A stretch of 64,000 nucleotides of DNA from Pseudorhodoferax sp. Leaf267 (GTDB lineage: Bacteria; Pseudomonadota; Gammaproteobacteria; Burkholderiales; Burkholderiaceae_C), in the NCBI RefSeq assembly GCF_001422405.1, contig NZ_LMMV01000012.1:164830-228829 (forward strand), given 5' to 3'. The notes under the pieces were generated by a model. That model saw only the letters and a program-made list of their open reading frames with translations. It was not told the origin of the DNA and did not search any database. How positions within the stretch are numbered: the first letter of the stretch is position 1; the number at the start of each line of letters is the position of its first letter. Shown one piece after another: positions 1 through 64,000 of the stretch. The position numbers and the translations under genes are program-made.

Positions 1-77
1 TCGTGATGGGTCGCGTGATCGTAGCCGTGGACGGGCCGCAGAATGGCGGCTCAGCCCTCACAACCAACGAGACCACC

Positions 78-1421
78 ATGCCCGCTCCCTTCGTTTCCAA
101 AGTCGCCACCCTCGCCGCCGCGGTGGCCCTGCTCGCCGCTGGCGCCGCGCAGGCGCAGAGCACCGCCCCGGTGCCGCCGGCCATCGACCAGGCCTACACG
201 CAGCTCATGGCCGCGCCCGCCATCGCGCGGCTGCTCGACGCCGTCAAGGCCGACCACGAGCGCTCCATCGAAGACCTGAAGCTGCTGGTCGAGATCGAGG
301 CGCCACCGTTCAAGGAACAGAGGCGGGCCGAGGCTTTCCTCGCGCGCATGAAGGCCCTGGGCCTGGCGGACGCGCGCATCGATGCCGAGGGCAACGTGGT
401 GGGCCTGCGCAAGGGCACGGGCAACGGCCCCGAGCTGCTCGTCTCCGCGCACCTGGACACCGTGTTCCCCGCTGGTACCGACGTGAAGGTCAAGGAGCGT
501 GACGGCAAGCTGTATGCGCCCGGCATCTCGGACGACACGCGTGCGCTGAGCGTGCTGCTGTCGTGGATCAAGGTGCTCAACGACCACCAGATCCAGACCG
601 TGGGCGACCTCATGATCGTGGGCAACGTGGGCGAGGAGGAGCTGGGCAACCTGCGCGGCATGAAGGCGCTGTTCCGCGAGCACCTGGACATCGACGGCAT
701 GGTCGGCATCGAGCCCTCGGTCGACGGCACGGTGCTGACGCTGGGCACGGCCAGCCACCGCTACGAGTTCACGTTCAAGGGCCCGGGCGGCCACAGTTTC
801 GCGGCCTTCGGCCAGGTGCCCAGCGCGATCCACGGCATGGGCCGCGCCATCGCCAAGATCGCCGAAGTGCAGACGCCGACCTTCCCCAAGACCACGTTCA
901 CCGTGGGCACGGTGGGCGGTGGCACCTCCGTCAACACCATCGCGCCGGACGCGCGCATGGCCGTGGACATCCGCTCCGACGCCATGGGCCCGCTGCTGGA
1001 GACCGAGAAGAAGATCCTGGCCGCCGTCGACGCGGCCGTGGTCGAGGAGAACAAGCGCTGGGGCGTGGACACGCTCACCGTGTCGAACAAGCTCATCGGC
1101 GACCGCCCCGGCGGCCAGACGCCGACCGACTCGCCCATCGTGCAGGCGGCCGTGCGTGCCAACGCGGGGTTCGGCCACAAGACCCTGTTCCGCGGCGCCA
1201 GTACCGACGCCAACGTGCCCATGTCGCTGGGCATCCCGGCCATCATCGTCGGCGGCGGTGGCAAGACCGGCGGCTTCCATGCGCTCAGCGAGTGGATCGA
1301 TCTGACCGATGCCTGGAAGGGCGCGCAGAACTCGCTGGTGACCGTGTTGGGGCTGGTGGGCGTGCAGGGCGTCAGTGCGCCGGTGCTGGAGAAGCGGGCG
1401 CCGCGGGCGGCGGCGAAATAA
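78..1421 (+). CDS. Exported M20-family metallopeptidase
   Basis: The product is a 447-residue zinc-dependent peptidase or amidohydrolase of the M20 type, probably periplasmic. Residues 1-27 form a signal peptide (Lys8, then an Ala/Leu-rich core ending AAQAQ). The metal site is visible: SAHLDT with His125, GISDD with Asp152/153, the catalytic pair in GEEELG (Glu186/187), a further acidic ligand in GIEPS, and a late His in GGFHALSEW. The region between them is the usual lid/dimerisation insert (GPGGHSF motif). The ATG at 78 is preferred because the signal peptide begins there; an in-frame extension to base 3 adds a polar segment with no signal character. The substrate cannot be told from sequence. 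It is convergent with the sox genes. Confidence 0.85.
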   Translation: MPAPFVSKVATLAAAVALLAAGAAQAQSTAPVPPAIDQAYTQLMAAPAIARLLDAVKADHERSIEDLKLLVEIEAPPFKEQRRAEAFLARMKALGLADARIDAEGNVVGLRKGTGNGPELLVSAHLDTVFPAGTDVKVKERDGKLYAPGISDDTRALSVLLSWIKVLNDHQIQTVGDLMIVGNVGEEELGNLRGMKALFREHLDIDGMVGIEPSVDGTVLTLGTASHRYEFTFKGPGGHSFAAFGQVPSAIHGMGRAIAKIAEVQTPTFPKTTFTVGTVGGGTSVNTIAPDARMAVDIRSDAMGPLLETEKKILAAVDAAVVEENKRWGVDTLTVSNKLIGDRPGGQTPTDSPIVQAAVRANAGFGHKTLFRGASTDANVPMSLGIPAIIVGGGGKTGGFHALSEWIDLTDAWKGAQNSLVTVLGLVGVQGVSAPVLEKRAPRAAAK

Positions 1422-1431
1422 GTTCACTGAA

Positions 1432-1456
1432 GCACCTTCGGCTTCGCCTGCGGTGC
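1432..1456. terminator. Weak hairpin between convergent genes
   Basis: A 5-bp stem (gcacc/ggtgc) with further partial pairing inside lies in the 65-base gap between the convergent peptidase and soxA. There is no T-run on either side, so intrinsic termination is doubtful. It is the only structure seen in this gap. Confidence 0.3.
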
Positions 1457-1486
1457 GAGCTTGCTTGGGGCGGCCCGGCGCTGCGC

Positions 1487-2248
1487 TCAAGGCCGCACAG
1501 CCGGCGTCTCCAGCGCCATGCCCTGGGCGCGCTGCATCAGGTACAGCTCCAGCTCCACGAGTTCGGCTGCGCCGAAGGGCGGTGCCTCGGCGCGCACACC
1601 CGTCATGCAGTTGCGCAGCCGCCGCTGCAGCGAGCCCATGCCCTGCCATTCGAGCCGGTACACGGGGTAGCCGGTCGGGTGCGCCTGCGGGATCGGGTTG
1701 CCGGCCAGCCGCTGGCCCGCCTGGCCGTCGTGGCACTGCGCGCACGACAGGTCGATCTGGCCGATGCGGCGTGCATAGACGGCCTGGCCGCGTTGCGTGA
1801 AGGGGGCCAGCCGGGCATCGTCCGGCGGCGCGATGGACAGGCCGCGCGACTGGTGGGCCACGTAAGTCTCCATGCTCAGCAGCGGCTGGCTCTCGGCCGC
1901 CCAGGGCGCGGCCTGCTGCTGCGACTGGCGGCATTGCTGGATGCGCTGGGAGAGGTTCAACGGCAGCTTGCTTGCCGCGTCGAACGCCGGGTAGCGCGCC
2001 GCCACGCCGCGCATGGACTGTGCGGCATCGCCATGGCAGGACATGCAGGACTTCTGGTCGCGCCCCGCTGGCGCGCGCCACAGCGCCTCGCCTTCGGCCA
2101 CCCACAGCATGGCCGGGTTCTGGCTGTCGTCGCGCTGCATGGCCTGCGTGGCCGGGCCCATGTACGACAGGCCGGAGCGACGCGTGTCGGTCTGCGCCCA
2201 CCCGGGTGCCAGCAGGCAGGCCAGCGCGAGCACGCCCCAGCGTTTCAT
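1487..2248 (-). CDS. soxA: SoxA, di-haem c-type cytochrome of thiosulfate oxidation
   Basis: SoxA with SoxX forms the cytochrome that oxidatively couples a sulfur compound to the cysteine of carrier SoxY in the periplasm. The 253-residue protein has a signal peptide (residues 1 to about 19) and two haem-attachment motifs, CMSCH at 68-72 and CAQCH at 169-173, so it is the two-haem form. Cys214 in RNCMTGVRA matches the SoxA cysteine that ligates the active haem and carries persulfide. The ATG overlaps the soxZ stop by four bases. It is the last gene of the operon; the usual next gene, soxB, is absent, and a peptidase gene on the other strand follows after 65 bases. Confidence 0.9.
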   Translation of the reverse strand: MKRWGVLALACLLAPGWAQTDTRRSGLSYMGPATQAMQRDDSQNPAMLWVAEGEALWRAPAGRDQKSCMSCHGDAAQSMRGVAARYPAFDAASKLPLNLSQRIQQCRQSQQQAAPWAAESQPLLSMETYVAHQSRGLSIAPPDDARLAPFTQRGQAVYARRIGQIDLSCAQCHDGQAGQRLAGNPIPQAHPTGYPVYRLEWQGMGSLQRRLRNCMTGVRAEAPPFGAAELVELELYLMQRAQGMALETPAVRP

Positions 2249-2568
2249 GCGACGAGGTTCAACGCCACCGTCTGCGTCTGCGCGAAGCCGTTGTCGCCTT
2301 CCCAGCGAAAGGTCAGCGTGCCGCTGGCCTCGGCGCGCACGAAGAAGGCGACATAGGGGTTCGCCGCGACGGCCGGATGCAGCTCGGCGCTGAACACGGT
2401 CTTGCCGTCGAGCTGGCAGCTCAGGCGCCGGATGATGTCGCGCGGCACGGTCTGGCCGCCGTCGTTGACGCGGTAGCCGGTCTCCATAGGGTGGGCGATG
2501 GTGGTGCGCACCTCGAAGACTTCGCCGCGGCGCACCTGGGGCGGGATGTGGATCAGGGTTCTGGCCAT
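2245..2568 (-). CDS. soxZ: SoxZ, sulfur carrier partner subunit
   Basis: A 107-residue protein without a signal peptide, matching SoxZ in length and pattern: an early PPQVRRGEVFEVRTTI strand, central HPMETGYR, and a C-terminal immunoglobulin-like half ending in FRWEGDNGFAQTQT. SoxZ pairs with SoxY and is normally exported with it by SoxY's Tat signal. It lies seven bases after soxY and overlaps soxA by four bases, so expression of the three is coupled. All expected SoxZ landmarks appear intact. Confidence 0.9.
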   Translation of the reverse strand: MARTLIHIPPQVRRGEVFEVRTTIAHPMETGYRVNDGGQTVPRDIIRRLSCQLDGKTVFSAELHPAVAANPYVAFFVRAEASGTLTFRWEGDNGFAQTQTVALNLVA

Positions 2569-2575
2569 GGGTTCT

Positions 2576-3010
2576 TCACTCGATGCAGGCGGCCAGCGTG
2601 ACGATCACGTCGACCGTGTGTGACCAGGCCGTGCCGTCGCTCAGCAGCGCCACGGCCACCAGTTGCTGCGAGGTGGCGAGGCGGATGCGCGTGGAGGCCG
2701 CGGCGCGGGCCGCGTCGGGGCCGAAATGGAACACGACCACGTCGCGCTGCGGGTTGCGCTCGTTGAACAACGCGATGGACTTCACGTGGTCGGCGGCCGT
2801 CATCGGGCTGTCCACGCTCAGCGTCACGGGCACGGCATTGCCGTTCTCCACCAGCGTGGAGATGTCGAGCTTCACCTTGCCGGGCTGCGGCGCCCTGCCG
2901 CCCGCGAAGGCGTTCACGGCAGCGGCCAGGTCGCCCGTGGCGGCGCGGCCGGGCCGCACGAACACCAGCCCGGCGGCCAGGGCCAGCGTCGTTCTGCGCT
3001 GCAAGCTCAT
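2576..3010 (-). CDS. soxY: SoxY-like carrier protein with atypical C-terminus
   Basis: SoxY is the periplasmic protein to which sulfur intermediates are attached during thiosulfate oxidation. The 144-residue product has a short twin-arginine-like leader (LQRRTTLALAAGL) and the SoxY fold segments, including a VTLSVDSPM strand and a late SHTVDVIVTL strand. Canonical SoxY ends in the flexible Gly-Gly-Cys-Gly-Gly arm. This one ends TLAACIE: the cysteine survives (Cys142), but the glycines are replaced by alanines and an Ile-Glu tail. The reading frame through the stop was checked base by base. It may be a divergent SoxY or a SoxYZ-like carrier with another cargo. It sits four bases after soxX and seven before soxZ. 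Confidence 0.8.
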   Translation of the reverse strand: MSLQRRTTLALAAGLVFVRPGRAATGDLAAAVNAFAGGRAPQPGKVKLDISTLVENGNAVPVTLSVDSPMTAADHVKSIALFNERNPQRDVVVFHFGPDAARAAASTRIRLATSQQLVAVALLSDGTAWSHTVDVIVTLAACIE

Positions 3011-3014
3011 GCGT

Positions 3015-3455
3015 TCAGTCCTTCAAGGTCACGAGATACGCCACGACATCCTCGATCTGCTGCGCGTCCAGCAGAGGCTTGCCGCGCCAGGCCGCACCGA
3101 CCTGCTGCAGGCCGTCCACGCGGTAGTAGGCCGGCATCAGGCTGCCAGGCATCAGGCGCTGCGGGTCCACCAGCCGCAGCCGCAGCTGGCCCGCGTTCCA
3201 GCGCGCGCCGGCACCGGCCAGGGTGGGCGCCAGGTCGCCCTGGAACCGTTCCTCGGCCATCGGCGCGGAATGGCACAGCAGGCACAGGCCCAGCTGCCGG
3301 TTCGCCACGATGGCGCGGCCACGCGCGGCGTCGCCCTGCTTGCCGCCCAGCGGCGCGGTGATCGCGTCGCCGACGACGGCATAGGGCGCGAGCGCCTGCG
3401 CGGGCGCCAGGGCCGGCAGCGCGGCCAGCAGCAGGGCAGGCCACCGCAGGGTCAA
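3015..3455 (-). CDS. soxX: SoxX, mono-haem c-type cytochrome
   Basis: SoxX accepts electrons within the SoxXA complex. The 146-residue protein has a signal peptide (residues 1 to about 20), one haem motif CLLCH at 58-62, and a probable axial Met in GSLMPAYY (Met107). The start is TTG at 3455; it overlaps the TGA of the upstream molybdopterin subunit in the four bases TTGA, which implies translational coupling. A TTG start is supported because it places the signal peptide exactly at the N-terminus. It belongs to the six-gene minus-strand operon. Confidence 0.88.
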   Translation of the reverse strand: MTLRWPALLLAALPALAPAQALAPYAVVGDAITAPLGGKQGDAARGRAIVANRQLGLCLLCHSAPMAEERFQGDLAPTLAGAGARWNAGQLRLRLVDPQRLMPGSLMPAYYRVDGLQQVGAAWRGKPLLDAQQIEDVVAYLVTLKD

Positions 3456-5623
3456 GCTTTCTTCAGGCTGTGGTTCTTGAGCGGCAGGTCGCGGATGCGC
3501 TTGCCGGTGGCCGCGAAGATCGCGTTCAGCACGGCCGGCGCTGCCACCGCGATGGTCGGCTCGCCCACGCCGCCCCAGAAGCCGCCCGAGGGCATGCTGA
3601 TGGTCTCCACCGCCGGCATCTCGTCCATCTTGAGCACGGGGTAGGTGCTGAAGTTGTCCTGCTCAATGCGCCCGTCCTTCACCGTGCATTCGCCGTACAG
3701 CGCGGCCGACAGGCCGTAGGCGAACGAGCCCTCGACCTGCGCCTCGATCTGCTGCGGGTTCACCGCGTAGCCCGGGTCGGTGGCGGCCACGATGCGGTGG
3801 ATCTTCAGCACGCCGTCGTCGCTGACCGACACCTCGGCGCACGCCGCCACATAGCTGCCGAAGCCCATGGTCTGCGCAAGGCCACGGAAGCGCCCGGCGG
3901 GCGCCGGCTTGCCCCAGCCGCCGCGCTCGGCCGCGGCGTTCAGCACGGCCAGGTGCTTGGGGTGGTTGGCCATCAACTTGCGGCGCAGCGCCAGCGGGTC
4001 TTGCTTGGTCGCGTGCGCGATCTCGTCGATGAAGCTTTCCAGGTAGATCGCGTTCTGGTTCAGGTTCACGCCGCGCCAGAAGCCCGGCGGCACATGCGGG
4101 TTGCGCATGGCATGGTCCACCAGCAAGTGCGGCACGCTGTAGCCAATGGAGGCCTCCGGCCCCGGCGCGTTGAGACCCTGGAACACCACTGGGTCGCGCC
4201 CGTCCTTGATGTTCTGCGGAAAGATGCCGGCCACGATGGACTGGCCCGAGATGCGCATGTGCAGCGCCTGCAGGTTGCCCTGCGCGTCCAGCCCGGCCGT
4301 GAGCTTGCATTGGGTGACGGGGTGGTACAGGCCGTGCTGCATGTCCTCTTCGCGCGACCAGATCATCTTGACCGGCACGCCGGGCATCTGCTTCGCAATC
4401 GCGACCGACTGGCGCACCCAGTCGTGCACCGCGCCGCGCCGGCCGAAGCCGCCGCCCAGGTGGAGCTTGTAGACCTCGCACTTCTCGGGCGGCAGGCCGG
4501 CGGCCTCGGCGGCTGCTGCCAGGGCGGCCTCGCCGTTTTGCGTGGGCGTCCAGACCTCGCAGCGCTCGGGCGTCCAGCGCGCCGTGGCGTTCATGGTCTC
4601 CATGGTCGCGTGGTTCTGGTGCGGGTAGCTGTAGACCGCCTCGATGCGGCGCGCGGCGCTGGCCAGTGCAGCCTTGGCGTCGCCATTGCTGTTGCCCACC
4701 ACCGCCTGCTCGGCGGTCAGCCCGGCCTTCAGCACCTGGGCGAACTCGGCGCTGGTCGCCTTGGCATGCTCGCCGAGATCCCACTCGATGGGCAGCGCGT
4801 CCAGCGCGGTCTTGGCGCGCCACCAGGTGTCGGCCACCACGGCCACGGCGTTGTCGTTCACACGCAGCACCTTCTTGATGCCAGGGCGCTTCTCGATGGT
4901 GGCCGCGTCGAAGCTCTTGAGCTTGCCGCCGAACACCGGGCAGGCCTTGATGGATGCGTTCAGCATCCCGGGCATGGTCAGGTCCATGCCGTAGACCTGC
5001 TTGCCCGTCACCTTCTCGGCCGTGTCCAGCCGCGCCAGGCGCTTGCCGATCAGCGTCCAGTCCTTCGGGTCTTTCAAGGGCGCGTCGGCCGGTGGCGTGA
5101 GCTTGCCGGCGGCCACGGCGACCTTGCCGTAGGTGGTGCTGCGGCCCGAGGGCTGGTGCGTGATCACGCTCTTGGCCGCGCGGCATTCGGCCACCGGCAC
5201 CTTCCAGCCGTCAGCGGCTGCCTGCACCAGCATCACGCGCGCGATGGCGCCGCCCTTGCGCACATAGTCGTGCGACTCGCGGATGCCGCGGCTGCCGCCG
5301 GTGGAGAAGTTGCCCCAGGCCCGCTTGCGCGCCAGGTTCTGGCCCGGCGTGGGGTATTCGGTCGTGACCTTGGCCCAGTCACATTCGAGCTCGTCGGCCA
5401 CCAGCTGGGCCAGCCCGGTCAGCGTGCCCTGGCCCATCTCGGAGCGCGCGATGCGGATGACGATGGTGTCGTCCGGCTTCACCACGACCCAGGCGTTCAC
5501 CTCGTCGGGCAGCGGCGTCTGTGCCAGGCCCTTGCGCGGGATGTGGAAGCCCACGACCAGCGCGCCGGCCGTGGCCGCAGTGCTGCCGAGGAAGCGGCGG
5601 CGGGTGGACATCAGGGCGCTCAT
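3452..5623 (-). CDS. Molybdopterin-binding subunit, IorB-type xanthine dehydrogenase family
   Basis: A 723-residue large subunit of a periplasmic molybdenum hydroxylase of the isoquinoline 1-oxidoreductase/aldehyde dehydrogenase type. It opens with a twin-arginine signal (STRRRFLGS, residues 6-14). A hammerhead domain starts near [12 protein letters not shown], the cofactor-binding loop GGGFGRRG is in the middle, and the catalytic glutamate is in GGVGEPTI near the C-terminus. The ATG at 5623 overlaps the stop of the iron-sulfur subunit (ATGA). Family members usually pass electrons to a c-type cytochrome; here the genes directly downstream encode SoxX and SoxA rather than a dedicated cytochrome subunit. 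The substrate is unknown; an aldehyde or N-heterocycle is typical for the family. Confidence 0.88.
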
Positions 5624-6123
5624 GTCACGCTCCCGTCCACGTGCTGGATCGCCAGCGCCGCGCTCTTGGTGTTGCCGCCGGCCGCCACCACCTTGATCGC
5701 CGCACGCACGCGGTTGTAGGTGCCGCAGCGGCAGATGTTGGTCATGGCCTCGTTGATGTCCTGGTCGGTGGGCTGCGGCTTGGCCTTGAGCAGCGCCGCG
5801 GCGGCCATCACCATGCCGCACTGGCAGAAGCCGCACTGCGGCACGTCCAGCGCCACCCAGGCCTTTTGCACCGGGTGCGAGCCATCGGGCGACAAGCCCT
5901 CGATGGTCACGATCTTCTCGTTCGGCTCGATGGTGGAGACAGGCCGCACGCAACTGCGCGTGGGCACGCCGTCCAGGTGCACGGTGCAGGCCCCGCAGGC
6001 GGCGATGCCGCAGCCGTACTTGGTGCCGGTCAGCCCGAGCTGCTCGCGCAGCACCCACAGCAGTGGGGTGTCGGGTTCCACATCGACATCGCGTGCGACG
6101 CCGTTCACGTTCAGTTTCGCCAT
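5620..6123 (-). CDS. [2Fe-2S] subunit of molybdenum hydroxylase, IorA-type
   Basis: A 167-residue electron-transfer subunit carrying two [2Fe-2S] clusters. The plant-ferredoxin-type site is [17 protein letters not shown]; the second cluster comes from CGFCQCGM and ICRCGTY. This is the full small-subunit length. Partners of this class have no signal of their own and are exported with the Tat-signal-bearing large subunit. The ATG at 6123 was chosen over upstream extensions because it begins the conserved MAKLNVNG strand and has an AGGAG ribosome site. It is the first gene of the operon; the 158-base gap to divergent phoD must hold its promoter, but I recognise no clear -35/-10 pair there. Confidence 0.9.
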
Positions 6124-6281
6124 CGGGTGAGCTCCTGGTTCTTGTGGGGACAGAGGCCGCGGCAGTGCTGCACCGGCTCTGCGCGGCGCAGTATGCGCCG
6201 AATGTGTTGCCCGATGCACGCCCGTCGCAAAGCGCAGCACTACAGTGGGTCAATTGACAAGCGCCACGCAGGAGCCACGCA

Positions 6282-7862
6282 ATGCCCGCCGAACGCACCC
6301 TCGACCGCCGCGCCTGGCTGCAACAAGCTGCCGCGGCTGCCACCACCCTGTGGCTGCCCCGCGCAGCCCGGAGCCAGCCGCGCCTCACGGACGACCCGTT
6401 CACGCTGGGCGTGGCCAGCGGCTCGCCGCGCGCCGATGGCGTGGTGCTGTGGACGCGGCTGCATCTGCCGGGCGCGGTGATCGGCAGCGACGCCGTCACG
6501 CTGCGCTGGGAAGTGGCCCACGACGAGGCCTTCACGCGCATCGCCCAGCGCGGCCAGGTGCAGGCGCTGCCCGACCTGGCCCACAGCGCGCATGCCGAAG
6601 TGCAAGGCCTGGCGCCCGACCGCTGGTACTTCTACCGCTTCATGGCCGGCGACGCCGTGAGCCCCACGGGCCGCACGCGCACGCTGCCCGCGGCTGACGC
6701 GCCCGTCACACGCCTGCGCCTGGCCTACGCCTCGTGCCAGCGCTGGGAGCACGGCTACTTCAGCGCCTACCGGCACATGGCAGAAGAAAACCTGGACCTC
6801 GTGCTGTTCCTGGGCGACTACATCTACGAATACCCGACGGCTGCGCAGCCCGTGCGCATCCCCTCCGGCGGCTGGGTGCTGACGCTGGACGACTACCGCC
6901 AGCGCTATGCGCTGCACAAGAGCGAGCCGGAACTGCAGCGCATGCACGCCGCCTGCCCCTGGCTCGTGACCTGGGACGACCACGAGGTGCAGAACGACTA
7001 CGCCGGCAGCCATGTCGGTCAGGGCGGCCCGGCGGTGGCCGATTTCGCGGCCCGCCGCGCGGCCGCCTACCAGGCCTTCTACGAGCACATGCCCTTGCGT
7101 GCGAGCGTGCTCACGCGCGCATTCGCGGGCCTGGCCTCGGGAGCCGAGATGCGCATCCACGGCCAGCTGTCCTGGGGCCGGCTCGCATCGCTGATGCTGC
7201 TGGACGCGCGCCAGTTCAAGAGCGCCCAGGCCTGCACGCCCGAGGGCCGGCCCGGCTCGGCCACTCTCGACCCGCAGACGTGCGAGACCTGGGCCGACCC
7301 CGAACGCAGCATGCTCGGCACCGCGCAGGAGCAGTGGCTGGACCAGACGCTGGCCACCCAGGGCGCGGCCCATGTGTGGAACTTCGTCGGCCAGCAAAGC
7401 CTGCTGGGCCAGCGCGGCTTTCGCACCGCGTCGGGGCAGCGCCTGTGGAACGACGGATGGGACGGCTACGCCCCGGCTCGCCGCCGGCTGACCGATGCGC
7501 TGCAGCAGCACCGTGTGGCCAACCCGGTCTTCCTGGGCGGCGATGTGCACGAGAACTGGGTGGGCCATGTGAAGGCCGATTACGCCGATCCGGCCAGCGC
7601 CAGCGTGGGGGTGGAGTTCTGCGGCACCAGCATCACTGCGCGCGCATCTGCCAACCCACGCACGACCGAGGTGCTGGCGCAGAACCCGCATTTCGTGTTC
7701 GCCGACGCGCAGCGGCGCGGCTATGGGGTGGTCGAGTGCACGCCGCAGTTGCTGACGACGCGGTTGCGTGTGCTGGACGACGTGACCCGGCGCGACACGC
7801 AGGCCGAGACGCTGGCCAGTTTCGTGGTGGAGGCGGGCAGGGCGGTGGTGGAGCGGGCCTGA
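6282..7862 (+). CDS. phoD: PhoD-family alkaline phosphatase/phosphodiesterase
   Basis: A 526-residue exported metallophosphatase that releases phosphate from mono- and diesters. The N-terminus has a twin-arginine pattern (TLDRRAWLQQ, residues 6-15) followed by an Ala-rich core. PhoD landmarks in order are the fibronectin-like N-terminal domain beginning FTLGVASGSP, then LGDYIYEY near 176-183, TWDDHE near 230-235, and LGGDVHENW near 420. The ATG at 6282 has AGGAG eight bases upstream. It is divergent from the molybdenum hydroxylase and its stop is only seven bases from the end of convergent spoVR, with no terminator between. PhoD enzymes are commonly phosphate-regulated; I could not find a convincing PhoB site upstream. 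Confidence 0.88.
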   Translation: MPAERTLDRRAWLQQAAAAATTLWLPRAARSQPRLTDDPFTLGVASGSPRADGVVLWTRLHLPGAVIGSDAVTLRWEVAHDEAFTRIAQRGQVQALPDLAHSAHAEVQGLAPDRWYFYRFMAGDAVSPTGRTRTLPAADAPVTRLRLAYASCQRWEHGYFSAYRHMAEENLDLVLFLGDYIYEYPTAAQPVRIPSGGWVLTLDDYRQRYALHKSEPELQRMHAACPWLVTWDDHEVQNDYAGSHVGQGGPAVADFAARRAAAYQAFYEHMPLRASVLTRAFAGLASGAEMRIHGQLSWGRLASLMLLDARQFKSAQACTPEGRPGSATLDPQTCETWADPERSMLGTAQEQWLDQTLATQGAAHVWNFVGQQSLLGQRGFRTASGQRLWNDGWDGYAPARRRLTDALQQHRVANPVFLGGDVHENWVGHVKADYADPASASVGVEFCGTSITARASANPRTTEVLAQNPHFVFADAQRRGYGVVECTPQLLTTRLRVLDDVTRRDTQAETLASFVVEAGRAVVERA

Positions 7863-7869
7863 ATCGGTT

Positions 7870-9405
7870 TCAGGTTTTGTCGTCCGTGCGCCGCCGCTTC
7901 TCGGCGCGCTGCTCGGCGATCAGTTCCACCGAGCCATCGGCGTTCTGCCGCTCCAGCCGCACGTTGAAGCCCCACAGCGTGGCCAGGTGGCGCAGCATGG
8001 TGGTGCTGGACTCGCCCAGCGGCCGGCGCTGGTGCGCGAAGTGGCGCACGGTGAGCGAGCGGTCCCCGCGCAGGTCCACGTTCCACACCTGCAAATTGGG
8101 CTCGCGGCTGCCCAGGTCGTATTGCTCCGAGAGCTGCCGGCGCAGCGCGCGGTAGCCGTTTTCGTCGTGGATGGCCTGGATCTCCAGCTTGCCGCGGCTG
8201 TCGTCGTCCAGCACCGAGAACAGGCGGAAGTCGCGCATCAGCTTGGGCGACAGGTACTGCGCAACGAAGCTCTCGTCCTTGAAGTTCTGCATGGCGAAGT
8301 CGAAGGTCTTGCGCCAGTCCGAGCCCGCGATCTCCGGGAACCACTCGCGGTCTTCGGCCGTCGGATCCTCGCAGATGCGGCGGATGTCGCGCCACATGGC
8401 AAAGCCCAGCGCGTACACGTTGATGCCCGAGAAATGCGGGCTGTTGTAGGCCGGCTGGTAGACCACGTTGGTGTGCGACTGCAAGAATTCCATCATGAAG
8501 CCGTCGCTGAGCCGGCCTTCGTCGTACAGCGTGTTGAGGATGGTGTAGTGCCAGTAGGTGGCCCAGCCCTCGTTCATCACCTGCGTCTGGCGTTGCGGAT
8601 AGAAATACTGCCCCACCTTGCGCACGATGCGCACCACCTCGCGCTGCCAGGGCTCCAGCAGCGGCGCGTTCTTCTCGATGAAGTACAGCAGGTTTTCTTC
8701 CGGCTCCTTGGGGAAGCGCGCCTCCTGGGCGCGCTGCTCGGCCTCGGCCCGCGGCGGCAGCGTGCGCCACAGGTCGTTGACCTGGGCCTGCAGGTATTCC
8801 TCGCGCTCCTTCTGGCGCAGCGTTTCCTTTTCCAGCGACAGCTTGGGCGAGCGCTTGTAGCGGTCCACGCCCACGTTGGTCAGCGCGTGGCAGGCGTCGA
8901 TGAGCCGCTCCACGGCCTCCACGCCGTGGCGCTCCTCGCACTGCGCGATGTAGTTCTTGGCGAACACCAGGTAGTCGACGATGGCGTCGGCGCTGGTCCA
9001 CTGCTTGAACAGGTGGTTGCCCTTGAAGAACGAGTTGTGGCCGTAGGCCGCATGGGCGATCACCAGCGCCTGCATGGGCAAGGTGTTCTCGTCCATGAGG
9101 TAGGCGATGCAGGGGTTGGAGTTGATGACGATCTCGTACGCCAGCCCCATCTGCCCGCGCTTGTAGCGGTTTTCCGTCGCCAGGAAATGCTTGCCGAAGG
9201 ACCAGTGGTGGTAGTAGACCGGCATGCCGATGGAGGCGTAGGCGTCCATCATCTGCTCGGCGCTGATCACCTCCAGCTGGTGCGGGTAGCAGTCCAGCCC
9301 GTAGCGGTGGGCGACCTGGCGAATGGCCTCGTCGTATTCCTCGATGGCCTCGAAGGTCCATTCGGAGCCTGCGGGCAGGGGCTTGGCGGTGGTCTTGGTC
9401 AGCAT
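7870..9405 (-). CDS. spoVR: SpoVR family protein
   Basis: A 511-residue cytoplasmic protein of the SpoVR/YcgB family. It is recognisable from GLDCYPHQLEVISAEQMMDA, the YYHHWSFGKHF block and the NEGWATYWHY block near the middle. The biochemical role is not established; the family is tied to sporulation in Bacillus and to stationary-phase/stress operons in Gram-negatives. It is the third gene after prkA and yeaH. The start at 9405 (MLTKTT) gives the usual N-terminus; an in-frame ATG at 9450 would add 15 residues and cannot be excluded. Convergent with phoD. Confidence 0.88.
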   Translation of the reverse strand: MLTKTTAKPLPAGSEWTFEAIEEYDEAIRQVAHRYGLDCYPHQLEVISAEQMMDAYASIGMPVYYHHWSFGKHFLATENRYKRGQMGLAYEIVINSNPCIAYLMDENTLPMQALVIAHAAYGHNSFFKGNHLFKQWTSADAIVDYLVFAKNYIAQCEERHGVEAVERLIDACHALTNVGVDRYKRSPKLSLEKETLRQKEREEYLQAQVNDLWRTLPPRAEAEQRAQEARFPKEPEENLLYFIEKNAPLLEPWQREVVRIVRKVGQYFYPQRQTQVMNEGWATYWHYTILNTLYDEGRLSDGFMMEFLQSHTNVVYQPAYNSPHFSGINVYALGFAMWRDIRRICEDPTAEDREWFPEIAGSDWRKTFDFAMQNFKDESFVAQYLSPKLMRDFRLFSVLDDDSRGKLEIQAIHDENGYRALRRQLSEQYDLGSREPNLQVWNVDLRGDRSLTVRHFAHQRRPLGESSTTMLRHLATLWGFNVRLERQNADGSVELIAEQRAEKRRRTDDKT

Positions 9406-9491
9406 TTCAATGTTCCATGCCGCGGTTCGAATGGCCGCGGAGCAGGCCATGCCAGGGCACCCGCGGATCTGGCTCTGCCAGGCCGCTGGGT

Positions 9492-9551
9492 GCGCCCCCC
9501 CCCGCGTAGCAGAGGGGGGTTGGCGCAGCGCGCAGCGCGGAGACTGGGGGC
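9492..9551. repeat. C-run/G-run hairpin element between yeaH and spoVR
   Basis: A run of nine C (9495-9503) faces runs of six G (9514-9519) and five G (9546-9550), with a GCGCAGCGCGCAGCGCG tract between. Two mutually exclusive hairpins can form, C-run with the first G-run or with the second. It lies in the 153-base gap between yeaH and spoVR on their coding strand. From general familiarity, similar GC-rich elements are scattered between Comamonadaceae genes; only one copy is seen here, so repeat status is not shown. It could reduce read-through into spoVR. Confidence 0.45.
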
Positions 9552-9558
9552 AGTCATC

Positions 9559-10830
9559 TCAAGCCCGGCGTTTGAACAGTTCGCGGAACACCGGGTAGAT
9601 GTCGGCGACCGTGGAAATGCGCTGCATCGCGAAATGCCCCTCGCGCTTGGCCTGCAGCTTCTCGTACTCTTCCCACAGATTCTGCGGCGGGCCGTCCGTG
9701 ATCTCGATGTAGGCGAAATACTGCGTCAGATCCAGGATCTGGTTCTGCAGGATGTCGCGGCAACGCGGCGAATCGTCGTGCCAGTTGTCGCCGTCCGACG
9801 CCTGCGCGCCGTAGATGTTCCAGGTGGTGCTGGGGTAGCGCGCCACGATGATCTCGTGCATCAGCGTGAGCGCACTGCTCACCACCGTGCCGCCCGATTC
9901 GCGCGAGGTGAAGAAGTCGTCCTCGTTCACCTCGGTGGCCACCGTGTGGTGGCGGATGAACACCACCTCGATGTGCTCGTAGTTCCGGTTCAGGAACAGG
10001 TAGAGCAGCATGAAGAAGCGCTTGGCCACGTTCTTGCGGCCCTCGTCCATGGAGCCCGAGACGTCGAGCAGGCAGAACATCACGGCCTGCGTCGACGGCT
10101 TGGGTGTCTTCACGCGGTTGTTGTAGCGCAGGTCGAAGGTGTCCACGAAGGGCACGGCTTCGATCTTGGCGCGCAGCTTGGCGATCTCCTTGCGCACGCG
10201 TTCGACTTCCGGGTCGGTCTCGGGCACGGTCTCCATCAGCTCGGCCAGTTCCTTCTCAAGCGCGCGCAGTTGCGACGCGTATGGCCCGCCGATCGCGATG
10301 CGCCGGCCCGCGGCGCCGCGCATGGTGCGGGTCAGGTTCACGTTGGTCGGCACGCCGGTCTGCACGAAGCCGGCCCGCGTGCGCTTGTACTGCTCGATCT
10401 GGGCCAGCTGCTGCTTCACGAGATTGGGCAGCGCCATCTCGTCGAAGAAGATGTCCAGGAACTCGTCCTTGGTCAGCGTGAAGACGAAGTCGTCCAGGCT
10501 CTCGCCCTCGTTGCCGGCCTTGCCCTTGCCGCCACCCCCGCCGCCACCGCCCTTGGGCCGGTCGACCTGGTCGCCGCGGTTGAAGCGGTCGTTGCCGGGC
10601 CGCACGGCCTCCCATACGCCGCCTTGCCCGTGTTCGAACTGGGGCTCGTCGATGTCCTTGCCGGGGATGCCGATCTTCTCGCCATCGTCCAGGTTCTTCA
10701 GGCCGCGCTTGTTGATGGCATCGGCCACCGCCTTGCGGATCTGCCCCTTGAAGCGCTGGATGAAGCGGCTGCGATTGACGGAGCTCTTGTTCTTGCTGTC
10801 GTAACGTCGATCGACGATGCGCACGTTCAT
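9559..10830 (-). CDS. yeaH: YeaH/YhbH family (DUF444) von Willebrand-like protein
   Basis: A 423-residue DUF444 protein, the partner of PrkA in a widely conserved stress module. It starts MNVRIVDRRYD, has a flexible linker with eight consecutive glycines, and holds a von Willebrand A-type metal site (LLDVSGSMDEG, near residues 253-263). In enterobacteria this module is tied to starvation and stationary phase; the precise function is unknown. The gene follows prkA by 25 bases and precedes spoVR, so the three probably share a transcript. Confidence 0.9.
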   Translation of the reverse strand: MNVRIVDRRYDSKNKSSVNRSRFIQRFKGQIRKAVADAINKRGLKNLDDGEKIGIPGKDIDEPQFEHGQGGVWEAVRPGNDRFNRGDQVDRPKGGGGGGGGKGKAGNEGESLDDFVFTLTKDEFLDIFFDEMALPNLVKQQLAQIEQYKRTRAGFVQTGVPTNVNLTRTMRGAAGRRIAIGGPYASQLRALEKELAELMETVPETDPEVERVRKEIAKLRAKIEAVPFVDTFDLRYNNRVKTPKPSTQAVMFCLLDVSGSMDEGRKNVAKRFFMLLYLFLNRNYEHIEVVFIRHHTVATEVNEDDFFTSRESGGTVVSSALTLMHEIIVARYPSTTWNIYGAQASDGDNWHDDSPRCRDILQNQILDLTQYFAYIEITDGPPQNLWEEYEKLQAKREGHFAMQRISTVADIYPVFRELFKRRA

Positions 10831-10855
10831 GCAGGTCCTCCGTTGCGACGCGACC

Positions 10856-12778
10856 TCAAGACGATTTGCGCACGCGCAGATACCACTCGCAGAGCAGGCG
10901 CACCTGCTTCTCGGTGTAGCCCTTGGTGATCATGCGGTCCACGAAGTCCTTGTGCTTCTTCTGCTCCTCGCCGCTGGCCTTGGCGTTGAACGAGATCACG
11001 GGCAGCAACTCCTCGGTGTTGGAGAACATCTTCTTCTCGATCACCGCGCGCAGCTTTTCGTAGGACGTCCAGGCCGGGTTCTTGCCATCCTGCCGGGCAC
11101 GGGCGCGCAGCACGAAGTTGACCACCTCGTTGCGGAAGTCCTTGGGGTTGGAGATGCCCGCGGGCTTCTCGATCTTCTCGAGCTCGTCGTTCAGCGCGGC
11201 GCGGTCCAGGATCTCACCGGTGTTCGGGTCGCGGTACTCCTGATCCTGGATCCAGAAATCGGCATAGACCACGTAGCGGTCGAAGATGTTCTGGCCGTAT
11301 TCGGAGTAGCTCTCCAGGTAGGAGGTCTGGATCTCCTTGCCGATGAATTCCGCGTAGCGCGGCGACAGGAACTCCTTGATGTAGCGCAGGTACTTCTCGC
11401 CGACCTCGGGTGGGAACTGCTCCTGCTCGATCTGCTGCTCCAGCACATACATCAGGTGCACCGGGTTGGCCGCCACCTCGCGGTGGTCGAAGTTGAACAC
11501 CCGCGAGAGGATCTTGAACGCGAAGCGTGTGGAGAGCCCGATCATGCCCTCGTCGACGCCAGCGAAGTCGCGGTACTCCTGGAAGCTCTTGGCGCGCGGG
11601 TCCGTGTCCTTCAGGTTCTCACCGTCGTACACGCGCATCTTGGAGAAGATGGCCGAGTTCTCCGGCTCCTTCAAGCGCGACAGCACCGAGAACTGCGCCA
11701 GCATGCGCAAGGTGTCGGGCGCGCAGGGCGCCTGCGACAGCGAGGAGTTGACGACCAGCTTCTCGTAGATGTGGATCTCGTCCGACACGCGCAGGCAGTA
11801 CGGCACCTTGACGATGTAGATCCGGTCGAGAAAGGCCTCGTTGTTGCGGTTGTTGCGGAAGGCCTGCCACTCGGCCTCGTTCGAGTGCGCCAGGATCAGG
11901 CCGTCGAACGGGATGGCGCCAAAGCCTTCCGTGCCCTTGTAGTTGCCTTCCTGCGTGGCCGTCAGCAGTGGGTGCAGCACCTTGATGGGCGCCTTGAACA
12001 TTTCCACGAACTCGAGCACCCCGCGGTTGGACAGGCACAGGCCGCCCGAATAGGAGTACGCGTCCGGGTCGTCCTGCGAATACGTCTCCAGCTTGCGGAT
12101 GTCGATCTTGCCGACCAGGGCCGAGATGTCCTGGTTGTTCTCGTCGCCCGGCTCGGTCTTGGACACGGCGATCTGCTTGAGCACCGAGGGCCGGATCTTC
12201 ACCACACGGAACTTGGTGATGTCGCCGCCGAACTCCTGCAGCCGCTTCACGGCCCAGGGGCTCATGATGGTGGACAGGTAGCGGCGCGGGATCTTGTAGT
12301 CGTCTTCGAGCAGCTGCGCGTCTTCGGCCGGGTTGAACAACCCGAGCGGCGACTCGTGCACGGGCGAGCCCTTGATCGCGTAGAACGGCACCTTCTCGAT
12401 CAGATACTTGAGCCGCTCGGCCAGCGAAGACTTGCCGCCGCCCACCGGCCCCAGCAGGTACAGCACCTGCTTCTTTTCTTCCAGGCCCTGGGCCGCATGG
12501 CGGAAGTACGAGACGATGCTCTCGATCACCTCTTCCATGCCGTACAGGTCGCGGAAGGCGGGGTACACGCGGATCATCTTGTTGGCGAAGATGCGCGACA
12601 GACGCGGGTCTGTGCGCGTGTCCACCAGCTCCGATTCGCCGATGGCCAGCAGCATGCGCTCTGCAACACTGGCGTAGGCGGTGGGGTCTGTCTTGCACAG
12701 CTCCAGGTATTCCTGGACTGACATTTCCTCTTCCTGGGCCGCCTCGAAGCGGTCTTGATAACGGGCAAAGATCGACAT
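10856..12778 (-). CDS. prkA: PrkA family serine protein kinase
   Basis: A 640-residue AAA-type protein with a kinase-like C-terminal region (PrkA/YeaG). The Walker A loop GPVGGGKSSLAER lies near residues 110-122. The start has a strong site (CAGGAGAAACG before the ATG). It is the promoter-proximal gene of prkA-yeaH-spoVR. The 200-base gap upstream contains a minus-strand TATGAT (12846-12851) in the context GGGCTATGATG as a possible -10, without a convincing -35. In Bacillus and enterobacteria the protein phosphorylates or proteolytically controls regulators under starvation; which applies here is unknown. Confidence 0.92.
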   Translation of the reverse strand: MSIFARYQDRFEAAQEEEMSVQEYLELCKTDPTAYASVAERMLLAIGESELVDTRTDPRLSRIFANKMIRVYPAFRDLYGMEEVIESIVSYFRHAAQGLEEKKQVLYLLGPVGGGKSSLAERLKYLIEKVPFYAIKGSPVHESPLGLFNPAEDAQLLEDDYKIPRRYLSTIMSPWAVKRLQEFGGDITKFRVVKIRPSVLKQIAVSKTEPGDENNQDISALVGKIDIRKLETYSQDDPDAYSYSGGLCLSNRGVLEFVEMFKAPIKVLHPLLTATQEGNYKGTEGFGAIPFDGLILAHSNEAEWQAFRNNRNNEAFLDRIYIVKVPYCLRVSDEIHIYEKLVVNSSLSQAPCAPDTLRMLAQFSVLSRLKEPENSAIFSKMRVYDGENLKDTDPRAKSFQEYRDFAGVDEGMIGLSTRFAFKILSRVFNFDHREVAANPVHLMYVLEQQIEQEQFPPEVGEKYLRYIKEFLSPRYAEFIGKEIQTSYLESYSEYGQNIFDRYVVYADFWIQDQEYRDPNTGEILDRAALNDELEKIEKPAGISNPKDFRNEVVNFVLRARARQDGKNPAWTSYEKLRAVIEKKMFSNTEELLPVISFNAKASGEEQKKHKDFVDRMITKGYTEKQVRLLCEWYLRVRKSS

Positions 12779-12978
12779 CGTTTCTCCTGTGATTTGGATA
12801 CTGCTGTCTACGCTTTGAGTGGCGTTTCGCGAGAAGGTTTAAATCATCATAGCCCTTCCCCGAAAACGTTAAGCAACAAATATGCGCGGTGTTGCAGGGG
12901 ATCCAGATCCCTTGGCGGCAAGGTCCGCGCAGGCCCTGCAGAATGACGTCCCCACGCCGACCGCGCGGTGCCTGCCCA

Positions 12979-13692
12979 TCAGGGCTGCATGAGTTCCAGC
13001 AGCCTGTCCAGCCCGCCGGTTTCGATGGACACCATGGCCTGCTCGCGCACCTTGGGCTTGGCGTGGTAGGCCACCGACAGGCCGGCCTCGCCCATCATCG
13101 GCAGGTCGTTCGCGCCGTCGCCCACCGCGATCGTCTGGTTCGGCGCGATGCCCAGCAGCGAGGCCACTTCCAGCAGCGTGCGGCGCTTCTCGGCCCCGTC
13201 GCAGATGTCGCCCCAGGACTGCGTGACCACGCGGCCCGTGAGCTGGCCGTCGGCTTCCTCCAGCAGGTTGGAGCGCGCGAAATCGATGCCCAGGTCGGCC
13301 TTCACGCGGTTGGCGAAGAACGTGAAGCCGCCCGATACCAGCAACACCTTGAGGCCCGCGGCCTTGCAGGCGTCGACGAGTTCGCGCGCACCGGGGTTGA
13401 GCCGCAGGCGCTCGTCGTAGACCTGCTGCAGCGCCCGCACGGGCACGCCCTGCAACAGGGCCACGCGGCGTGTGAGGCTCTCCTTGAAGTCCTTGATCTC
13501 TCCGCGCATCGTGGCCTCGGTGATGGCCGCGACCTCGGCCTTCTTGCCGACGGCGTCTGCGATCTCGTCGATGCATTCGATGTTGATCAGCGTCGAGTCC
13601 ATGTCGAACGCGATGAGCTTGAAGTCGGCCAGGCGCAGGCTGGGCGTGACGATGCGGACCGTGAGGCCAGGGGCGAAGGATGAGGCTGTCAT
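12979..13692 (-). CDS. serB: Phosphoserine phosphatase
   Basis: The last step of serine synthesis: hydrolysis of O-phosphoserine. The 237-residue HAD-superfamily enzyme has motif I DMDSTL with nucleophile Asp30 and acid Asp32, motif II LVSGGF, and motif III VGDGANDLPMMG. The N-terminal ACT-like extension of E. coli SerB is missing, leaving about 25 residues before the catalytic core. The ATG at 13692 was preferred to an upstream in-frame ATG at 13758 that would run into mfd. It lies 22 bases downstream of mfd on the same strand. The 200 bases between it and prkA contain no gene. Confidence 0.92.
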   Translation of the reverse strand: MTASSFAPGLTVRIVTPSLRLADFKLIAFDMDSTLINIECIDEIADAVGKKAEVAAITEATMRGEIKDFKESLTRRVALLQGVPVRALQQVYDERLRLNPGARELVDACKAAGLKVLLVSGGFTFFANRVKADLGIDFARSNLLEEADGQLTGRVVTQSWGDICDGAEKRRTLLEVASLLGIAPNQTIAVGDGANDLPMMGEAGLSVAYHAKPKVREQAMVSIETGGLDRLLELMQP

Positions 13693-13714
13693 GGGGGCTT
13701 GGAGGTTGAAGGGG

Positions 13715-16700
13715 TCAGGCGGCTTGCACGACGGGCTTGCCCAGATGGCGCAACACATCGCGCACCATCTGCGCCCGGTCCTTGGGCTCGGGCAGTTCGC
13801 GCTCGATGCGCAGCTTTTCGTTGCCTACCAGCTTGATGTGCTTGTTCTTCTGGATCAGCTCGATGATGCGCATGGGCTCGATCGGCGCGTCGGGCTTGAA
13901 GCTGATGTGCGTCACGCCCGGTGCGGCGTCGACCTTGACCACTCCATATGGGCGGGCCAGCACGCGCAGCCGGTGCACATCGATCAGTGTCTGCGCCTGC
14001 GGCGGCAGCTTGCCGAAGCGGTCGACGATTTCCTCCAGCAGGATGTCGACCTGGTCGGCGGTCTTCGCCGTGGCCAGCTTCTTGTAGAACGACAGGCGCA
14101 GGTGCACGTCGCCGCAGTAGTCGTCGGGCAGCAGGGCGGGCGCGTGCAGGTTGATCTCGGTGGTGACCGACAGCGGGGCCAGCAGGTCGGGCTCCTTGCC
14201 TTCCTTCAGGCTGCGCACGGCCTCGGCCAGCATCTCGTTGTAGAGCTGAAAGCCCACCTCCAGCATGTTGCCGCTCTGGTTCTCGCCCAGCACTTCGCCG
14301 GCACCGCGGATCTCCAGGTCGTGCATGGCGAGGTAGAAGCCTGAGCCCAGTTCTTCCATCTGCTGGATGGCTTCGAGCCGCTGCGATGCCTGCTTGGTCA
14401 GGCCCTCGATGTCCGGCACCATCAAGTAGGCGTAGGCCTGGTGGTGGCTGCGGCCCACGCGGCCGCGCAGCTGGTGCAGCTGAGCCAGGCCGAACTTGTC
14501 GGCACGGCTCATGACGATGGTGTTGGCCGTCGGCACGTCGATGCCGGTCTCGATGATGGTGGAGCACAGCAGGAGGTTGCTTCGCTGGGCGGTGAAGTCG
14601 CGCATCACGGCTTCCAGCTGGCGCTCGGGCATCTGGCCATGGGCGACGGCGATGCGCGCCTCGGGTAGCAGCTCCTCGAGCTTGGCGCGCCGGTTCTCGA
14701 TGGTCTCGACCTCGTTGTGCAGGAAATAGACCTGGCCGCCGCGCTTCAACTCGCGCAGCACGGCCTCGCGGATCACGCCATTGCTCTCGCTGCGCACGAA
14801 GGTCTTGATGGCCAGCCGGCGCTGGGGTGCGGTGGCGATCACCGACAGGTCGCGCAGGCCCTCCAGCGCCATGCCCAGCGTGCGCGGAATCGGCGTGGCC
14901 GTCAGCGTGAGCACGTCGACCTCGGCGCGCATGGCCTTCATGGCCTCCTTGTGGCGCACGCCGAAACGGTGTTCCTCGTCGATGATGAGCAGGCCCAGCT
15001 GCTTGAACTTGACGGACGCGCTGAGCAGCTTGTGCGTGCCGACCACGATGTCCACGCTGCCGTCTTCCAGGCCCTTGGCCGCAGCCGTGATCTCCTTGCC
15101 GGAGCGGAAGCGGCTCATCTCGGCGATCTTGACCGGCCACTTGGCGAAGCGGTCGGTCAGCGTCTGGTAGTGCTGCTCGGCCAGCAGCGTGGTCGGCGCG
15201 AGGAAGGCCACCTGCCTGCCGCCCGTCACGGCAACGAAGGCGGCGCGCAGGGCGACCTCGGTCTTGCCGAAACCCACGTCGCCGCAGACCAGGCGGTCCA
15301 TGGGCTGGGGCGAGATCATGTCCTGGATCACGGCATGGATGGCCGCGTTCTGGTCGGCCGTTTCGTCGAAGCCGAAGTCGTTGGCGAAGGTCTCGTAGTC
15401 CTGCGCCGCGAAGCGGAAGGCGTGGCCTTCGCGCGCAGCGCGGCGCGCGTAGATGTTCAGCAACTCGGCGGCCGCGTCGCGCACCTGTTCGGCAGCGCGG
15501 CGCTTGGCCTTGTCCCACTGGCCCGAGCCCAGCTTGTGCAGCGGCGCCTCGTCGGCGCTGACGCCGGTGTAGCGGCTGATCAGGTGCAGCTGGCTGACCG
15601 GCACGTAGAGCAGGGCCTTGTCGGCGTATTCCAGGTGCAGGAATTCCGAGCTGCCCTGGCCCAGGTCCAGGTTCACGAGCCCGCGGTACCGGCCGATGCC
15701 GTGCGCAGCGTGGACCACCGGGTCGCCGACGTTGAGCTCGGCCAGGTCCTTGATCAAGGCCTCGACGTCGCTGACCTGCTCCTGCTTGCGGCGCCGGCGC
15801 ACGCCGGGGCCCGCGGCGAACAGCTCGGTCTCGGTCACGAAGTCGATGCCGGCCTCCAGCCAGGCGAAGCCCGCGCCGAGCGCTGCCGTGGCCATTCCCA
15901 GCTTCTCATCGCTGGCCTCGAAGTCGGCCAGGCTGTCGAACACCGGCGGCGCCAGCGCGCTGGCGCGCACGAAGTCCAGCAGGCTTTCGCGCCGGCCATC
16001 GGACTCGGCCAGCAGCAGCACGCGCTGCTGGGTGTTGCGCAGGTGGCCCGTCAGGCGCGCCAGCGGCTCGTCGGCGCCACGTACGACGGACAGGGCCGGC
16101 AGCGGCGCGAACTCGGCGTAGGGCGTGTCGTCCGCCCCCAAGGCCTGCGCGGGGCGCAGCGCCAACTGGGCATGCTGGTTGGACTGCGCGTAGAACTGTT
16201 CGCTGGACAGGAACAGCGCCTCGGGCGGCAGCACGGGGCGGTCCGGGTCGCCCTGCAGCAGGCGGTGGCGGTCGCGTGTGTCCTGCCAGAAGCGCTGGAA
16301 CGCCGATTCCAGGTCGCCATGCAGGACCACGGTGGCGGCTTCGCCCAGGTAGTCGAACACGGTGGCGGTCTGCTCGAAAAACAGCGGCAGGTAGTACTCG
16401 ATGCCGGCCGTGGCCACGCCGTTGCCCATGTCTTTGTAGATGCGGCTTCGCGTGGGGTCACCCTCCAGCAACTCGCGCCAGCGGCTGCGAAAGCGCGCGC
16501 GGCCTTCGTCGTCCATCGGGAATTCACGGCCCGGCAGCAGCCGGACCTCGGGCACCGGGTACAGGCTGCGCTGGCTGTCGGGGTCGAAGGTGCGGATGGA
16601 GTCGATCTCGTCGTCGAACAGGTCCACCCGGAAGGGCACGGCAGAGCCCATGGGGAACAGGTCGATCAATCCGCCGCGTACTGCGTACTCGCCCGGGCTC

Positions 16701-17191
16701 ACGACCTGGGTCACATGGCTGTAGCCGGCCAGCGTGAGCTGGGACTTCAGCCGCGCCTCGTCCAGCTTCTGCTTGACCTTGAAATGGAAGGTCGTGCCGG
16801 CCAGGAAGCTGGGAGGCGCCACGCGGTACAGCGCCGTGGTCGCGGGCACCAGCACCACGTCGACACCGGCCTCGGGGTCGCGCCGCGCCGCGCCCGCGTA
16901 CAGGCGCCACAGCGTGGCCAGGCGTTCGCTGATCAGGTCCTGGTGCGGCGAGAAGGTGTCGTAGGGCAGGGTCTCCCAGTCCGGGAACAGGCCGCAGCGC
17001 AGTTCGGGCGCAAAGAAGCGCATCTCTTCGAGCAGGCGCTGCGCGTCGTTGGCGTCCGAGGTCACGATGGCCGTCACGCGCTGGCCGGCCTTCTCGCGCA
17101 GGGCCAGGCGGGCCAGCAGCAGGGCGTCGGCCGAGCCGGGCGGGCGCGGCAGTGTGAAACGTTTGCCGGGAATGAGTTTGGGGAGATCCAT
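13715..17191 (-). CDS. mfd: Transcription-repair coupling factor
   Basis: Mfd displaces RNA polymerase stalled at DNA lesions and recruits UvrA. The protein is 1158 residues, close to the usual 1150. Visible in order: a UvrB-like N-terminal module ([11 protein letters not shown]-type segment), the RNA-polymerase-interaction/linker region, then the RecG-like translocase with Walker [12 protein letters not shown] (about residues 632-642) and IIDEEHRFG (about 737-745), and the C-terminal TRCF domain. The start at 17191 (MDLPKL) was chosen; 17212 (MPAFAPPM) is also possible. A terminator-like hairpin lies in the leader (separate entry). serB follows closely. Confidence 0.95.
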
Positions 17192-17212
17192 GGGCGGCGC
17201 AAATGCAGGCAT

Positions 17213-17252
17213 GTGGAAAAACCAAAACCCCCCGCCGGGCGAGGGCGGGGGG
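17213..17252 (-). terminator. Intrinsic-terminator-like hairpin in the mfd leader
   Basis: On the minus strand a perfect 9-bp stem (CCCCCCGCC/GGCGGGGGG, loop of seven) is followed directly by TTTTGGTTTTT. Only 21-37 bases separate its end from the mfd start, and only 64 bases separate it from ispD on the other side. It may stop antisense read-through from envZ-ompR, or act as an attenuator within the mfd leader. Confidence 0.6.
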
Positions 17253-17316
17253 TGTGGCGATGCGGGGATTTTAGGCAAGGGCTGCAGGATGTGCAGACTC
17301 CTAGAATCGCGCCCTC

Positions 17317-18066
17317 ATGAGCCCTGTTCCAGACCCCGGCGAGGCCGCGCCCGCGCCGCGCTTCTTCGCCCTGATTCCGTGTGCCGGCAGCGGCAGCCGC
17401 GCCCTGGCGCCAGGCGCCGTGTTGCCCAAGCAATACCAGGCGATTGCCGGCCAGCCCATGGTCATGCACACGCTGGCCGCGTTCGCCGGCGTGGGGCGCA
17501 TCAGCGACGTGCTGGTCGTGGTGGCGCATGGCGACGATTTCTTCGAACACCACAGCGCGCCCTGCGTGGTGCGCGACAACGGCGGCGCCACGCGTGCGCA
17601 AAGCGTGCGCAACGGCCTGCACGACCTCTTCGAGCAGGGCGCGCGCGGGCACGACTGGGTGCTCGTGCACGACGCAGCGCGTTGCCTGATCACCCCCGGA
17701 CAGATCGACGCGCTCATCGATGCCTGCGCGGGCGACGCGGTCGGCGGGCTGCTGGCGCACAAGCTGCCCGACACGTTGAAGCAGGAGGGCGCGCAGCCCG
17801 GCCGTGTGGCCGCCACCTTGCCACGTGCGGACAAGTGGCTGGCGCAAACGCCGCAGATGTTCCGCATCGACCTGCTGAGCCGGGCGCTGGACGCGGCACT
17901 GGCCGGCGACGCCGCCCAGGTCACGGACGAGGCCAGCGCCATCGAGGCCCAGGGCCTGGCACCGCTGCTGGTGCCGGGCAGCGCGCTCAATTTCAAGGTC
18001 ACGTACCCGGAGGACTTCGCACTGGCGGAGCAGGTGCTGCGCGGCCGGCAGGAAGGAACGCCATGA
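17317..18066 (+). CDS. ispD: 2-C-methyl-D-erythritol 4-phosphate cytidylyltransferase
   Basis: Third enzyme of the MEP isoprenoid pathway: transfers CMP from CTP to methylerythritol phosphate. The 249-residue protein carries the nucleotide-binding segment PCAGSGSRA followed by the PKQY signature, the RAQSVRNGL block and the [10 protein letters not shown] motif. The region between AGSGSR and PKQY is Ala/Pro-rich rather than the common RMG form but keeps the basic residues. The stop overlaps the ispF start (ATGA), giving coupled translation of two non-consecutive pathway enzymes. Divergent from mfd. Confidence 0.95.
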
Positions 18067-18542
18067 AGATCCGCATCGGCGAAGGCTGGGACGTGCATGC
18101 GCTCGTGCCGGGCCGCCAACTCGTCATCGGCGGCGTGACGATCCCGCACCCCATGGGGCTGCTGGGCCATTCCGACGCTGACGTGCTGTTGCACGCGATC
18201 ACCGACGCGCTGCTGGGCGCAGCCGCCCTGGGCGACATCGGCACGCATTTCTCCGACACCGACCCGCAGTTCTCGGGTGCCGATTCCATGGTGCTGCTGG
18301 CCGAGGCCGCGCGCCGCGTGGCGGCCAAGGGCTGGCGCATCGGGAACATCGACAGCACGGTGATCGCCCAGGCGCCCAAGCTGATGCCGCACATCCCGGC
18401 CATGCGCGCGGGCATCGCGCAGGCGTTGGGGCTGGAGCTCGACCAGATCAATATCAAGGCCAAGACAGCCGAGAAGCTCGGGCCCGTGGGCCAGGGCCAG
18501 AGCATCGAGGCTCGGGCGGCCGTGCTCCTGCAAGGCGCCTGA
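18063..18542 (+). CDS. ispF: 2-C-methyl-D-erythritol 2,4-cyclodiphosphate synthase
   Basis: Fifth step of the MEP pathway, forming the cyclic diphosphate. The 159-residue trimeric enzyme has the zinc-site GEGWDVH (usual form GxGxDVH), [15 protein letters not shown], and the C-terminal KAKTAEKLG segment that contacts the substrate. Length and motifs are typical. It is translationally coupled to ispD and stops three bases before the end of the convergent sensor kinase gene, with no terminator between them. Confidence 0.96.
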
Positions 18543-18545
18543 AGC

Positions 18546-19964
18546 TCAGCGCACCACGCGGTGCAGCTTGATGTGCGCGGCCAGCCCGCCTGAGCGCGTG
18601 TTGGTGAGCTGGAACACCCCGCCCATGCGCTGCACCGCGGTGTCGACGATGGACAACCCCAGGCCGGCGCCGGTGGCCTCGGTGCGCGCGGTGTCGCCGC
18701 GGAAGAAGGGCTTGGCCAGGTCGGCCAGCTGCGATTCGCTGACGCCGGGGCCGCGGTCGCGCACCTTCAGCAGTACCCACTCGTCGCGTGACTTGGCGGC
18801 GATGTCGATGTCGGCGACGCCGGTGCCGGGCGTCTTGCCATAGCGGCGCGCGTTCTCCAGCAGGTTGGAGATCACGCGTGCCAGCTCCGTCGCGTCGGCC
18901 ATGACGACCAGCGGCTCGGAGATGCTGATCGTGATGCGGATGTCCTCGTGGTCGCGCACGGCGTAGCGGCAGGCCTCCACGACCTGGTTCAGCGACACGG
19001 GCTTGAGGTCGATGTGTTCCGGGCGGGCGTAGTCGAGGAACTTGTCGATGATCTTGTCCAGCTGCTCGATGTCGGCCACCATGTGCTGGCGTGCATCGAG
19101 GTCGCTGACGCTCATCTCGGTCTCCAGCCGCAGCCGCGCCAGCGGCGTGCGCAGGTCGTGCGAGATGCCGGCCAGCATCACCACGCGGTCGTTCTCGATC
19201 TTGGCCAGCCGCTGGGCCATGCGGTTGAACCCGATGTTGACTTCGCGGATCTCGCCCGTCACGCCGCCCTCGTCGAGCTGCCCTGCGTCGAAGTCACCCT
19301 CGCGCACGCGGCTGGTGGCGATCAGCAGGCGCTTGAGCGGCCGGTTGATGAGGCCGGCGATCAGCGCCGCACCGGCCAGCGAAATGGCTCCCGTAGTCAG
19401 CAGCCAGACCAGCCAGGTCTTGCCACCGGCGCTGCTGAAACGTTCGGCATCGATCTGCAGCCAGTTGGGGTCCCCGTTGATCGTGAAGCCGACCCACAGG
19501 CCAGCCTCGCCATTGACCGCCTGGGCGACCAGCGTGCCGGGGCCGAGCCGCGTCGCCAGCTCGGTCACGATGCGCCGGTTCAGCGCATCGTCGTCCAGCG
19601 GCTGGTAGCTGTCCTTGGGCTCACGCGGCGTGATGCGCACCCGTTCCTGCTCGGCCATCGCCTTGAGCAGGGACACTCGGGCGATGGGGTCGGCGTATTG
19701 CAGGGCCGCGCGCGACAGGTTGACCAGCGCGGCGATCTGCTGCGCGGTCTGCACGGCACGCGGTTCGAACTCCAGCGCACGCATGGTCTGCAACCAGGCC
19801 AGCATGCTGCCCAGCAGCAGCACGGCCAGAAGGATGAAGGTGCGCCAGAACAGGCTGACGGCGAGCAACGAGCGCGCCAGGCTTCGCTTGGGGGGGAGCA
19901 GCTCCAGCGGGGCCGGGCTGGTGGCGTCCGAAGGGTCGTCTGCGGGCCGGAAGTGGCTGGGCAC
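18546..19964 (-). CDS. envZ: EnvZ-type sensor histidine kinase
   Basis: A 472-residue inner-membrane kinase. Two membrane segments (about 35-57 and 183-205) bracket a periplasmic domain of about 125 residues; a HAMP linker follows (206-258), then the dimerisation/phosphoacceptor helix with His269 in GISHDLRTPLARLR, and the ATPase domain (NLLENARRYG, DRGPGV, GAGLGLSIV). The start is GTG at 19964. It lies nine bases after ompR, so the two are cotranscribed. The H-box and architecture match EnvZ rather than PhoR or QseC, though the signal sensed in this lineage is unknown. Confidence 0.88.
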   Translation of the reverse strand: MPSHFRPADDPSDATSPAPLELLPPKRSLARSLLAVSLFWRTFILLAVLLLGSMLAWLQTMRALEFEPRAVQTAQQIAALVNLSRAALQYADPIARVSLLKAMAEQERVRITPREPKDSYQPLDDDALNRRIVTELATRLGPGTLVAQAVNGEAGLWVGFTINGDPNWLQIDAERFSSAGGKTWLVWLLTTGAISLAGAALIAGLINRPLKRLLIATSRVREGDFDAGQLDEGGVTGEIREVNIGFNRMAQRLAKIENDRVVMLAGISHDLRTPLARLRLETEMSVSDLDARQHMVADIEQLDKIIDKFLDYARPEHIDLKPVSLNQVVEACRYAVRDHEDIRITISISEPLVVMADATELARVISNLLENARRYGKTPGTGVADIDIAAKSRDEWVLLKVRDRGPGVSESQLADLAKPFFRGDTARTEATGAGLGLSIVDTAVQRMGGVFQLTNTRSGGLAAHIKLHRVVR

Positions 19965-19973
19965 GACCGCGCG

Positions 19974-20705
19974 TCAGTTCGCGCCGTCCGGCACGAACAC
20001 GTAGCCCACGCCCCAGACCGTCTGGATGTAGCGCGGCGCTGTGGCGTCATGCTCCACGAGCTTGCGCAGGCGCGAGACCTGCACGTCCAGGCTGCGGTCG
20101 AAAGGCTCGAACTCCCGGCCGCGCGCGAGCAGCGCGAGCTTCTCGCGCGACAGCGGCTGGCGCGGGTGGCGCACGAGCGCCTTGAGCATGGCGAACTCGC
20201 CGGTGGTCAGCGGCAGCTCTTCGCCGTTCTTGCGCAGCGTGCGTGCGCCCATGTCGAACGCGAATGGACCGAAGGACGAGACTTCGTTGTCGGTGGAAGG
20301 TGCGCCGGGCGCCTCCTTCACCGGGCGGCGGCGCAGCACGGCGTGGATGCGGGCCAGCAACTCGCGTGGGTTGAAGGGCTTGCCCAGATAGTCGTCGGCA
20401 CCCACTTCCAGGCCGACGATGCGGTCGATGTCCTCGCCCTTGGCCGTCAGCATGATGATGGGCGTGCGGTCGTTGGCAGCGCGCAGGCGGCGGCAGATCG
20501 ACAGGCCGTCTTCGCCGGGCATCATGAGATCCAGCACGATCAGGTCGGCGGTCTCGCGCAGCATGATGCGGCTGAGCGCCTTGCCGTCTTCCGCAAGAAT
20601 GACTTCGAAGCCCTCTTGCACCAGGTAGCGCCGCAGCAGGTCACGTATGCGAGAGTCGTCATCCACGACCAAAATCTTGTCAGGGCGGGAAGAGGTCTGG
20701 GTCAT
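19974..20705 (-). CDS. ompR: OmpR-family response regulator
   Basis: A 243-residue transcription factor: receiver domain with acidic pocket Asp15-17 (VVDDDSR), phosphoacceptor Asp59 in LIVLDLMMPGEDG, and switch Lys in YLGKPFNPREL; then a winged-helix DNA-binding domain ending WGVGYVFVPDG. The ATG at 20705 (MTQTSSRPDK) begins the usual N-terminus; an extension to 20786 has no family support. It is paired with the downstream kinase. Probable OmpR sites stand directly upstream, consistent with autoregulation. Confidence 0.92.
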   Translation of the reverse strand: MTQTSSRPDKILVVDDDSRIRDLLRRYLVQEGFEVILAEDGKALSRIMLRETADLIVLDLMMPGEDGLSICRRLRAANDRTPIIMLTAKGEDIDRIVGLEVGADDYLGKPFNPRELLARIHAVLRRRPVKEAPGAPSTDNEVSSFGPFAFDMGARTLRKNGEELPLTTGEFAMLKALVRHPRQPLSREKLALLARGREFEPFDRSLDVQVSRLRKLVEHDATAPRYIQTVWGVGYVFVPDGAN

Positions 20706-20721
20706 AGCGGCACGCGGGAAT

Positions 20722-20796
20722 TTGTAACAGCGGGGATTTTGCAACGCACCCCAGCGGTTTTTGGAGAAAACCCCTGGCTCGGACACACTGTTACAA
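20722..20796. promoter_or_regulatory. Pair of OmpR-like operator half-sites
   Basis: TTGTAACAG at 20722-20730 and its exact inverse CTGTTACAA at 20788-20796 flank the intergenic region between ompR and the divergent SIMPL gene. The core TGTWACA resembles the half-site in E. coli OmpR operators. The 57-base spacing suggests two separate binding sites or a looped arrangement. The assignment is by resemblance only. Confidence 0.5.
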
Positions 20797-20895
20797 GTGA
20801 AGCCCGATTGTTTACGTCTCGGAGGTTTGTGTTGTTCACCATCGACTGTGTACCGGAATTGCCGGTCTGTTGTTCATTCATAAAGGTTGATCCCA

Positions 20896-21612
20896 ATGCT
20901 CATGTCGCGCCTGTCCAAGACCCTCTTGCTGCCCGTCGGCGCTGCCGTGCTGCTGGCCGGCCCGCTGCAGGCCCAGACGCTCCCCGTGCCGCAGAACGTG
21001 GTGCAGCTCAGCGCGTCAGGCTCGGTCGAAGTGCCGCAGGACTTCCTCACGCTGGTGCTCAGCACGACGCGGGAGGCCGCGGATGCGGGAGCGGTGCAGA
21101 CGCAGCTTAAGAGTGCCATTGATGCAGCGCTGGCCGAGGCGCGCAAGTCGGCCCAGCCGGGCCAGATGGATGTGCGCAGCGGCGCGTTCAGCCTGTACCC
21201 GCGCTACACCAAGGAAGGCAAGATCAGCACCTGGCAGGGCACGGCCGAGATCGTGCTGGAGGGCCGTGACTTCGGTCGCATCAGCACGACAGCCGGCCGG
21301 GTGCCCGCTTTGACGGTGAGCCAGGTCGACTTCAGCCTCAGCCGCGAACAGCGCACGCGCGTGGAGGCCCAGGCCCAGACCATGGCCATTGACAAGTTCA
21401 AGGCCAAGGCGGGCGAGATCGCACGCGCGTTCGGCTTTGCCGATTACAGCCTGCGCGAGGTCTCCGTCAACGCCGATGACGCCAATCCGCCGCGCCCGCG
21501 GATCATGGCCATGCAGGCCAAATCGGCATCGGCCGACATGGCAGGCGTGCCGGTGGAAGCGGGCAAGAGCACGGTGCAGGTCACGGTGTCCGGCGCTGTG
21601 CAGCTGAAGTAG
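20896..21612 (+). CDS. Exported SIMPL-domain protein
   Basis: A 238-residue protein with a signal peptide (residues 1 to about 27, ending GPLQAQ) followed by a SIMPL (DUF541) domain: LSASGSVEVPQDFLTLVL near the start, VRSGAFSLYPRYT in the middle and a late ADYSLREVSVN segment. It is probably periplasmic or outer-membrane-associated; members such as E. coli YggE are linked to oxidative or envelope stress, but no activity is established. The ATG at 20896 is preferred, with AAAGG nine bases upstream; an ATG at 20902 is an alternative. It is divergent from ompR and shares the putative operators. Confidence 0.8.
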   Translation: MLMSRLSKTLLLPVGAAVLLAGPLQAQTLPVPQNVVQLSASGSVEVPQDFLTLVLSTTREAADAGAVQTQLKSAIDAALAEARKSAQPGQMDVRSGAFSLYPRYTKEGKISTWQGTAEIVLEGRDFGRISTTAGRVPALTVSQVDFSLSREQRTRVEAQAQTMAIDKFKAKAGEIARAFGFADYSLREVSVNADDANPPRPRIMAMQAKSASADMAGVPVEAGKSTVQVTVSGAVQLK

Positions 21613-21618
21613 GCGGCA

Positions 21619-21636
21619 GCAGCGGCGCGCCGCTGC
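21619..21636. repeat. 18-base perfect GC palindrome after the SIMPL gene
   Basis: GCAGCGGCGCGCCGCTGC can fold into a 7-bp stem with a 4-base loop just past the SIMPL stop. No T-run follows, so it may slow or end transcription only with help from Rho. A second small dyad (TGGCG/CGCCA, 21668-21683) lies between it and the hydrolase gene; nothing else is seen in this 134-base gap. Confidence 0.4.
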
Positions 21637-21746
21637 AGCACCAATGGCCGTGGGCCTGCGCGGCCTATGGCGCATATACGCCAGTTCATGCCGCGTATCC
21701 CTTAGGATGGTCTGCACCGCGCCCGACCTTTCCACTGATACGCACC

Positions 21747-22682
21747 ATGACAGATCCGGTCCTGCACCACGTCGTATGTCCCGGCCCCGCTGCCGCCGAT
21801 GCAGGCGAGGGCGTGGCGCCCGCCGGGCACCGCATGGCTTATTGGCAGTGGGGCGATCCACGCCATCCGCATGTGCTGGTCTGCGTGCACGGCCTGTCGC
21901 GCCAGGGCCGTGACTTCGACACGCTGGCACGTGCGTTGGCGCCGCACATGCGCGTGGTCTGCCCCGACGTGGTCGGCCGTGGCCGCAGCGATTGGCTGGC
22001 AGATGCTCTCGGCTACCAGTTCCCGACCTATGTGGCCGACATGCTGGCCCTGCTGGCGCAACTGCAGGTCCAGGCGCCGATACAGGCCCTGGATTGGGTA
22101 GGCACCAGCATGGGCGGCCTGATCGGCATGATGGTCGCGGGGCATCCGGGCCTGCCACTGCCCGCGCCGGTGTGCCGGCTGGTGCTCAACGATGTCGGCC
22201 CGGTCGTGCAGTGGGAGGCGCTGCAACGCATCGGGACGTATTTGGGGCGCAGTGGGCGCTTCAGCTCGCTGCAGGAGGCGGCCGACGCGATGTGGGCTGT
22301 GTCCACGGGCTTTGGCCCGCACACGGCCGAGCAGTGGCTGGACTTGTCGCGGCACATGGTGCGGCCGGTGGCACCTGGAAATGCAAGCGGCGCGCTCGAA
22401 CTGCACTACGACCCGCGCATCGCCGTGCCGCTCGGTGGACTCACGCAGGAAGCGGCCACGCAGGGTGAAGCCACGCTGTGGCAGCTCTACGACCAGATCC
22501 AGGCCCGCACCCTGCTGCTGCGGGGGGCTGATTCCGACCTGCTGTCCACGGCGACGGCTGCCGCCATGGTGCAGCGCGGCCCGCGGGCGCGGCTGGTCGA
22601 GTTTGCGGGTGTGGGCCATGCGCCGACGCTGGTCGCCGACGACCAGTTGCAGGCGGTGCGGGAGTTTCTGCACGATGCATGA
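21747..22682 (+). CDS. Alpha/beta-fold hydrolase
   Basis: A 311-residue cytoplasmic alpha/beta hydrolase. The oxyanion segment VCVHGLSRQGRDF, nucleophile elbow GTSMGG (serine), acid GADSDLL and final histidine GVGHAPT are all present, so it should be catalytically competent. There is no signal peptide. The substrate is unknown; the family includes esterases, haloperoxidase-like and C-C bond hydrolases. It precedes relA by 15 bases and is likely cotranscribed with it, but no functional tie to the stringent response is evident. Confidence 0.8.
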   Translation: MTDPVLHHVVCPGPAAADAGEGVAPAGHRMAYWQWGDPRHPHVLVCVHGLSRQGRDFDTLARALAPHMRVVCPDVVGRGRSDWLADALGYQFPTYVADMLALLAQLQVQAPIQALDWVGTSMGGLIGMMVAGHPGLPLPAPVCRLVLNDVGPVVQWEALQRIGTYLGRSGRFSSLQEAADAMWAVSTGFGPHTAEQWLDLSRHMVRPVAPGNASGALELHYDPRIAVPLGGLTQEAATQGEATLWQLYDQIQARTLLLRGADSDLLSTATAAAMVQRGPRARLVEFAGVGHAPTLVADDQLQAVREFLHDA

Positions 22683-22697
22683 GGCAAGGGAGCCGAC

Positions 22698-24935
22698 ATG
22701 AAAGTCTCCACGCTCCAGCCCCAGGTGGCGGAGCCGGTCAACGATCTCATCGCTGCCAGCGAACGTGGCCTGACGGACCAGGTCCATGCGCTGGCCCGTG
22801 CGCGGGCCTTCGCCGAACCGCTGATCGCCGAGGAAACGCTGGATTCCGGCGAGAACACGCTGGACCATGCGGACGCGGTCGCGTCGATCCTGCGCTCGGT
22901 GGGCGGCTCCGAGGCCATGCAGGCTGCCAGCTATCTGGTCCATGCCTGCGTGCACTTGAACCGGCCGCACGAGGTCATTGCCAAGGCCTTCGGTGAGAAC
23001 TTCGCGGCGCTGGCGGTCGAGACCACGCAGCTGATGCGCGTGCAACGGCTGTCGCGCGGCGCACAGTCGTCGGCGCATCTGGTCGACGACCCGGCGGTGC
23101 AGACCGAGAACGTGCGCAAGATGCTGCTCGCCTTCTCGCGCGACCTGCGTGTGGTCATGCTGCGCCTGGCATCACGCCTGCAGACGCTGCGCTGGTGCGC
23201 GGCCAGCCGTACCGAGGTCAGCGAGCAGTTGGCTCGCGAGTCGCTGCAGGTGTTTGCACCGCTGGCCAACCGGCTCGGCATCTGGCAGATCAAATGGGAG
23301 ATGGAAGACCTGTCCTTCCGCTTCCTGGAGCCTGCGACCTACAAGCAGGTCGCCAAACTGCTCGACGAGAAACGCATCGAGCGCGAAGCCGGCATCGAGC
23401 ATTTGCGCGCTTCGCTGCAAAGCGAGCTGCGGGCCCAGGGTATCAATGCCACCGTGCAGGGGCGGCCCAAGCACATCTACAGCATCGTCAAGAAGATGCG
23501 CGGCAAGTCGCTGGACTTCGATCGCGTGTTCGACGTGCGTGCGCTGCGCGTGGTGGTGCCGACCGTACCCGAGTGCTACGCGGTATTGGGCTGGGTGCAC
23601 GAGCGTTTCATCCCCGTGCCCGACGAGTTCGACGACTACATCGCCAAACCAAAGGGCAACGGCTACCAGTCGCTGCACACGGTGGTGCGCACGCGGCAGG
23701 AGGGCAGCGCGGGGCTGCCGATCGAGATCCAGATCCGCACGCAGGCCATGCATGACCATGCCGAGCACGGTGTGGCGGCGCACTGGGCCTACAAGGAGGC
23801 AGGCGCCAAGGGCTATGCCGGGGTGTCGGCCAGCGGAGCCTACGACGCCAAGATCGCCGTGCTGCGCCAGTTGCTGGCCTGGGAGCGCGATCTGTCGGGC
23901 GAGTTGCGCCCGCAAGGCCTGTCCGAGGACGGCCGTGTCGACCTGCTGACCGACCGTATCTACGTGTTGACGCCGGACGCTGCCGTGGTCGAGTTGCCTG
24001 CGGGCGCCACGCCAGTGGATTTCGCCTATTCGCTGCACACCAGCCTGGGCCACCGCTGCCGCGGTGCGCGCGTGGACGGCGTGATGGTGCCGCTCAACAC
24101 GCCGCTGCAGAATGGGCAGACAGTGGAGATCACGGCGGCGAAAGAGGGTGGGCCGTCGCGTGACTGGCTCAATGCCGATCTGGGCTATCTCGCGAGTCAC
24201 CGGGCCCGCGCCAAGGCCAGGGCCTGGTTCAACGCAGCAGCTGTGCATACCACCGTGGCGCGCGGGCGCGAGGCGGTCGAGAAGCTGTTGCAGCGCGAGG
24301 GCAAGACGGCGATCAGGTTGGAGGATCTGGCGTCGCAGCTGGGCTTCAAGTCGGCCGACGCGCTGTTCGAGGTTGTGGGCAAGGAGGAGTTCTCGCTGCG
24401 CACCATCGAGACTCTGCTGCGCCCGGCCGCGCCAGCGCCCTCGCAGAACGACGCGCCGCTGCTCAGGAAGTCGCGCGGGACCGACAAGGGTGGCGTGCTC
24501 GTAGTGGGCATCGACTCGCTGATGACGCAAATGGCGAAGTGCTGCAAGCCCGCACCAGGGGACCGCATCGTCGGCTTCGTCACACGCGGCAAGGGCGTGA
24601 GCATCCACCGCGCCGACTGCAGCAACCTGCGCGAGATGGCGGCGCGCAACGGCGAGCGCGTGATCGAGGTGGAGTGGGGGGCCGAGAGCAGGGGGGGTGG
24701 GTCGGTCTATCCGGTGGATGTCGCTGTCGAGGCGGCCGACCGGCAGGGCCTGTTGCGCGACATCTCCGAAGTCTTCACCAAGGAGCGCATGAACGTGACC
24801 GGCGTACAGACGCAATCGGTCAAGGGCACGGCCTGGATGACCTTCACCGTGGAGATCGCCGATTCCGCGCGCCTGGCCCGCGTGCTGGGCATCGTGGCCG
24901 AAGTGCCCGGTGTGCGTTCTGCGCGCCGCCGCTAA
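22698..24935 (+). CDS. relA: RelA-type (p)ppGpp synthetase
   Basis: A 745-residue RelA/SpoT homologue that makes (p)ppGpp on starved ribosomes. Domains in order: an N-terminal hydrolase-like domain in which the metal-binding HD pair is lost (VHACVHLN where active enzymes have HD...ED), the synthetase domain with GNGYQSLHTVV near residue 320, a TGS domain (LPAGATPVDFAYSLH, near 430), a zinc-finger-like segment (CCKPAPGDR, near 613) and a C-terminal ACT domain. Loss of the HD site points to the monofunctional synthetase, so a separate SpoT is expected elsewhere. It follows the hydrolase by 15 bases and precedes tRNA-Val. Confidence 0.9.
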   Translation: MKVSTLQPQVAEPVNDLIAASERGLTDQVHALARARAFAEPLIAEETLDSGENTLDHADAVASILRSVGGSEAMQAASYLVHACVHLNRPHEVIAKAFGENFAALAVETTQLMRVQRLSRGAQSSAHLVDDPAVQTENVRKMLLAFSRDLRVVMLRLASRLQTLRWCAASRTEVSEQLARESLQVFAPLANRLGIWQIKWEMEDLSFRFLEPATYKQVAKLLDEKRIEREAGIEHLRASLQSELRAQGINATVQGRPKHIYSIVKKMRGKSLDFDRVFDVRALRVVVPTVPECYAVLGWVHERFIPVPDEFDDYIAKPKGNGYQSLHTVVRTRQEGSAGLPIEIQIRTQAMHDHAEHGVAAHWAYKEAGAKGYAGVSASGAYDAKIAVLRQLLAWERDLSGELRPQGLSEDGRVDLLTDRIYVLTPDAAVVELPAGATPVDFAYSLHTSLGHRCRGARVDGVMVPLNTPLQNGQTVEITAAKEGGPSRDWLNADLGYLASHRARAKARAWFNAAAVHTTVARGREAVEKLLQREGKTAIRLEDLASQLGFKSADALFEVVGKEEFSLRTIETLLRPAAPAPSQNDAPLLRKSRGTDKGGVLVVGIDSLMTQMAKCCKPAPGDRIVGFVTRGKGVSIHRADCSNLREMAARNGERVIEVEWGAESRGGGSVYPVDVAVEAADRQGLLRDISEVFTKERMNVTGVQTQSVKGTAWMTFTVEIADSARLARVLGIVAEVPGVRSARRR

Positions 24936-24950
24936 TTGCGGCTTGAAAAG

Positions 24951-24980
24951 CTGACAAGATGAAAAAACTGTGGCTATAAT
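24951..24980 (+). promoter_or_regulatory. Promoter of tRNA-Val
   Basis: A -35 CTGACA (24951-24956), an 18-base spacer and a perfect -10 TATAAT (24975-24980) place the start about 8 bases before the tRNA. The -10 lies in GGCTATAATC, identical to the sequence upstream of carA. Confidence 0.8.
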
Positions 24981-24994
24981 CACGGTCTTTCGAC

Positions 24995-25071
24995 AGGCGC
25001 GTAGCTCAGCTGGTTAGAGCACCACCTTGACATGGTGGGGGTCGTTGGTTCGAGTCCAATCGCGCCTACCA
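24995..25071 (+). tRNA. tRNA-Val, anticodon GAC
   Basis: A complete cloverleaf of 77 bases with encoded CCA. The acceptor stem pairs AGGCGCG with CGCGCCT; the anticodon stem CCACC/GGTGG encloses loop TTGACAT (anticodon GAC, reading GUC/GUU); the T arm carries GGTTCGAGTCC. A 7-bp inverted repeat (GTTTCTC/GAGAAAC, 25078-25101) follows, without a T-run. The remaining 136 bases before phaR show no gene. Confidence 0.97.
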
Positions 25072-25237
25072 TCGCTCGTTTCTCTGGTACCAGGGAGAAA
25101 CATCACACAGCGATGGATTCATCTCCGTAAGCACCGGAAACAATCCTCAGGGTTATCCTTGGGCGGCCATCTGCTGACGGCTCTCTAGAATCTGCTGCAG
25201 CGCAGCGAAGCTGTACACATACCCCCGAAGGATCGCA

Positions 25238-25771
25238 GTGCAGACCAAGAAGCCCAGTGCCGAAAAACCGGCACAGCGCGTCATCAAGAAATACCCGAAT
25301 CGGCGCCTCTATGACACGGACACTTCGACGTACATCACGTTGGCCGAAGTCAAGAAGCTGGTGATGGGCAGCCAGGCGCTTGTCGTACGCGATGCGAAGA
25401 CGGGTGACGATCTGACGCGTTCCATCCTGCTGCAGATCATTCTGGAGGAAGAGGCCGGTGGCGCGCCCTTGTTTACGGAGCAGGCACTGGCCAACATCAT
25501 CCGCTTCTACGGCAACACCATGCAAAGCTTCATCGGGCCCTACCTCGAGAAGAATATGCAGGCGTTCGTGGACATGCAGACCAAGCTCACCGAGCAGTCC
25601 AAAGGCATGTCGCCCGAGCTGTGGGCGCAGTTCCTAACCATGCAGTCGCCCATGATGCAGGGCATGATGGGCAGCTACGTAGAGCAATCCAAAAACGTCT
25701 TCGTGCAGATGCAGGAACAGATGCAGAAGCAGACCGAGCACCTGCTGGGCACCATAGGCGGCAAGCGCTGA
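25238..25771 (+). CDS. phaR: Polyhydroxyalkanoate synthesis repressor PhaR
   Basis: A 177-residue DNA- and PHA-binding regulator that represses phasin genes until polymer granules form. The conserved N-terminal block [20 protein letters not shown] is present from residue 13, followed by the [15 protein letters not shown] region and a Met/Gln-rich C-terminal helix (MQEQMQKQ) suited to polymer binding. The start is GTG at 25238 with GAAGGA six bases upstream. Its presence implies the cell stores polyhydroxyalkanoate, as Comamonadaceae commonly do. rimO follows 34 bases later on the same strand. Confidence 0.93.
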
Positions 25772-25805
25772 GGCCTGTTCTGGCCATCACGGCGACAATA
25801 GCGCG

Positions 25806-27185
25806 ATGACTGTTGTCGATCCCCCCACGAAAATTCCAAAGATCGGATTCGTCAGCCTTGGTTGTCCCAAGGCCTTGACCGACTCCGAACTGATCCTGAC
25901 GCAATTGAGCGCCGAGGGTTACCAGACCGCCAAAACCTTCGAAGGCGCAGACCTGGTGATCGTCAACACTTGCGGCTTCATCGACGACGCCGTCAAGGAA
26001 AGCCTGGACACGATCGGCGAGGCGCTCGCAGACAATGGCCGCGTGATCGTGACCGGCTGCCTGGGTGCCAAAGCCGGGGCCGATGGCGGCAACCTGGTGC
26101 GGCAAATGCATCCCAGCGTGTTGGCGGTGACCGGCCCGCACGCAACGCAGGAGGTCATGGATGCGGTCCATGCCAACCTGCCTAAGCCGCACGACCCCTT
26201 CGTCGACCTGGTGCCGGCGCAAGGCATCAAGCTCACGCCCAAGCATTACGCCTACCTGAAGATCAGCGAGGGGTGCAACCACCGTTGTACGTTCTGCATC
26301 ATCCCGTCCATGCGCGGCGACCTGGTGTCGCGGCCGATCGGCGATGTCCTGAACGAGGCGCGTGCCTTGTTCGAAGGAGGCGTCAAGGAGTTGCTGGTCA
26401 TCAGCCAGGACACCTCGGCCTATGGTGTCGACGTCAAGTACCGCACGGGGTTCTGGAACGGCAAGCCGGTCCGTACGCGCATGCTGGAGCTGGTGCAGGC
26501 ACTGGGCGATCTGGCTGAACCATTCGGCGCCTGGGTTCGGCTGCACTATGTGTACCCCTACCCCAGCGTGGACGAGATCATTCCGCTGATGGCCGCGGGC
26601 CGCGTGCTGCCGTATCTGGACGTACCGTTCCAGCACAGCCATCCGGATGTGCTGCGGCGCATGAAGAGGCCAGCCAGCGGAGAGAAGAATCTGGAGCGCT
26701 TGCAGCGCTGGCGCGAGGCGTGTCCGGAGCTGGTGATCCGCAGCACCTTCATCGCGGGTTTTCCGGGTGAGACCGAAAAAGAGTTTTCACACTTGCTCGA
26801 CTTCGTGCGTGAGGCGCAGATCGACCGGGCGGGCTGCTTCGCCTACAGCCCTGTGGAGGGTGCGATCGCCAATGGCATCGCGCCGATGCTGCCAGCTGAA
26901 CTGCGGGAAGAGCGGCGCGCGCGTTTCATGGAAGTCGCCGAGCAGGTGTCTGCCGCGCGCTTGCGCCGCCGCATCGGCGCGACCATGCAGGTTCTTGTGG
27001 ATTCGGCACCGGCGCTCGGCCGCAAAGGTGGTGTCGGCCGCAGCTATGCGGACGCACCGGAGATCGACGGTAGCGTGCAGTTACTGCCGCCCGAGAAAAT
27101 CAGCAAGACACTCAAGGTGGGTGAGTTCACGCGGGCCCGCATCGTGGGCGCGCAAGGTCACGATCTCGTGGCCGTGCCGGTGTGA
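25806..27185 (+). CDS. rimO: Ribosomal protein S12 methylthiotransferase
   Basis: A radical-SAM enzyme that methylthiolates an aspartate of ribosomal protein S12. The 459-residue protein has the three N-terminal cluster cysteines (SLGCPKA, NTCGFID, TGCLGA), the radical-SAM motif CNHRCTFC, and a C-terminal TRAM domain. RimO rather than MiaB is indicated by [20 protein letters not shown] and the whole-length pattern. It begins 34 bases after phaR and ends 58 bases before the terminator of the convergent tRNA-Leu. Confidence 0.95.
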
Positions 27186-27243
27186 GGATGGTGCGCGCAC
27201 AAGCGCGTGCTGTCTGCGGCGCCTGCATTAACAAGCAGGCAAC

Positions 27244-27269
27244 AAAAAAGCCGCTGATCTCTCAGCGGC
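27244..27269 (-). terminator. Intrinsic terminator of tRNA-Leu
   Basis: Read on the minus strand, an 8-bp stem (GCCGCTGA/TCAGCGGC, 4-base loop) is followed by six T. It ends the tRNA-Leu transcript and may also slow read-through from rimO on the other strand. Confidence 0.85.
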
Positions 27270-27288
27270 CTGTTTGCCTATCTATCAT

Positions 27289-27373
<85 letters not shown>

Positions 27374-27391
27374 ATTTCAGGAAAGAAAGCG

Positions 27392-27421
27392 ATTCTATCA
27401 TCAAAAATTCAATGCAAGCAA
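27392..27421 (-). promoter_or_regulatory. Promoter of tRNA-Leu overlapping the rnr start
   Basis: On the minus strand -35 TTGCTT (27416-27421), an 18-base spacer and -10 TAGAAT (27392-27397) would start the transcript about 12 bases before the tRNA. The -35 sits inside the first codons of rnr on the opposite strand. Confidence 0.65.
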
Positions 27422-29676
27422 CAAGTCTTCTTGAAGAGGTTGAAGGCACCGTTCAAGGCCATCGCGATGGCCATGGTTTCGTGCTCCGTGACGACGGCCA
27501 GTCGGACATCTATCTCCCCTCCAACGAGATGCGCGCCGTGCTGCACAAGGACCGCGTCAAAGCGCGTGTGGTGCGCCAGGACCGCAGGGGTAGGCCCGAG
27601 GGGCGGGTCGTGGAAATCATCGAGCGTCCGCCCCAGCCCATCATCGGCCGGCTATTGCAGGAAAGCGGTGTCTGGCTCGTCGCACCTGAAGACAAGCGCT
27701 ATGGCCAGGACATCCTGATTCCCAAAGGCGCCACCGGTAGCGCGAAGAACGGCCAGGTCGTGGTGGTCGAGTTGACCGAGCCGCCTGCGCTGTATGGCCA
27801 GCCCGTGGGCCGTGTGAAGGAAGTGCTGGGCGAGGTGGACGACCCCGGCATGGAGATCGAGATCGCGGTGCGCAAGTACAGCGTGCCGCATCTGTTCTCC
27901 GACGCCTGCATCGCCCTCGCGCGCACCTTGCCCGACAAGGTACGGCCGCAGGACCGCAAGCACCGCGTCGACCTGACCGATGTGCCGCTGGTCACGATTG
28001 ACGGTGAAGACGCACGTGACTTCGACGATGCCGTGTACTGCGAGCCGGCCAAGGTCGGCCGCGGCAATGGCTGGCGCCTGTTGGTCGCGATCGCCGATGT
28101 CAGCCACTACGTGGAGACCGGCTCGGCCATCGACGTTGACGCCTACGACCGCGCGACCAGCGTGTACTTTCCGCGGCGCGTGATCCCCATGCTGCCGGAG
28201 AAGCTGTCCAACGGCCTGTGCTCGCTCAATCCCGAGGTGGACCGGCTATGCATGGTCTGCGACATGCTGATCACGGGCAAGGGCGAGGTCCATGCCTACC
28301 AGTTTTACCCGGCAGTGATGTGGAGCCACGCCCGCTTCACCTACACCGAGGTGGCCGCCATCCTGGGCAACACCCGCGGCCCCGAAGCCATGCGCCGCAA
28401 GGACCGCGTGCCGGACCTGCTGCACCTGGCCGAGGTCTACCGCGCCCTGCTGGGGTCGCGCGAGAAGCGTGGTGCCGTGGACTTCGAGACGGTGGAGACG
28501 CAGATCGTGTGCGACGAGAACGGCCGCATCGAGAAGATCGTGCCGCGTGTGCGCAACGAAGCCCACCGCCTGATCGAGGAAGCCATGCTGGCGGCGAATG
28601 TTTGCAGCGCCGACTTCATCGCGCAGAACAAGCGCCCAGGCCTGTACCGCGTGCACGAAGGCCCCACGCCCGAGAAGAAGGACACGCTGCGCAACTACCT
28701 CAAGGCCATCGGCGCCGGCATCAGCATCACCGACGATCCGGAGCCCGCGGAATTCCAGGCGATCGCCAAGGCCACCAAGGACCGGCCGGATGCGCAGCAG
28801 ATCCACACCATGCTGCTGCGCTCCATGCAGCAGGCGATCTACACGCCGACCAACAGCGGCCACTTCGGCCTGGCCTATGAGGCTTACACGCACTTCACGA
28901 GCCCGATCCGGCGCTATCCGGATCTGCTGGTGCACCGTGTCATCAAGTCGATCCTGCAACGCAGCAAGTACCAGTTGCCGGCCCTGCCCACGCCAGGCGA
29001 GGCGCACGCGAAACTGGCCAAGCGCCTGCAGAAGAACCAGACATCACGCCTGGACGGGCGCGTCGGCGAGCCGGAACACAAGCCGCGCAAAGTCAGCGCC
29101 GAAACCCTGGCCTGGGAGGCTGCGGGCCTGCATTGCAGCGCCAACGAGCGCCGGGCGGACGAGGCCAGCCGCGATGTCGAGGCCTGGCTCAAGTGCAAGT
29201 ACATGCGTGAGCACCTGGGCGAGGAGTATGGCGGTGTCGTCACGGCCGCGACCACGTTCGGTATCTTTGTGACGCTGGACGCGATGTACGTCGAAGGGCT
29301 GGTGCACATCACGGAGTTGGGGGGCGAGTACTTCAAGTTCGACGAGGCGCGGCAGGAACTGCGCGGCGAGCGCACCGGCATCCGCTATGCCGTCGGCACG
29401 CGCGTCCGTGTGCAGGTCAGCCGCGTGGACCTGGATGGGCGCAAGATCGACTTCCGCTTGATCCGCGACGGCGAGGAACTGGTCACCAGGACCATGAAGG
29501 ACAAGGGGATGCCGCGCGATACTGCGGAGCCCGGCGGGCGCGGTGAAGGCGGTCGCATGTCAGGCCGAAGGTCGGGCCAGCAGGCGCGCGAACATCAGGG
29601 CAGCGCCTTGACGCAGACCTTGAAGAGCGCGGGCAAGAAAGCTGCGGCGCAGAAGAAGGGTCGCAATCGGCGCTGA
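27412..29676 (+). CDS. rnr: Ribonuclease R
   Basis: A 3'-5' exoribonuclease that degrades structured RNA, including defective tRNA and rRNA. The 754-residue protein has cold-shock/OB modules ([15 protein letters not shown] near the N-terminus), the RNB catalytic domain with the [13 protein letters not shown] acidic cluster, the [10 protein letters not shown] block, an S1 domain ([15 protein letters not shown]) and a Lys/Arg-rich tail. The N-terminal helix-turn-helix of E. coli RNase R is absent. The ATG at 27412 has no Shine-Dalgarno directly upstream; the nearest, AGGAAAG, is 26 bases away. Only 38 bases separate it from the divergent tRNA-Leu, so its own promoter may lie within the tRNA gene. 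Confidence 0.93.
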
Positions 29677-29722
29677 GGCTGCAAGCGCTCACCACCACAT
29701 CAATCGAAACAGGAGATCAGAC

Positions 29723-30478
29723 ATGGCAACGAACGGAAAAGTGGCGATCGTGACGGGCGCCGGCACGGGCATCGGCAAGGCTGCAGCCATGGCGCTGTTG
29801 GCGGCAGGCTACCGGGTGGCGCTCGCGGGCCGTCGTCGCGAGCCGCTGGAAGAGGTGCGGGGTGCCTCGGGGGCTGGCGACAACGCCCTGGTCGTGCCGA
29901 CGGACGTGGCCAAGCCGGACTCGGTGCGTGCCCTGTTCGACGCCACGGTCGAGGCCTTCGGCCGCGTCGATGTGCTGTTCAACAATGCGGGCGTCAATGC
30001 GCCCGGCATTCCGCTGGAGGACCTCACCCTGGAGCAGTGGCAGAACGTCGTCGACATCAATTTGACCGGCATGTTCCTGTGCACGCAGCAAGCCTTCCGC
30101 GTCATGAAGTCGCAGACGCCGCGCGGTGGCCGCATCATCAACAACGGTTCGATCTCGGCCACGACACCGCGCCCCAACTCGATCGCCTACACGTCGACCA
30201 AGCATGCTGTCGAGGGCATGACCAAGACTGCGTCGCTGGATGGGCGCAAGTACGACATCGCGGTCGGCCAGATCGATGTCGGCAATGCCGCGACCGAGAT
30301 GGCGATGCGCATGGCCAAGGGGGTGCCGCAGGCCAATGGTGAGATCGCGGTGGAGCCGCTCATGGACGTGGCGATCGTCGGGCAGTCCGTGCTGTACATG
30401 GCCAATCTGCCGCTGGAGGCCAACGTGATGTTCCACACCGTGATGGCCACCAAGATGCCGTTCGCCGGCCGCGGCTGA
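29723..30478 (+). CDS. Short-chain dehydrogenase/reductase
   Basis: A 251-residue classical SDR. NAD(P)-binding motif TGAGTGIG at 11-18, structural NNAG at 87-90, catalytic Ser in NGSIS (143/145), and Tyr156-x3-Lys160 in YTSTK are all in place. Arg37-Arg39 after the second strand favours NADP(H). The substrate is unknown. It is preceded by an AGGAGA ribosome site 15 bases upstream and follows rnr by 46 bases. Its stop directly abuts the stop of convergent nnr with no base between. Confidence 0.85.
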
Positions 30479-31924
30479 TCAGCCGGCTGCGCGCGCCAGC
30501 GCCGAGGCCGTCAAGACCTGTTGCGCGGGCCAGCGGTCTGCGGCCGCACCGTGCTGGAACACCGCACCGCAGGCTGCATCCTGCGGGCAAGCGCCAGCGG
30601 CCCAATATGCGGCCACCATGCCGGCCAGGACGTCGCCCGTCCCAGCCGTGGCGAGCCGCGCATTGCCGGTTGGAGTGATGCGTGGCGCCTGCCCAGGCGC
30701 TGCGACCACGGTGCCGGAGCCCTTCAGCACGACCACGGCGCCGAAGCGGTCGGCCAGTTGCTGTGCAGCAGCGAGGCGGTCAGCCTGCACCAGCGCAGTG
30801 GTCGTGCCAAGCAGCCGGGCGGCTTCGAGGGGATGGGGTGTCATCACGGTCGACGGGCCGCGCGCGTTGCGGGCGATCAGTTGCGCTTGCAGGCCGGCAG
30901 CCAGCGCCACGGCGTTCAGTGCGTCGGCATCCAGCACCAGTTGCGCCGCTTGCGCCAACGCCCGCGGCAGCACGGCAGCGATGTGCGTGCCGCCGCCGCA
31001 GCCGCAGACGAGGGCCAATTGGCGCAGATCCAGCGTCTCCGGCTCGCGCCACATGAGTTCGGGCCATTGCGCCGATTCACCGTGGGATGCCCCGCCCAAC
31101 GGCGCGACATAGACGCGCCCTGCGCCGGCATGCAGCGCGGCTGCTGCGGCCAACACAGCTGCACCTCGCATGCCCGGTGCACCACCGATCACGGCGACAT
31201 CGCCGTAACTGCCTTTGTGGCTGGCATGGGCACGCGCGGCCTGCGGAGGTGGCCCGGCGAGCCAGGCGCTGGCGGGTGTGACCTGCGCGCAGGCGCCCAG
31301 ATCGTCGAACCACACCTTGCCCGCGAGATCGCGGCCATGGCCAGTGAACAGGCCAGGCTTGAGCGTCAGCAGGCTCAGCGTGTGGTCGGCGCGGACCGCG
31401 TGCCCATGGCGCGCACCGGTGTCGGCGTGCAGGCCCGTGGGCAGGTCGACGGCGAGCACGCGCGTGCCGCAGCGGCCGATGGCATCGATACAGTCCGCCA
31501 TGGGCCCTTCGGCGGGGCGGCCGCCCAGGCCCAGCAGGGCATCGACGCACAGATCCTGCGGCCCCAACGCGCTGGGTGACGCGCTGCTGAATGCCACCCC
31601 GGCCGACCTGGCGCGTTGCAACGATGCGGCGGCGTCTGCCGGCAGATGTGCTGCATCGCCCAGCCACTGCACGACGGGTCGCCGTCCCCACTGCTGCAGG
31701 TGCGAGGCCGCCTCGAGCCCGTCGCCGCCGTTGTTGCCGGGGCCACAGGCGATCCAGACCGTGCGCGCGTGTGGCGCCAGCGCCAGTGCAAGCTGCGCCA
31801 CCGCCAGTCCCGCACGTTGCATCAGCACATGCGGACCCGCTTCGGCGATGGCGTTGGCTTCCTGCTGTCGTGTCGCCGCCGTGTCGTGCAGGGGCCAGGC
31901 ACGGTCTGGGGTGATGATCTGCAT
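30479..31924 (-). CDS. nnr: Bifunctional NAD(P)H-hydrate epimerase/dehydratase
   Basis: Repairs damaged hydrated NAD(P)H. The 481-residue fusion has an N-terminal YjeF epimerase domain (CGPGNNGGDGLEAA, then DLPTGLHADTG) and a C-terminal ADP/ATP-dependent dehydratase domain (VVLKGSGTVV, then GNARLATAGTGDVLAGM, the carbohydrate-kinase-like catalytic segment). Length is typical of the bacterial fusion. It lies 30 bases downstream of dadA on the same strand and is convergent with, and touching, the SDR gene. Confidence 0.93.
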   Translation of the reverse strand: MQIITPDRAWPLHDTAATRQQEANAIAEAGPHVLMQRAGLAVAQLALALAPHARTVWIACGPGNNGGDGLEAASHLQQWGRRPVVQWLGDAAHLPADAAASLQRARSAGVAFSSASPSALGPQDLCVDALLGLGGRPAEGPMADCIDAIGRCGTRVLAVDLPTGLHADTGARHGHAVRADHTLSLLTLKPGLFTGHGRDLAGKVWFDDLGACAQVTPASAWLAGPPPQAARAHASHKGSYGDVAVIGGAPGMRGAAVLAAAAALHAGAGRVYVAPLGGASHGESAQWPELMWREPETLDLRQLALVCGCGGGTHIAAVLPRALAQAAQLVLDADALNAVALAAGLQAQLIARNARGPSTVMTPHPLEAARLLGTTTALVQADRLAAAQQLADRFGAVVVLKGSGTVVAAPGQAPRITPTGNARLATAGTGDVLAGMVAAYWAAGACPQDAACGAVFQHGAAADRWPAQQVLTASALARAAG

Positions 31925-31954
31925 GCCGGCATTGTGCGTGCCGACCGCGCAGGA

Positions 31955-33208
31955 TCACGACCGCAGGCGCGCGATGCCCAGGCCTTCGGAATCGATGTCT
32001 GGCGTGCGCCCCGCGATCTGGTCCGCGAGGACGCGGGCACTGCCGCAGCTCAGGGCCCAGCCGCTGGAGCCGTGGCCGACATTCAGCCAGACGCCGGGCA
32101 CGCCGCTCGCCCCCAGTAGCGGCGGCCCGTCGGGCAGCATGGGGCGCGCGCCTTTCCAGGCCTGCACGCCGCTGGCCAGCTGCGCTGCGCCGGGGAACCA
32201 GTCGTGCAGCACTTTGTACAGCGTCTGGATGGACGCTTCGCGCTGGCGCCCAGGAGGCCCGCCCAGTTCGGCGCTGCCCGCCACGCGCACACGCTGGCCC
32301 AGGTGCGAGATCGCCACCTTGTAGCGTTCGTCCATGACGGCACTGCGTGGAGCGTTCAGCGGCTCGCGGATTGCGGCCGTGATCGAGTAACCGTGGACCG
32401 CCGCCATGGGAAGCGCCACACCCAGCGGCCGCAGCAGCCGGGACGATGCCACGCCTGCGCAGCACACCAGCGCGTCGAAGGCGTGCATCTCACCCGAACC
32501 CGCAAGCCGCAATTGGACCAGCGGCCCCGGCTGGATGGCATCGACGGCCGTGTTGAACAGGAAGACGACGCCCAGGCGCTGTGCCTCGCTCTTGAGCAGC
32601 ATGCTGAACTGACGGCAGTTGCCCACCTCGTCGTCGGGCAGGTGGATTGCGCCATGGAAGTGCATATCGGGACTGAGGGCCGGCTCCACACGGCGCGTGG
32701 CCTGCGCATCCAGCCGCTCGAAGCGCACGCCCGCGTCGCGCAGCACCTGCAGCCCGGGCTCGACCAGCGCCGCGTCCTGATCTGAGCGCAGCAGCACGGT
32801 GTAGCCGTCGCTGCGGTCATAGGCCAGGCCCAGCTCATGCGTGAGCTTGTGCAACTGGTCGCGGCTGTAGAACGCCAGTCGCTGCATGCGGGCGCGGTTG
32901 GCCAGATAGACCTCCAGCTTGCAGGCCTTGAGCCAGCGCCACATCCAGGCCAGTTCATGCGGCCGCAACGGCAGGCCAATCTTGATCGGTGCATGGCGGC
33001 GCAGAAGGTAGCGCGCGACCTTGCCCGGCATTCCGGGGGCGGCCCATGGTGTCACGTAGCCCGGTGCGACGACTCCGGCGTTGGCAAAGCTGGTCTCCGC
33101 GGCGGCCGTGCTGTGGCGCTCGAACACCGTGACCTGGTGACCTTCCGCAGCCAGGGCATAGGCGGTGGTGATGCCGACGATGCCGGCGCCAACGATGGCA
33201 ATGTTCAT
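31955..33208 (-). CDS. dadA: D-amino acid dehydrogenase small subunit
   Basis: A 417-residue FAD enzyme that oxidises D-amino acids to keto acids, feeding electrons to the respiratory chain. The N-terminal dinucleotide fold [16 protein letters not shown] starts at residue 4, followed by [19 protein letters not shown], the flavin-contact block typical of DadA, and a late [19 protein letters not shown]. No alanine racemase (dadX) is adjacent. It is divergent from rpsB and cotranscribed with nnr by proximity. Confidence 0.88.
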
Positions 33209-33243
33209 GGCTGGTGCGGGGAAGGGGCCAGTATTGGCCGGTG

Positions 33244-33252
33244 TGCTAGACT
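33244..33252 (+). promoter_or_regulatory. Extended -10 of the rpsB promoter
   Basis: TGCTAGACT fits an extended -10 (TGn plus TAGACT). No good -35 is seen, as is common with extended -10 promoters. pyrH has a similar TGCTAACAT. A start here gives a leader of about 140 bases. Confidence 0.45.
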
Positions 33253-33278
33253 CGTCGGGTTTTGCTGATGGCCCCAGC

Positions 33279-33362
33279 TGTTGGGCTCATTCATCAAAAC
33301 AATCGCAAACCAGCCCAACAAGGTGTTGCGCCGCTCTTGATTCACTCAACGAGCCGGCGCAA
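33279..33362 (+). promoter_or_regulatory. Two-hairpin rpsB leader, probable S2 autoregulatory element
   Basis: Two strong hairpins precede rpsB. The first pairs TGTTGGGCT (33279-33287) with AGCCCAACA (33312-33320), nine bp. The second pairs TTGCGCCG (33326-33333) with CGGCGCAA (33355-33362), eight bp, with a further CTC/GAG inside a one-base bulge. E. coli rpsB-tsf is controlled by S2 binding to its leader; the same job here is inference. Confidence 0.55.
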
Positions 33363-33401
33363 AACGGGCTGGATTTTAGACCCAACCTTCGGAGTTACCC
33401 C

Positions 33402-34154
33402 ATGTCCGTCACCATGCGCGAAATGCTGGAAGCCGGTGTCCATTTCGGCCACCAAACCCGCTTCTGGAACCCCAAGATGGCCCCGTTCATCTTCGGCCAT
33501 CGCAACAAGATCCACATCATCAACCTGGAAAAGTCGCTGCCGATGTTCCAGGCGGCTGCCAAGTTCGTGAGCCAGTTGACCGCCAACCGCGGCACCGTGC
33601 TGATGGTCGGCACCAAGCGTCAAGCGCGCGAAATCCTCGCTGGCGAAGCCCGCCGTGCCGGCGTGCCTTTCGTCGACCAGCGCTGGCTCGGCGGCATGCT
33701 GACCAACTTCAAGACGGTCAAGACCTCGATCAAGCGCCTGAAGGACATGAAGGCCCAGCAGGAAGCCGGGCTGGACAACATGAGCAAGAAGGAGCAGCTC
33801 ATGTTCGCCCGGGAGATGGCCAAGCTGGAGAAGGACATCGGCGGCATCCAGGACATGGGTGCGCTGCCTGACGCAATCTTCGTGATCGACGTGGGCTTCC
33901 ACAAGATCGCCATCGCCGAAGCCCGCAAGCTGGGCATCCCGCTGATCGGCGTCGTGGACTCCAACCACTCGCCCGAAGGCATCGACTATGTGATCCCTGG
34001 CAACGACGACTCGGCCAAGGCTGTGACGCTGTATGCGCGCGGCATCGCCGACGCCATCATCGAAGGCCGTAACAACGCCGGCAACGACGTGGTCAAGGCA
34101 GTGGCTGCCGAGAGCGGCGACGAATTCGTCGAAGTGAACGAGGCCGCGGCCTGA
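33402..34154 (+). CDS. rpsB: 30S ribosomal protein S2
   Basis: A 250-residue essential small-subunit protein. It begins [20 protein letters not shown] and carries the usual [20 protein letters not shown] and [18 protein letters not shown] segments. The ATG at 33402 follows a GGAG site (33391-33394). tsf follows after a terminator-like hairpin. The acidic C-terminus (EVNEAAA) is typical of betaproteobacterial S2. Confidence 0.98.
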
Positions 34155-34189
34155 TCGACTCCCGAGAACGCGCTCCGGCGCGATGAAAG

Positions 34190-34213
34190 AGGGGCTGCAC
34201 GGCCCCTTTTCTC
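34190..34213 (+). terminator. Hairpin with T-run between rpsB and tsf
   Basis: AGGGGC (34190-34195) pairs with GCCCCT (34202-34207) and is followed by TTTTCTCTTT. It looks like a partial terminator that would lower tsf transcription relative to rpsB, a common arrangement for this pair. Confidence 0.65.
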
Positions 34214-34257
34214 TTTCCAGTTTGTTTGTTGTTGAATCCCGAGACGGAGAATTGAAG

Positions 34258-35181
34258 ATGGCTGCTATCACCGCAAGCATGGTTGCTGAACTGCGCGGCA
34301 AGACCGACGCACCGATGATGGAATGCAAGAAGGCGCTGACCGAAGCCGGTGGCGACATGGCCAAGGCAGAAGAGCTGCTTCGCGTGAAGCTGGGCAGCAA
34401 GGCTGGCAAGGCCGCCTCGCGCGTCACGGCCGAGGGCGTCGTCGTCAGCGCCGTGAACGGCACGGCCGGCGCGCTGCTGGAAGTCAACTGCGAAACCGAC
34501 TTCGTGACCAAGAACGACAGCTTCCTGGCATTGGCTCAAGGCGCCGTCGATTTGATCGTGCAGCACAACCCCGCCGACATCGAGGCGCTGGGCGCGCTGG
34601 CCTACAGCCAGGACGGCTTCGGCCCCACGCTGGAAGATGTGCGCAAGGGCCTGATCGGCAAGATCGGCGAGAACATGAGCTTCCGCCGCTTCAAGCGCTA
34701 CGCGGACGGCGGCAAGCTGGCTGGCTACCTGCACGGCACGCGCATCGGGGTACTGGTCGAGTACGAAGGCAGCGAGACGGCAGCCAAGGACGTCGCCATG
34801 CACGTGGCTGCGATGAAGCCCGTCGCGCTGACCAGCGCCGACGTGCCGGCCGAGCTGGTGCAGAAGGAACGTTCGGTCGCAGCGGCCAAGGCCGAGGAAG
34901 ACAAGAGGATCGCCGAGGCCGCCGGCAAGCCCGTGCAGTCCGACGAGATCGTCGCCAAGCGCATCGAAGGCGGCGTGCAGAAGTACCTGAAGGAAGTCTC
35001 GCTGTACAACCAGTCCTTCGTGAAGAACGACAAGCAGACCGTCGAGCAGATGCTCAAGGCCGCCGACACCCAGGTCAAGTCGTTCACGCTTTATGTGGTG
35101 GGCGAGGGCATCGAGAAGAAGGTCGACGATTTCGCGGCCGAAGTGGCGGCCCAGGTCGCGGCCGCCAAGGGCGCCGCCTGA
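34258..35181 (+). CDS. tsf: Elongation factor Ts
   Basis: Nucleotide exchange factor for EF-Tu. The 307-residue protein starts with the UBA-like domain ([20 protein letters not shown], residues 10-29), then the EF-Tu contact TDFV in [10 protein letters not shown], the coiled dimerisation domain and the C-terminal module. The length is slightly above the E. coli protein (283) because of a longer C-terminal region, as in other betaproteobacteria. The ATG at 34258 follows a GGAG site. It is downstream of rpsB. Confidence 0.98.
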
Positions 35182-35230
35182 GGCCCGGTGCCTGCCGGCA
35201 GCGCGATCCGCGCATCCTGTCGGTGGGCCT

Positions 35231-35239
35231 TGCTAACAT
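35231..35239 (+). promoter_or_regulatory. Possible extended -10 upstream of pyrH
   Basis: TGCTAACAT matches an extended -10 about 33 bases before the pyrH start, with no clear -35. It would let pyrH-frr and the genes beyond be transcribed apart from rpsB-tsf. Confidence 0.4.
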
Positions 35240-35271
35240 TCCACACCACCGCATCACCATAAGGGAAGTTC

Positions 35272-35994
35272 ATGTCCGCTGCCATACCGGCCCATAAGCG
35301 CATCTTGCTGAAGCTGTCGGGCGAGGCGCTGATGGGGGACGACCAGTTCGGCATCAACCGCGACACCATCGTCCGCATGGTCGAGGAGGTTGCCGAGATC
35401 ACCCGCATGGGTGTCGAGGTGGCTGTGGTGATCGGTGGCGGCAACATCTTCCGCGGCGTCGCCGGCGGAGCGGTCGGCATGGACCGAGCAACCGCCGACT
35501 ACATGGGCATGCTGGCCACGGTCATGAACGCTCTGGCGCTGGCCGACACGATGAACAAGGCCGGCCTCGTGGCCCGTGTGATGTCCGCCATTGCCATCGA
35601 CCAGGTGGTCGAGCCCTATGTGCGCCCCAAGGCGCTGCAATATCTGGAAGAAGGCAAGGTGGTGGTCTTCGCGGCCGGCACCGGCAACCCGTTCTTCACG
35701 ACCGACACGGCTGCGGCTTTGCGCGGCGCGGAGATCGGCGCTGCGCTTGTGCTGAAGGCAACCAAGGTTGATGGCGTGTACACGGCCGACCCGAAGAAGG
35801 ACCCGACCGCCACGCGCTACACCCGCCTGTCGTTCGACGAAGCCATCGCGAAGAACCTGGGCATCATGGACGCGACCGCATTCGCGCTGTGCCGCGACCA
35901 GAAGCTGCCGATCAAGGTGTTTTCGATCTTCAAGCATGGCGCGCTCAAGCGCGTGGTGCTTGGCGAGGACGAAGGCACTCTGGTGTATGCCTGA
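35272..35994 (+). CDS. pyrH: UMP kinase
   Basis: Phosphorylates UMP to UDP in pyrimidine synthesis. The 240-residue hexameric enzyme of the amino-acid-kinase fold has KLSGEALMG at 14-22, [14 protein letters not shown] for phosphate binding, [20 protein letters not shown], and [23 protein letters not shown] lies nine bases upstream. Length and motifs are standard. The order tsf-pyrH-frr is conserved in proteobacteria. Confidence 0.98.
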
Positions 35995-36000
35995 TCCTGC

Positions 36001-36029
36001 GGCCGCGTGCGCCTGATGGCGCGGCGGCC
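36001..36029 (+). other. Very stable hairpin between pyrH and frr
   Basis: GGCCGC and GCGCC on the left arm pair with GGCGC and GCGGCC on the right, eleven base pairs interrupted by a small internal loop (GT opposite G), closed by TGAT. It starts six bases past the pyrH stop. There is no T-run, so it more likely protects or processes the mRNA than terminates. Confidence 0.5.
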
Positions 36030-36051
36030 CCCATGAGAAGTCGGAGAGAGC

Positions 36052-36612
36052 ATGACAATCGCAGACATCAAGAGTACGACGGAAACACGCATGGGCCAGT
36101 CCCTGGCGTCGCTCCGGCACAACCTCACGCGCGTGCGCACCGGCCGCGCCAACCCCGCATTGCTCGACACGGTGCAGGTGGACTACTACGGCTCGCTGGT
36201 GCCTATCAGCCAGGTGGCCAATGTGTCGCTGCTCGACGCGCGCACGATCAGCGTTCAGCCCTGGGAGAAGGGAATGGGCGCCAAGATCGAGAAGGCCATT
36301 CGTGAGAGCGACCTGGGCCTGAACCCGGCGTCCATGGGTGAACTCATCCGCGTGCCGATGCCGATGATGACCGAGGAGCGGCGCAAGGAGCTGACCAAGG
36401 TGGTGCGCGGCGAGGGCGAGAACGCCAAGGTCGCCGTGCGCAACCTGCGCCGCGATGCCAACGAGGCCGTGAAGAAGCTGGTCAAGGACAAGCTGGCTTC
36501 GGAGGACGAGCAAAAGCGCGCCGAGGCCGACATCCAGAGGACGACGGACAAGCACATTGCCGAGGTCGACCAGATGGTGGCGGCCAAGGAGCAGGATCTG
36601 CTGGCGGTGTGA
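36052..36612 (+). CDS. frr: Ribosome recycling factor
   Basis: Splits the post-termination ribosome together with EF-G. The 186-residue protein has the three-helix-bundle signature: an N-terminal helix with [20 protein letters not shown], the [16 protein letters not shown] hinge, and RIPLP-type segment [15 protein letters not shown], then a long charged C-terminal helix. The ATG at 36052 follows a GGAGAGAG site. It is 57 bases after pyrH and 49 before uppS. Confidence 0.98.
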
Positions 36613-36661
36613 TGCACACGGCCTGGTTGCTTCATTCCTTGCTGGCGCGGGGGCTTGGCGG

Positions 36662-37372
36662 GTGAGCGCCATCCCGCGCCACATCGCGATCGTGATGGAT
36701 GGCAACGGCCGTTGGGCCACGCGCCGCTTTCTTCCGCGCGTCGCCGGCCATCGCCAGGGCGTCGAGTCGCTGCGTCGTTGCGTGCAGGCCTGTCTGGACC
36801 GCGACGTCCGCGTGCTGACGGTGTTCGCCTTTTCCTCCGAGAACTGGGACCGTCCGCAGGACGAGGTCTCCGGGCTGATGTCGCTCATGGTCGGCGTGCT
36901 GGCCAAGGAAGTCATGCCGCTCAAGGCCAACGGCGTGCGGCTGCACTTCGTCGGCGCATTGCATGCGCTTTCGGACAAGGTGCGTCGCGGTTTGGAGCAG
37001 GCGGAGCGCGATACGGCCGACAACAGCAAGCTGGTGCTCAACATCTGTTTCAACTACGGTGGTCGCTGGGACATCGCCCAGGCGGCCCAGCGTCTGGCCG
37101 AGGCCGGACAGCCCATCACCGAGGCCAGCCTGAACGAGGCGATGGCCCTGTCGCACGTGCCCGATCCGGATCTCGTGATCCGCACGGGCGGCGAGTTCCG
37201 CATCAGCAACTTCCTGCTGTGGCAATCGGCCTATTCCGAGTTCGTCTTCAGCGACAAGCTGTGGCCGGACTTCGACACGGCCGCGCTCGACGAGGCGATT
37301 GCCAGCTATGGCCGGCGCGAGCGCCGCTTCGGCAAGACGTCCGATCAGGTCGTTGCGGGCCGGGGCGCCTGA
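36662..37372 (+). CDS. uppS: Undecaprenyl diphosphate synthase
   Basis: Makes the C55 lipid carrier for peptidoglycan and O-antigen. The 236-residue cis-prenyltransferase begins with the catalytic block HIAIVMDGNGRWA (Asp in MDGNGRWA), followed by FAFSSENWDRP, NICFNYGGR and the C-terminal DLVIRTGGEFRISNF. The start is GTG at 36662; the upstream in-frame extension overlaps frr and has no homology. cdsA begins eight bases downstream. Confidence 0.96.
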   Translation: MSAIPRHIAIVMDGNGRWATRRFLPRVAGHRQGVESLRRCVQACLDRDVRVLTVFAFSSENWDRPQDEVSGLMSLMVGVLAKEVMPLKANGVRLHFVGALHALSDKVRRGLEQAERDTADNSKLVLNICFNYGGRWDIAQAAQRLAEAGQPITEASLNEAMALSHVPDPDLVIRTGGEFRISNFLLWQSAYSEFVFSDKLWPDFDTAALDEAIASYGRRERRFGKTSDQVVAGRGA

Positions 37373-37380
37373 AGTCGCCC

Positions 37381-38211
37381 ATGCTGCGCACCCGCATCAT
37401 CACCGCGCTCGTCCTGCTGGCCGTCCTGCTGCCGGCGCTGTTCTATCCCGATCCCCGGCCGTTCTGCGTCGTCGCGTTGTTGATGATCGCCGGCGGCGTT
37501 TGGGAATGGGGCAGGCTCAATCAGCTCGGCCAGGGCGCTTCGGTCGCCCTGGCGCTGCTTGGCCTGGCGCTGTGCGCCGGGTCCTGGGCGGCCGGATGGC
37601 TGCAGCAGCCCGCTCTGGCGCTCTGGGCTCCGGTCGGCGCGGCATGGGTGCTCGTCGGGCTGTGGCTGATCCGGCGCGGGATCGCGGGCTGGGCGCCCAT
37701 TCCGGTGGCCCTGCGCGTGGTGGGTGGCTTGCTCGCGCTGTGCCTCGCCTGGCTCGCGGTGGCGCAGGCGCGCGTCATCGGCATCAATTTCCTGCTGTCT
37801 GTGCTGACGCTGGTCTGGATGGCCGATGTCGGAGCCTACGCTGCCGGGCGCACTTTCGGCAAGCGCAAGCTCGCATCGGCCATCAGCCCGGGCAAGAGCT
37901 GGGAGGGGGTATACGGTGGCGTGGTGGGCGTGCTCTTGCTGGCCGCCTGCTGGATCTGGGCTGAAGGCGGCGCAGGCCACAGCCTGTACAGCCGCATCTG
38001 GGCCTTCGCGCCCTGGCTGCTGCCCTTGGCACTGCTGTTCCTGTGTGCCACCAGCGTGGTCGGCGATTTGATCGAGTCGCTGATCAAGCGCAGCGCAGGT
38101 GTCAAGGACAGCAGCGGCCTGCTGCCCGGCCACGGCGGTGTGCTGGACCGTGTCGATGCGCTGCTGCCCACGCTGCCACTGGCCCTGATGTTGTACTGCG
38201 TGGCGGCATGA
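37381..38211 (+). CDS. cdsA: Phosphatidate cytidylyltransferase
   Basis: Converts phosphatidic acid and CTP to CDP-diacylglycerol, precursor of all phospholipids. The 276-residue protein has about seven to eight membrane segments and the C-terminal CDS signature running from IKRSAGVKDSSGLLPGHGG to DRVDAL. The catalytic aspartates are in this block and in WMADVGAY. The stop overlaps the dxr start (ATGA). Confidence 0.95.
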   Translation: MLRTRIITALVLLAVLLPALFYPDPRPFCVVALLMIAGGVWEWGRLNQLGQGASVALALLGLALCAGSWAAGWLQQPALALWAPVGAAWVLVGLWLIRRGIAGWAPIPVALRVVGGLLALCLAWLAVAQARVIGINFLLSVLTLVWMADVGAYAAGRTFGKRKLASAISPGKSWEGVYGGVVGVLLLAACWIWAEGGAGHSLYSRIWAFAPWLLPLALLFLCATSVVGDLIESLIKRSAGVKDSSGLLPGHGGVLDRVDALLPTLPLALMLYCVAA

Positions 38212-39389
38212 GGCAGGCTCTGACGATTCTGGGTTCCACCGGCTCCGTCGGTGTGAACACGCTGGACGTGGTGGCGCGTCACCGCGACCGTTTCGAGGTC
38301 TTCGCGCTCACGGCAGCAACCCAGGTCGAGCCCATGCTGCGGCAATGCGCGGCAGTTCGACCGCGCTATGCCGTCATGGCCGACCCGCAGGCCGCGCGGC
38401 TGCTGGACCAGCGTGTACAGGCCGAAGGGCTGGCTGTCGAAGTGTTGGCTGGCCCAGCGGCGATTGCCGAGATGGCGTCGCATCCCGACGTGCATGCCGT
38501 GATGGCCGCCATCGTCGGGGCTGCAGGCCTGGCGCCCTGCCTTGCGGCTGCGCACGCCGGCAAGCGCGTGTTGCTGGCCAACAAGGAGGCCTTGGTCGTG
38601 GGCGGCGACGTGTTCCTGGCCGCCGTGCGCAGCGGTGGCGCCATGCTGTTGCCCATCGACAGCGAGCATTCGGCCGTGTTCCAGTCGCTTCCGGAGGATG
38701 CATCCACCTGGAGCGCCAGCATCGAGAAGATCATGCTGACCTCGTCGGGCGGCCCGTTCCGCACGCGCGACCCGGCCACGCTGCGCGATGTGACGCCGGA
38801 TGAGGCCTGTGCGCACCCGAACTTCGCCATGGGGCGCAAGATCTCGGTCGACTCGGCCACGATGATGAACAAGGCGCTGGAGGTGATCGAGGCCAAGTAC
38901 CTGTTCGGCGTCACGCCCGAGCAGATCGAAGTCGTGATCCATCCGCAGCAGATCATCCACTCCATGGTGCAGTTCCACGATGCGTCGGTCATGGCCCAAT
39001 TGGGCACGCCCGATATGCGGGTCCCGATCGCCTACGGGCTGTCCTGGCCGCAACGCATCGAGAGTGGCACGGCCCGGCTCGATTTCTCGCGCATGGCGGC
39101 GATGACGTTCGAGGCACCGGACCCGGTGCGCTTTCCCTGCCTGCAGCTGGCCTGGGAGTCGTTGCGCGCGCCTTCCGGCACATGCGCCGTCCTGAACGCG
39201 GCCAACGAGGTCGGCGTGGCAGCTTTTCTCGCGCGGCGCATCCGCTTCGACCAGATCCATGCCTTGAACCTTGCAACTTTGGAGCAGGTGCAACCCTCCA
39301 AGCCGCAGTCGCTGGCCGACCTGCTGGCACTCGACGCACAGGTGCGTGCCGTCGCGGAACAATGCATTGCACGCTTGGCAGGCCAGTGA
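38208..39389 (+). CDS. dxr: 1-deoxy-D-xylulose 5-phosphate reductoisomerase
   Basis: First committed step of the MEP isoprenoid pathway, NADPH-dependent. The 393-residue enzyme has the NADPH site LGSTGSVGVNTLDVV at 8-22, LLANKEALVVGG, PIDSEHSAVFQ (metal and substrate), and the flexible loop before FAMGRKISVDSATMMNKALE. With ispD and ispF at 17-18 kb, three of the MEP enzymes are in this window. It is translationally coupled to cdsA. Confidence 0.97.
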   Translation: MRQALTILGSTGSVGVNTLDVVARHRDRFEVFALTAATQVEPMLRQCAAVRPRYAVMADPQAARLLDQRVQAEGLAVEVLAGPAAIAEMASHPDVHAVMAAIVGAAGLAPCLAAAHAGKRVLLANKEALVVGGDVFLAAVRSGGAMLLPIDSEHSAVFQSLPEDASTWSASIEKIMLTSSGGPFRTRDPATLRDVTPDEACAHPNFAMGRKISVDSATMMNKALEVIEAKYLFGVTPEQIEVVIHPQQIIHSMVQFHDASVMAQLGTPDMRVPIAYGLSWPQRIESGTARLDFSRMAAMTFEAPDPVRFPCLQLAWESLRAPSGTCAVLNAANEVGVAAFLARRIRFDQIHALNLATLEQVQPSKPQSLADLLALDAQVRAVAEQCIARLAGQ

Positions 39390-39410
39390 CCCGGCCTTGA
39401 GAGGATTCTC

Positions 39411-40772
39411 ATGTTGACCATCGTTGCCTTCGTCGTGGCCCTGGGCCTGCTGATCGCGGTGCACGAGTACGGCCACTACCGCGTGGCAGTGGCCTGTGGC
39501 GTCAAGGTACAGCGCTTCTCCATCGGATTTGGCAAGGTGTTGCTACGCTGGCAACCCAAGGGGTCGCCGACCGAGTTCGTCATCGGCGCCTTTCCGCTGG
39601 GTGGTTACGTCAAGATGCTGGATGAGCGCGAAGGGCCGGTCGCTCCCGAAGAGCGGCATCGCGCATTCAACACACAGACAGTCGGCAAACGTGCGGCCAT
39701 CGTCGGCGCCGGGCCGGCTGCCAATCTGCTGTTGGCCGTGCTGCTGTACGCGGTGGTGAACTGGAGCGGCATCGACGAGCCGCGCGCCGTGCTCGCCAGC
39801 CCGATCACGGCGTCCATTGCCGAGCGCGCAGGGGTGCGTGGCGGTGAAGTGGTAACGCAGGCTGCCTGGGATGGCGATGAACTGCGCCCTGTGCGCTCTT
39901 TTGAGGAACTGCGCTGGCTGCTGACGCGTGGTGCGCTCGATGGCCACGACGTGCGGCTCGAGGTGGCTTCGGGTGCGCAGGGCCAACGACGCGAACTGCT
40001 GCTGCCGCTGGGGCAGATCGGCGCCCGTGACGCCGACGCCGGCCTGTTCCGCCGCATCGGCATCGTCGCACCCTGGACGCAGCCCGTCATCGGCGATGTG
40101 ATGCCCGATGGCGCTGGTGCGGCCGCCGGCCTGCGCAGCGGCGACGTGGTGCGTGCCATCGGCGCGACCAGCATCGTCGACGGGCAGCAGCTGCGTGAAG
40201 CCATCCGCGCCTCGGTGCGCGGCGAGCAGGGCATGGCCCAGCGGTGGCGTGTCGAGCGCGATGGGCGGGCACTGGAACTGGATGTGACGCCGCAGCCGCA
40301 GCGCGAGGGCGAAGCTTGGATCGGCCGCATCGGTGCCTACGTCGGCGCACCTCCGGCCATGGTCACCGTGCACCACGGTCCTCTGGAAGGGCTATGGAAC
40401 GGCGTCGTGCGGACCTGGGAGGTGTCGAGCCTGACGCTGCGCATGATGGGCCGCATGGTCATCGGTGAAGCCTCGCTCAAGAACCTCAGCGGCCCGCTCA
40501 CGATCGCCGACTATGCCGGCAAGTCCGCCAGCCTTGGATTGACCCAGTACCTCGTGTTTTTGGCCTTGATCAGCGTGAGTCTCGGGGTGCTGAACCTGCT
40601 GCCGTTGCCGGTCCTCGATGGAGGGCACCTGATGTATTATCTTTGGGAGGCGGTGACGGGCAAAAGCGTGTCGGATGCGTGGATGGAACGCATGCAGCGC
40701 ACAGGGGTCGCCCTGCTGCTCGTGATGATGTCCATCGCCTTGTTCAACGACGTGACGCGAATCTTCGGTTGA
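39411..40772 (+). CDS. rseP: RseP site-2 zinc metalloprotease
   Basis: An intramembrane protease that cleaves anti-sigma factor RseA and signal-peptide remnants. The 453-residue protein has the zinc motif HEYGH at residues 18-22 in the first membrane helix, two tandem periplasmic PDZ domains (about 100-310) and the second catalytic segment LLPLPVLDGGHL in a late helix. It is followed by bamA, the usual order, tying envelope-stress control to outer-membrane assembly. It begins 21 bases after dxr. Confidence 0.95.
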   Translation: MLTIVAFVVALGLLIAVHEYGHYRVAVACGVKVQRFSIGFGKVLLRWQPKGSPTEFVIGAFPLGGYVKMLDEREGPVAPEERHRAFNTQTVGKRAAIVGAGPAANLLLAVLLYAVVNWSGIDEPRAVLASPITASIAERAGVRGGEVVTQAAWDGDELRPVRSFEELRWLLTRGALDGHDVRLEVASGAQGQRRELLLPLGQIGARDADAGLFRRIGIVAPWTQPVIGDVMPDGAGAAAGLRSGDVVRAIGATSIVDGQQLREAIRASVRGEQGMAQRWRVERDGRALELDVTPQPQREGEAWIGRIGAYVGAPPAMVTVHHGPLEGLWNGVVRTWEVSSLTLRMMGRMVIGEASLKNLSGPLTIADYAGKSASLGLTQYLVFLALISVSLGVLNLLPLPVLDGGHLMYYLWEAVTGKSVSDAWMERMQRTGVALLLVMMSIALFNDVTRIFG

Positions 40773-40828
40773 CCTCTTTGCAGTGTGCTGCACGCCCAGC
40801 AGACGCCGTCAACCCTCAACTTTCATCC

Positions 40829-43126
40829 ATGAAACACCACATGCATCGCTTTCGCACGCGCGCGGTCACCACGGCTCTGGCCCTCATGTTCGCGGCCAAC
40901 ACGGCCTGGGCGGTCGATCCGTTCCAGGTGCGCGACATCCGCATCGAGGGCCTGCAACGCGTCGAGCCCGGCACCGTGTTCGCATCCTTGCCGTTCCGTG
41001 TGGGTGACACCTATTCGGACGAACAGGGCAGTGCGGCGATCCGTTCGCTGTTCGGTCTGGGCCTGTTCACCGACGTGCGCATCCAGGTCAGCGGCGATGT
41101 GCTGGTCGTTGTGGTCGAAGAACGTCCCACCGTGGCCGACGTGGAATTCGTCGGCACCAAGGAATTCGACAAGGATGCCCTGAAGAAGTCCATGCGGGAC
41201 GTGGGCCTGACCGAGGGTCGCCCGTTCGACAAGGCGCTGGCCGACCGCGCCGAGCAGGAACTCAAGCGCCAGTACATCAACCGCAGCCTCTATGGCGCCG
41301 AGGTCGTGACGACCGTCACGCCGATCGAGCGCAACCGCGTCAACCTGACCTTTACGATCACCGAGGGCGACCCGGCCAAGATCAAGGAGATCCGCATCGT
41401 CGGCAACAAGGCGTTCAGCGAGTCCACGCTGCGCAACCTGTTCGAGCTCGATACGGGCGGCTGGCTGAGCTGGTACACCAAGTCCGACCGCTACTCGCGT
41501 GCCAAGCTGAACGCCGACATCGAGACCCTGCGTTCCTACTACCTGACACGTGGCTACCTGGAGTTCCGGGTCGAAACCACGCAGGTGGCAATCTCGCCGG
41601 ACAAGCAGGACATCGCCATCACGCTGAACATTACCGAGGGCGAACGCTACGTGGTGTCCAGCGTCCGCCTGGACGGGAACTACCTGGGCAAGGACGACGA
41701 GTTCAAGTCGCTGGTCACGATCAAGCCCGGCGAGGCCTACAACGCCGACCGCGTGGCAGAAACCACCAAGGCCTTTCGCGACAACTTCGGCAACTTCGGC
41801 TTCGCGTTCGCGAATGTCGAGGCGCGGCCCGAGATCGACCGCAGCAACAACAGCGTGGCCTTGCTGCTGGTGGCCGAGCCTTCGCGTCGCGCTTACGTGC
41901 GGCGCATCAACGTGGTGGGCAACACGCGCACGCGTGACGAGGTGATCCGCCGCGAGTTCCGGCAGTTCGAATCGTCCTGGTACGACGGCAACAAGATCCG
42001 GCTCTCGCGCGACCGGGTCGACCGGCTGGGATACTTCAAAGAAGTGAACATGGAGACGCAGGAGGTGCCTGGCATTGCCGACCAGGTCGACCTGCAGGTG
42101 GGCGTGGAAGAAAAGCCGACCGGCAGCCTGCAGCTGGGCGCCGGTTTCTCCAGCGCTGAAAAGCTGGCGCTTTCCTTTGGCATCAAGCAGGAAAACGCGT
42201 TCGGTTCGGGCAACTACCTGGGCCTGGACATCAACACCAGCAAGTTCAACCGCACGATCGTGCTGAACACAGTGGACCCGTACTTCACCACCGACGGTGT
42301 GTCCTTGTCGGTGGACTTATTCCACCGCAACTCCCGGCCGTACAACGACCAGGGTGGCAACTACCAGCTGGAAACCACGGGCGCGGGCCTGCGTTTCGGC
42401 GTGCCCTTCAGCGAGATCGACACCGTGTACTTCGGTGGCACGGTGGAGCGCACGACGATCAAGCCGGGCACCAACATCCCGGCTGCGTACCTGGCCTATG
42501 GCGACAAGTTCGGCTACACCAGTTACTCGTTCCCTCTGTCCATTGGCTGGGCGCGCGACAACCGCGACAGCACACTGGTGCCGACCACGGGCCGCATGCA
42601 AAAGCTCAATGCGGAACTGGGCGTCGCAGGCGACACCCGCTACCTGCGCAGCAGCTACCAGTATCAGCAGTACATCCCGCTGAACAAGCAGTACACGCTG
42701 GCATTCAACGGTGAGCTGGGCTATGGCAAGGGCCTGTCGGGCCGGCCGTTCCCGGTCTTCAAGAACTTCTATTCGGGCGGCCTGGGCTCGGTGCGTGGTT
42801 TCGAACAGGGCACGCTCGGTCCGCGTGACGTGACCGGCTCGGTCATTGGCGGTACCAAGAAGGTCACGTTGAACGCCGAGCTGCTGACTCCATTCCCCGG
42901 CGCCGGCAATGACCGCACGCTGCGCATGTTCGGTTTCGTCGACGTGGGCAACGTCTACGGCGAGGAGCAGAAGTTCGAGTTGAGCGATATGCGCGCCTCG
43001 GTCGGTATCGGTCTGAGCTGGATATCCCCTGTTGGCCCGCTGCGCTTGGCAATTGCCAATCCCGTGCGCAAATTTGCGGGCGATAGAATCCAAAAACTGC
43101 AATTCCAGATAGGTACGTCGTTTTGA
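40829..43126 (+). CDS. bamA: Outer-membrane assembly factor BamA
   Basis: The essential outer-membrane protein insertase. The 765-residue precursor has a signal peptide (ending NTAWA, about residue 28), five POTRA repeats (about 30-430), and a 16-strand barrel with the conserved VRGF motif in GLGSVRGFEQGTLGP on extracellular loop 6. The C-terminal residue is Phe, as required for barrel assembly. The ATG at 40829 is chosen; 40841 is a nearby alternative. The stop overlaps the skp start by one base (TGATG). Confidence 0.96.
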   Translation: MKHHMHRFRTRAVTTALALMFAANTAWAVDPFQVRDIRIEGLQRVEPGTVFASLPFRVGDTYSDEQGSAAIRSLFGLGLFTDVRIQVSGDVLVVVVEERPTVADVEFVGTKEFDKDALKKSMRDVGLTEGRPFDKALADRAEQELKRQYINRSLYGAEVVTTVTPIERNRVNLTFTITEGDPAKIKEIRIVGNKAFSESTLRNLFELDTGGWLSWYTKSDRYSRAKLNADIETLRSYYLTRGYLEFRVETTQVAISPDKQDIAITLNITEGERYVVSSVRLDGNYLGKDDEFKSLVTIKPGEAYNADRVAETTKAFRDNFGNFGFAFANVEARPEIDRSNNSVALLLVAEPSRRAYVRRINVVGNTRTRDEVIRREFRQFESSWYDGNKIRLSRDRVDRLGYFKEVNMETQEVPGIADQVDLQVGVEEKPTGSLQLGAGFSSAEKLALSFGIKQENAFGSGNYLGLDINTSKFNRTIVLNTVDPYFTTDGVSLSVDLFHRNSRPYNDQGGNYQLETTGAGLRFGVPFSEIDTVYFGGTVERTTIKPGTNIPAAYLAYGDKFGYTSYSFPLSIGWARDNRDSTLVPTTGRMQKLNAELGVAGDTRYLRSSYQYQQYIPLNKQYTLAFNGELGYGKGLSGRPFPVFKNFYSGGLGSVRGFEQGTLGPRDVTGSVIGGTKKVTLNAELLTPFPGAGNDRTLRMFGFVDVGNVYGEEQKFELSDMRASVGIGLSWISPVGPLRLAIANPVRKFAGDRIQKLQFQIGTSF

Positions 43127-43647
43127 TGAAGAAACTTTTGCGTTCTTTCGGTCCGGCCCTGGCACTGAGCCTTGCAGCCCTGTGCGCCCCTGCGCAGGCG
43201 CAGGAGTTCCGGGTGGGCTTCGTCAACATCGATCGCCTGCTGCGTGAAGCGAATCCCGCCAAGATCGGCCAAGGCAAGCTCGAACAAGAATTCTCCAAGC
43301 GTGAGAAGGACTTGCTGGATGCTGGCAATGTGCTGAAGGCCGCCTCCGAAAAGTTCGAGCGTGAAGCGCCGACCCTGGCCGAGAGCCAGCGCGCGGCACG
43401 CCAGAAGCAGCTGGTCGACCAGGACCGCGATTTCCAGCGCAAGCGCCGCGAGTTCCAGGAAGACCTCAATTCGCGCAAGAACGAAGAGCTTCAGCAGGTC
43501 ATCGAGAAGGCCAACCGCGTGATCAAGCAGGTGGCCGAAGCCGACAAGTACGACGCCATCCTGCAGGAAGCCGCGTACATCAATCCCAAGCACGACATCA
43601 CCGACAAAGTCATCAAGGCTTTGAACGCGACCACGCCCGTCAAGTGA
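43126..43647 (+). CDS. skp: Periplasmic chaperone Skp/OmpH
   Basis: A 173-residue trimeric holdase that escorts unfolded outer-membrane proteins to BamA. The signal peptide ends APAQAQ (about 25). The mature part opens with FRVGFVNIDRLLREA and is largely two long charged helices (Lys/Glu/Arg-rich, residues 55-150) that form the tentacles. The ATG at 43126 overlaps the bamA stop. lpxD follows 18 bases later. Confidence 0.93.
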   Translation: MKKLLRSFGPALALSLAALCAPAQAQEFRVGFVNIDRLLREANPAKIGQGKLEQEFSKREKDLLDAGNVLKAASEKFEREAPTLAESQRAARQKQLVDQDRDFQRKRREFQEDLNSRKNEELQQVIEKANRVIKQVAEADKYDAILQEAAYINPKHDITDKVIKALNATTPVK

Positions 43648-43665
43648 CGGGTGTGCTGACCTGAC

Positions 43666-44646
43666 GTGGCTCTGGATCTCGGCAGCATCGTCGACGCATT
43701 GGGTGGAGACCTGCACGGAGACCGGTCTGTGCGCATCGAGGGCCTCGCGGCATTGGCCACGGCCGGCCCGGGCCAGATCGCCTTCCTGGCCAATCTGAAA
43801 CTGCAGTCGCAGCTCGCGCTTTCCACGGCCGCCTGCGTGATCGTGGGGCCGGCACTGCGCGAGGTGGCCCAGGCCCGCGGCGCGTGCATCGTGGCCGACG
43901 ATCCCTACCTGTACTACGCACGCCTGACGCAGTTGTGGAAGCGCGCGCATGCCCCGGCGGTGCCTGCCGGCGTCCACCCCAGCGCCGTGGTCGACCCGGA
44001 GGCGGTCGTCGACCCCTCCGCCTGGATCGGCCCGCTGTGCGTGGTCGAGCGCGGTGTGCGCATCGGCGCCGGCACGGTGCTCAAGTCGCGCGTGACGATC
44101 GGTGAGCGCTGCACGGTCGGCGAGCGCTGCACGTTCGAGGCGGGTGCCGTGATCGGGTCTGATGGTTTCGGGTTTGCCCCTCACGCGGGACGCTGGGAAA
44201 AGATCGAGCAACTCGGCGCAGTGCGCATCGGCAACGATGTGGATGTCGGGGCCAACACCTGCATCGACCGCGGCACGCTCGGGGACACGGTGATCGAGGA
44301 CGGCGTCAAGCTCGACAACTTGATCCAGATCGCGCACAACGTGCGCATCGGCAAGTATTCCGCGATGGCCGCCTGTTCAGCCATCGCCGGCAGCACCACC
44401 GTCGGCGAACACTGCACCATTGGCGGGGCCGTATCGATCGCGGGCCATATCGCGATTGCCGACCACGTGCACATCGGTGGCGGCGCGGCCGTCACGAACA
44501 ACATCAAGAAGGCAGGTGCCTACGGCGGCATCTTCCCGCTCGATGAATTTGGAAAATGGGAAAAGGCTGCGGCCACCCTGCGACAGCTTCCCAGCCTGCG
44601 CGAACGTCTGCGGGCGTTGGAGCGGCTGGTGGCACAAGGCGATTGA
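43666..44646 (+). CDS. lpxD: UDP-3-O-(3-hydroxyacyl)glucosamine N-acyltransferase
   Basis: Third step of lipid A synthesis. The 326-residue enzyme has a uridine-binding N-terminal domain ([12 protein letters not shown]) and a left-handed beta-helix built of hexapeptide repeats ([14 protein letters not shown] onward), with the catalytic His in the [10 protein letters not shown] block. The start is GTG at 43666; no in-frame ATG lies near. It is followed by fabZ after six bases. Confidence 0.96.
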
Positions 44647-44652
44647 CACGAC

Positions 44653-45093
44653 ATGATGGACATCCACGAAATTCTGAAGAAGCTGCCGCACCGCTATCCC
44701 ATCTTGCTGGTGGATCGCGTGCTGTCCCTGGAGAAGGACAAGTCCATCCAGGCGCTGAAGAACGTCTCCATCAACGAGCCGTATTTCGTCGGGCATTTCC
44801 CGAACCGGCCCGTGATGCCGGGCGTGTTGATGCTCGAAGCCATGGCGCAGGCGGCTGCCTTGCTGTCGTTCGCCAGCGCCGGCAAGCCGCTGGACGACAA
44901 CACGATCTACTACTTCGCGGGCATCGACGCGGCGCGCTTCAAGCGGCCGGTGGAGCCGGGCGACCAGCTCATTCTGGATGTGGAACTGCTGCGCCAGAAG
45001 TCGGGCATCTACAAGTTCAAGGGCGTGGCGCGCGTGGCCGATGCCGTGGCCTGCGAGGCCGAGCTGATGTGCACGATGCGCACCATCGTTTGA
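44653..45093 (+). CDS. fabZ: 3-hydroxyacyl-ACP dehydratase FabZ
   Basis: Dehydrates 3-hydroxyacyl-ACP in fatty-acid elongation and so competes with LpxA and LpxD for the same acyl-ACP pool. The 146-residue hot-dog-fold enzyme has the catalytic His in [20 protein letters not shown] (His/Glu pair). Its location between lpxD and lpxA is conserved in proteobacteria and fits the balance between membrane phospholipid and lipid A. The start could be 44653 or 44656 (ATGATG). Confidence 0.97.
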
Positions 45094-45118
45094 GCTGGCC
45101 GCGTTGACGGAGAACGGC

Positions 45119-45907
45119 ATGGCCCTCGTACACCCAAGCGCCGTCGTCGATCCCGGGGCGCAGATCGACGCCAGCGTCAGCATCGGCCCGTTCAGCGTCA
45201 TCGGCCCGCATGTGCGCATCGGCGCGGGCAGCAGCGTCGGCCCGCACTGCGTGATCGAGGGCCACACGACGATCGGCCGCGACAACCGCATCTTCCAGTT
45301 CGCCTCCCTGGGCGCCGCGCCGCAGGACAAGAAGTACGCGGGCGAGCCGACTGAACTCGTGATCGGCGACCGCAACGTGATCCGCGAGTTCTGCACTTTC
45401 AACCTGGGGACGGTGCAGGACGCCGGCGTGACCCGCATCGGCGACGACAACTGGATCATGGCTTACGTGCACATCGCGCACGACTGCGTGGTCGGCAACC
45501 AGGTCACGATGGCGAACAATGCAACGCTGGCCGGCCATGTACAGGTCGGCGACTGGGCCACGGTGGGTGGCCTCGTGGGCGTGCTGCAACGCATGCGCAT
45601 CGGCGCCCATGCGATGGTCGGATTCGCGAGCCATGTCAACAAGGATGTGCCGCCATTCATGGTGGTGGATGGCAACCCGCTCGAAGTGCGGGCCGTGAAC
45701 CTCGTGGGCCTGCGCCGCCGCGACTTCTCGAACGCGCGCCTGTCGGCGATCCGCGAAATGCACAAGCTGCTGTACCGCCAGGGCCACACGCTAGACGAGG
45801 CCATGGTGGCCATTCTGGCGCTGGGCCAGGCCCAGCCCGACGCAGCAGCAGATGCCGCGCTGCTGCATGATTTCCTGAAAACCTCCGCCAGCGGCATTGC
45901 CCGCTGA
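45119..45907 (+). CDS. lpxA: UDP-N-acetylglucosamine acyltransferase
   Basis: First step of lipid A synthesis. The 262-residue protein equals the E. coli length. Hexapeptide repeats start at residue 4 ([12 protein letters not shown]), the catalytic His lies in [12 protein letters not shown], and the C-terminal helical domain follows VNLVGLRRR. The ATG at 45119 with GGAG upstream is preferred over an in-frame TTG at 45104. lpxB follows ten bases later. Confidence 0.97.
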
Positions 45908-45917
45908 GCCTGCGGCC

Positions 45918-47078
45918 ATGGCCCATGCTCCCGCGCAGCGCTGCGCCATGGTGGCTGGCGAGGCCTCGGGCGACTTGCTGGCCTCGTTGCTGCTGGCGGC
46001 CATGCAGCAGCGCTGGCCTGCGCTTCAGGCGGCCGGCATCGGTGGCGCGGCCATGCGGGCGCAGGGCTTCGACGCCTGGTGGTCCAGCGAGCAACTCGCA
46101 GTGCGCGGTTACCTGGAGGTGTTGCCGCACCTGCGCAAGCTGCTGGCCATCCGCCGCGAACTCGGCGACCGGCTGCTGCGCGAGCGGCCCGACATCTTCA
46201 TCGGCATCGACGCGCCTGATTTCAACTTCGGCCTGGAAGAGCGGCTGAAGAATGCCGGCATTCCGACCGTGCACTTCGTGAGCCCGTCGTTCTGGGCCTG
46301 GCGTGCAAAGAAGGTGGAAAAGCTCAAGCGCAGCGCCGACCATGTTCTGTGCATCTTTCCGTTCGAGCCGGCGCTGCTGGCCCGGCATGGGATCGACGCC
46401 ACCTACGTCGGCCACCCGCTGGCCGGCGTGATTCCTCTGGTACCGGACCGCGCGGCTGCGCGCCAGGCGCTGGGACTGGACCAGGATGCGACGGTGGTTG
46501 CCATCCTTCCGGGCAGCCGCAGGTCCGAGGTCCAGCAGATGGCGGCGCGCTTCTTCGCGGCCGCCGAGATCTTGCTGCGTTCGCAGGGCGCGCTGCAGTT
46601 CGTGGTACCGGCCGTGCCAGCGCTGGAGGCCGAGATCCGGCGCCTGGCGCAGGCGACCAGCCTGGGCCCGCGCCTGCACATCGTCGCTGGTCAGTCCCAT
46701 GCCGTGCTGGCGGCCTGCGACCTGGCCTTGGTCGCCAGTGGCACGGCCACGCTGGAGACTGCGCTGTTCAAGCGCCCGATGGTGATCGCGTACCACATGA
46801 ACCGGCTGTCCTGGTATCTGATGCGCGGGCGCAACCTGCAGCCCTGGATCGGCCTGCCCAACATCCTGTGCCGCGACTTCGTCGTGCCCGAGCTCCTGCA
46901 GGACGCCGCCAGCCCCGAGGCCTTGGCGGCAGCGCTGGGCCGCTGGCTGGACCAGCGTCGGGCCGATCCGGAGACAATCGCCGACCTTGAACAACGATTC
47001 ACCGCGCTGCATCTCGAACTGCGGCGCGACACAGCTTCCCTGGCCAGCGATGCCATCCAAAAGATTCTTGGTTCCTGA
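45918..47078 (+). CDS. lpxB: Lipid-A-disaccharide synthase
   Basis: Condenses UDP-diacylglucosamine with lipid X to form the lipid A disaccharide. The 386-residue family 19 glycosyltransferase has [17 protein letters not shown] near the N-terminus, [31 protein letters not shown] and LPGSRRSEV, all family landmarks. Its 3' end overlaps rnhB by 29 bases in another frame. Confidence 0.96.
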
Positions 47079-47706
47079 GCAGCAGGTGCTCGGCTGGGCC
47101 GCCCCGGGCCTGCTGGCCGGCGTGGACGAAGCCGGGCGCGGCCCTCTGGCCGGGCCGGTGGTGGCCGCCGCCGTGATCCTGGACGAACTGCAGCCCATCA
47201 CCGGCCTGGCCGATTCCAAGGTGCTGACGCCGCAGCGGCGCGCGCAACTGGACGAAGAAATCCGCGCCAAGGCTCTGTGCTACGCCGTGGCACAGGCCTC
47301 GGTCGAGGAGATCGACCGGTTGAACATCCTGCAGGCCACGCTGCTGGCCATGCGGCGTGCCGTGCAGGGCCTGCGGCTCAAGCCTGCGCGCGTGCTGATC
47401 GACGGCAACCAGTTGCCGGTGCTGGACGTGCTGGCCGAGACCGTGGTGAAAGGCGATGCGCTGGTGCCGTCCATCTCGGCCGCTTCCATCCTGGCCAAGG
47501 TGCACCGCGACCGATGGTGCGCGCAGGTGCATGCCGATTTCCCGCACTACGGATTCCACGAACACAAGGGCTATGGCACGCCGGCCCATATGGAAGCCCT
47601 GCGCGTGCATGGCGCCTGCGCCTTGCACCGCCAGTCGTTCGCGCCGGTGCGGGCTGCCGGCATGGTGCAGGTGACGGTGGTCACGCCGGCAGGGCTGGGT
47701 CGATGA
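47050..47706 (+). CDS. rnhB: Ribonuclease HII
   Basis: Cuts RNA in RNA-DNA hybrids and removes misincorporated ribonucleotides. The 218-residue enzyme has the catalytic [14 protein letters not shown] (Asp-Glu), a third acid in LIDGNQ and the [22 protein letters not shown] block. The ATG at 47050 lies within the last 29 bases of lpxB, consistent with coupling; a more upstream in-frame start would run deeper into lpxB. The stop overlaps the next start (ATGA). Confidence 0.95.
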
Positions 47707-48482
47707 GCGCCCCGGGCGAGCCGACCGTCCTGCGCTCGCGCGAGAACAGCCTGTTCAAGGATCTGCGCCGGCTGGCGCAGGACAACAGCGCCTACCGCCA
47801 ACAGGGCCGTGTGTGGATCGAAGGCGACCATCTGTGCCGGGCCGCCTTGGCGCGTGGCCTGCAGCCCGTGATGGCCGTGCTGGCCGAACGCTTCTTGCCA
47901 AGCGCGCCGGCACTGGGCTTGCCGCCCGGCCTGCGCCGTGTCGTCGTGGCCGATGCGCTGTGGACCCAGCTGAGTGCGCTGGAATCGCCGGCCGCCATGG
48001 GATTTGTATTGGACCTGCCCGCATCGACCGCGTTGGACCCGACCGCGCCCAGTGTCGTGCTGGACCGCGTGCAGGATGCCGGCAACGTCGGCTCCATCCT
48101 GCGCAGTGCTGGCGCGTTCGGCTACTGGCAGGTGCTCGCGCTCAAGGGCACGGCCGGGCTCTGGTCGCCCAAGGTGCTGCGCGCCGGCATGGGCGCGCAT
48201 TTCGGCCTGCACCTGGTGGAGTCGCTGGAGCCCCAAGCCCTGTCTGCGCTGGCCGTGCCGCTGCTCGTGACCAGTTCGCATGCCGGCGACTTTCTGCATG
48301 CAGCAGGCGTGCCCTGGCCCTGTGCCTGGGCGTTCGGGCACGAAGGGCAGGGTGTCGGCCCGCAGGTCGAGGCGCTGGCCAAGGGCCGGGTGCGCATCGC
48401 CCAGCCCGGCGGCGAGGAGTCGCTGAACGTCGCTGCGGCGGCCGCCATCTGCCTCCATGCGGGGATGGGCCAGCGGCTATAA
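47703..48482 (+). CDS. TrmH/SpoU-family RNA methyltransferase
   Basis: A 259-residue SAM-dependent 2'-O-ribose methyltransferase of rRNA or tRNA. All three SPOUT motifs are visible: [20 protein letters not shown] (motif 1), AFGHEGQGV (motif 2) and [15 protein letters not shown] (motif 3), following an N-terminal substrate-binding domain ([13 protein letters not shown]). The target nucleotide cannot be assigned; RlmB-like or TsnR-like roles are possible. It is coupled to rnhB. The carA promoter -10 overlaps its stop. Confidence 0.9.
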
Positions 48483-48484
48483 TC
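48475..48484 (+). promoter_or_regulatory. carA promoter -10 region
   Basis: GGCTATAATC contains a perfect TATAAT (48478-48483) over the stop of the preceding methyltransferase gene. No good -35 is seen at 16-18 bases. The ten bases are identical to those of the tRNA-Val promoter. Transcription from here gives a carA leader of about 115 bases. Confidence 0.55.
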
Positions 48485-48507
48485 AGCGGCTTTTTCGCCA
48501 ATCCTCC

Positions 48508-48582
48508 GTACGCCTAGCGCGGCCAGCACCTCCCCGATAACAGCAACATCGAGAGCCAGCTCTCGAGCGCGTTTGGGCGTAC
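48508..48582 (+). promoter_or_regulatory. Structured carA leader
   Basis: GTACGCC (48508-48514) pairs with GGCGTAC (48576-48582), enclosing a hairpin TCGAGAG/CTCTCGA (48549-48566, loop CCAG). The fold ends 22 bases before the GTG start. Pyrimidine, purine or arginine control of carAB is common in bacteria; which signal, if any, acts here is unknown. Confidence 0.45.
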
Positions 48583-48604
48583 CCGTCACCACCCGGAGAA
48601 CCCA

Positions 48605-49781
48605 GTGCTTTTGTCCCTTCAGGGAACCGCCCCACACGCCATCCTGGCGCTCGCAGACGGCACGGTCTTTCTCGGCAACTCGATCGGTGCCGCCGGCACC
48701 ACCGTCGGTGAAGTCGTGTTCAACACGGCCATGACCGGCTACCAGGAAATCCTGACCGATCCGAGCTACTGCCAGCAGATCGTCACGCTCACCTATCCGC
48801 ACATCGGCAACTACGGCGTCAACGCCGAAGACGTCGAGGCCGAGAAGATCCACGCCGCCGGCCTGATCATCAAGGACCTGCCCCTGCTGGCTTCCAACTT
48901 CCGCCTGAACCAGACGCTGACCGAGTACCTGGTCGCCGGCAAGACCGTGGCCATCGCCGGCCTGGACACACGCAAGCTCACGCGCCACCTGCGCACCCAG
49001 GGCGCGCAGAACGGCGCCATCGTGGCGCTGGCTGCTGGCGCCACGGTAACGCAAGCCATGATCGACCAGGCCATCGCCGCCGCCAAGGCCGCGCCCAGCA
49101 TGTCGGGCCTGGACCTGGCCCAGGTCGTCTCGGTGCGTGAAACCTACGAGTGGACCCAGACCGAGTGGAAGCTGGGCTCGGGCTACGGCGTGCAGATCAC
49201 GCCCAGGTTCCATGTCGTGGCCTACGACTTCGGCGTCAAGAAGAACATCCTGCGCATGCTGGCCCAGCGCGGCGCGCGCATCACGGTGGTGCCGGCGCAG
49301 ACGCCCGCGGCCGATGTGCTCAAGCTCAAGCCCGACGGCATCTTCCTGGCCAACGGCCCCGGCGACCCGGAGCCCTGCGACTACGCCATCGCCGCCACGC
49401 GCGAACTGATCGAGACCGGCATTCCCACCTTCGGCATCTGCCTGGGCCACCAGATCATGGCGTTGGCCTCCGGCGCCAGGACGTTCAAGATGAAGTTCGG
49501 CCACCACGGCGCGAACCACCCGGTGAAAGACCTGGACAACGGCCGCGTCTCCATCACGAGCCAGAACCACGGCTTCGCGGTGGACGAGAAGACGCTGCCG
49601 GCCAACCTGCGCCCCACCCACATCAGCCTGTTCGACAACACGCTGCAGGGCCTGGCCCGCACCGACAAGCCGGCCTTCTGCTTCCAGGGCCACCCGGAAG
49701 CCTCGCCCGGCCCGCACGACATCGGCTATTTGTTCGACCGCTTCACGCAACTCATGGACCAGCACAAGGCGGAGGGCAAGC

Positions 49782-49789
<8 letters not shown>
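48605..49789 (+). CDS. carA: Carbamoyl-phosphate synthase small subunit
   Basis: The glutaminase subunit that supplies ammonia to CarB for arginine and pyrimidine synthesis. The 394-residue protein has the N-terminal [12 protein letters not shown] domain and a class I glutamine amidotransferase with nucleophile Cys in FGICLGHQI and His/Glu in [11 protein letters not shown]. The start is GTG at 48605 after a CGGAGAA site. Its TAA overlaps the carB start by eight bases, so the subunits are coupled. Confidence 0.97.
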
Positions 49790-53027
<3,238 letters not shown>

Positions 53028-53063
53028 TCCGCGGCCACCGACTCGATTCACATTCGCCAGCGG

Positions 53064-53069
53064 CATAAT
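53064..53069 (+). promoter_or_regulatory. Possible greA -10
   Basis: CATAAT within GGCATAATC resembles the GGCTATAATC of the carA and tRNA-Val promoters. No clear -35 is seen. It would start RNA about nine bases before the greA leader hairpin. Confidence 0.45.
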
Positions 53070-53084
53070 CTGCCGCTTCAACAC

Positions 53085-53116
53085 ACCGCCGAACGGCAAC
53101 GCTCGGCGGTTTGCTT
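53085..53116 (+). terminator. Terminator-like hairpin in the greA leader
   Basis: ACCGCCGA (53085-53092) pairs with TCGGCGGT (53103-53110), an 8-bp stem followed by TTGCTTTT. It ends carB transcripts or attenuates greA; its end is only about 16 bases from the greA start, so any greA mRNA must read through it. Confidence 0.7.
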
Positions 53117-53131
53117 TTGGGAGACCCAGAA

Positions 53132-53611
53132 ATGCTCAACACCATCCCCGTGACCCGGCGTGGCGCCGAGGCGCTGAAGAACGAACTGCACCGCCTGAAG
53201 ACGGTCGACCGGCCCTTCATCATCAATGCCATCGCCGAGGCGCGTGCGCAGGGTGACTTGTCCGAGAACGCCGACTACGACGCCGCGAAGGACCGCCAGG
53301 GCTTCATCGAAGGCCGCATCCAGGAGATCGAGGGCAAGCTGTCGGCGGCCCAGATCATCGACCCCGCCGAGGTCAATGCCGACGGCAAGGTGGTGTTCGG
53401 CGCCACCGTCGACCTCGAAGAGGAAGAGAGCGGCCAGCCCGTGACCTACCAGATCGTGGGCGAGGACGAAGCCGACCTGAAGCTGGGCCGCATCAACATC
53501 TCCAGCCCGATCGCACGCGCGCTGATCGGCAAGGAAGAGGGCGACGCCGCTGAAGTGCAGACGCCCGGCGGCACCAAGCGGTATGACATCGTGGCGGTGC
53601 GCTACATCTGA
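53132..53611 (+). CDS. greA: Transcription elongation factor GreA
   Basis: Stimulates transcript cleavage by backtracked RNA polymerase. The 159-residue protein has the N-terminal coiled-coil with the [16 protein letters not shown] block, whose tip acids reach the polymerase active site, and a C-terminal FKBP-like domain ending [11 protein letters not shown]. The ATG at 53132 follows GGGAGA. Its leader contains a terminator-like hairpin. The next gene starts ten bases downstream. Confidence 0.97.
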
Positions 53612-53621
53612 GCCTGCCCCT

Positions 53622-54047
53622 ATGAAGGGCCGCCTGCCAGTGACGGTTGCCGCCCTTTGGTGGGGCAGCCTGACCACCATCTTCTGGGTGGTGCCCATGC
53701 TGTTCGCCCATCTGCCCAGCCCGGCGTTGGCCGGCGGCATGGCGGCGCGGCTGTTCAGCACGCAGACCTGGATCACGATTGCCTGCTGCATGTTGCTGTT
53801 GATGGCTTCGCGGCCGCGGCAGGACCCGCGTATGGCGCCCTGGGCGCGACCCGTGCTGGGCTTCGTGCTCGGCGGGCTGCTGCTGGCGCTGCTGGGGGAA
53901 TTCGCGGTGTCGCCGCGCATCGTGGCGCGCGAGAATCTCAAGCTCTGGCACAGCCTGGGCAGCGGCATGCTGCTGCTGCAATGGGTCTGCGCCGGCGTGA
54001 CGTTCTGGAAACTGGCGCTCCCTGCGCCCGCACAACAAGGAGACTGA
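53622..54047 (+). CDS. DUF4149-like small membrane protein
   Basis: A 141-residue protein with about four hydrophobic segments (roughly 7-27, 40-58, 72-92 and 108-130). The pattern WWGSLTTIFWVVPMLFAHLPS and the LWHSLGSGML segment resemble DUF4149 membrane proteins often found beside greA in betaproteobacteria. No function is known. The ATG at 53622 was chosen because the earlier in-frame start overlaps greA. It is followed two bases later by the aminotransferase. Confidence 0.7.
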   Translation: MKGRLPVTVAALWWGSLTTIFWVVPMLFAHLPSPALAGGMAARLFSTQTWITIACCMLLLMASRPRQDPRMAPWARPVLGFVLGGLLLALLGEFAVSPRIVARENLKLWHSLGSGMLLLQWVCAGVTFWKLALPAPAQQGD

Positions 54048-54049
54048 CC

Positions 54050-55183
54050 ATGCCTGGACTGTTGCCCGACATCGATCCCGACGGCCTGCTGGAATTCTCG
54101 GTGGTCTACACCGACCGCGCGCTCAACCACATGTCCAAGCGCTTCACCGGCGTGATGCAGGACATCCTGGCAACGCTCAAGCAGGTCTACAACGCGCACA
54201 CGGCCGTGCTGGTGCCCGGAAGCGGCACCTTCGGCATGGAGGCCGTGGCGCGCCAGTTCGCCAATCGCGAGAAGGTGCTGATCGTGCGCAACGGCTGGTT
54301 CAGCTACCGCTGGAGCCAGATCTTCGACGCGGGCGCCCTGGGTGGCGGTGCCGTGGTCTGCAAGGCGCGCCGCGTCGGTGAGGGTCCGCAGGCGCCGTGG
54401 CAGCCTGCCGCGGCCGAAGAGGTGGCGGCCGCGATCCGGGCCGAGCAGCCCAAGGTCGTCTTCATGCCGCATGTGGAGACGGCCAGCGGCATCATCCTGC
54501 CCGACGCCTACCTGCGCACCGTGACCGAAGCCGCCCACACCGTCGGCGCGCTGGTGGTGCTGGACTGCGTGGCCTCGGGCGCGATGTGGGTGGACATGCA
54601 GGCCACCGGCGTCGACGTGCTGATCTCCGCGCCGCAAAAGGGCTGGAGCAGCTCGCCCTGCTGCGCCATGGTGATGCTCAGCGCCCGTGCGCGCGATGCG
54701 ATCGACGGCACGACCAGCAGCAGCTTCTCGTGCGACCTCAAGAAGTGGATGCAGATCGCCGAGGGCTACGAGAAGGGCCAGCACGCCTACCACACGACCA
54801 TGCCCACCGATGCGCTGGTTCGCCTGCGCGAGGTGATGCTGGAGACGCGCGACTACGGCTTCGCCAAGGTACGCGAGGAGCAGATCGCCCTGGGCGCGAA
54901 GGTGCGTGCGCTGCTGGAGTCACGCGGCTTCCCCAGCGTGGCGGCCGAGGGCTACAAGGCGCCCGGCGTGGTCGTGAGCTACACCACCGACCCCGACATC
55001 CAGAACGGCAGGAAATTCCTGGCGGCCGGCTTGCAGACCGCGGCCGGCGTGCCACTGCAGTGCGACGAGCCCGCTGACTTCCGCACCTTCCGCATCGGCC
55101 TGTTCGGCCTGGAGAAGTGGCACCACGTGGACCGCACCGTGGGCCACCTGGCCACGGCGCTGGACCGGGTGGCGCCGCGCTGA
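54050..55183 (+). CDS. Class V aminotransferase, alanine/serine-glyoxylate-like
   Basis: A 377-residue PLP enzyme. Key features are the GSGTFGMEAVARQFAN helix near residue 50, the PLP-pocket Asp in VLDCVASGAM, the Schiff-base lysine in SAPQKGWSSSP, and an Arg-containing late FRIGLFGLEKW. The pattern matches the serine-pyruvate/alanine-glyoxylate or phosphoserine-like subgroup. Exact substrates cannot be fixed. It starts two bases after the DUF4149 gene (AGGAG upstream) and is convergent with the pectate-lyase-like gene, whose 3' end it abuts. Confidence 0.85.
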   Translation: MPGLLPDIDPDGLLEFSVVYTDRALNHMSKRFTGVMQDILATLKQVYNAHTAVLVPGSGTFGMEAVARQFANREKVLIVRNGWFSYRWSQIFDAGALGGGAVVCKARRVGEGPQAPWQPAAAEEVAAAIRAEQPKVVFMPHVETASGIILPDAYLRTVTEAAHTVGALVVLDCVASGAMWVDMQATGVDVLISAPQKGWSSSPCCAMVMLSARARDAIDGTTSSSFSCDLKKWMQIAEGYEKGQHAYHTTMPTDALVRLREVMLETRDYGFAKVREEQIALGAKVRALLESRGFPSVAAEGYKAPGVVVSYTTDPDIQNGRKFLAAGLQTAAGVPLQCDEPADFRTFRIGLFGLEKWHHVDRTVGHLATALDRVAPR

Positions 55184-56968
55184 TCAGGCCACCGGCGCCA
55201 CGTGGGCGATCAGCCGCCCCATGCGCCGGATCCAGTCCGAGGTCACGATGAACTGTGGCTTGTCCTTCTTCACGTAGGGCGCAATCTCCGGCGGGTTGTC
55301 GGCCGGGTAGGGCGAGGTGTCGTAGACATCGCCCACGTGCTTGCTGCGGTAGGCCGTGCCGGTGTAAGGGGTCGTCGGCCCGTCGCCGCGGTAGGGATTC
55401 ACGATCTCGGGCACCGGTGCCGTCCAGTAGTTCTTCGTGCCCAGCTCGTCGATCAGGGTCGTGACCTCGGTCTCCGGGACGGCCGGCGTGGTCATCTTCG
55501 CGCCGGTGAAGAGATCGGCGAAGTCGACCTCGCGGATCGAGAAGTACTTGGGCAGGGCCGCGCCGCCCGTGGACTTCAGCGGTGAGCGCGCTGCCATTTC
55601 GGCCACGGCTGCATCGGTCATGCCGCTGAGCTCGGCGTAGCGCTTCTCCAGCCCGGCGATGTCGATCACACGGCCCGACGAATAGTGGCTGATGGTGTTC
55701 GTGATCTCCTTGTCGGCGTAGTAGGCCCCGTTGTGGATGTTCGATCCGTAGCGGTGGATGTACAGCGGCTCGTTGGTGCCGAGCTCGACAAAGGTCGGGT
55801 GCGTGCGGCCGCCCGCCAGCAGCGGGTTGACCTGCGCCGCATTGGCCGGCAGCGACACCGACTTGAGCCAGGCGATGGCCTCAGGGACGCGGGCCAGGTA
55901 CTTGCGGTCGCCGGTCAGCGTGAAGTAATTGAAGAGCTGCTGCAGGTTGGTCTGGGTCGTGTGCGTGGCCAGCGAGCGGGGCTCGTAGCTGCGTGCACCG
56001 GCGGGTGACCCGCCCGCGCGTCCATTGGTCGTGCGCGACAGGTGCTGCAGGCTCCAGCCGGCCTGCGGCGCCGGTTGCTGCAGGCCGCGCATGCATTCCA
56101 TGGCGCGCGTGATGGCATTCAGCACGTCGCTCCGCCCCAGGCTCAACATGCACATGGTCAGGAACTTGATGTTCTCGCCCATCACGTCGTCGTTGAAGGT
56201 CACGTGCAGCGTGTAGTCGCCGTCCTCCATGCCGGCCCGGGCACCCGCGGGTACCTGCTCGGGGTTGGGCAGTGGCATGGACGAGATGGCCGCAGGGTTG
56301 TGCGGGAAGCGCTGGGGCCAGCCGCCGCAGGCAATGCCGTATTCAGGGCCGAACTGCGCGCGCAGGATGAAATCGATGGCCTTGTTCAGCGGCTCGAGAA
56401 AACGCGCGTCCTTCTTCTCGACGTACATACGCAGCATCAGCTGCGAGGCCACGGCCGTGCCAGCGTCGTCGAAGGTGGCATTGCCGTAGTAGTGCTGGAA
56501 CTCCTCCAGCCGCCAGCCGTTGGCGCCGATGGTGTCGTACCAGTGCTTGAGCGACTCTTCGCCGGCGAAGTCGTAGATGTAGTTCCAGCCGCCAGCGGGG
56601 TGCTGGGCCGCGACCACGGCCAGGGCCGTGCGCTCGGCGGCCTGGTAGAAGCGCTCGTCATCTGTCGCGTGGTAGGCGTCCAGGTAGACGTGGCCGACGG
56701 ACGGTGTGCCGGGCGGCTGGATCCAGCACATCGTGCGCTTGGCCTCCATCTCGCCGAAGGTCTGCGTGAGGTCCGGCGAATACGACCACACATAGCCACC
56801 CCGGTAGGACACGGTTTCGTCCATGTAGGTGGCAGCACGCTTCAGCGCGTCGATGGCGCTTTGCTGCAGTGTGGGTGGCGCTTCTCCGTCACTTCCGCCT
56901 CCGCCGCCGCAGGCTGCCAGGGCCAGTGGCGACAGGGTGGCCAGCGCAAATTGTCTCCGTTGCATCAT
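55184..56968 (-). CDS. Lipoprotein related to family 10 pectate lyases
   Basis: A 594-residue exported protein. The leader MMQRRQFALATLSPLALAAC has an RR pair and a lipobox with Cys20, followed by five glycines, so it is a likely outer-membrane lipoprotein. The body resembles polysaccharide lyase family 10: HPAGGWNYIYDFAG, a DDAGTA helix, CGGWPQRFPHN, HVTFNDDVM, and GWSLQHLSRT with ARSYEPRSLATH, the block that carries the catalytic arginine in the family. An unrelated C-terminal extension of about 190 residues follows. The true substrate is uncertain. AGGAGAG lies before the ATGATG start. A possible minus-strand -10 CATAAT is at 57001-57006. Confidence 0.7.
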   Translation of the reverse strand: MMQRRQFALATLSPLALAACGGGGGSDGEAPPTLQQSAIDALKRAATYMDETVSYRGGYVWSYSPDLTQTFGEMEAKRTMCWIQPPGTPSVGHVYLDAYHATDDERFYQAAERTALAVVAAQHPAGGWNYIYDFAGEESLKHWYDTIGANGWRLEEFQHYYGNATFDDAGTAVASQLMLRMYVEKKDARFLEPLNKAIDFILRAQFGPEYGIACGGWPQRFPHNPAAISSMPLPNPEQVPAGARAGMEDGDYTLHVTFNDDVMGENIKFLTMCMLSLGRSDVLNAITRAMECMRGLQQPAPQAGWSLQHLSRTTNGRAGGSPAGARSYEPRSLATHTTQTNLQQLFNYFTLTGDRKYLARVPEAIAWLKSVSLPANAAQVNPLLAGGRTHPTFVELGTNEPLYIHRYGSNIHNGAYYADKEITNTISHYSSGRVIDIAGLEKRYAELSGMTDAAVAEMAARSPLKSTGGAALPKYFSIREVDFADLFTGAKMTTPAVPETEVTTLIDELGTKNYWTAPVPEIVNPYRGDGPTTPYTGTAYRSKHVGDVYDTSPYPADNPPEIAPYVKKDKPQFIVTSDWIRRMGRLIAHVAPVA

Positions 56969-57111
56969 CTCTCCTCGTCTTTGGTTGTCTGACGACGAGA
57001 ATTATGCGAGGGCCGTTTGCGTGATAGTTAAACGATTACCTAGGGTTTATTCGGAAATGAGTTGCCAAATGTTGCGGGCTGTTGTCCGATGACTCGCCTT
57101 GCAGTTGGCCA

Positions 57112-57591
57112 TCATCCTTGGCGTTTCTTGATGCTGGTCGGCGGCTTCGGCTTGGCCCGCTTGACCTTGCCGCCGGGCGTCAGACGCTGGTTGCCCAGCA
57201 CGCGCAGCATCTTCACCTCCGGACGCTGGCCGCCGCGCTTGCTGTACTTGAGCACTTTCACGTCACGCGGACCCGGCATGCGGTCTTCGTCCACTTCGCG
57301 TTCCTTGCCGGGCTCCGGCTTGGGCCGCCACAGCACCAGCAGCTTGCCGATGTGCTGGATGGGTGCGGCGCTGAGCTCGTCGCTCAAACTCTGGTACATG
57401 GCTTCGCGCGCGACGCGGTCGTCCGACAGCACCCGCACCTTGATCAGGCCGTGCGACTTGAGCGCGAGGTCGACCTCGCGGACGACGGCGGGCGTGAGGC
57501 CGTCGCCGCCCACCATGACCACGGGGTCGAGGTGGTGGGCTTCGGCGCGGTGTACCTTGCGCTGGGCAGGCGTGAGTTGAATCTGGGTCAT
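57112..57591 (-). CDS. yhbY: YhbY-family RNA-binding protein
   Basis: A 159-residue protein with the CRM/YhbY RNA-binding fold in its N-terminal 95 residues ([28 protein letters not shown], then [13 protein letters not shown]), linked to 50S assembly in E. coli, and a Lys/Arg/Pro-rich C-terminal tail of about 60 residues not found in E. coli YhbY. The ATG at 57591 opens the conserved N-terminus. It is divergent from rlmE with only 21 bases between start codons, the same order as in enterobacteria. Confidence 0.9.
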
Positions 57592-57595
57592 GGCC

Positions 57596-57623
57596 GTATT
57601 ATCCAAGGCAACATGAAAGTCAA
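57596..57623 (-). promoter_or_regulatory. yhbY promoter overlapping rlmE start
   Basis: On the minus strand -35 TTGACT (57618-57623), a 16-base spacer and -10 TAATAC (57596-57601) point to a start at or within a few bases of the yhbY ATG, so the mRNA may be leaderless. The same bases contain a plus-strand TATTAT (57597-57602), a possible rlmE -10. The -35 lies in rlmE codons 2-4. Confidence 0.45.
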
Positions 57624-58305
57624 AACGAAAAGCAAAAAGGTGAACAAGGCGTGGTTGAACGACCATGTCAACGACACCTACGTGAAGCTCGCGGCCAAGG
57701 ACGGCTACCGCGCGCGCGCGGCCTATAAATTGAAGGAGATCGACGAGTCCCTGCACCTGCTGCGGCCCGGTCAGCTGGTGGTCGACCTGGGCTCTACGCC
57801 GGGGGCCTGGAGCCAGTACGTGCGGCGCAAGCTGTCACCGCGCACGGCCACCGGCGGCGGCGCGGCCGTCGGCGAACTGAACGGCACCATCATCGCGCTC
57901 GACCTGCTGCCCATGGACCCGGTCGAAGGCGTGCAATTCCTGCAGGGCGACTTTCGCGAGCCGGAAATGCTGGCGCAACTGCAGTTGGCGATGGACGGGC
58001 GGCTCGCGGACGTCGTGGTCTCCGACATGGCTCCCAACCTCTCGGGCATCGAGTCGGCCGATGCCGCACGCATCTCGCACTTGGTGGAACTGGCCGTGGA
58101 CTTCGCCCAGGGTTACATGAAGCCCGAGGGTGCCCTGGTTGCCAAGGTGTTCCATGGCAGCGGCTACGCCGAACTGGTCAAGCTATTCAAGGAACGCTTT
58201 CGCACGGTCAAGCCCGTCAAGCCCAAGGCGTCGCGCGACAAGTCATCCGAAACCTTCCTGGTCGGCATCGGCATGAAGCCGGCCCACCCGCCACAAATCG
58301 CCTAA
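57613..58305 (+). CDS. rlmE: 23S rRNA 2'-O-methyltransferase RlmE
   Basis: Methylates U2552 of 23S rRNA in the 50S subunit. The 230-residue FtsJ/RrmJ-family enzyme has [16 protein letters not shown] (catalytic Lys), SAM-binding [15 protein letters not shown], catalytic Asp in [11 protein letters not shown], Lys in [12 protein letters not shown], and Glu in SSETFLVG. It is about 20 residues longer than E. coli RlmE, with an insert around [14 protein letters not shown]. It heads the plus-strand group rlmE-ftsH-folP-glmM. Confidence 0.96.
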
Positions 58306-58424
58306 ACCCTTGCTGCAGCTATGGCTGACGCGGCAGAAACCGGGCCTTGGCGATCTTGAAATGCCTAAAATGAGGCGCAAGTACGCCCCATGCCGTGCGC
58401 CGTACTGCTTACCGGAGTCCCCGC

Positions 58425-60347
<1,923 letters not shown>

Positions 60348-60374
60348 GCCAGTCGCGCAGATTCCTGGCAGACA

Positions 60375-60399
60375 ATACGGGGCCTCAACGGCCCCGTAT
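60375..60399 (+). terminator. Hairpin covering the folP start codon
   Basis: ATACGGGGCC (60375-60384) and GGCCCCGTAT (60390-60399) form a perfect 10-bp stem with loop TCAAC. The right arm includes the first two bases of the folP ATG (60398). No T-run follows. It may end ftsH transcripts with Rho, or limit folP translation. Confidence 0.6.
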
Positions 60400-61309
60400 G
60401 CATTTGAAGCCCACGTACTGGCAGACATCCCGTTTCCGCATCGACCTGGATGCGCCCAAGGTCATGGGGATCGTCAATCTCACGCCCGATTCGTTCTCCG
60501 ACGGTGGCCGCCTGGCCGGCCCCGTGGCCGCGCTGCGCCATTGCGAGCAACTGCTGGCCGCCGGTGCGCACATCCTGGATCTCGGTGCCGAATCGTCGCG
60601 GCCCGGCGCCGCCATGCTGCCCGTGGCGGACGAACTCGCGCGCCTGTTGCCGGTACTGCGCGATGCCACGGCGCTGGGCGTGCCCGTCTCCGTCGATACC
60701 TACAAGCCGCAGGTGATTCAGGCCGCTCTGGACCTGGGGGCCGACATCGTCAACGACATCTGGGCCCTGCGCTGGCACGACGCGGACGCAGGCGAGCCGC
60801 CCGGTGCTGCCGCCGCTGTGGTCGCGGCACATCCGGACTGCGGCGTCTGCCTCATGCACATGCACGGCGAGCCCGCCACCATGCAACGCGAGCCCATGCA
60901 CGGCGACGTGCTGGCCGACGTGCAGGCCTTCCTCGCGCAGGCGGCTGCTCAGCTCGAAGCCCGCGGCGTTGCGCCGCAGCGTATCGTGCTCGACCCGGGC
61001 ATCGGCTTCGGCAAGACCGTTGCGCAGAATTTCGCGCTGCTGCGCCACCAGCGCGAGCTGTCGGCAGCGCGCCATGCCTGGCTGGTCGGCTGGTCCCGCA
61101 AATCGTCGCTGGCAGCCGTCTCGGGCGGCCCCATGCAGGCACCGGCAGACCGTGTCACGGAAAGCGTGACCGCCGCGGTGCTGGCCGTCGAGCGGGGCGC
61201 ACGCATCGTGCGCGTGCACGACGTGCGCGAGACCGTGGCGGCGCTGAACGTGTGGCATGCCGCCACCGCCCCTTGCCCATCGAACCCAAAAGAAAGCTCA
61301 TCGACATGA
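60398..61309 (+). CDS. folP: Dihydropteroate synthase
   Basis: Joins p-aminobenzoate to pterin diphosphate in folate synthesis; the sulfonamide target. The 303-residue TIM barrel has [15 protein letters not shown] near residue 25, GAESSRPGA (commonly ESTRPG), [27 protein letters not shown] and VGWSRKSSL. The ATG at 60398 is the only ATG near the conserved N-terminus but lies at the foot of a 10-bp hairpin with no Shine-Dalgarno; a TTG at 60404 is an alternative. The stop overlaps the glmM start (ATGA). Confidence 0.94.
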
Positions 61310-62661
61310 CACGTCAATACTTCGGCACCGACGGCATCCGCGGCACCGTGGGCGTTGCGCCCATCACGCCCGATTTCGTGCTGCGGCTGGCGCACTCCGT
61401 CGGCCGCGTGCTGCGCAGGACCGAGCACCGGCCCACGGTGCTGATCGGCAAGGACACACGCATCTCCGGCTACATGCTGGAAAGCGCGCTGGAGTCGGGC
61501 TTCAACTCGGCCGGCGTCGACGTGGTGCTCCTGGGGCCGCTGCCCACGCCCGGCGTGGCCTACCTCACGCGTGCGCAGCGCGCCAGCCTGGGCGTGGTCA
61601 TCAGCGCCAGCCACAACCCCTTCGCCGACAACGGCATCAAGTTCTTCAGCGCGCAGGGCACGAAGCTGCCCGATCAGTGGGAGCGCGAGGTCGAGGCCGC
61701 GCTGGAGATGCCGCCGCAGTGGGCCGAGTCCGCCGACCTGGGCAAGACGCGCCGGCTCGAAGACGCGGCCGGCCGGTACATCGAGTTCTGCAAGAGCACC
61801 TTCCCGAGTGCACTGACCCTGAAGGGCCTGCGCATCGTGGTCGACGCCGCCCATGGTGCGGCCTACCAGATCGCGCCCCTGGTGTTCCACGAACTGGGCG
61901 CCGAGGTCATCTCCATCGGCTGCGCGCCCGATGGCATGAACATCAACGAGAAAGTCGGCGCCACCCACCCCCAGGCTTTGATCGAGCAGGTGCTTGCGCA
62001 GGGTGCCCATTTCGGCATCGCGCTGGACGGCGATGCCGACCGCCTGCAGTTGGTGGACGGCAACGGTCGCCTGTTCAACGGCGACGAGATCCTGTACCTG
62101 CTGGTCAAGGAGCGCCTGTCGCGCGGCGGCAGCCAGCAGAGCAAGCGGGCCGGCGACGCCGTGCCTGGCGTGGTCGGCACGCTGATGACCAACAAGGCGG
62201 TGGAGCTTGCCTTGCGCGCCAAGGGCGTCGACCTGGTGCGCGCCAAAGTCGGCGACCGCTACGTGCTCGAAGAAATGGAAAAGCGCGGCTGGCTGCTGGG
62301 CGGGGAGGGTTCGGGCCATTTGCTGACGCTGGACAAGCACACCACGGGCGACGGCCTGGTCAGCGCGCTCCAGGTGCTGCAGGTCTGCGTGCGCAGCCGC
62401 CAGAGCCTGTCCGAGGTGCTGGGCGACCTCACGCTGTTCCCGCAGGTGCTCATCAACGTGCGGCTGCAGCCCGGTCAGGACTGGAAGTCCAACACCGCGA
62501 TGACGGCCGCCACGGCCGATGCCGAGCGCGAGCTGGGCGAGGACGGCCGCGTGCTGATCCGCGCCAGCGGCACCGAGCCCCTGGTACGCGTGATGGTCGA
62601 GGCGCGCGACGCCGACCAGGCACGCCGCTGCGCAGAGCGCATCGCCGCCACGCTGCGCTGA
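61306..62661 (+). CDS. glmM: Phosphoglucosamine mutase
   Basis: Interconverts glucosamine-6- and -1-phosphate for peptidoglycan and lipopolysaccharide. The 451-residue enzyme has the N-terminal [12 protein letters not shown], the phosphoserine loop [11 protein letters not shown], the metal loop DGDADR, and the C-terminal phosphate-binding [12 protein letters not shown]. Length and motifs are standard. It is translationally coupled to folP; the order ftsH-folP-glmM is conserved in proteobacteria. Confidence 0.97.
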
Positions 62662-62689
62662 GCCGGGGGGCGCATGGGGCATCGGCAGG

Positions 62690-62729
62690 CTGTCACGCCG
62701 CCGCCATCTGGGCGACACGCAGCGGTCAC
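62690..62729 (+). promoter_or_regulatory. Four PhoB-like half-sites at 11-base spacing
   Basis: CTGTCAC, CCGCCAT, GCGACAC and CGGTCAC start at 62690, 62701, 62712 and 62723, exactly 11 bases apart, each keeping the G..CA(C/T) core of the PhoB half-site CTGTCAT. A weak -10 CACACT lies at 62740-62745. The next gene is an OlsB-like acyltransferase. The first site is the best match; the others are degenerate. Confidence 0.55.
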
Positions 62730-62792
62730 GGCTGCTGCGCACACTGCTCCCAACGCACGGCCGCACTCCGCGCCGCGCCCCAGGAGCACCCC

Positions 62793-63617
62793 ATGCAAGC
62801 CTTGCCAACGCCTGGGTTCGAACCGCTGCGCGGTCTGGACCTCACCGCCACCGCCGCCTCTCAGAACAGCGCGTCCAAGCTGCCCTCGGGCATCTGCGTC
62901 GCCTGGGCGCGCCACCAGGACGAAGTGCGCGAGGCCCAGCGCCTGCGCCACACGGTGTTCGCCGCCGAGATGGGCGCTCGGCTGCCCGGCCCGCTGCCCG
63001 GCCATGACATCGACCTGTTCGACGACTACTGCGAGCACCTGCTAGTGCGCGATGCGGCCACGCGCGCCGTCATCGGAACCTACCGCGTGCTCACGCCGGT
63101 GCAGGCCCGGCGCGTGGGCGGCTTCTACACCGAAGGCGAGTTCGACCTCACGCGGCTGCGCCATCTGCGCGGCCGCATGGTGGAGCTGGGCCGCAGCTGC
63201 GTGCACGCGGAGCGCCGCCACGGCGGCGTGATCATGGCGCTGTGGGGCGGACTCACGGAATTCATGTTGCGCAACCAACTCGACCTCATGATCGGCTGCG
63301 CCAGCATCGCGCTGCTGCACAACGGCGCGCCCAGCGGCGCCCCGGCCGCCAGCCTGTGGCGCCAGCTGCGCGCCACGCACCTGGCCCCCATCACCGAGCA
63401 TGTGCGGCCGCGCCTGCCGCTGCCCGTGGAGCGGCTCGACGACAGCCTGGCCATCGAGCCACCGGCCCTGATCAAGGGCTATCTGCGACTGGGCGCCAAG
63501 GTGCTGGGGCCGCCGGCCTGGGATCCGGACTTCAACACCGCCGACCTGCCTATGCTGATGCGCCTGGCCGACATGCCGGCGCGCTACCGCCGCCACTTCG
63601 CGGCGGGGCGGCCCTGA
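62793..63617 (+). CDS. OlsB-like N-acyltransferase (GNAT/hemolysin-type)
   Basis: A 274-residue GNAT-fold protein of the type that acylates ornithine with 3-hydroxyacyl-ACP to make lyso-ornithine lipid. Family landmarks are EAQRLRHTVFAAEMGARL (residues 47-64), DLFDDYCEHLLVRD, VIGTYRVL, a GEFDL segment, and the central VELGRSCVHAERRHGGVI. The ATG at 62793 has CAGGAG seven bases upstream. A PhoB-like site lies 64 bases upstream. The next gene starts one base after its stop. Ornithine itself as substrate is inference; an autoinducer-like or other acceptor is possible. No OlsA-type acyltransferase is in view. Confidence 0.78.
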   Translation: MQALPTPGFEPLRGLDLTATAASQNSASKLPSGICVAWARHQDEVREAQRLRHTVFAAEMGARLPGPLPGHDIDLFDDYCEHLLVRDAATRAVIGTYRVLTPVQARRVGGFYTEGEFDLTRLRHLRGRMVELGRSCVHAERRHGGVIMALWGGLTEFMLRNQLDLMIGCASIALLHNGAPSGAPAASLWRQLRATHLAPITEHVRPRLPLPVERLDDSLAIEPPALIKGYLRLGAKVLGPPAWDPDFNTADLPMLMRLADMPARYRRHFAAGRP

Positions 63618-63618
63618 C

Positions 63619-64000
63619 ATGCGTGCGGCGTTCGACGCGCTGGGCTTTTGGACCGACGTCGCGGCGCCAGACGCGGTGGGCGGCGACGACGCATCGGAAG
63701 GCGCGAACGCGCGCTACCGTGCCGTCTTCATCTCCGACCTGCACCTGGGCACGCCCGGCTGCCAGGCCGGCCCGCTGCTGGACTTCCTGAAGGCCTACCC
63801 GAGCCAGACCCTGTACCTGGTCGGCGACATCGTCGATGGCTGGCAGCTGCGCCGGCGCTGGTTCTGGCCGCAGGCCCACAACGACGTGGTGCAAAAGCTG
63901 CTGCGCCGTGCGCGCAAGGGCTGCAAGGTCGTGTTTGTGCCCGGCAACCACGATGAGTTTGCGCGCGGCTTTGCCGGCCACCATTTCGGCGGCATCGAGG
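63619..64000 (+). CDS. Metallophosphoesterase, PlcP-like (or LpxH-like), partial
   Basis: The first 127 residues of a gene cut by the window end. Metal-binding motifs in order are SDLHLG (Asp40, His42), GDIVDGW (Asp70) and GNHDEF (Asn110-Asp112). The wording FISDLHLGTPGCQA, VDGWQLRRRWFWP and HNDVVQKLLRRARKG resembles the PlcP/YkuE-like group often labelled UDP-2,3-diacylglucosamine diphosphatase, rather than classic LpxH (which has GDLFEAW). PlcP is a phospholipase C that strips phosphate headgroups under phosphate limitation in Sinorhizobium. The acyltransferase stop and this start are one base apart, so they form one operon. Confidence 0.75.
   Translation, partial: MRAAFDALGFWTDVAAPDAVGGDDASEGANARYRAVFISDLHLGTPGCQAGPLLDFLKAYPSQTLYLVGDIVDGWQLRRRWFWPQAHNDVVQKLLRRARKGCKVVFVPGNHDEFARGFAGHHFGGIE

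Follow-up and report, generated by a model that had tools for sequence, protein, structure and literature searches.

A six-gene operon joining a molybdenum hydroxylase to SoxXYZA-like proteins hints at an undescribed oxidation route for a carrier-bound sulfur compound

Sox genes are often taken as markers of thiosulfate oxidation, and SoxYZ, the carrier of the canonical system (SoxXA-YZ-B-CD), contains no redox cofactor. Molybdenum hydroxylases of the xanthine-oxidase type attack a carbon beside nitrogen or oxygen in the cases known to us, and their usual sulfuration machinery is cytoplasmic. The name "SoxY-related AACIE arm protein" (TIGR04487) is used in the annotation of plasmids pNgVX and pNMS14P1, and searches of the open-access literature yielded zero papers on an AACIE-arm SoxY or a SoxY-related protein. 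Likewise, the operon analysed here was described in none of the titles and abstract openings that these searches gave, a scope outside which the subscription literature mostly falls. Two leads were set aside: the SoxYZ raised on mercaptosuccinate in Advenella has a single locus tag in the accessible part of the report and thus probably belongs to another family (PMC5373536), and in the accessible part of the Variovorax TBEA6 report, considered as an organosulfur lead, Sox appears only in a reference (PMC6370202).

In the window (the whole 64-kb stretch of Pseudorhodoferax sp. Leaf267 DNA that was analysed), the first-pass annotation had described a minus-strand operon of six genes, with 4-base overlaps at the Fe-S/Mo, Mo/soxX and soxZ/soxA joins and no gap above 7 bases. 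This layout can be read off the sequence, as overlaps of ATGA, TTGA (requiring a TTG start) and ATGA, respectively, and gaps of 4 bp between soxX and soxY and 7 bp between soxY and soxZ; the operon is intact and conserved in relatives. Its features, in window coordinates, are as follows.

5620..6123, minus strand: 2Fe-2S subunit of the molybdenum hydroxylase (Pfam Fer2 and Fer2_2 above cut-off)
3452..5623, minus strand: molybdopterin (Mo) subunit (Pfam MoCoBD_1 and MoCoBD_2 above cut-off)
3560..3562, minus strand: codon of Mo-subunit Glu688, aligned with the GEP-motif Glu of 8gy3_C
3015..3455, minus strand: soxX, monohaem cytochrome c (TIGR04485 above cut-off; haem motif CLLCH)
2576..3010, minus strand: soxY variant (TIGR04487 above cut-off)
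2579..2593, minus strand: codons of the SoxY C-terminal arm AACIE with carrier Cys142 (C-x-[DE] arm, by row counts)
2245..2568, minus strand: soxZ, partner of SoxY (TIGR04490 above cut-off)
1487..2248, minus strand: soxA, dihaem cytochrome c with a Cys-ligated active-site haem by homology (TIGR04484; two CxxCH)
1607..1609, minus strand: codon of SoxA Cys214, haem-ligand cysteine by homology (gap-free alignment with 1h31_A)
1649..1651, minus strand: codon of SoxA Glu200 (YRLEW), replacing the Lys/Arg/Ser of thiosulfate-type SoxA

SoxX (74.7 bits on TIGR04485, curated cut-off 61), SoxZ (81.9 bits on TIGR04490, curated cut-off 76) and SoxA (227 bits on TIGR04484, curated cut-off 110) all passed their models, and the dN/dS of the six genes ranged from 0.12 to 0.63 across six comparisons. 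An Rfam scan of window positions 1-9500 matched zero RNA elements, and in the 1300-6500 region a single terminator-like site and no site resembling a promoter were found, below the numbers in shuffled sequence.

The two-domain 2Fe-2S subunit and the MoCoBD_1/MoCoBD_2 subunit place the hydroxylase in the xanthine-oxidase superfamily, and neither subunit passed any NCBIfam cut-off. By eye, the leader of the Mo subunit is twin-arginine-like. Its closest solved relative by sequence is 8gy3_C, an aldehyde dehydrogenase large subunit, and Glu688 is presumably the catalytic Glu of xanthine-oxidase-type enzymes. It is preceded by the clade-specific Phe682-Trp683, with Trp683 found in 120/120 XYZA-linked Mo rows and Pro occupying that position in 11 of the 14 distant paralogues. 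In a 64-row Mo tree, the SoxYZ-linked rows (27 of the 120 XYZA rows by random draw, all 13 YZ and both YZA) fell in one clade with an SH-aLRT of 100. The same clade held 17 Mo copies without SoxYZ in the stretch, chosen for having no SoxY match beside them, of which two were contig-cut just after Mo.

The linkage of Sox-like proteins with the Mo hydroxylase is found in Burkholderiales and named Alphaproteobacteria. Among 80 named loci with the closest SoxY, the Mo subunit lay just upstream of soxXYZ in 78, with the same gene order across betaproteobacteria and alphaproteobacteria, and the other two were contig-cut. In an order-level sample of 40 loci, Mo adjoined soxYZ in 34, 14 of which lacked soxXA, and four loci had XYZA with no Mo adjoining. 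These counts show that the Mo hydroxylase is a conserved partner of the modified SoxYZ, with its own dihaem SoxXA in most loci of the window subtype. Carriers of the operon include Polaromonas sp. JS666 (L187) as well as Duganella and Pseudorhodoferax isolates. Co-occurrence pointed the same way: at the threshold fixed beforehand and across 300 genomes of the order, a matching Mo subunit of at least 700 bits was present in 52/59 genomes with a TIGR04487 SoxY and in 4/241 others, or in 52/52 and 4/248 when the seven lowest SoxY scores were dropped post hoc; a fifth genome without a SoxY match (G245) carried a contig-cut Mo copy under the 700-bit line. As same-clade copies without SoxYZ and four genomes with Mo and no SoxY match were found, the Mo enzyme may work alone. 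No seventh conserved gene emerged: when the 40 order loci were clustered together with the window, the widest further family reached 16 of the 41 sources, and this family, by eye a TctC-type solute-binding protein, had no fixed place. In addition, an FccB-like flavoprotein (433 bits to 5n1t; FCSD domains) was present in 29 of the 80 named loci, in 28 of them paired with a cytochrome, and a 46% homologue of the flavoprotein lies on a contig other than that of the window.

The suggestion that soxB had been replaced by a peptidase is unsupported, because soxB was absent from loci of this operon type in all sets examined (0/80 closest named loci; no match in loci L051-L090) and neither the M20 peptidase of the window nor PhoD was present in the six relatives' loci checked, about 2-5 kb to each side. 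A search for soxB elsewhere in the genome revealed a separate canonical sox cluster that includes it. The first-pass annotation would have regarded the grouping as a chance neighbourhood had the canonical cluster lacked its own soxYZ and the hydroxylase-sox linkage been unconserved in relatives; the canonical cluster carries its own soxYZ, and the six-gene arrangement recurs. Across the sample, soxB was commoner among the 52 genomes with both the SoxY variant and Mo (37/52) than in the rest, and the 15 without a soxB match, which include drafts of 87-92% completeness (G100, G272 and G148), had SoxA in 14 cases.

The SoxY protein is a member of TIGR04487 (196 bits, cut-off 172) and fails the true-SoxY model TIGR04488 (87 bits vs a cut-off of 125), its arm reading AACIE rather than GGCGG. 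Alignments A1 and A2 showed no variation at Cys142, and a C-x-[DE] arm was found in 121/125 SoxY rows from loci with SoxA. Where the locus lacked SoxA, the residue directly after the arm Cys was Gly in 10/16 SoxY rows, as opposed to 1/125 where SoxA was present. Some relatives of the Mo/YZ type pass both TIGR04487 and TIGR04488 (e.g., L061).

The active site of SoxA is likewise conserved in a modified form. Two CxxCH motifs occurred in 125/125 rows and Cys at the haem-ligand position in 124/125, together with Arg columns nearby (YR, 125/125; C-4, 125/125; C+5, 124/125). At C-14, a position whose role we transfer from TsdA by spacing, thiosulfate-type SoxA has Lys, Arg or Ser, and the four dihaem SoxA from soxB loci all had Lys or Arg, whereas Glu was found in 122/125 operon rows, 0/19 canonical rows and 0/11 others. 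Judged from these alignments, the replacement of the thiosulfate-binding Lys/Arg/Ser by Glu200 suggests a substrate other than thiosulfate, although an anionic substrate need not be barred by it.

Collectively, the operon probably forms one functional unit whose SoxY-bound substrate is not thiosulfate, and hints at an undescribed oxidation route for a sulfur compound, perhaps organic, on a carrier protein. Of the two ideas offered by the first-pass annotation, a sulfur-compound substrate of the hydroxylase is favoured by the retained SoxA Cys ligand, the invariant arm Cys and the sulfide dehydrogenase pair at 28/80 loci, whereas recruitment of the Sox proteins as electron acceptors is disfavoured (see below). 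We tentatively propose a dedicated periplasmic pathway that handles a sulfur compound on a carrier protein; the compound would most likely be an organic thiol or thione. In such a pathway, SoxXA would oxidatively couple the substrate sulfur to Cys142 of the SoxY arm (R-SH + HS-SoxY -> R-S-S-SoxY), with electrons passing to cytochrome c, and the bulkier, acidic AACIE arm would expose the attached group to the Mo enzyme, not to SoxB. The Mo enzyme would then hydroxylate the carbon adjoining the sulfur, so that the C-S bond breaks to give a carbonyl product and a persulfide left on SoxY, the sulfane of which would be taken off in some relatives by the flavocytochrome c sulfide dehydrogenase that the locus encodes, and elsewhere by other sulfur-oxidizing enzymes. 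This C-S-cleaving scheme itself is put forward with a little more reserve than the pathway as a whole; we know of no precedent for attack on a carbon within a protein-linked disulfide.

It is unlikely, though conceivable, that the cargo of SoxYZ is instead a reactive carbonyl, either a product or a substrate of the Mo enzyme, attached to Cys142 as a thiohemiacetal in the manner of the quinoprotein-associated SoxYZ-like carriers; SoxXA would then maintain the right redox state of the cysteine. The match of the Mo subunit to an aldehyde dehydrogenase, the 14/40 order loci with YZ and no XA, and the existence of NCBIfam TIGR04557, a SoxYZ-like carrier named for another class of periplasmic dehydrogenase, all agree with it. 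However, SoxY and SoxZ are not members of that family (49.9 and 41.4 bits, respectively, against a cut-off of 140), and a carbonyl ligand leaves the conserved SoxA site and the sulfide dehydrogenase pair unexplained.

With a lower probability still, SoxYZ could supply persulfide in the periplasm to restore the Mo sulfido ligand of the exported hydroxylase. SoxXA, together with the sulfide dehydrogenase pair of relatives, would charge Cys142 with sulfur from sulfide, for the arm to pass on to the Mo site, repairing the enzyme; if true, this would explain why a carbon-oxidizing enzyme is encoded beside proteins of inorganic sulfur metabolism but not beside soxB. XdhC/MobA-like genes are rare at linked loci (4/151, vs 6/15 at distant-paralogue loci), a weak fit to such resulfuration; at same-clade loci without SoxYZ, these genes were found in 0/17.

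That SoxXA and SoxYZ serve as electron acceptors of the Mo enzyme is similarly improbable. In its favour, SoxXA are c-type cytochromes and the only cytochromes that the operon encodes, and elsewhere in the genome one of four further Fe-S/Mo pairs (L050) overlaps a long reading frame in which CxxCH occurs three times, likely a multihaem cytochrome, indicating that cytochrome-linked pairs exist too. Yet the cofactor-free SoxYZ is the steadier partner of the Mo enzyme and persists where XA is missing, and the 14 Mo/YZ loci without XA had no CxxCH gene on the operon strand within 4 kb. Moreover, the three other Fe-S/Mo pairs have no convincing cytochrome nearby (two CxxCH frames near the L048 pair were deemed spurious by eye), and plain electron transfer does not need the SoxA Cys ligand that is retained.

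There is an equally small chance that the operon serves thiosulfate oxidation as an accessory pathway, with the Mo enzyme in the role of SoxCD or SoxB, as the homology of SoxXYZA to thiosulfate-oxidizing proteins and the raised frequency of soxB among carrier genomes would allow. Against it stand the 15/52 carrier genomes without a soxB match and the deviation of Glu200 and the AACIE arm from the thiosulfate type. Of the two soxY genes of B. diazoefficiens, soxY1 alone is required for thiosulfate, according to the introduction of PMC5748708, and the dispensability of soxY2 is relevant only if soxY2 is of the AACIE type. Finally, an unselected or decaying neighbourhood has a negligible probability: TIGR04487 matches are patchy (51/299 genomes of the family), but the order is kept in 78/80 named loci, dN/dS is well below 1 and the operon is whole in the three congeneric genomes giving a match, while chance is ruled out by the named loci, the 34/40 order loci and the 52/59 vs 4/241 genomes.

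The AACIE-type protein thus bears on how sox genes are read. Eighteen genomes of the order sample had a soxA match and no soxB match, and 14 of them carried this SoxY, so a lone soxA, soxX, soxY or soxZ match may mislead; this SoxY type marks a common Sox variant that is probably not for thiosulfate. The carrier-protein pathway proposed above, if true, would join molybdenum-dependent hydroxylation of carbon to the covalent carriage of sulfur, which are combined in no described pathway known to us, and would offer a place to seek a route by which organic sulfur is turned over. Both the altered arm and the changed charge in SoxA are testable handles on what decides Sox substrate choice.

Compared with known systems, the FccAB/SoxEF-type pair is encoded at 28/80 named relatives' loci and is absent from the operon of the window. 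Similar to the TIGR04557 carriers, by their name, a Sox-type carrier appears to have been adopted by a periplasmic dehydrogenase, whereas the operon has separate SoxY and SoxZ, SoxXA and a Mo enzyme, and scores far under that cut-off. The SoxY of the window belongs to TIGR04487 by score, a name that covers a single protein. With IorAB and the periplasmic aldehyde dehydrogenase type (8gy3), the operon shares the Fe-S and Mo pair, its domains and the GEP glutamate, while its Mo subunit belongs to a clade of its own, marked by Phe-Trp ahead of the glutamate, and stands usually, not always, beside SoxYZ. In common with canonical Sox, SoxX, SoxZ and SoxA pass curated models, and the carrier arm cysteine and the SoxA Cys ligand are kept; in contrast to it, the locus is without SoxB, the arm is AACIE instead of GGCGG, SoxA has Glu in place of Lys/Arg/Ser, and a Mo hydroxylase adjoins the sox genes.

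Inspection of the window sequence confirmed the six tightly joined minus-strand genes (about 1487-6123; Fe-S subunit, Mo subunit, soxX, soxY, soxZ, and soxA) claimed in the first-pass annotation, with a TTG start being required for soxX if its 4-base overlap with the Mo gene holds. The family scan revealed xanthine-oxidase-type hydroxylase domains in the Fe-S and Mo subunits, and a sequence search retrieved 8gy3_C, the large subunit of an aldehyde dehydrogenase, as the nearest solved Mo subunit (237 bits). SoxX, SoxZ, and SoxA passed the NCBIfam equivalog cut-offs, and SoxY scored below the cut-off of the true SoxY model and above that of TIGR04487. Comparison with six relatives gave dN/dS values of 0.12-0.63 across the six genes, which were low in Fe-S and Mo and highest in SoxZ.

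The whole operon was present in three congeneric genomes, with Mo subunits 90-92% identical to that of the window. TIGR04487 matches were detected in 59/300 genomes of the order (E <= 1e-20; 18 above the curated cut-off), 51/299 of the family (E <= 1e-25; 38 above), and 48/398 of the phylum (E <= 1e-25; 15 above), the looser counts taking in other SoxY types. From the 65 order matches listed, 40 loci were picked for score and variety, and none of the 40 contained a SoxB match.

Gene arrangements in the 40 order loci
Fe-S/Mo/X/Y/Z/A: 19/40
Same six genes, Fe-S/Mo on the opposite strand: 1/40 (L089)
Mo/Y/Z without XA: 14/40 (L054 without Fe-S, at a contig end)
X/Y/Z/A without Mo: 4/40 (L070, L077, L078, L082)
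Other: 2/40 (L087, L090)

The gene set was divided between two loci in genomes G131, G169, and G263, and X and A lay apart from the rest in G180. Among 20 loci taken mainly from the phylum search, 13 carried Fe-S/Mo/(cytochrome)/FccB/X/Y/Z/A, two carried Fe-S/Mo/X/Y/Z/A, and five (L159-L163) lay beside soxB and had GGCGG arms. A contig scan with alignment A2 gave at least 587 relatives, of which the best 80 were kept, a choice that favours the window's subtype; Mo was located upstream of X-Y-Z, directly or with a flavocytochrome pair between, in 78 of these loci, the other two (L231 and L238) stopping at contig ends. Fe-S was found in 70 of the 80, soxB in none, and an FccB-like flavoprotein in 29, with a cytochrome alongside in 28. 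The organisms include Polaromonas sp. JS666, Duganella, Massilia, Noviherbaspirillum, and Rhizobacter, as well as Azorhizobium, Ancylobacter, Belnapia, and Microvirga, and the operon with the flavocytochrome pair resides on plasmids of Neorhizobium galegae, Methylobacterium sp. NMS14P, and Roseomonas marmotae. The locus flavoprotein matched flavocytochrome c sulfide dehydrogenase 5n1t (433 bits), contained FCSD domains, and shared two cysteines with it in an alignment read by eye; a 46% homologue is encoded elsewhere in the host genome. In a single case, mddA (methanethiol S-methyltransferase; L142:17636-18370) was observed on a Methylobacterium plasmid, some 8 kb away from the operon.

A soxB gene (857 bits) was found on a different contig of the host genome (6.5 Mb, 27 contigs), in a separate sox cluster with its own GGCGG-type soxY and with soxZ, soxX, soxA, and soxC identified by similarity to relatives. 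Compared with three relatives, this canonical soxA (L046:9538-10145, contig C1) shows a change of reading frame and has lost a middle stretch in which the CxxCH motif for haem would lie; if the defect is not an assembly error, the operon SoxA is the sole intact SoxA found in the host genome. About 50 inserted bases, which include a stop codon, break the soxC gene (L046:6202-7578, same contig). A 28-base piece of the insertion occurred three times in the genome at <= 2 mismatches (reversed control, 0), and a 14-base core, also matched in 12/100 shuffles, is present immediately downstream of the operon (window 1447-1460); the insertion may be a small dispersed repeat.

Co-occurrence was analyzed in the same 300 order genomes throughout, as raw genome counts uncorrected for relatedness. 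TIGR04487 SoxY and a Mo subunit of >= 700 bits, a line set after the scores had been seen to fall from 720 to 661 bits, occurred together in 52 genomes, SoxY only in 7, Mo only in 4, and neither in 237. The 7 SoxY-only genomes had the 7 lowest SoxY scores, and their post hoc omission, at a point without a score gap (101 vs 97 bits), gave 52/0/4/244. In one of them, G198, a Mo subunit of 45% identity is encoded immediately upstream of SoxY. This divergent Fe-S/Mo/Y/Z/A arrangement (L301 and L302; Mo about 45% identical) has a weak SoxY, with E = 3.6e-22 in G198 and no match at 1e-20 in G125. The 52 genomes comprised both arm types, with SoxB (E <= 1e-60) in 37 and SoxA (E <= 1e-15) in 51, the exception being G210, where SoxY is near a contig end; moreover, 14/18 genomes with soxA and without soxB had TIGR04487 SoxY.

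Among 125 distinct SoxY rows whose locus also contains SoxA, 121 had a C-x-[DE] arm, and the arm Cys was followed by I (52), L (36), V (21), T (13), W (1), G (1), or A (1). Of 16 rows from loci lacking SoxA, 10 had Gly after the Cys; for the six remaining rows, SoxA lay at another site of the genome (G131, G169, G263, G143, and G180) or the row ended with the contig (L255). One SoxA outside the locus was found in each of five soxB-negative genomes that have only Mo/YZ loci (G016, G039, G065, G075, and G148); in G039 and G016, for which the surroundings were read completely, it is grouped with SoxX, GGC-type SoxY, and SoxZ. In soxB-negative genomes, SoxX, GGC-type SoxY, SoxZ, and monohaem SoxA were clustered in L117 and L122, the latter holding SoxY and SoxZ in a single frame, and this is another soxB-less Sox set, distinct from the Mo-linked operon.

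Passages of Grabarczyk and colleagues (PMC4423706) describe thiosulfate in TsdA as bonding with Arg109, Arg119, and Ser127. By spacing from the Cys ligand, Arg109 would correspond to Lys208 of 1h31_A and Glu200 of the window SoxA, around which these two proteins aligned without gaps. This column was E in 122 of 125 distinct operon SoxA rows (A 1, S 1, gap 1; L066, L224, and L087, the last with another SoxY type), S in 18 and A in 1 of 19 canonical SoxA, and G in 10 and A in 1 of 11 others; in five soxB loci outside the order, dihaem SoxA had YRLK (3/4) or YRLR (1/4) and monohaem SoxA had YRVS. Judged from this spacing comparison with TsdA, canonical, and soxB-locus SoxA, the operon SoxA keeps the predicted S-S-formation residues and reverses the charge at the putative substrate position, alongside the arm change.

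For the molybdenum enzyme, a 64-row tree built by a quick method placed SoxYZ-linked and same-clade unlinked Mo rows in one clade (SH-aLRT 100), separate from all 14 distant paralogues. Trp683 preceded Glu688 in all XYZA-linked (120/120), YZ-linked (13/13), YZA-linked (2/2), and same-clade unlinked (16/16) rows, and the distant paralogues had Pro (11), Met (2), or Ile (1) there. Since unlinked copies also bear this signature, it is not proof of SoxYZ use. Extra same-clade Fe-S/Mo pairs (L314, L325-L332, L334, and L335; Mo 55-67% identical to the window's) had no SoxYZ within the fetched stretch, and their genomes also had a TIGR04487-type SoxY match.

Across loci, the hydroxylase with SoxYZ is the steadiest element. 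Lacking a redox cofactor, SoxYZ would be expected to present a group attached to it covalently, and that group is expected to be organic because this hydroxylase class acts on carbon. Where SoxXA is present, a thiol or thione would most simply be joined by S-S conjugation; hydroxylation of the carbon next to sulfur would then free a carbonyl and leave a persulfide, consistent with a sulfide dehydrogenase in the locus of some relatives. We infer this whole chain, from SoxYZ cargo to persulfide; an alternative of low probability is a role as persulfide donor for Mo resulfuration.

The name 'SoxY-related AACIE arm protein' already exists in NCBIfam and in record annotation. None of the titles and abstract beginnings searched in an open-access library describes the operon. 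A SoxY family study, according to passages of PMC11237559, dropped sequences without the GGC motif, by which AACIE-type proteins would be excluded. In Bradyrhizobium diazoefficiens, two soxY genes are described in part of PMC5748708, of which thiosulfate needs only soxY1; our guess is that soxY2 is of the AACIE type. Within reach of the literature search, the operon is a real, conserved, and so far undescribed variant of Sox-type carriage.
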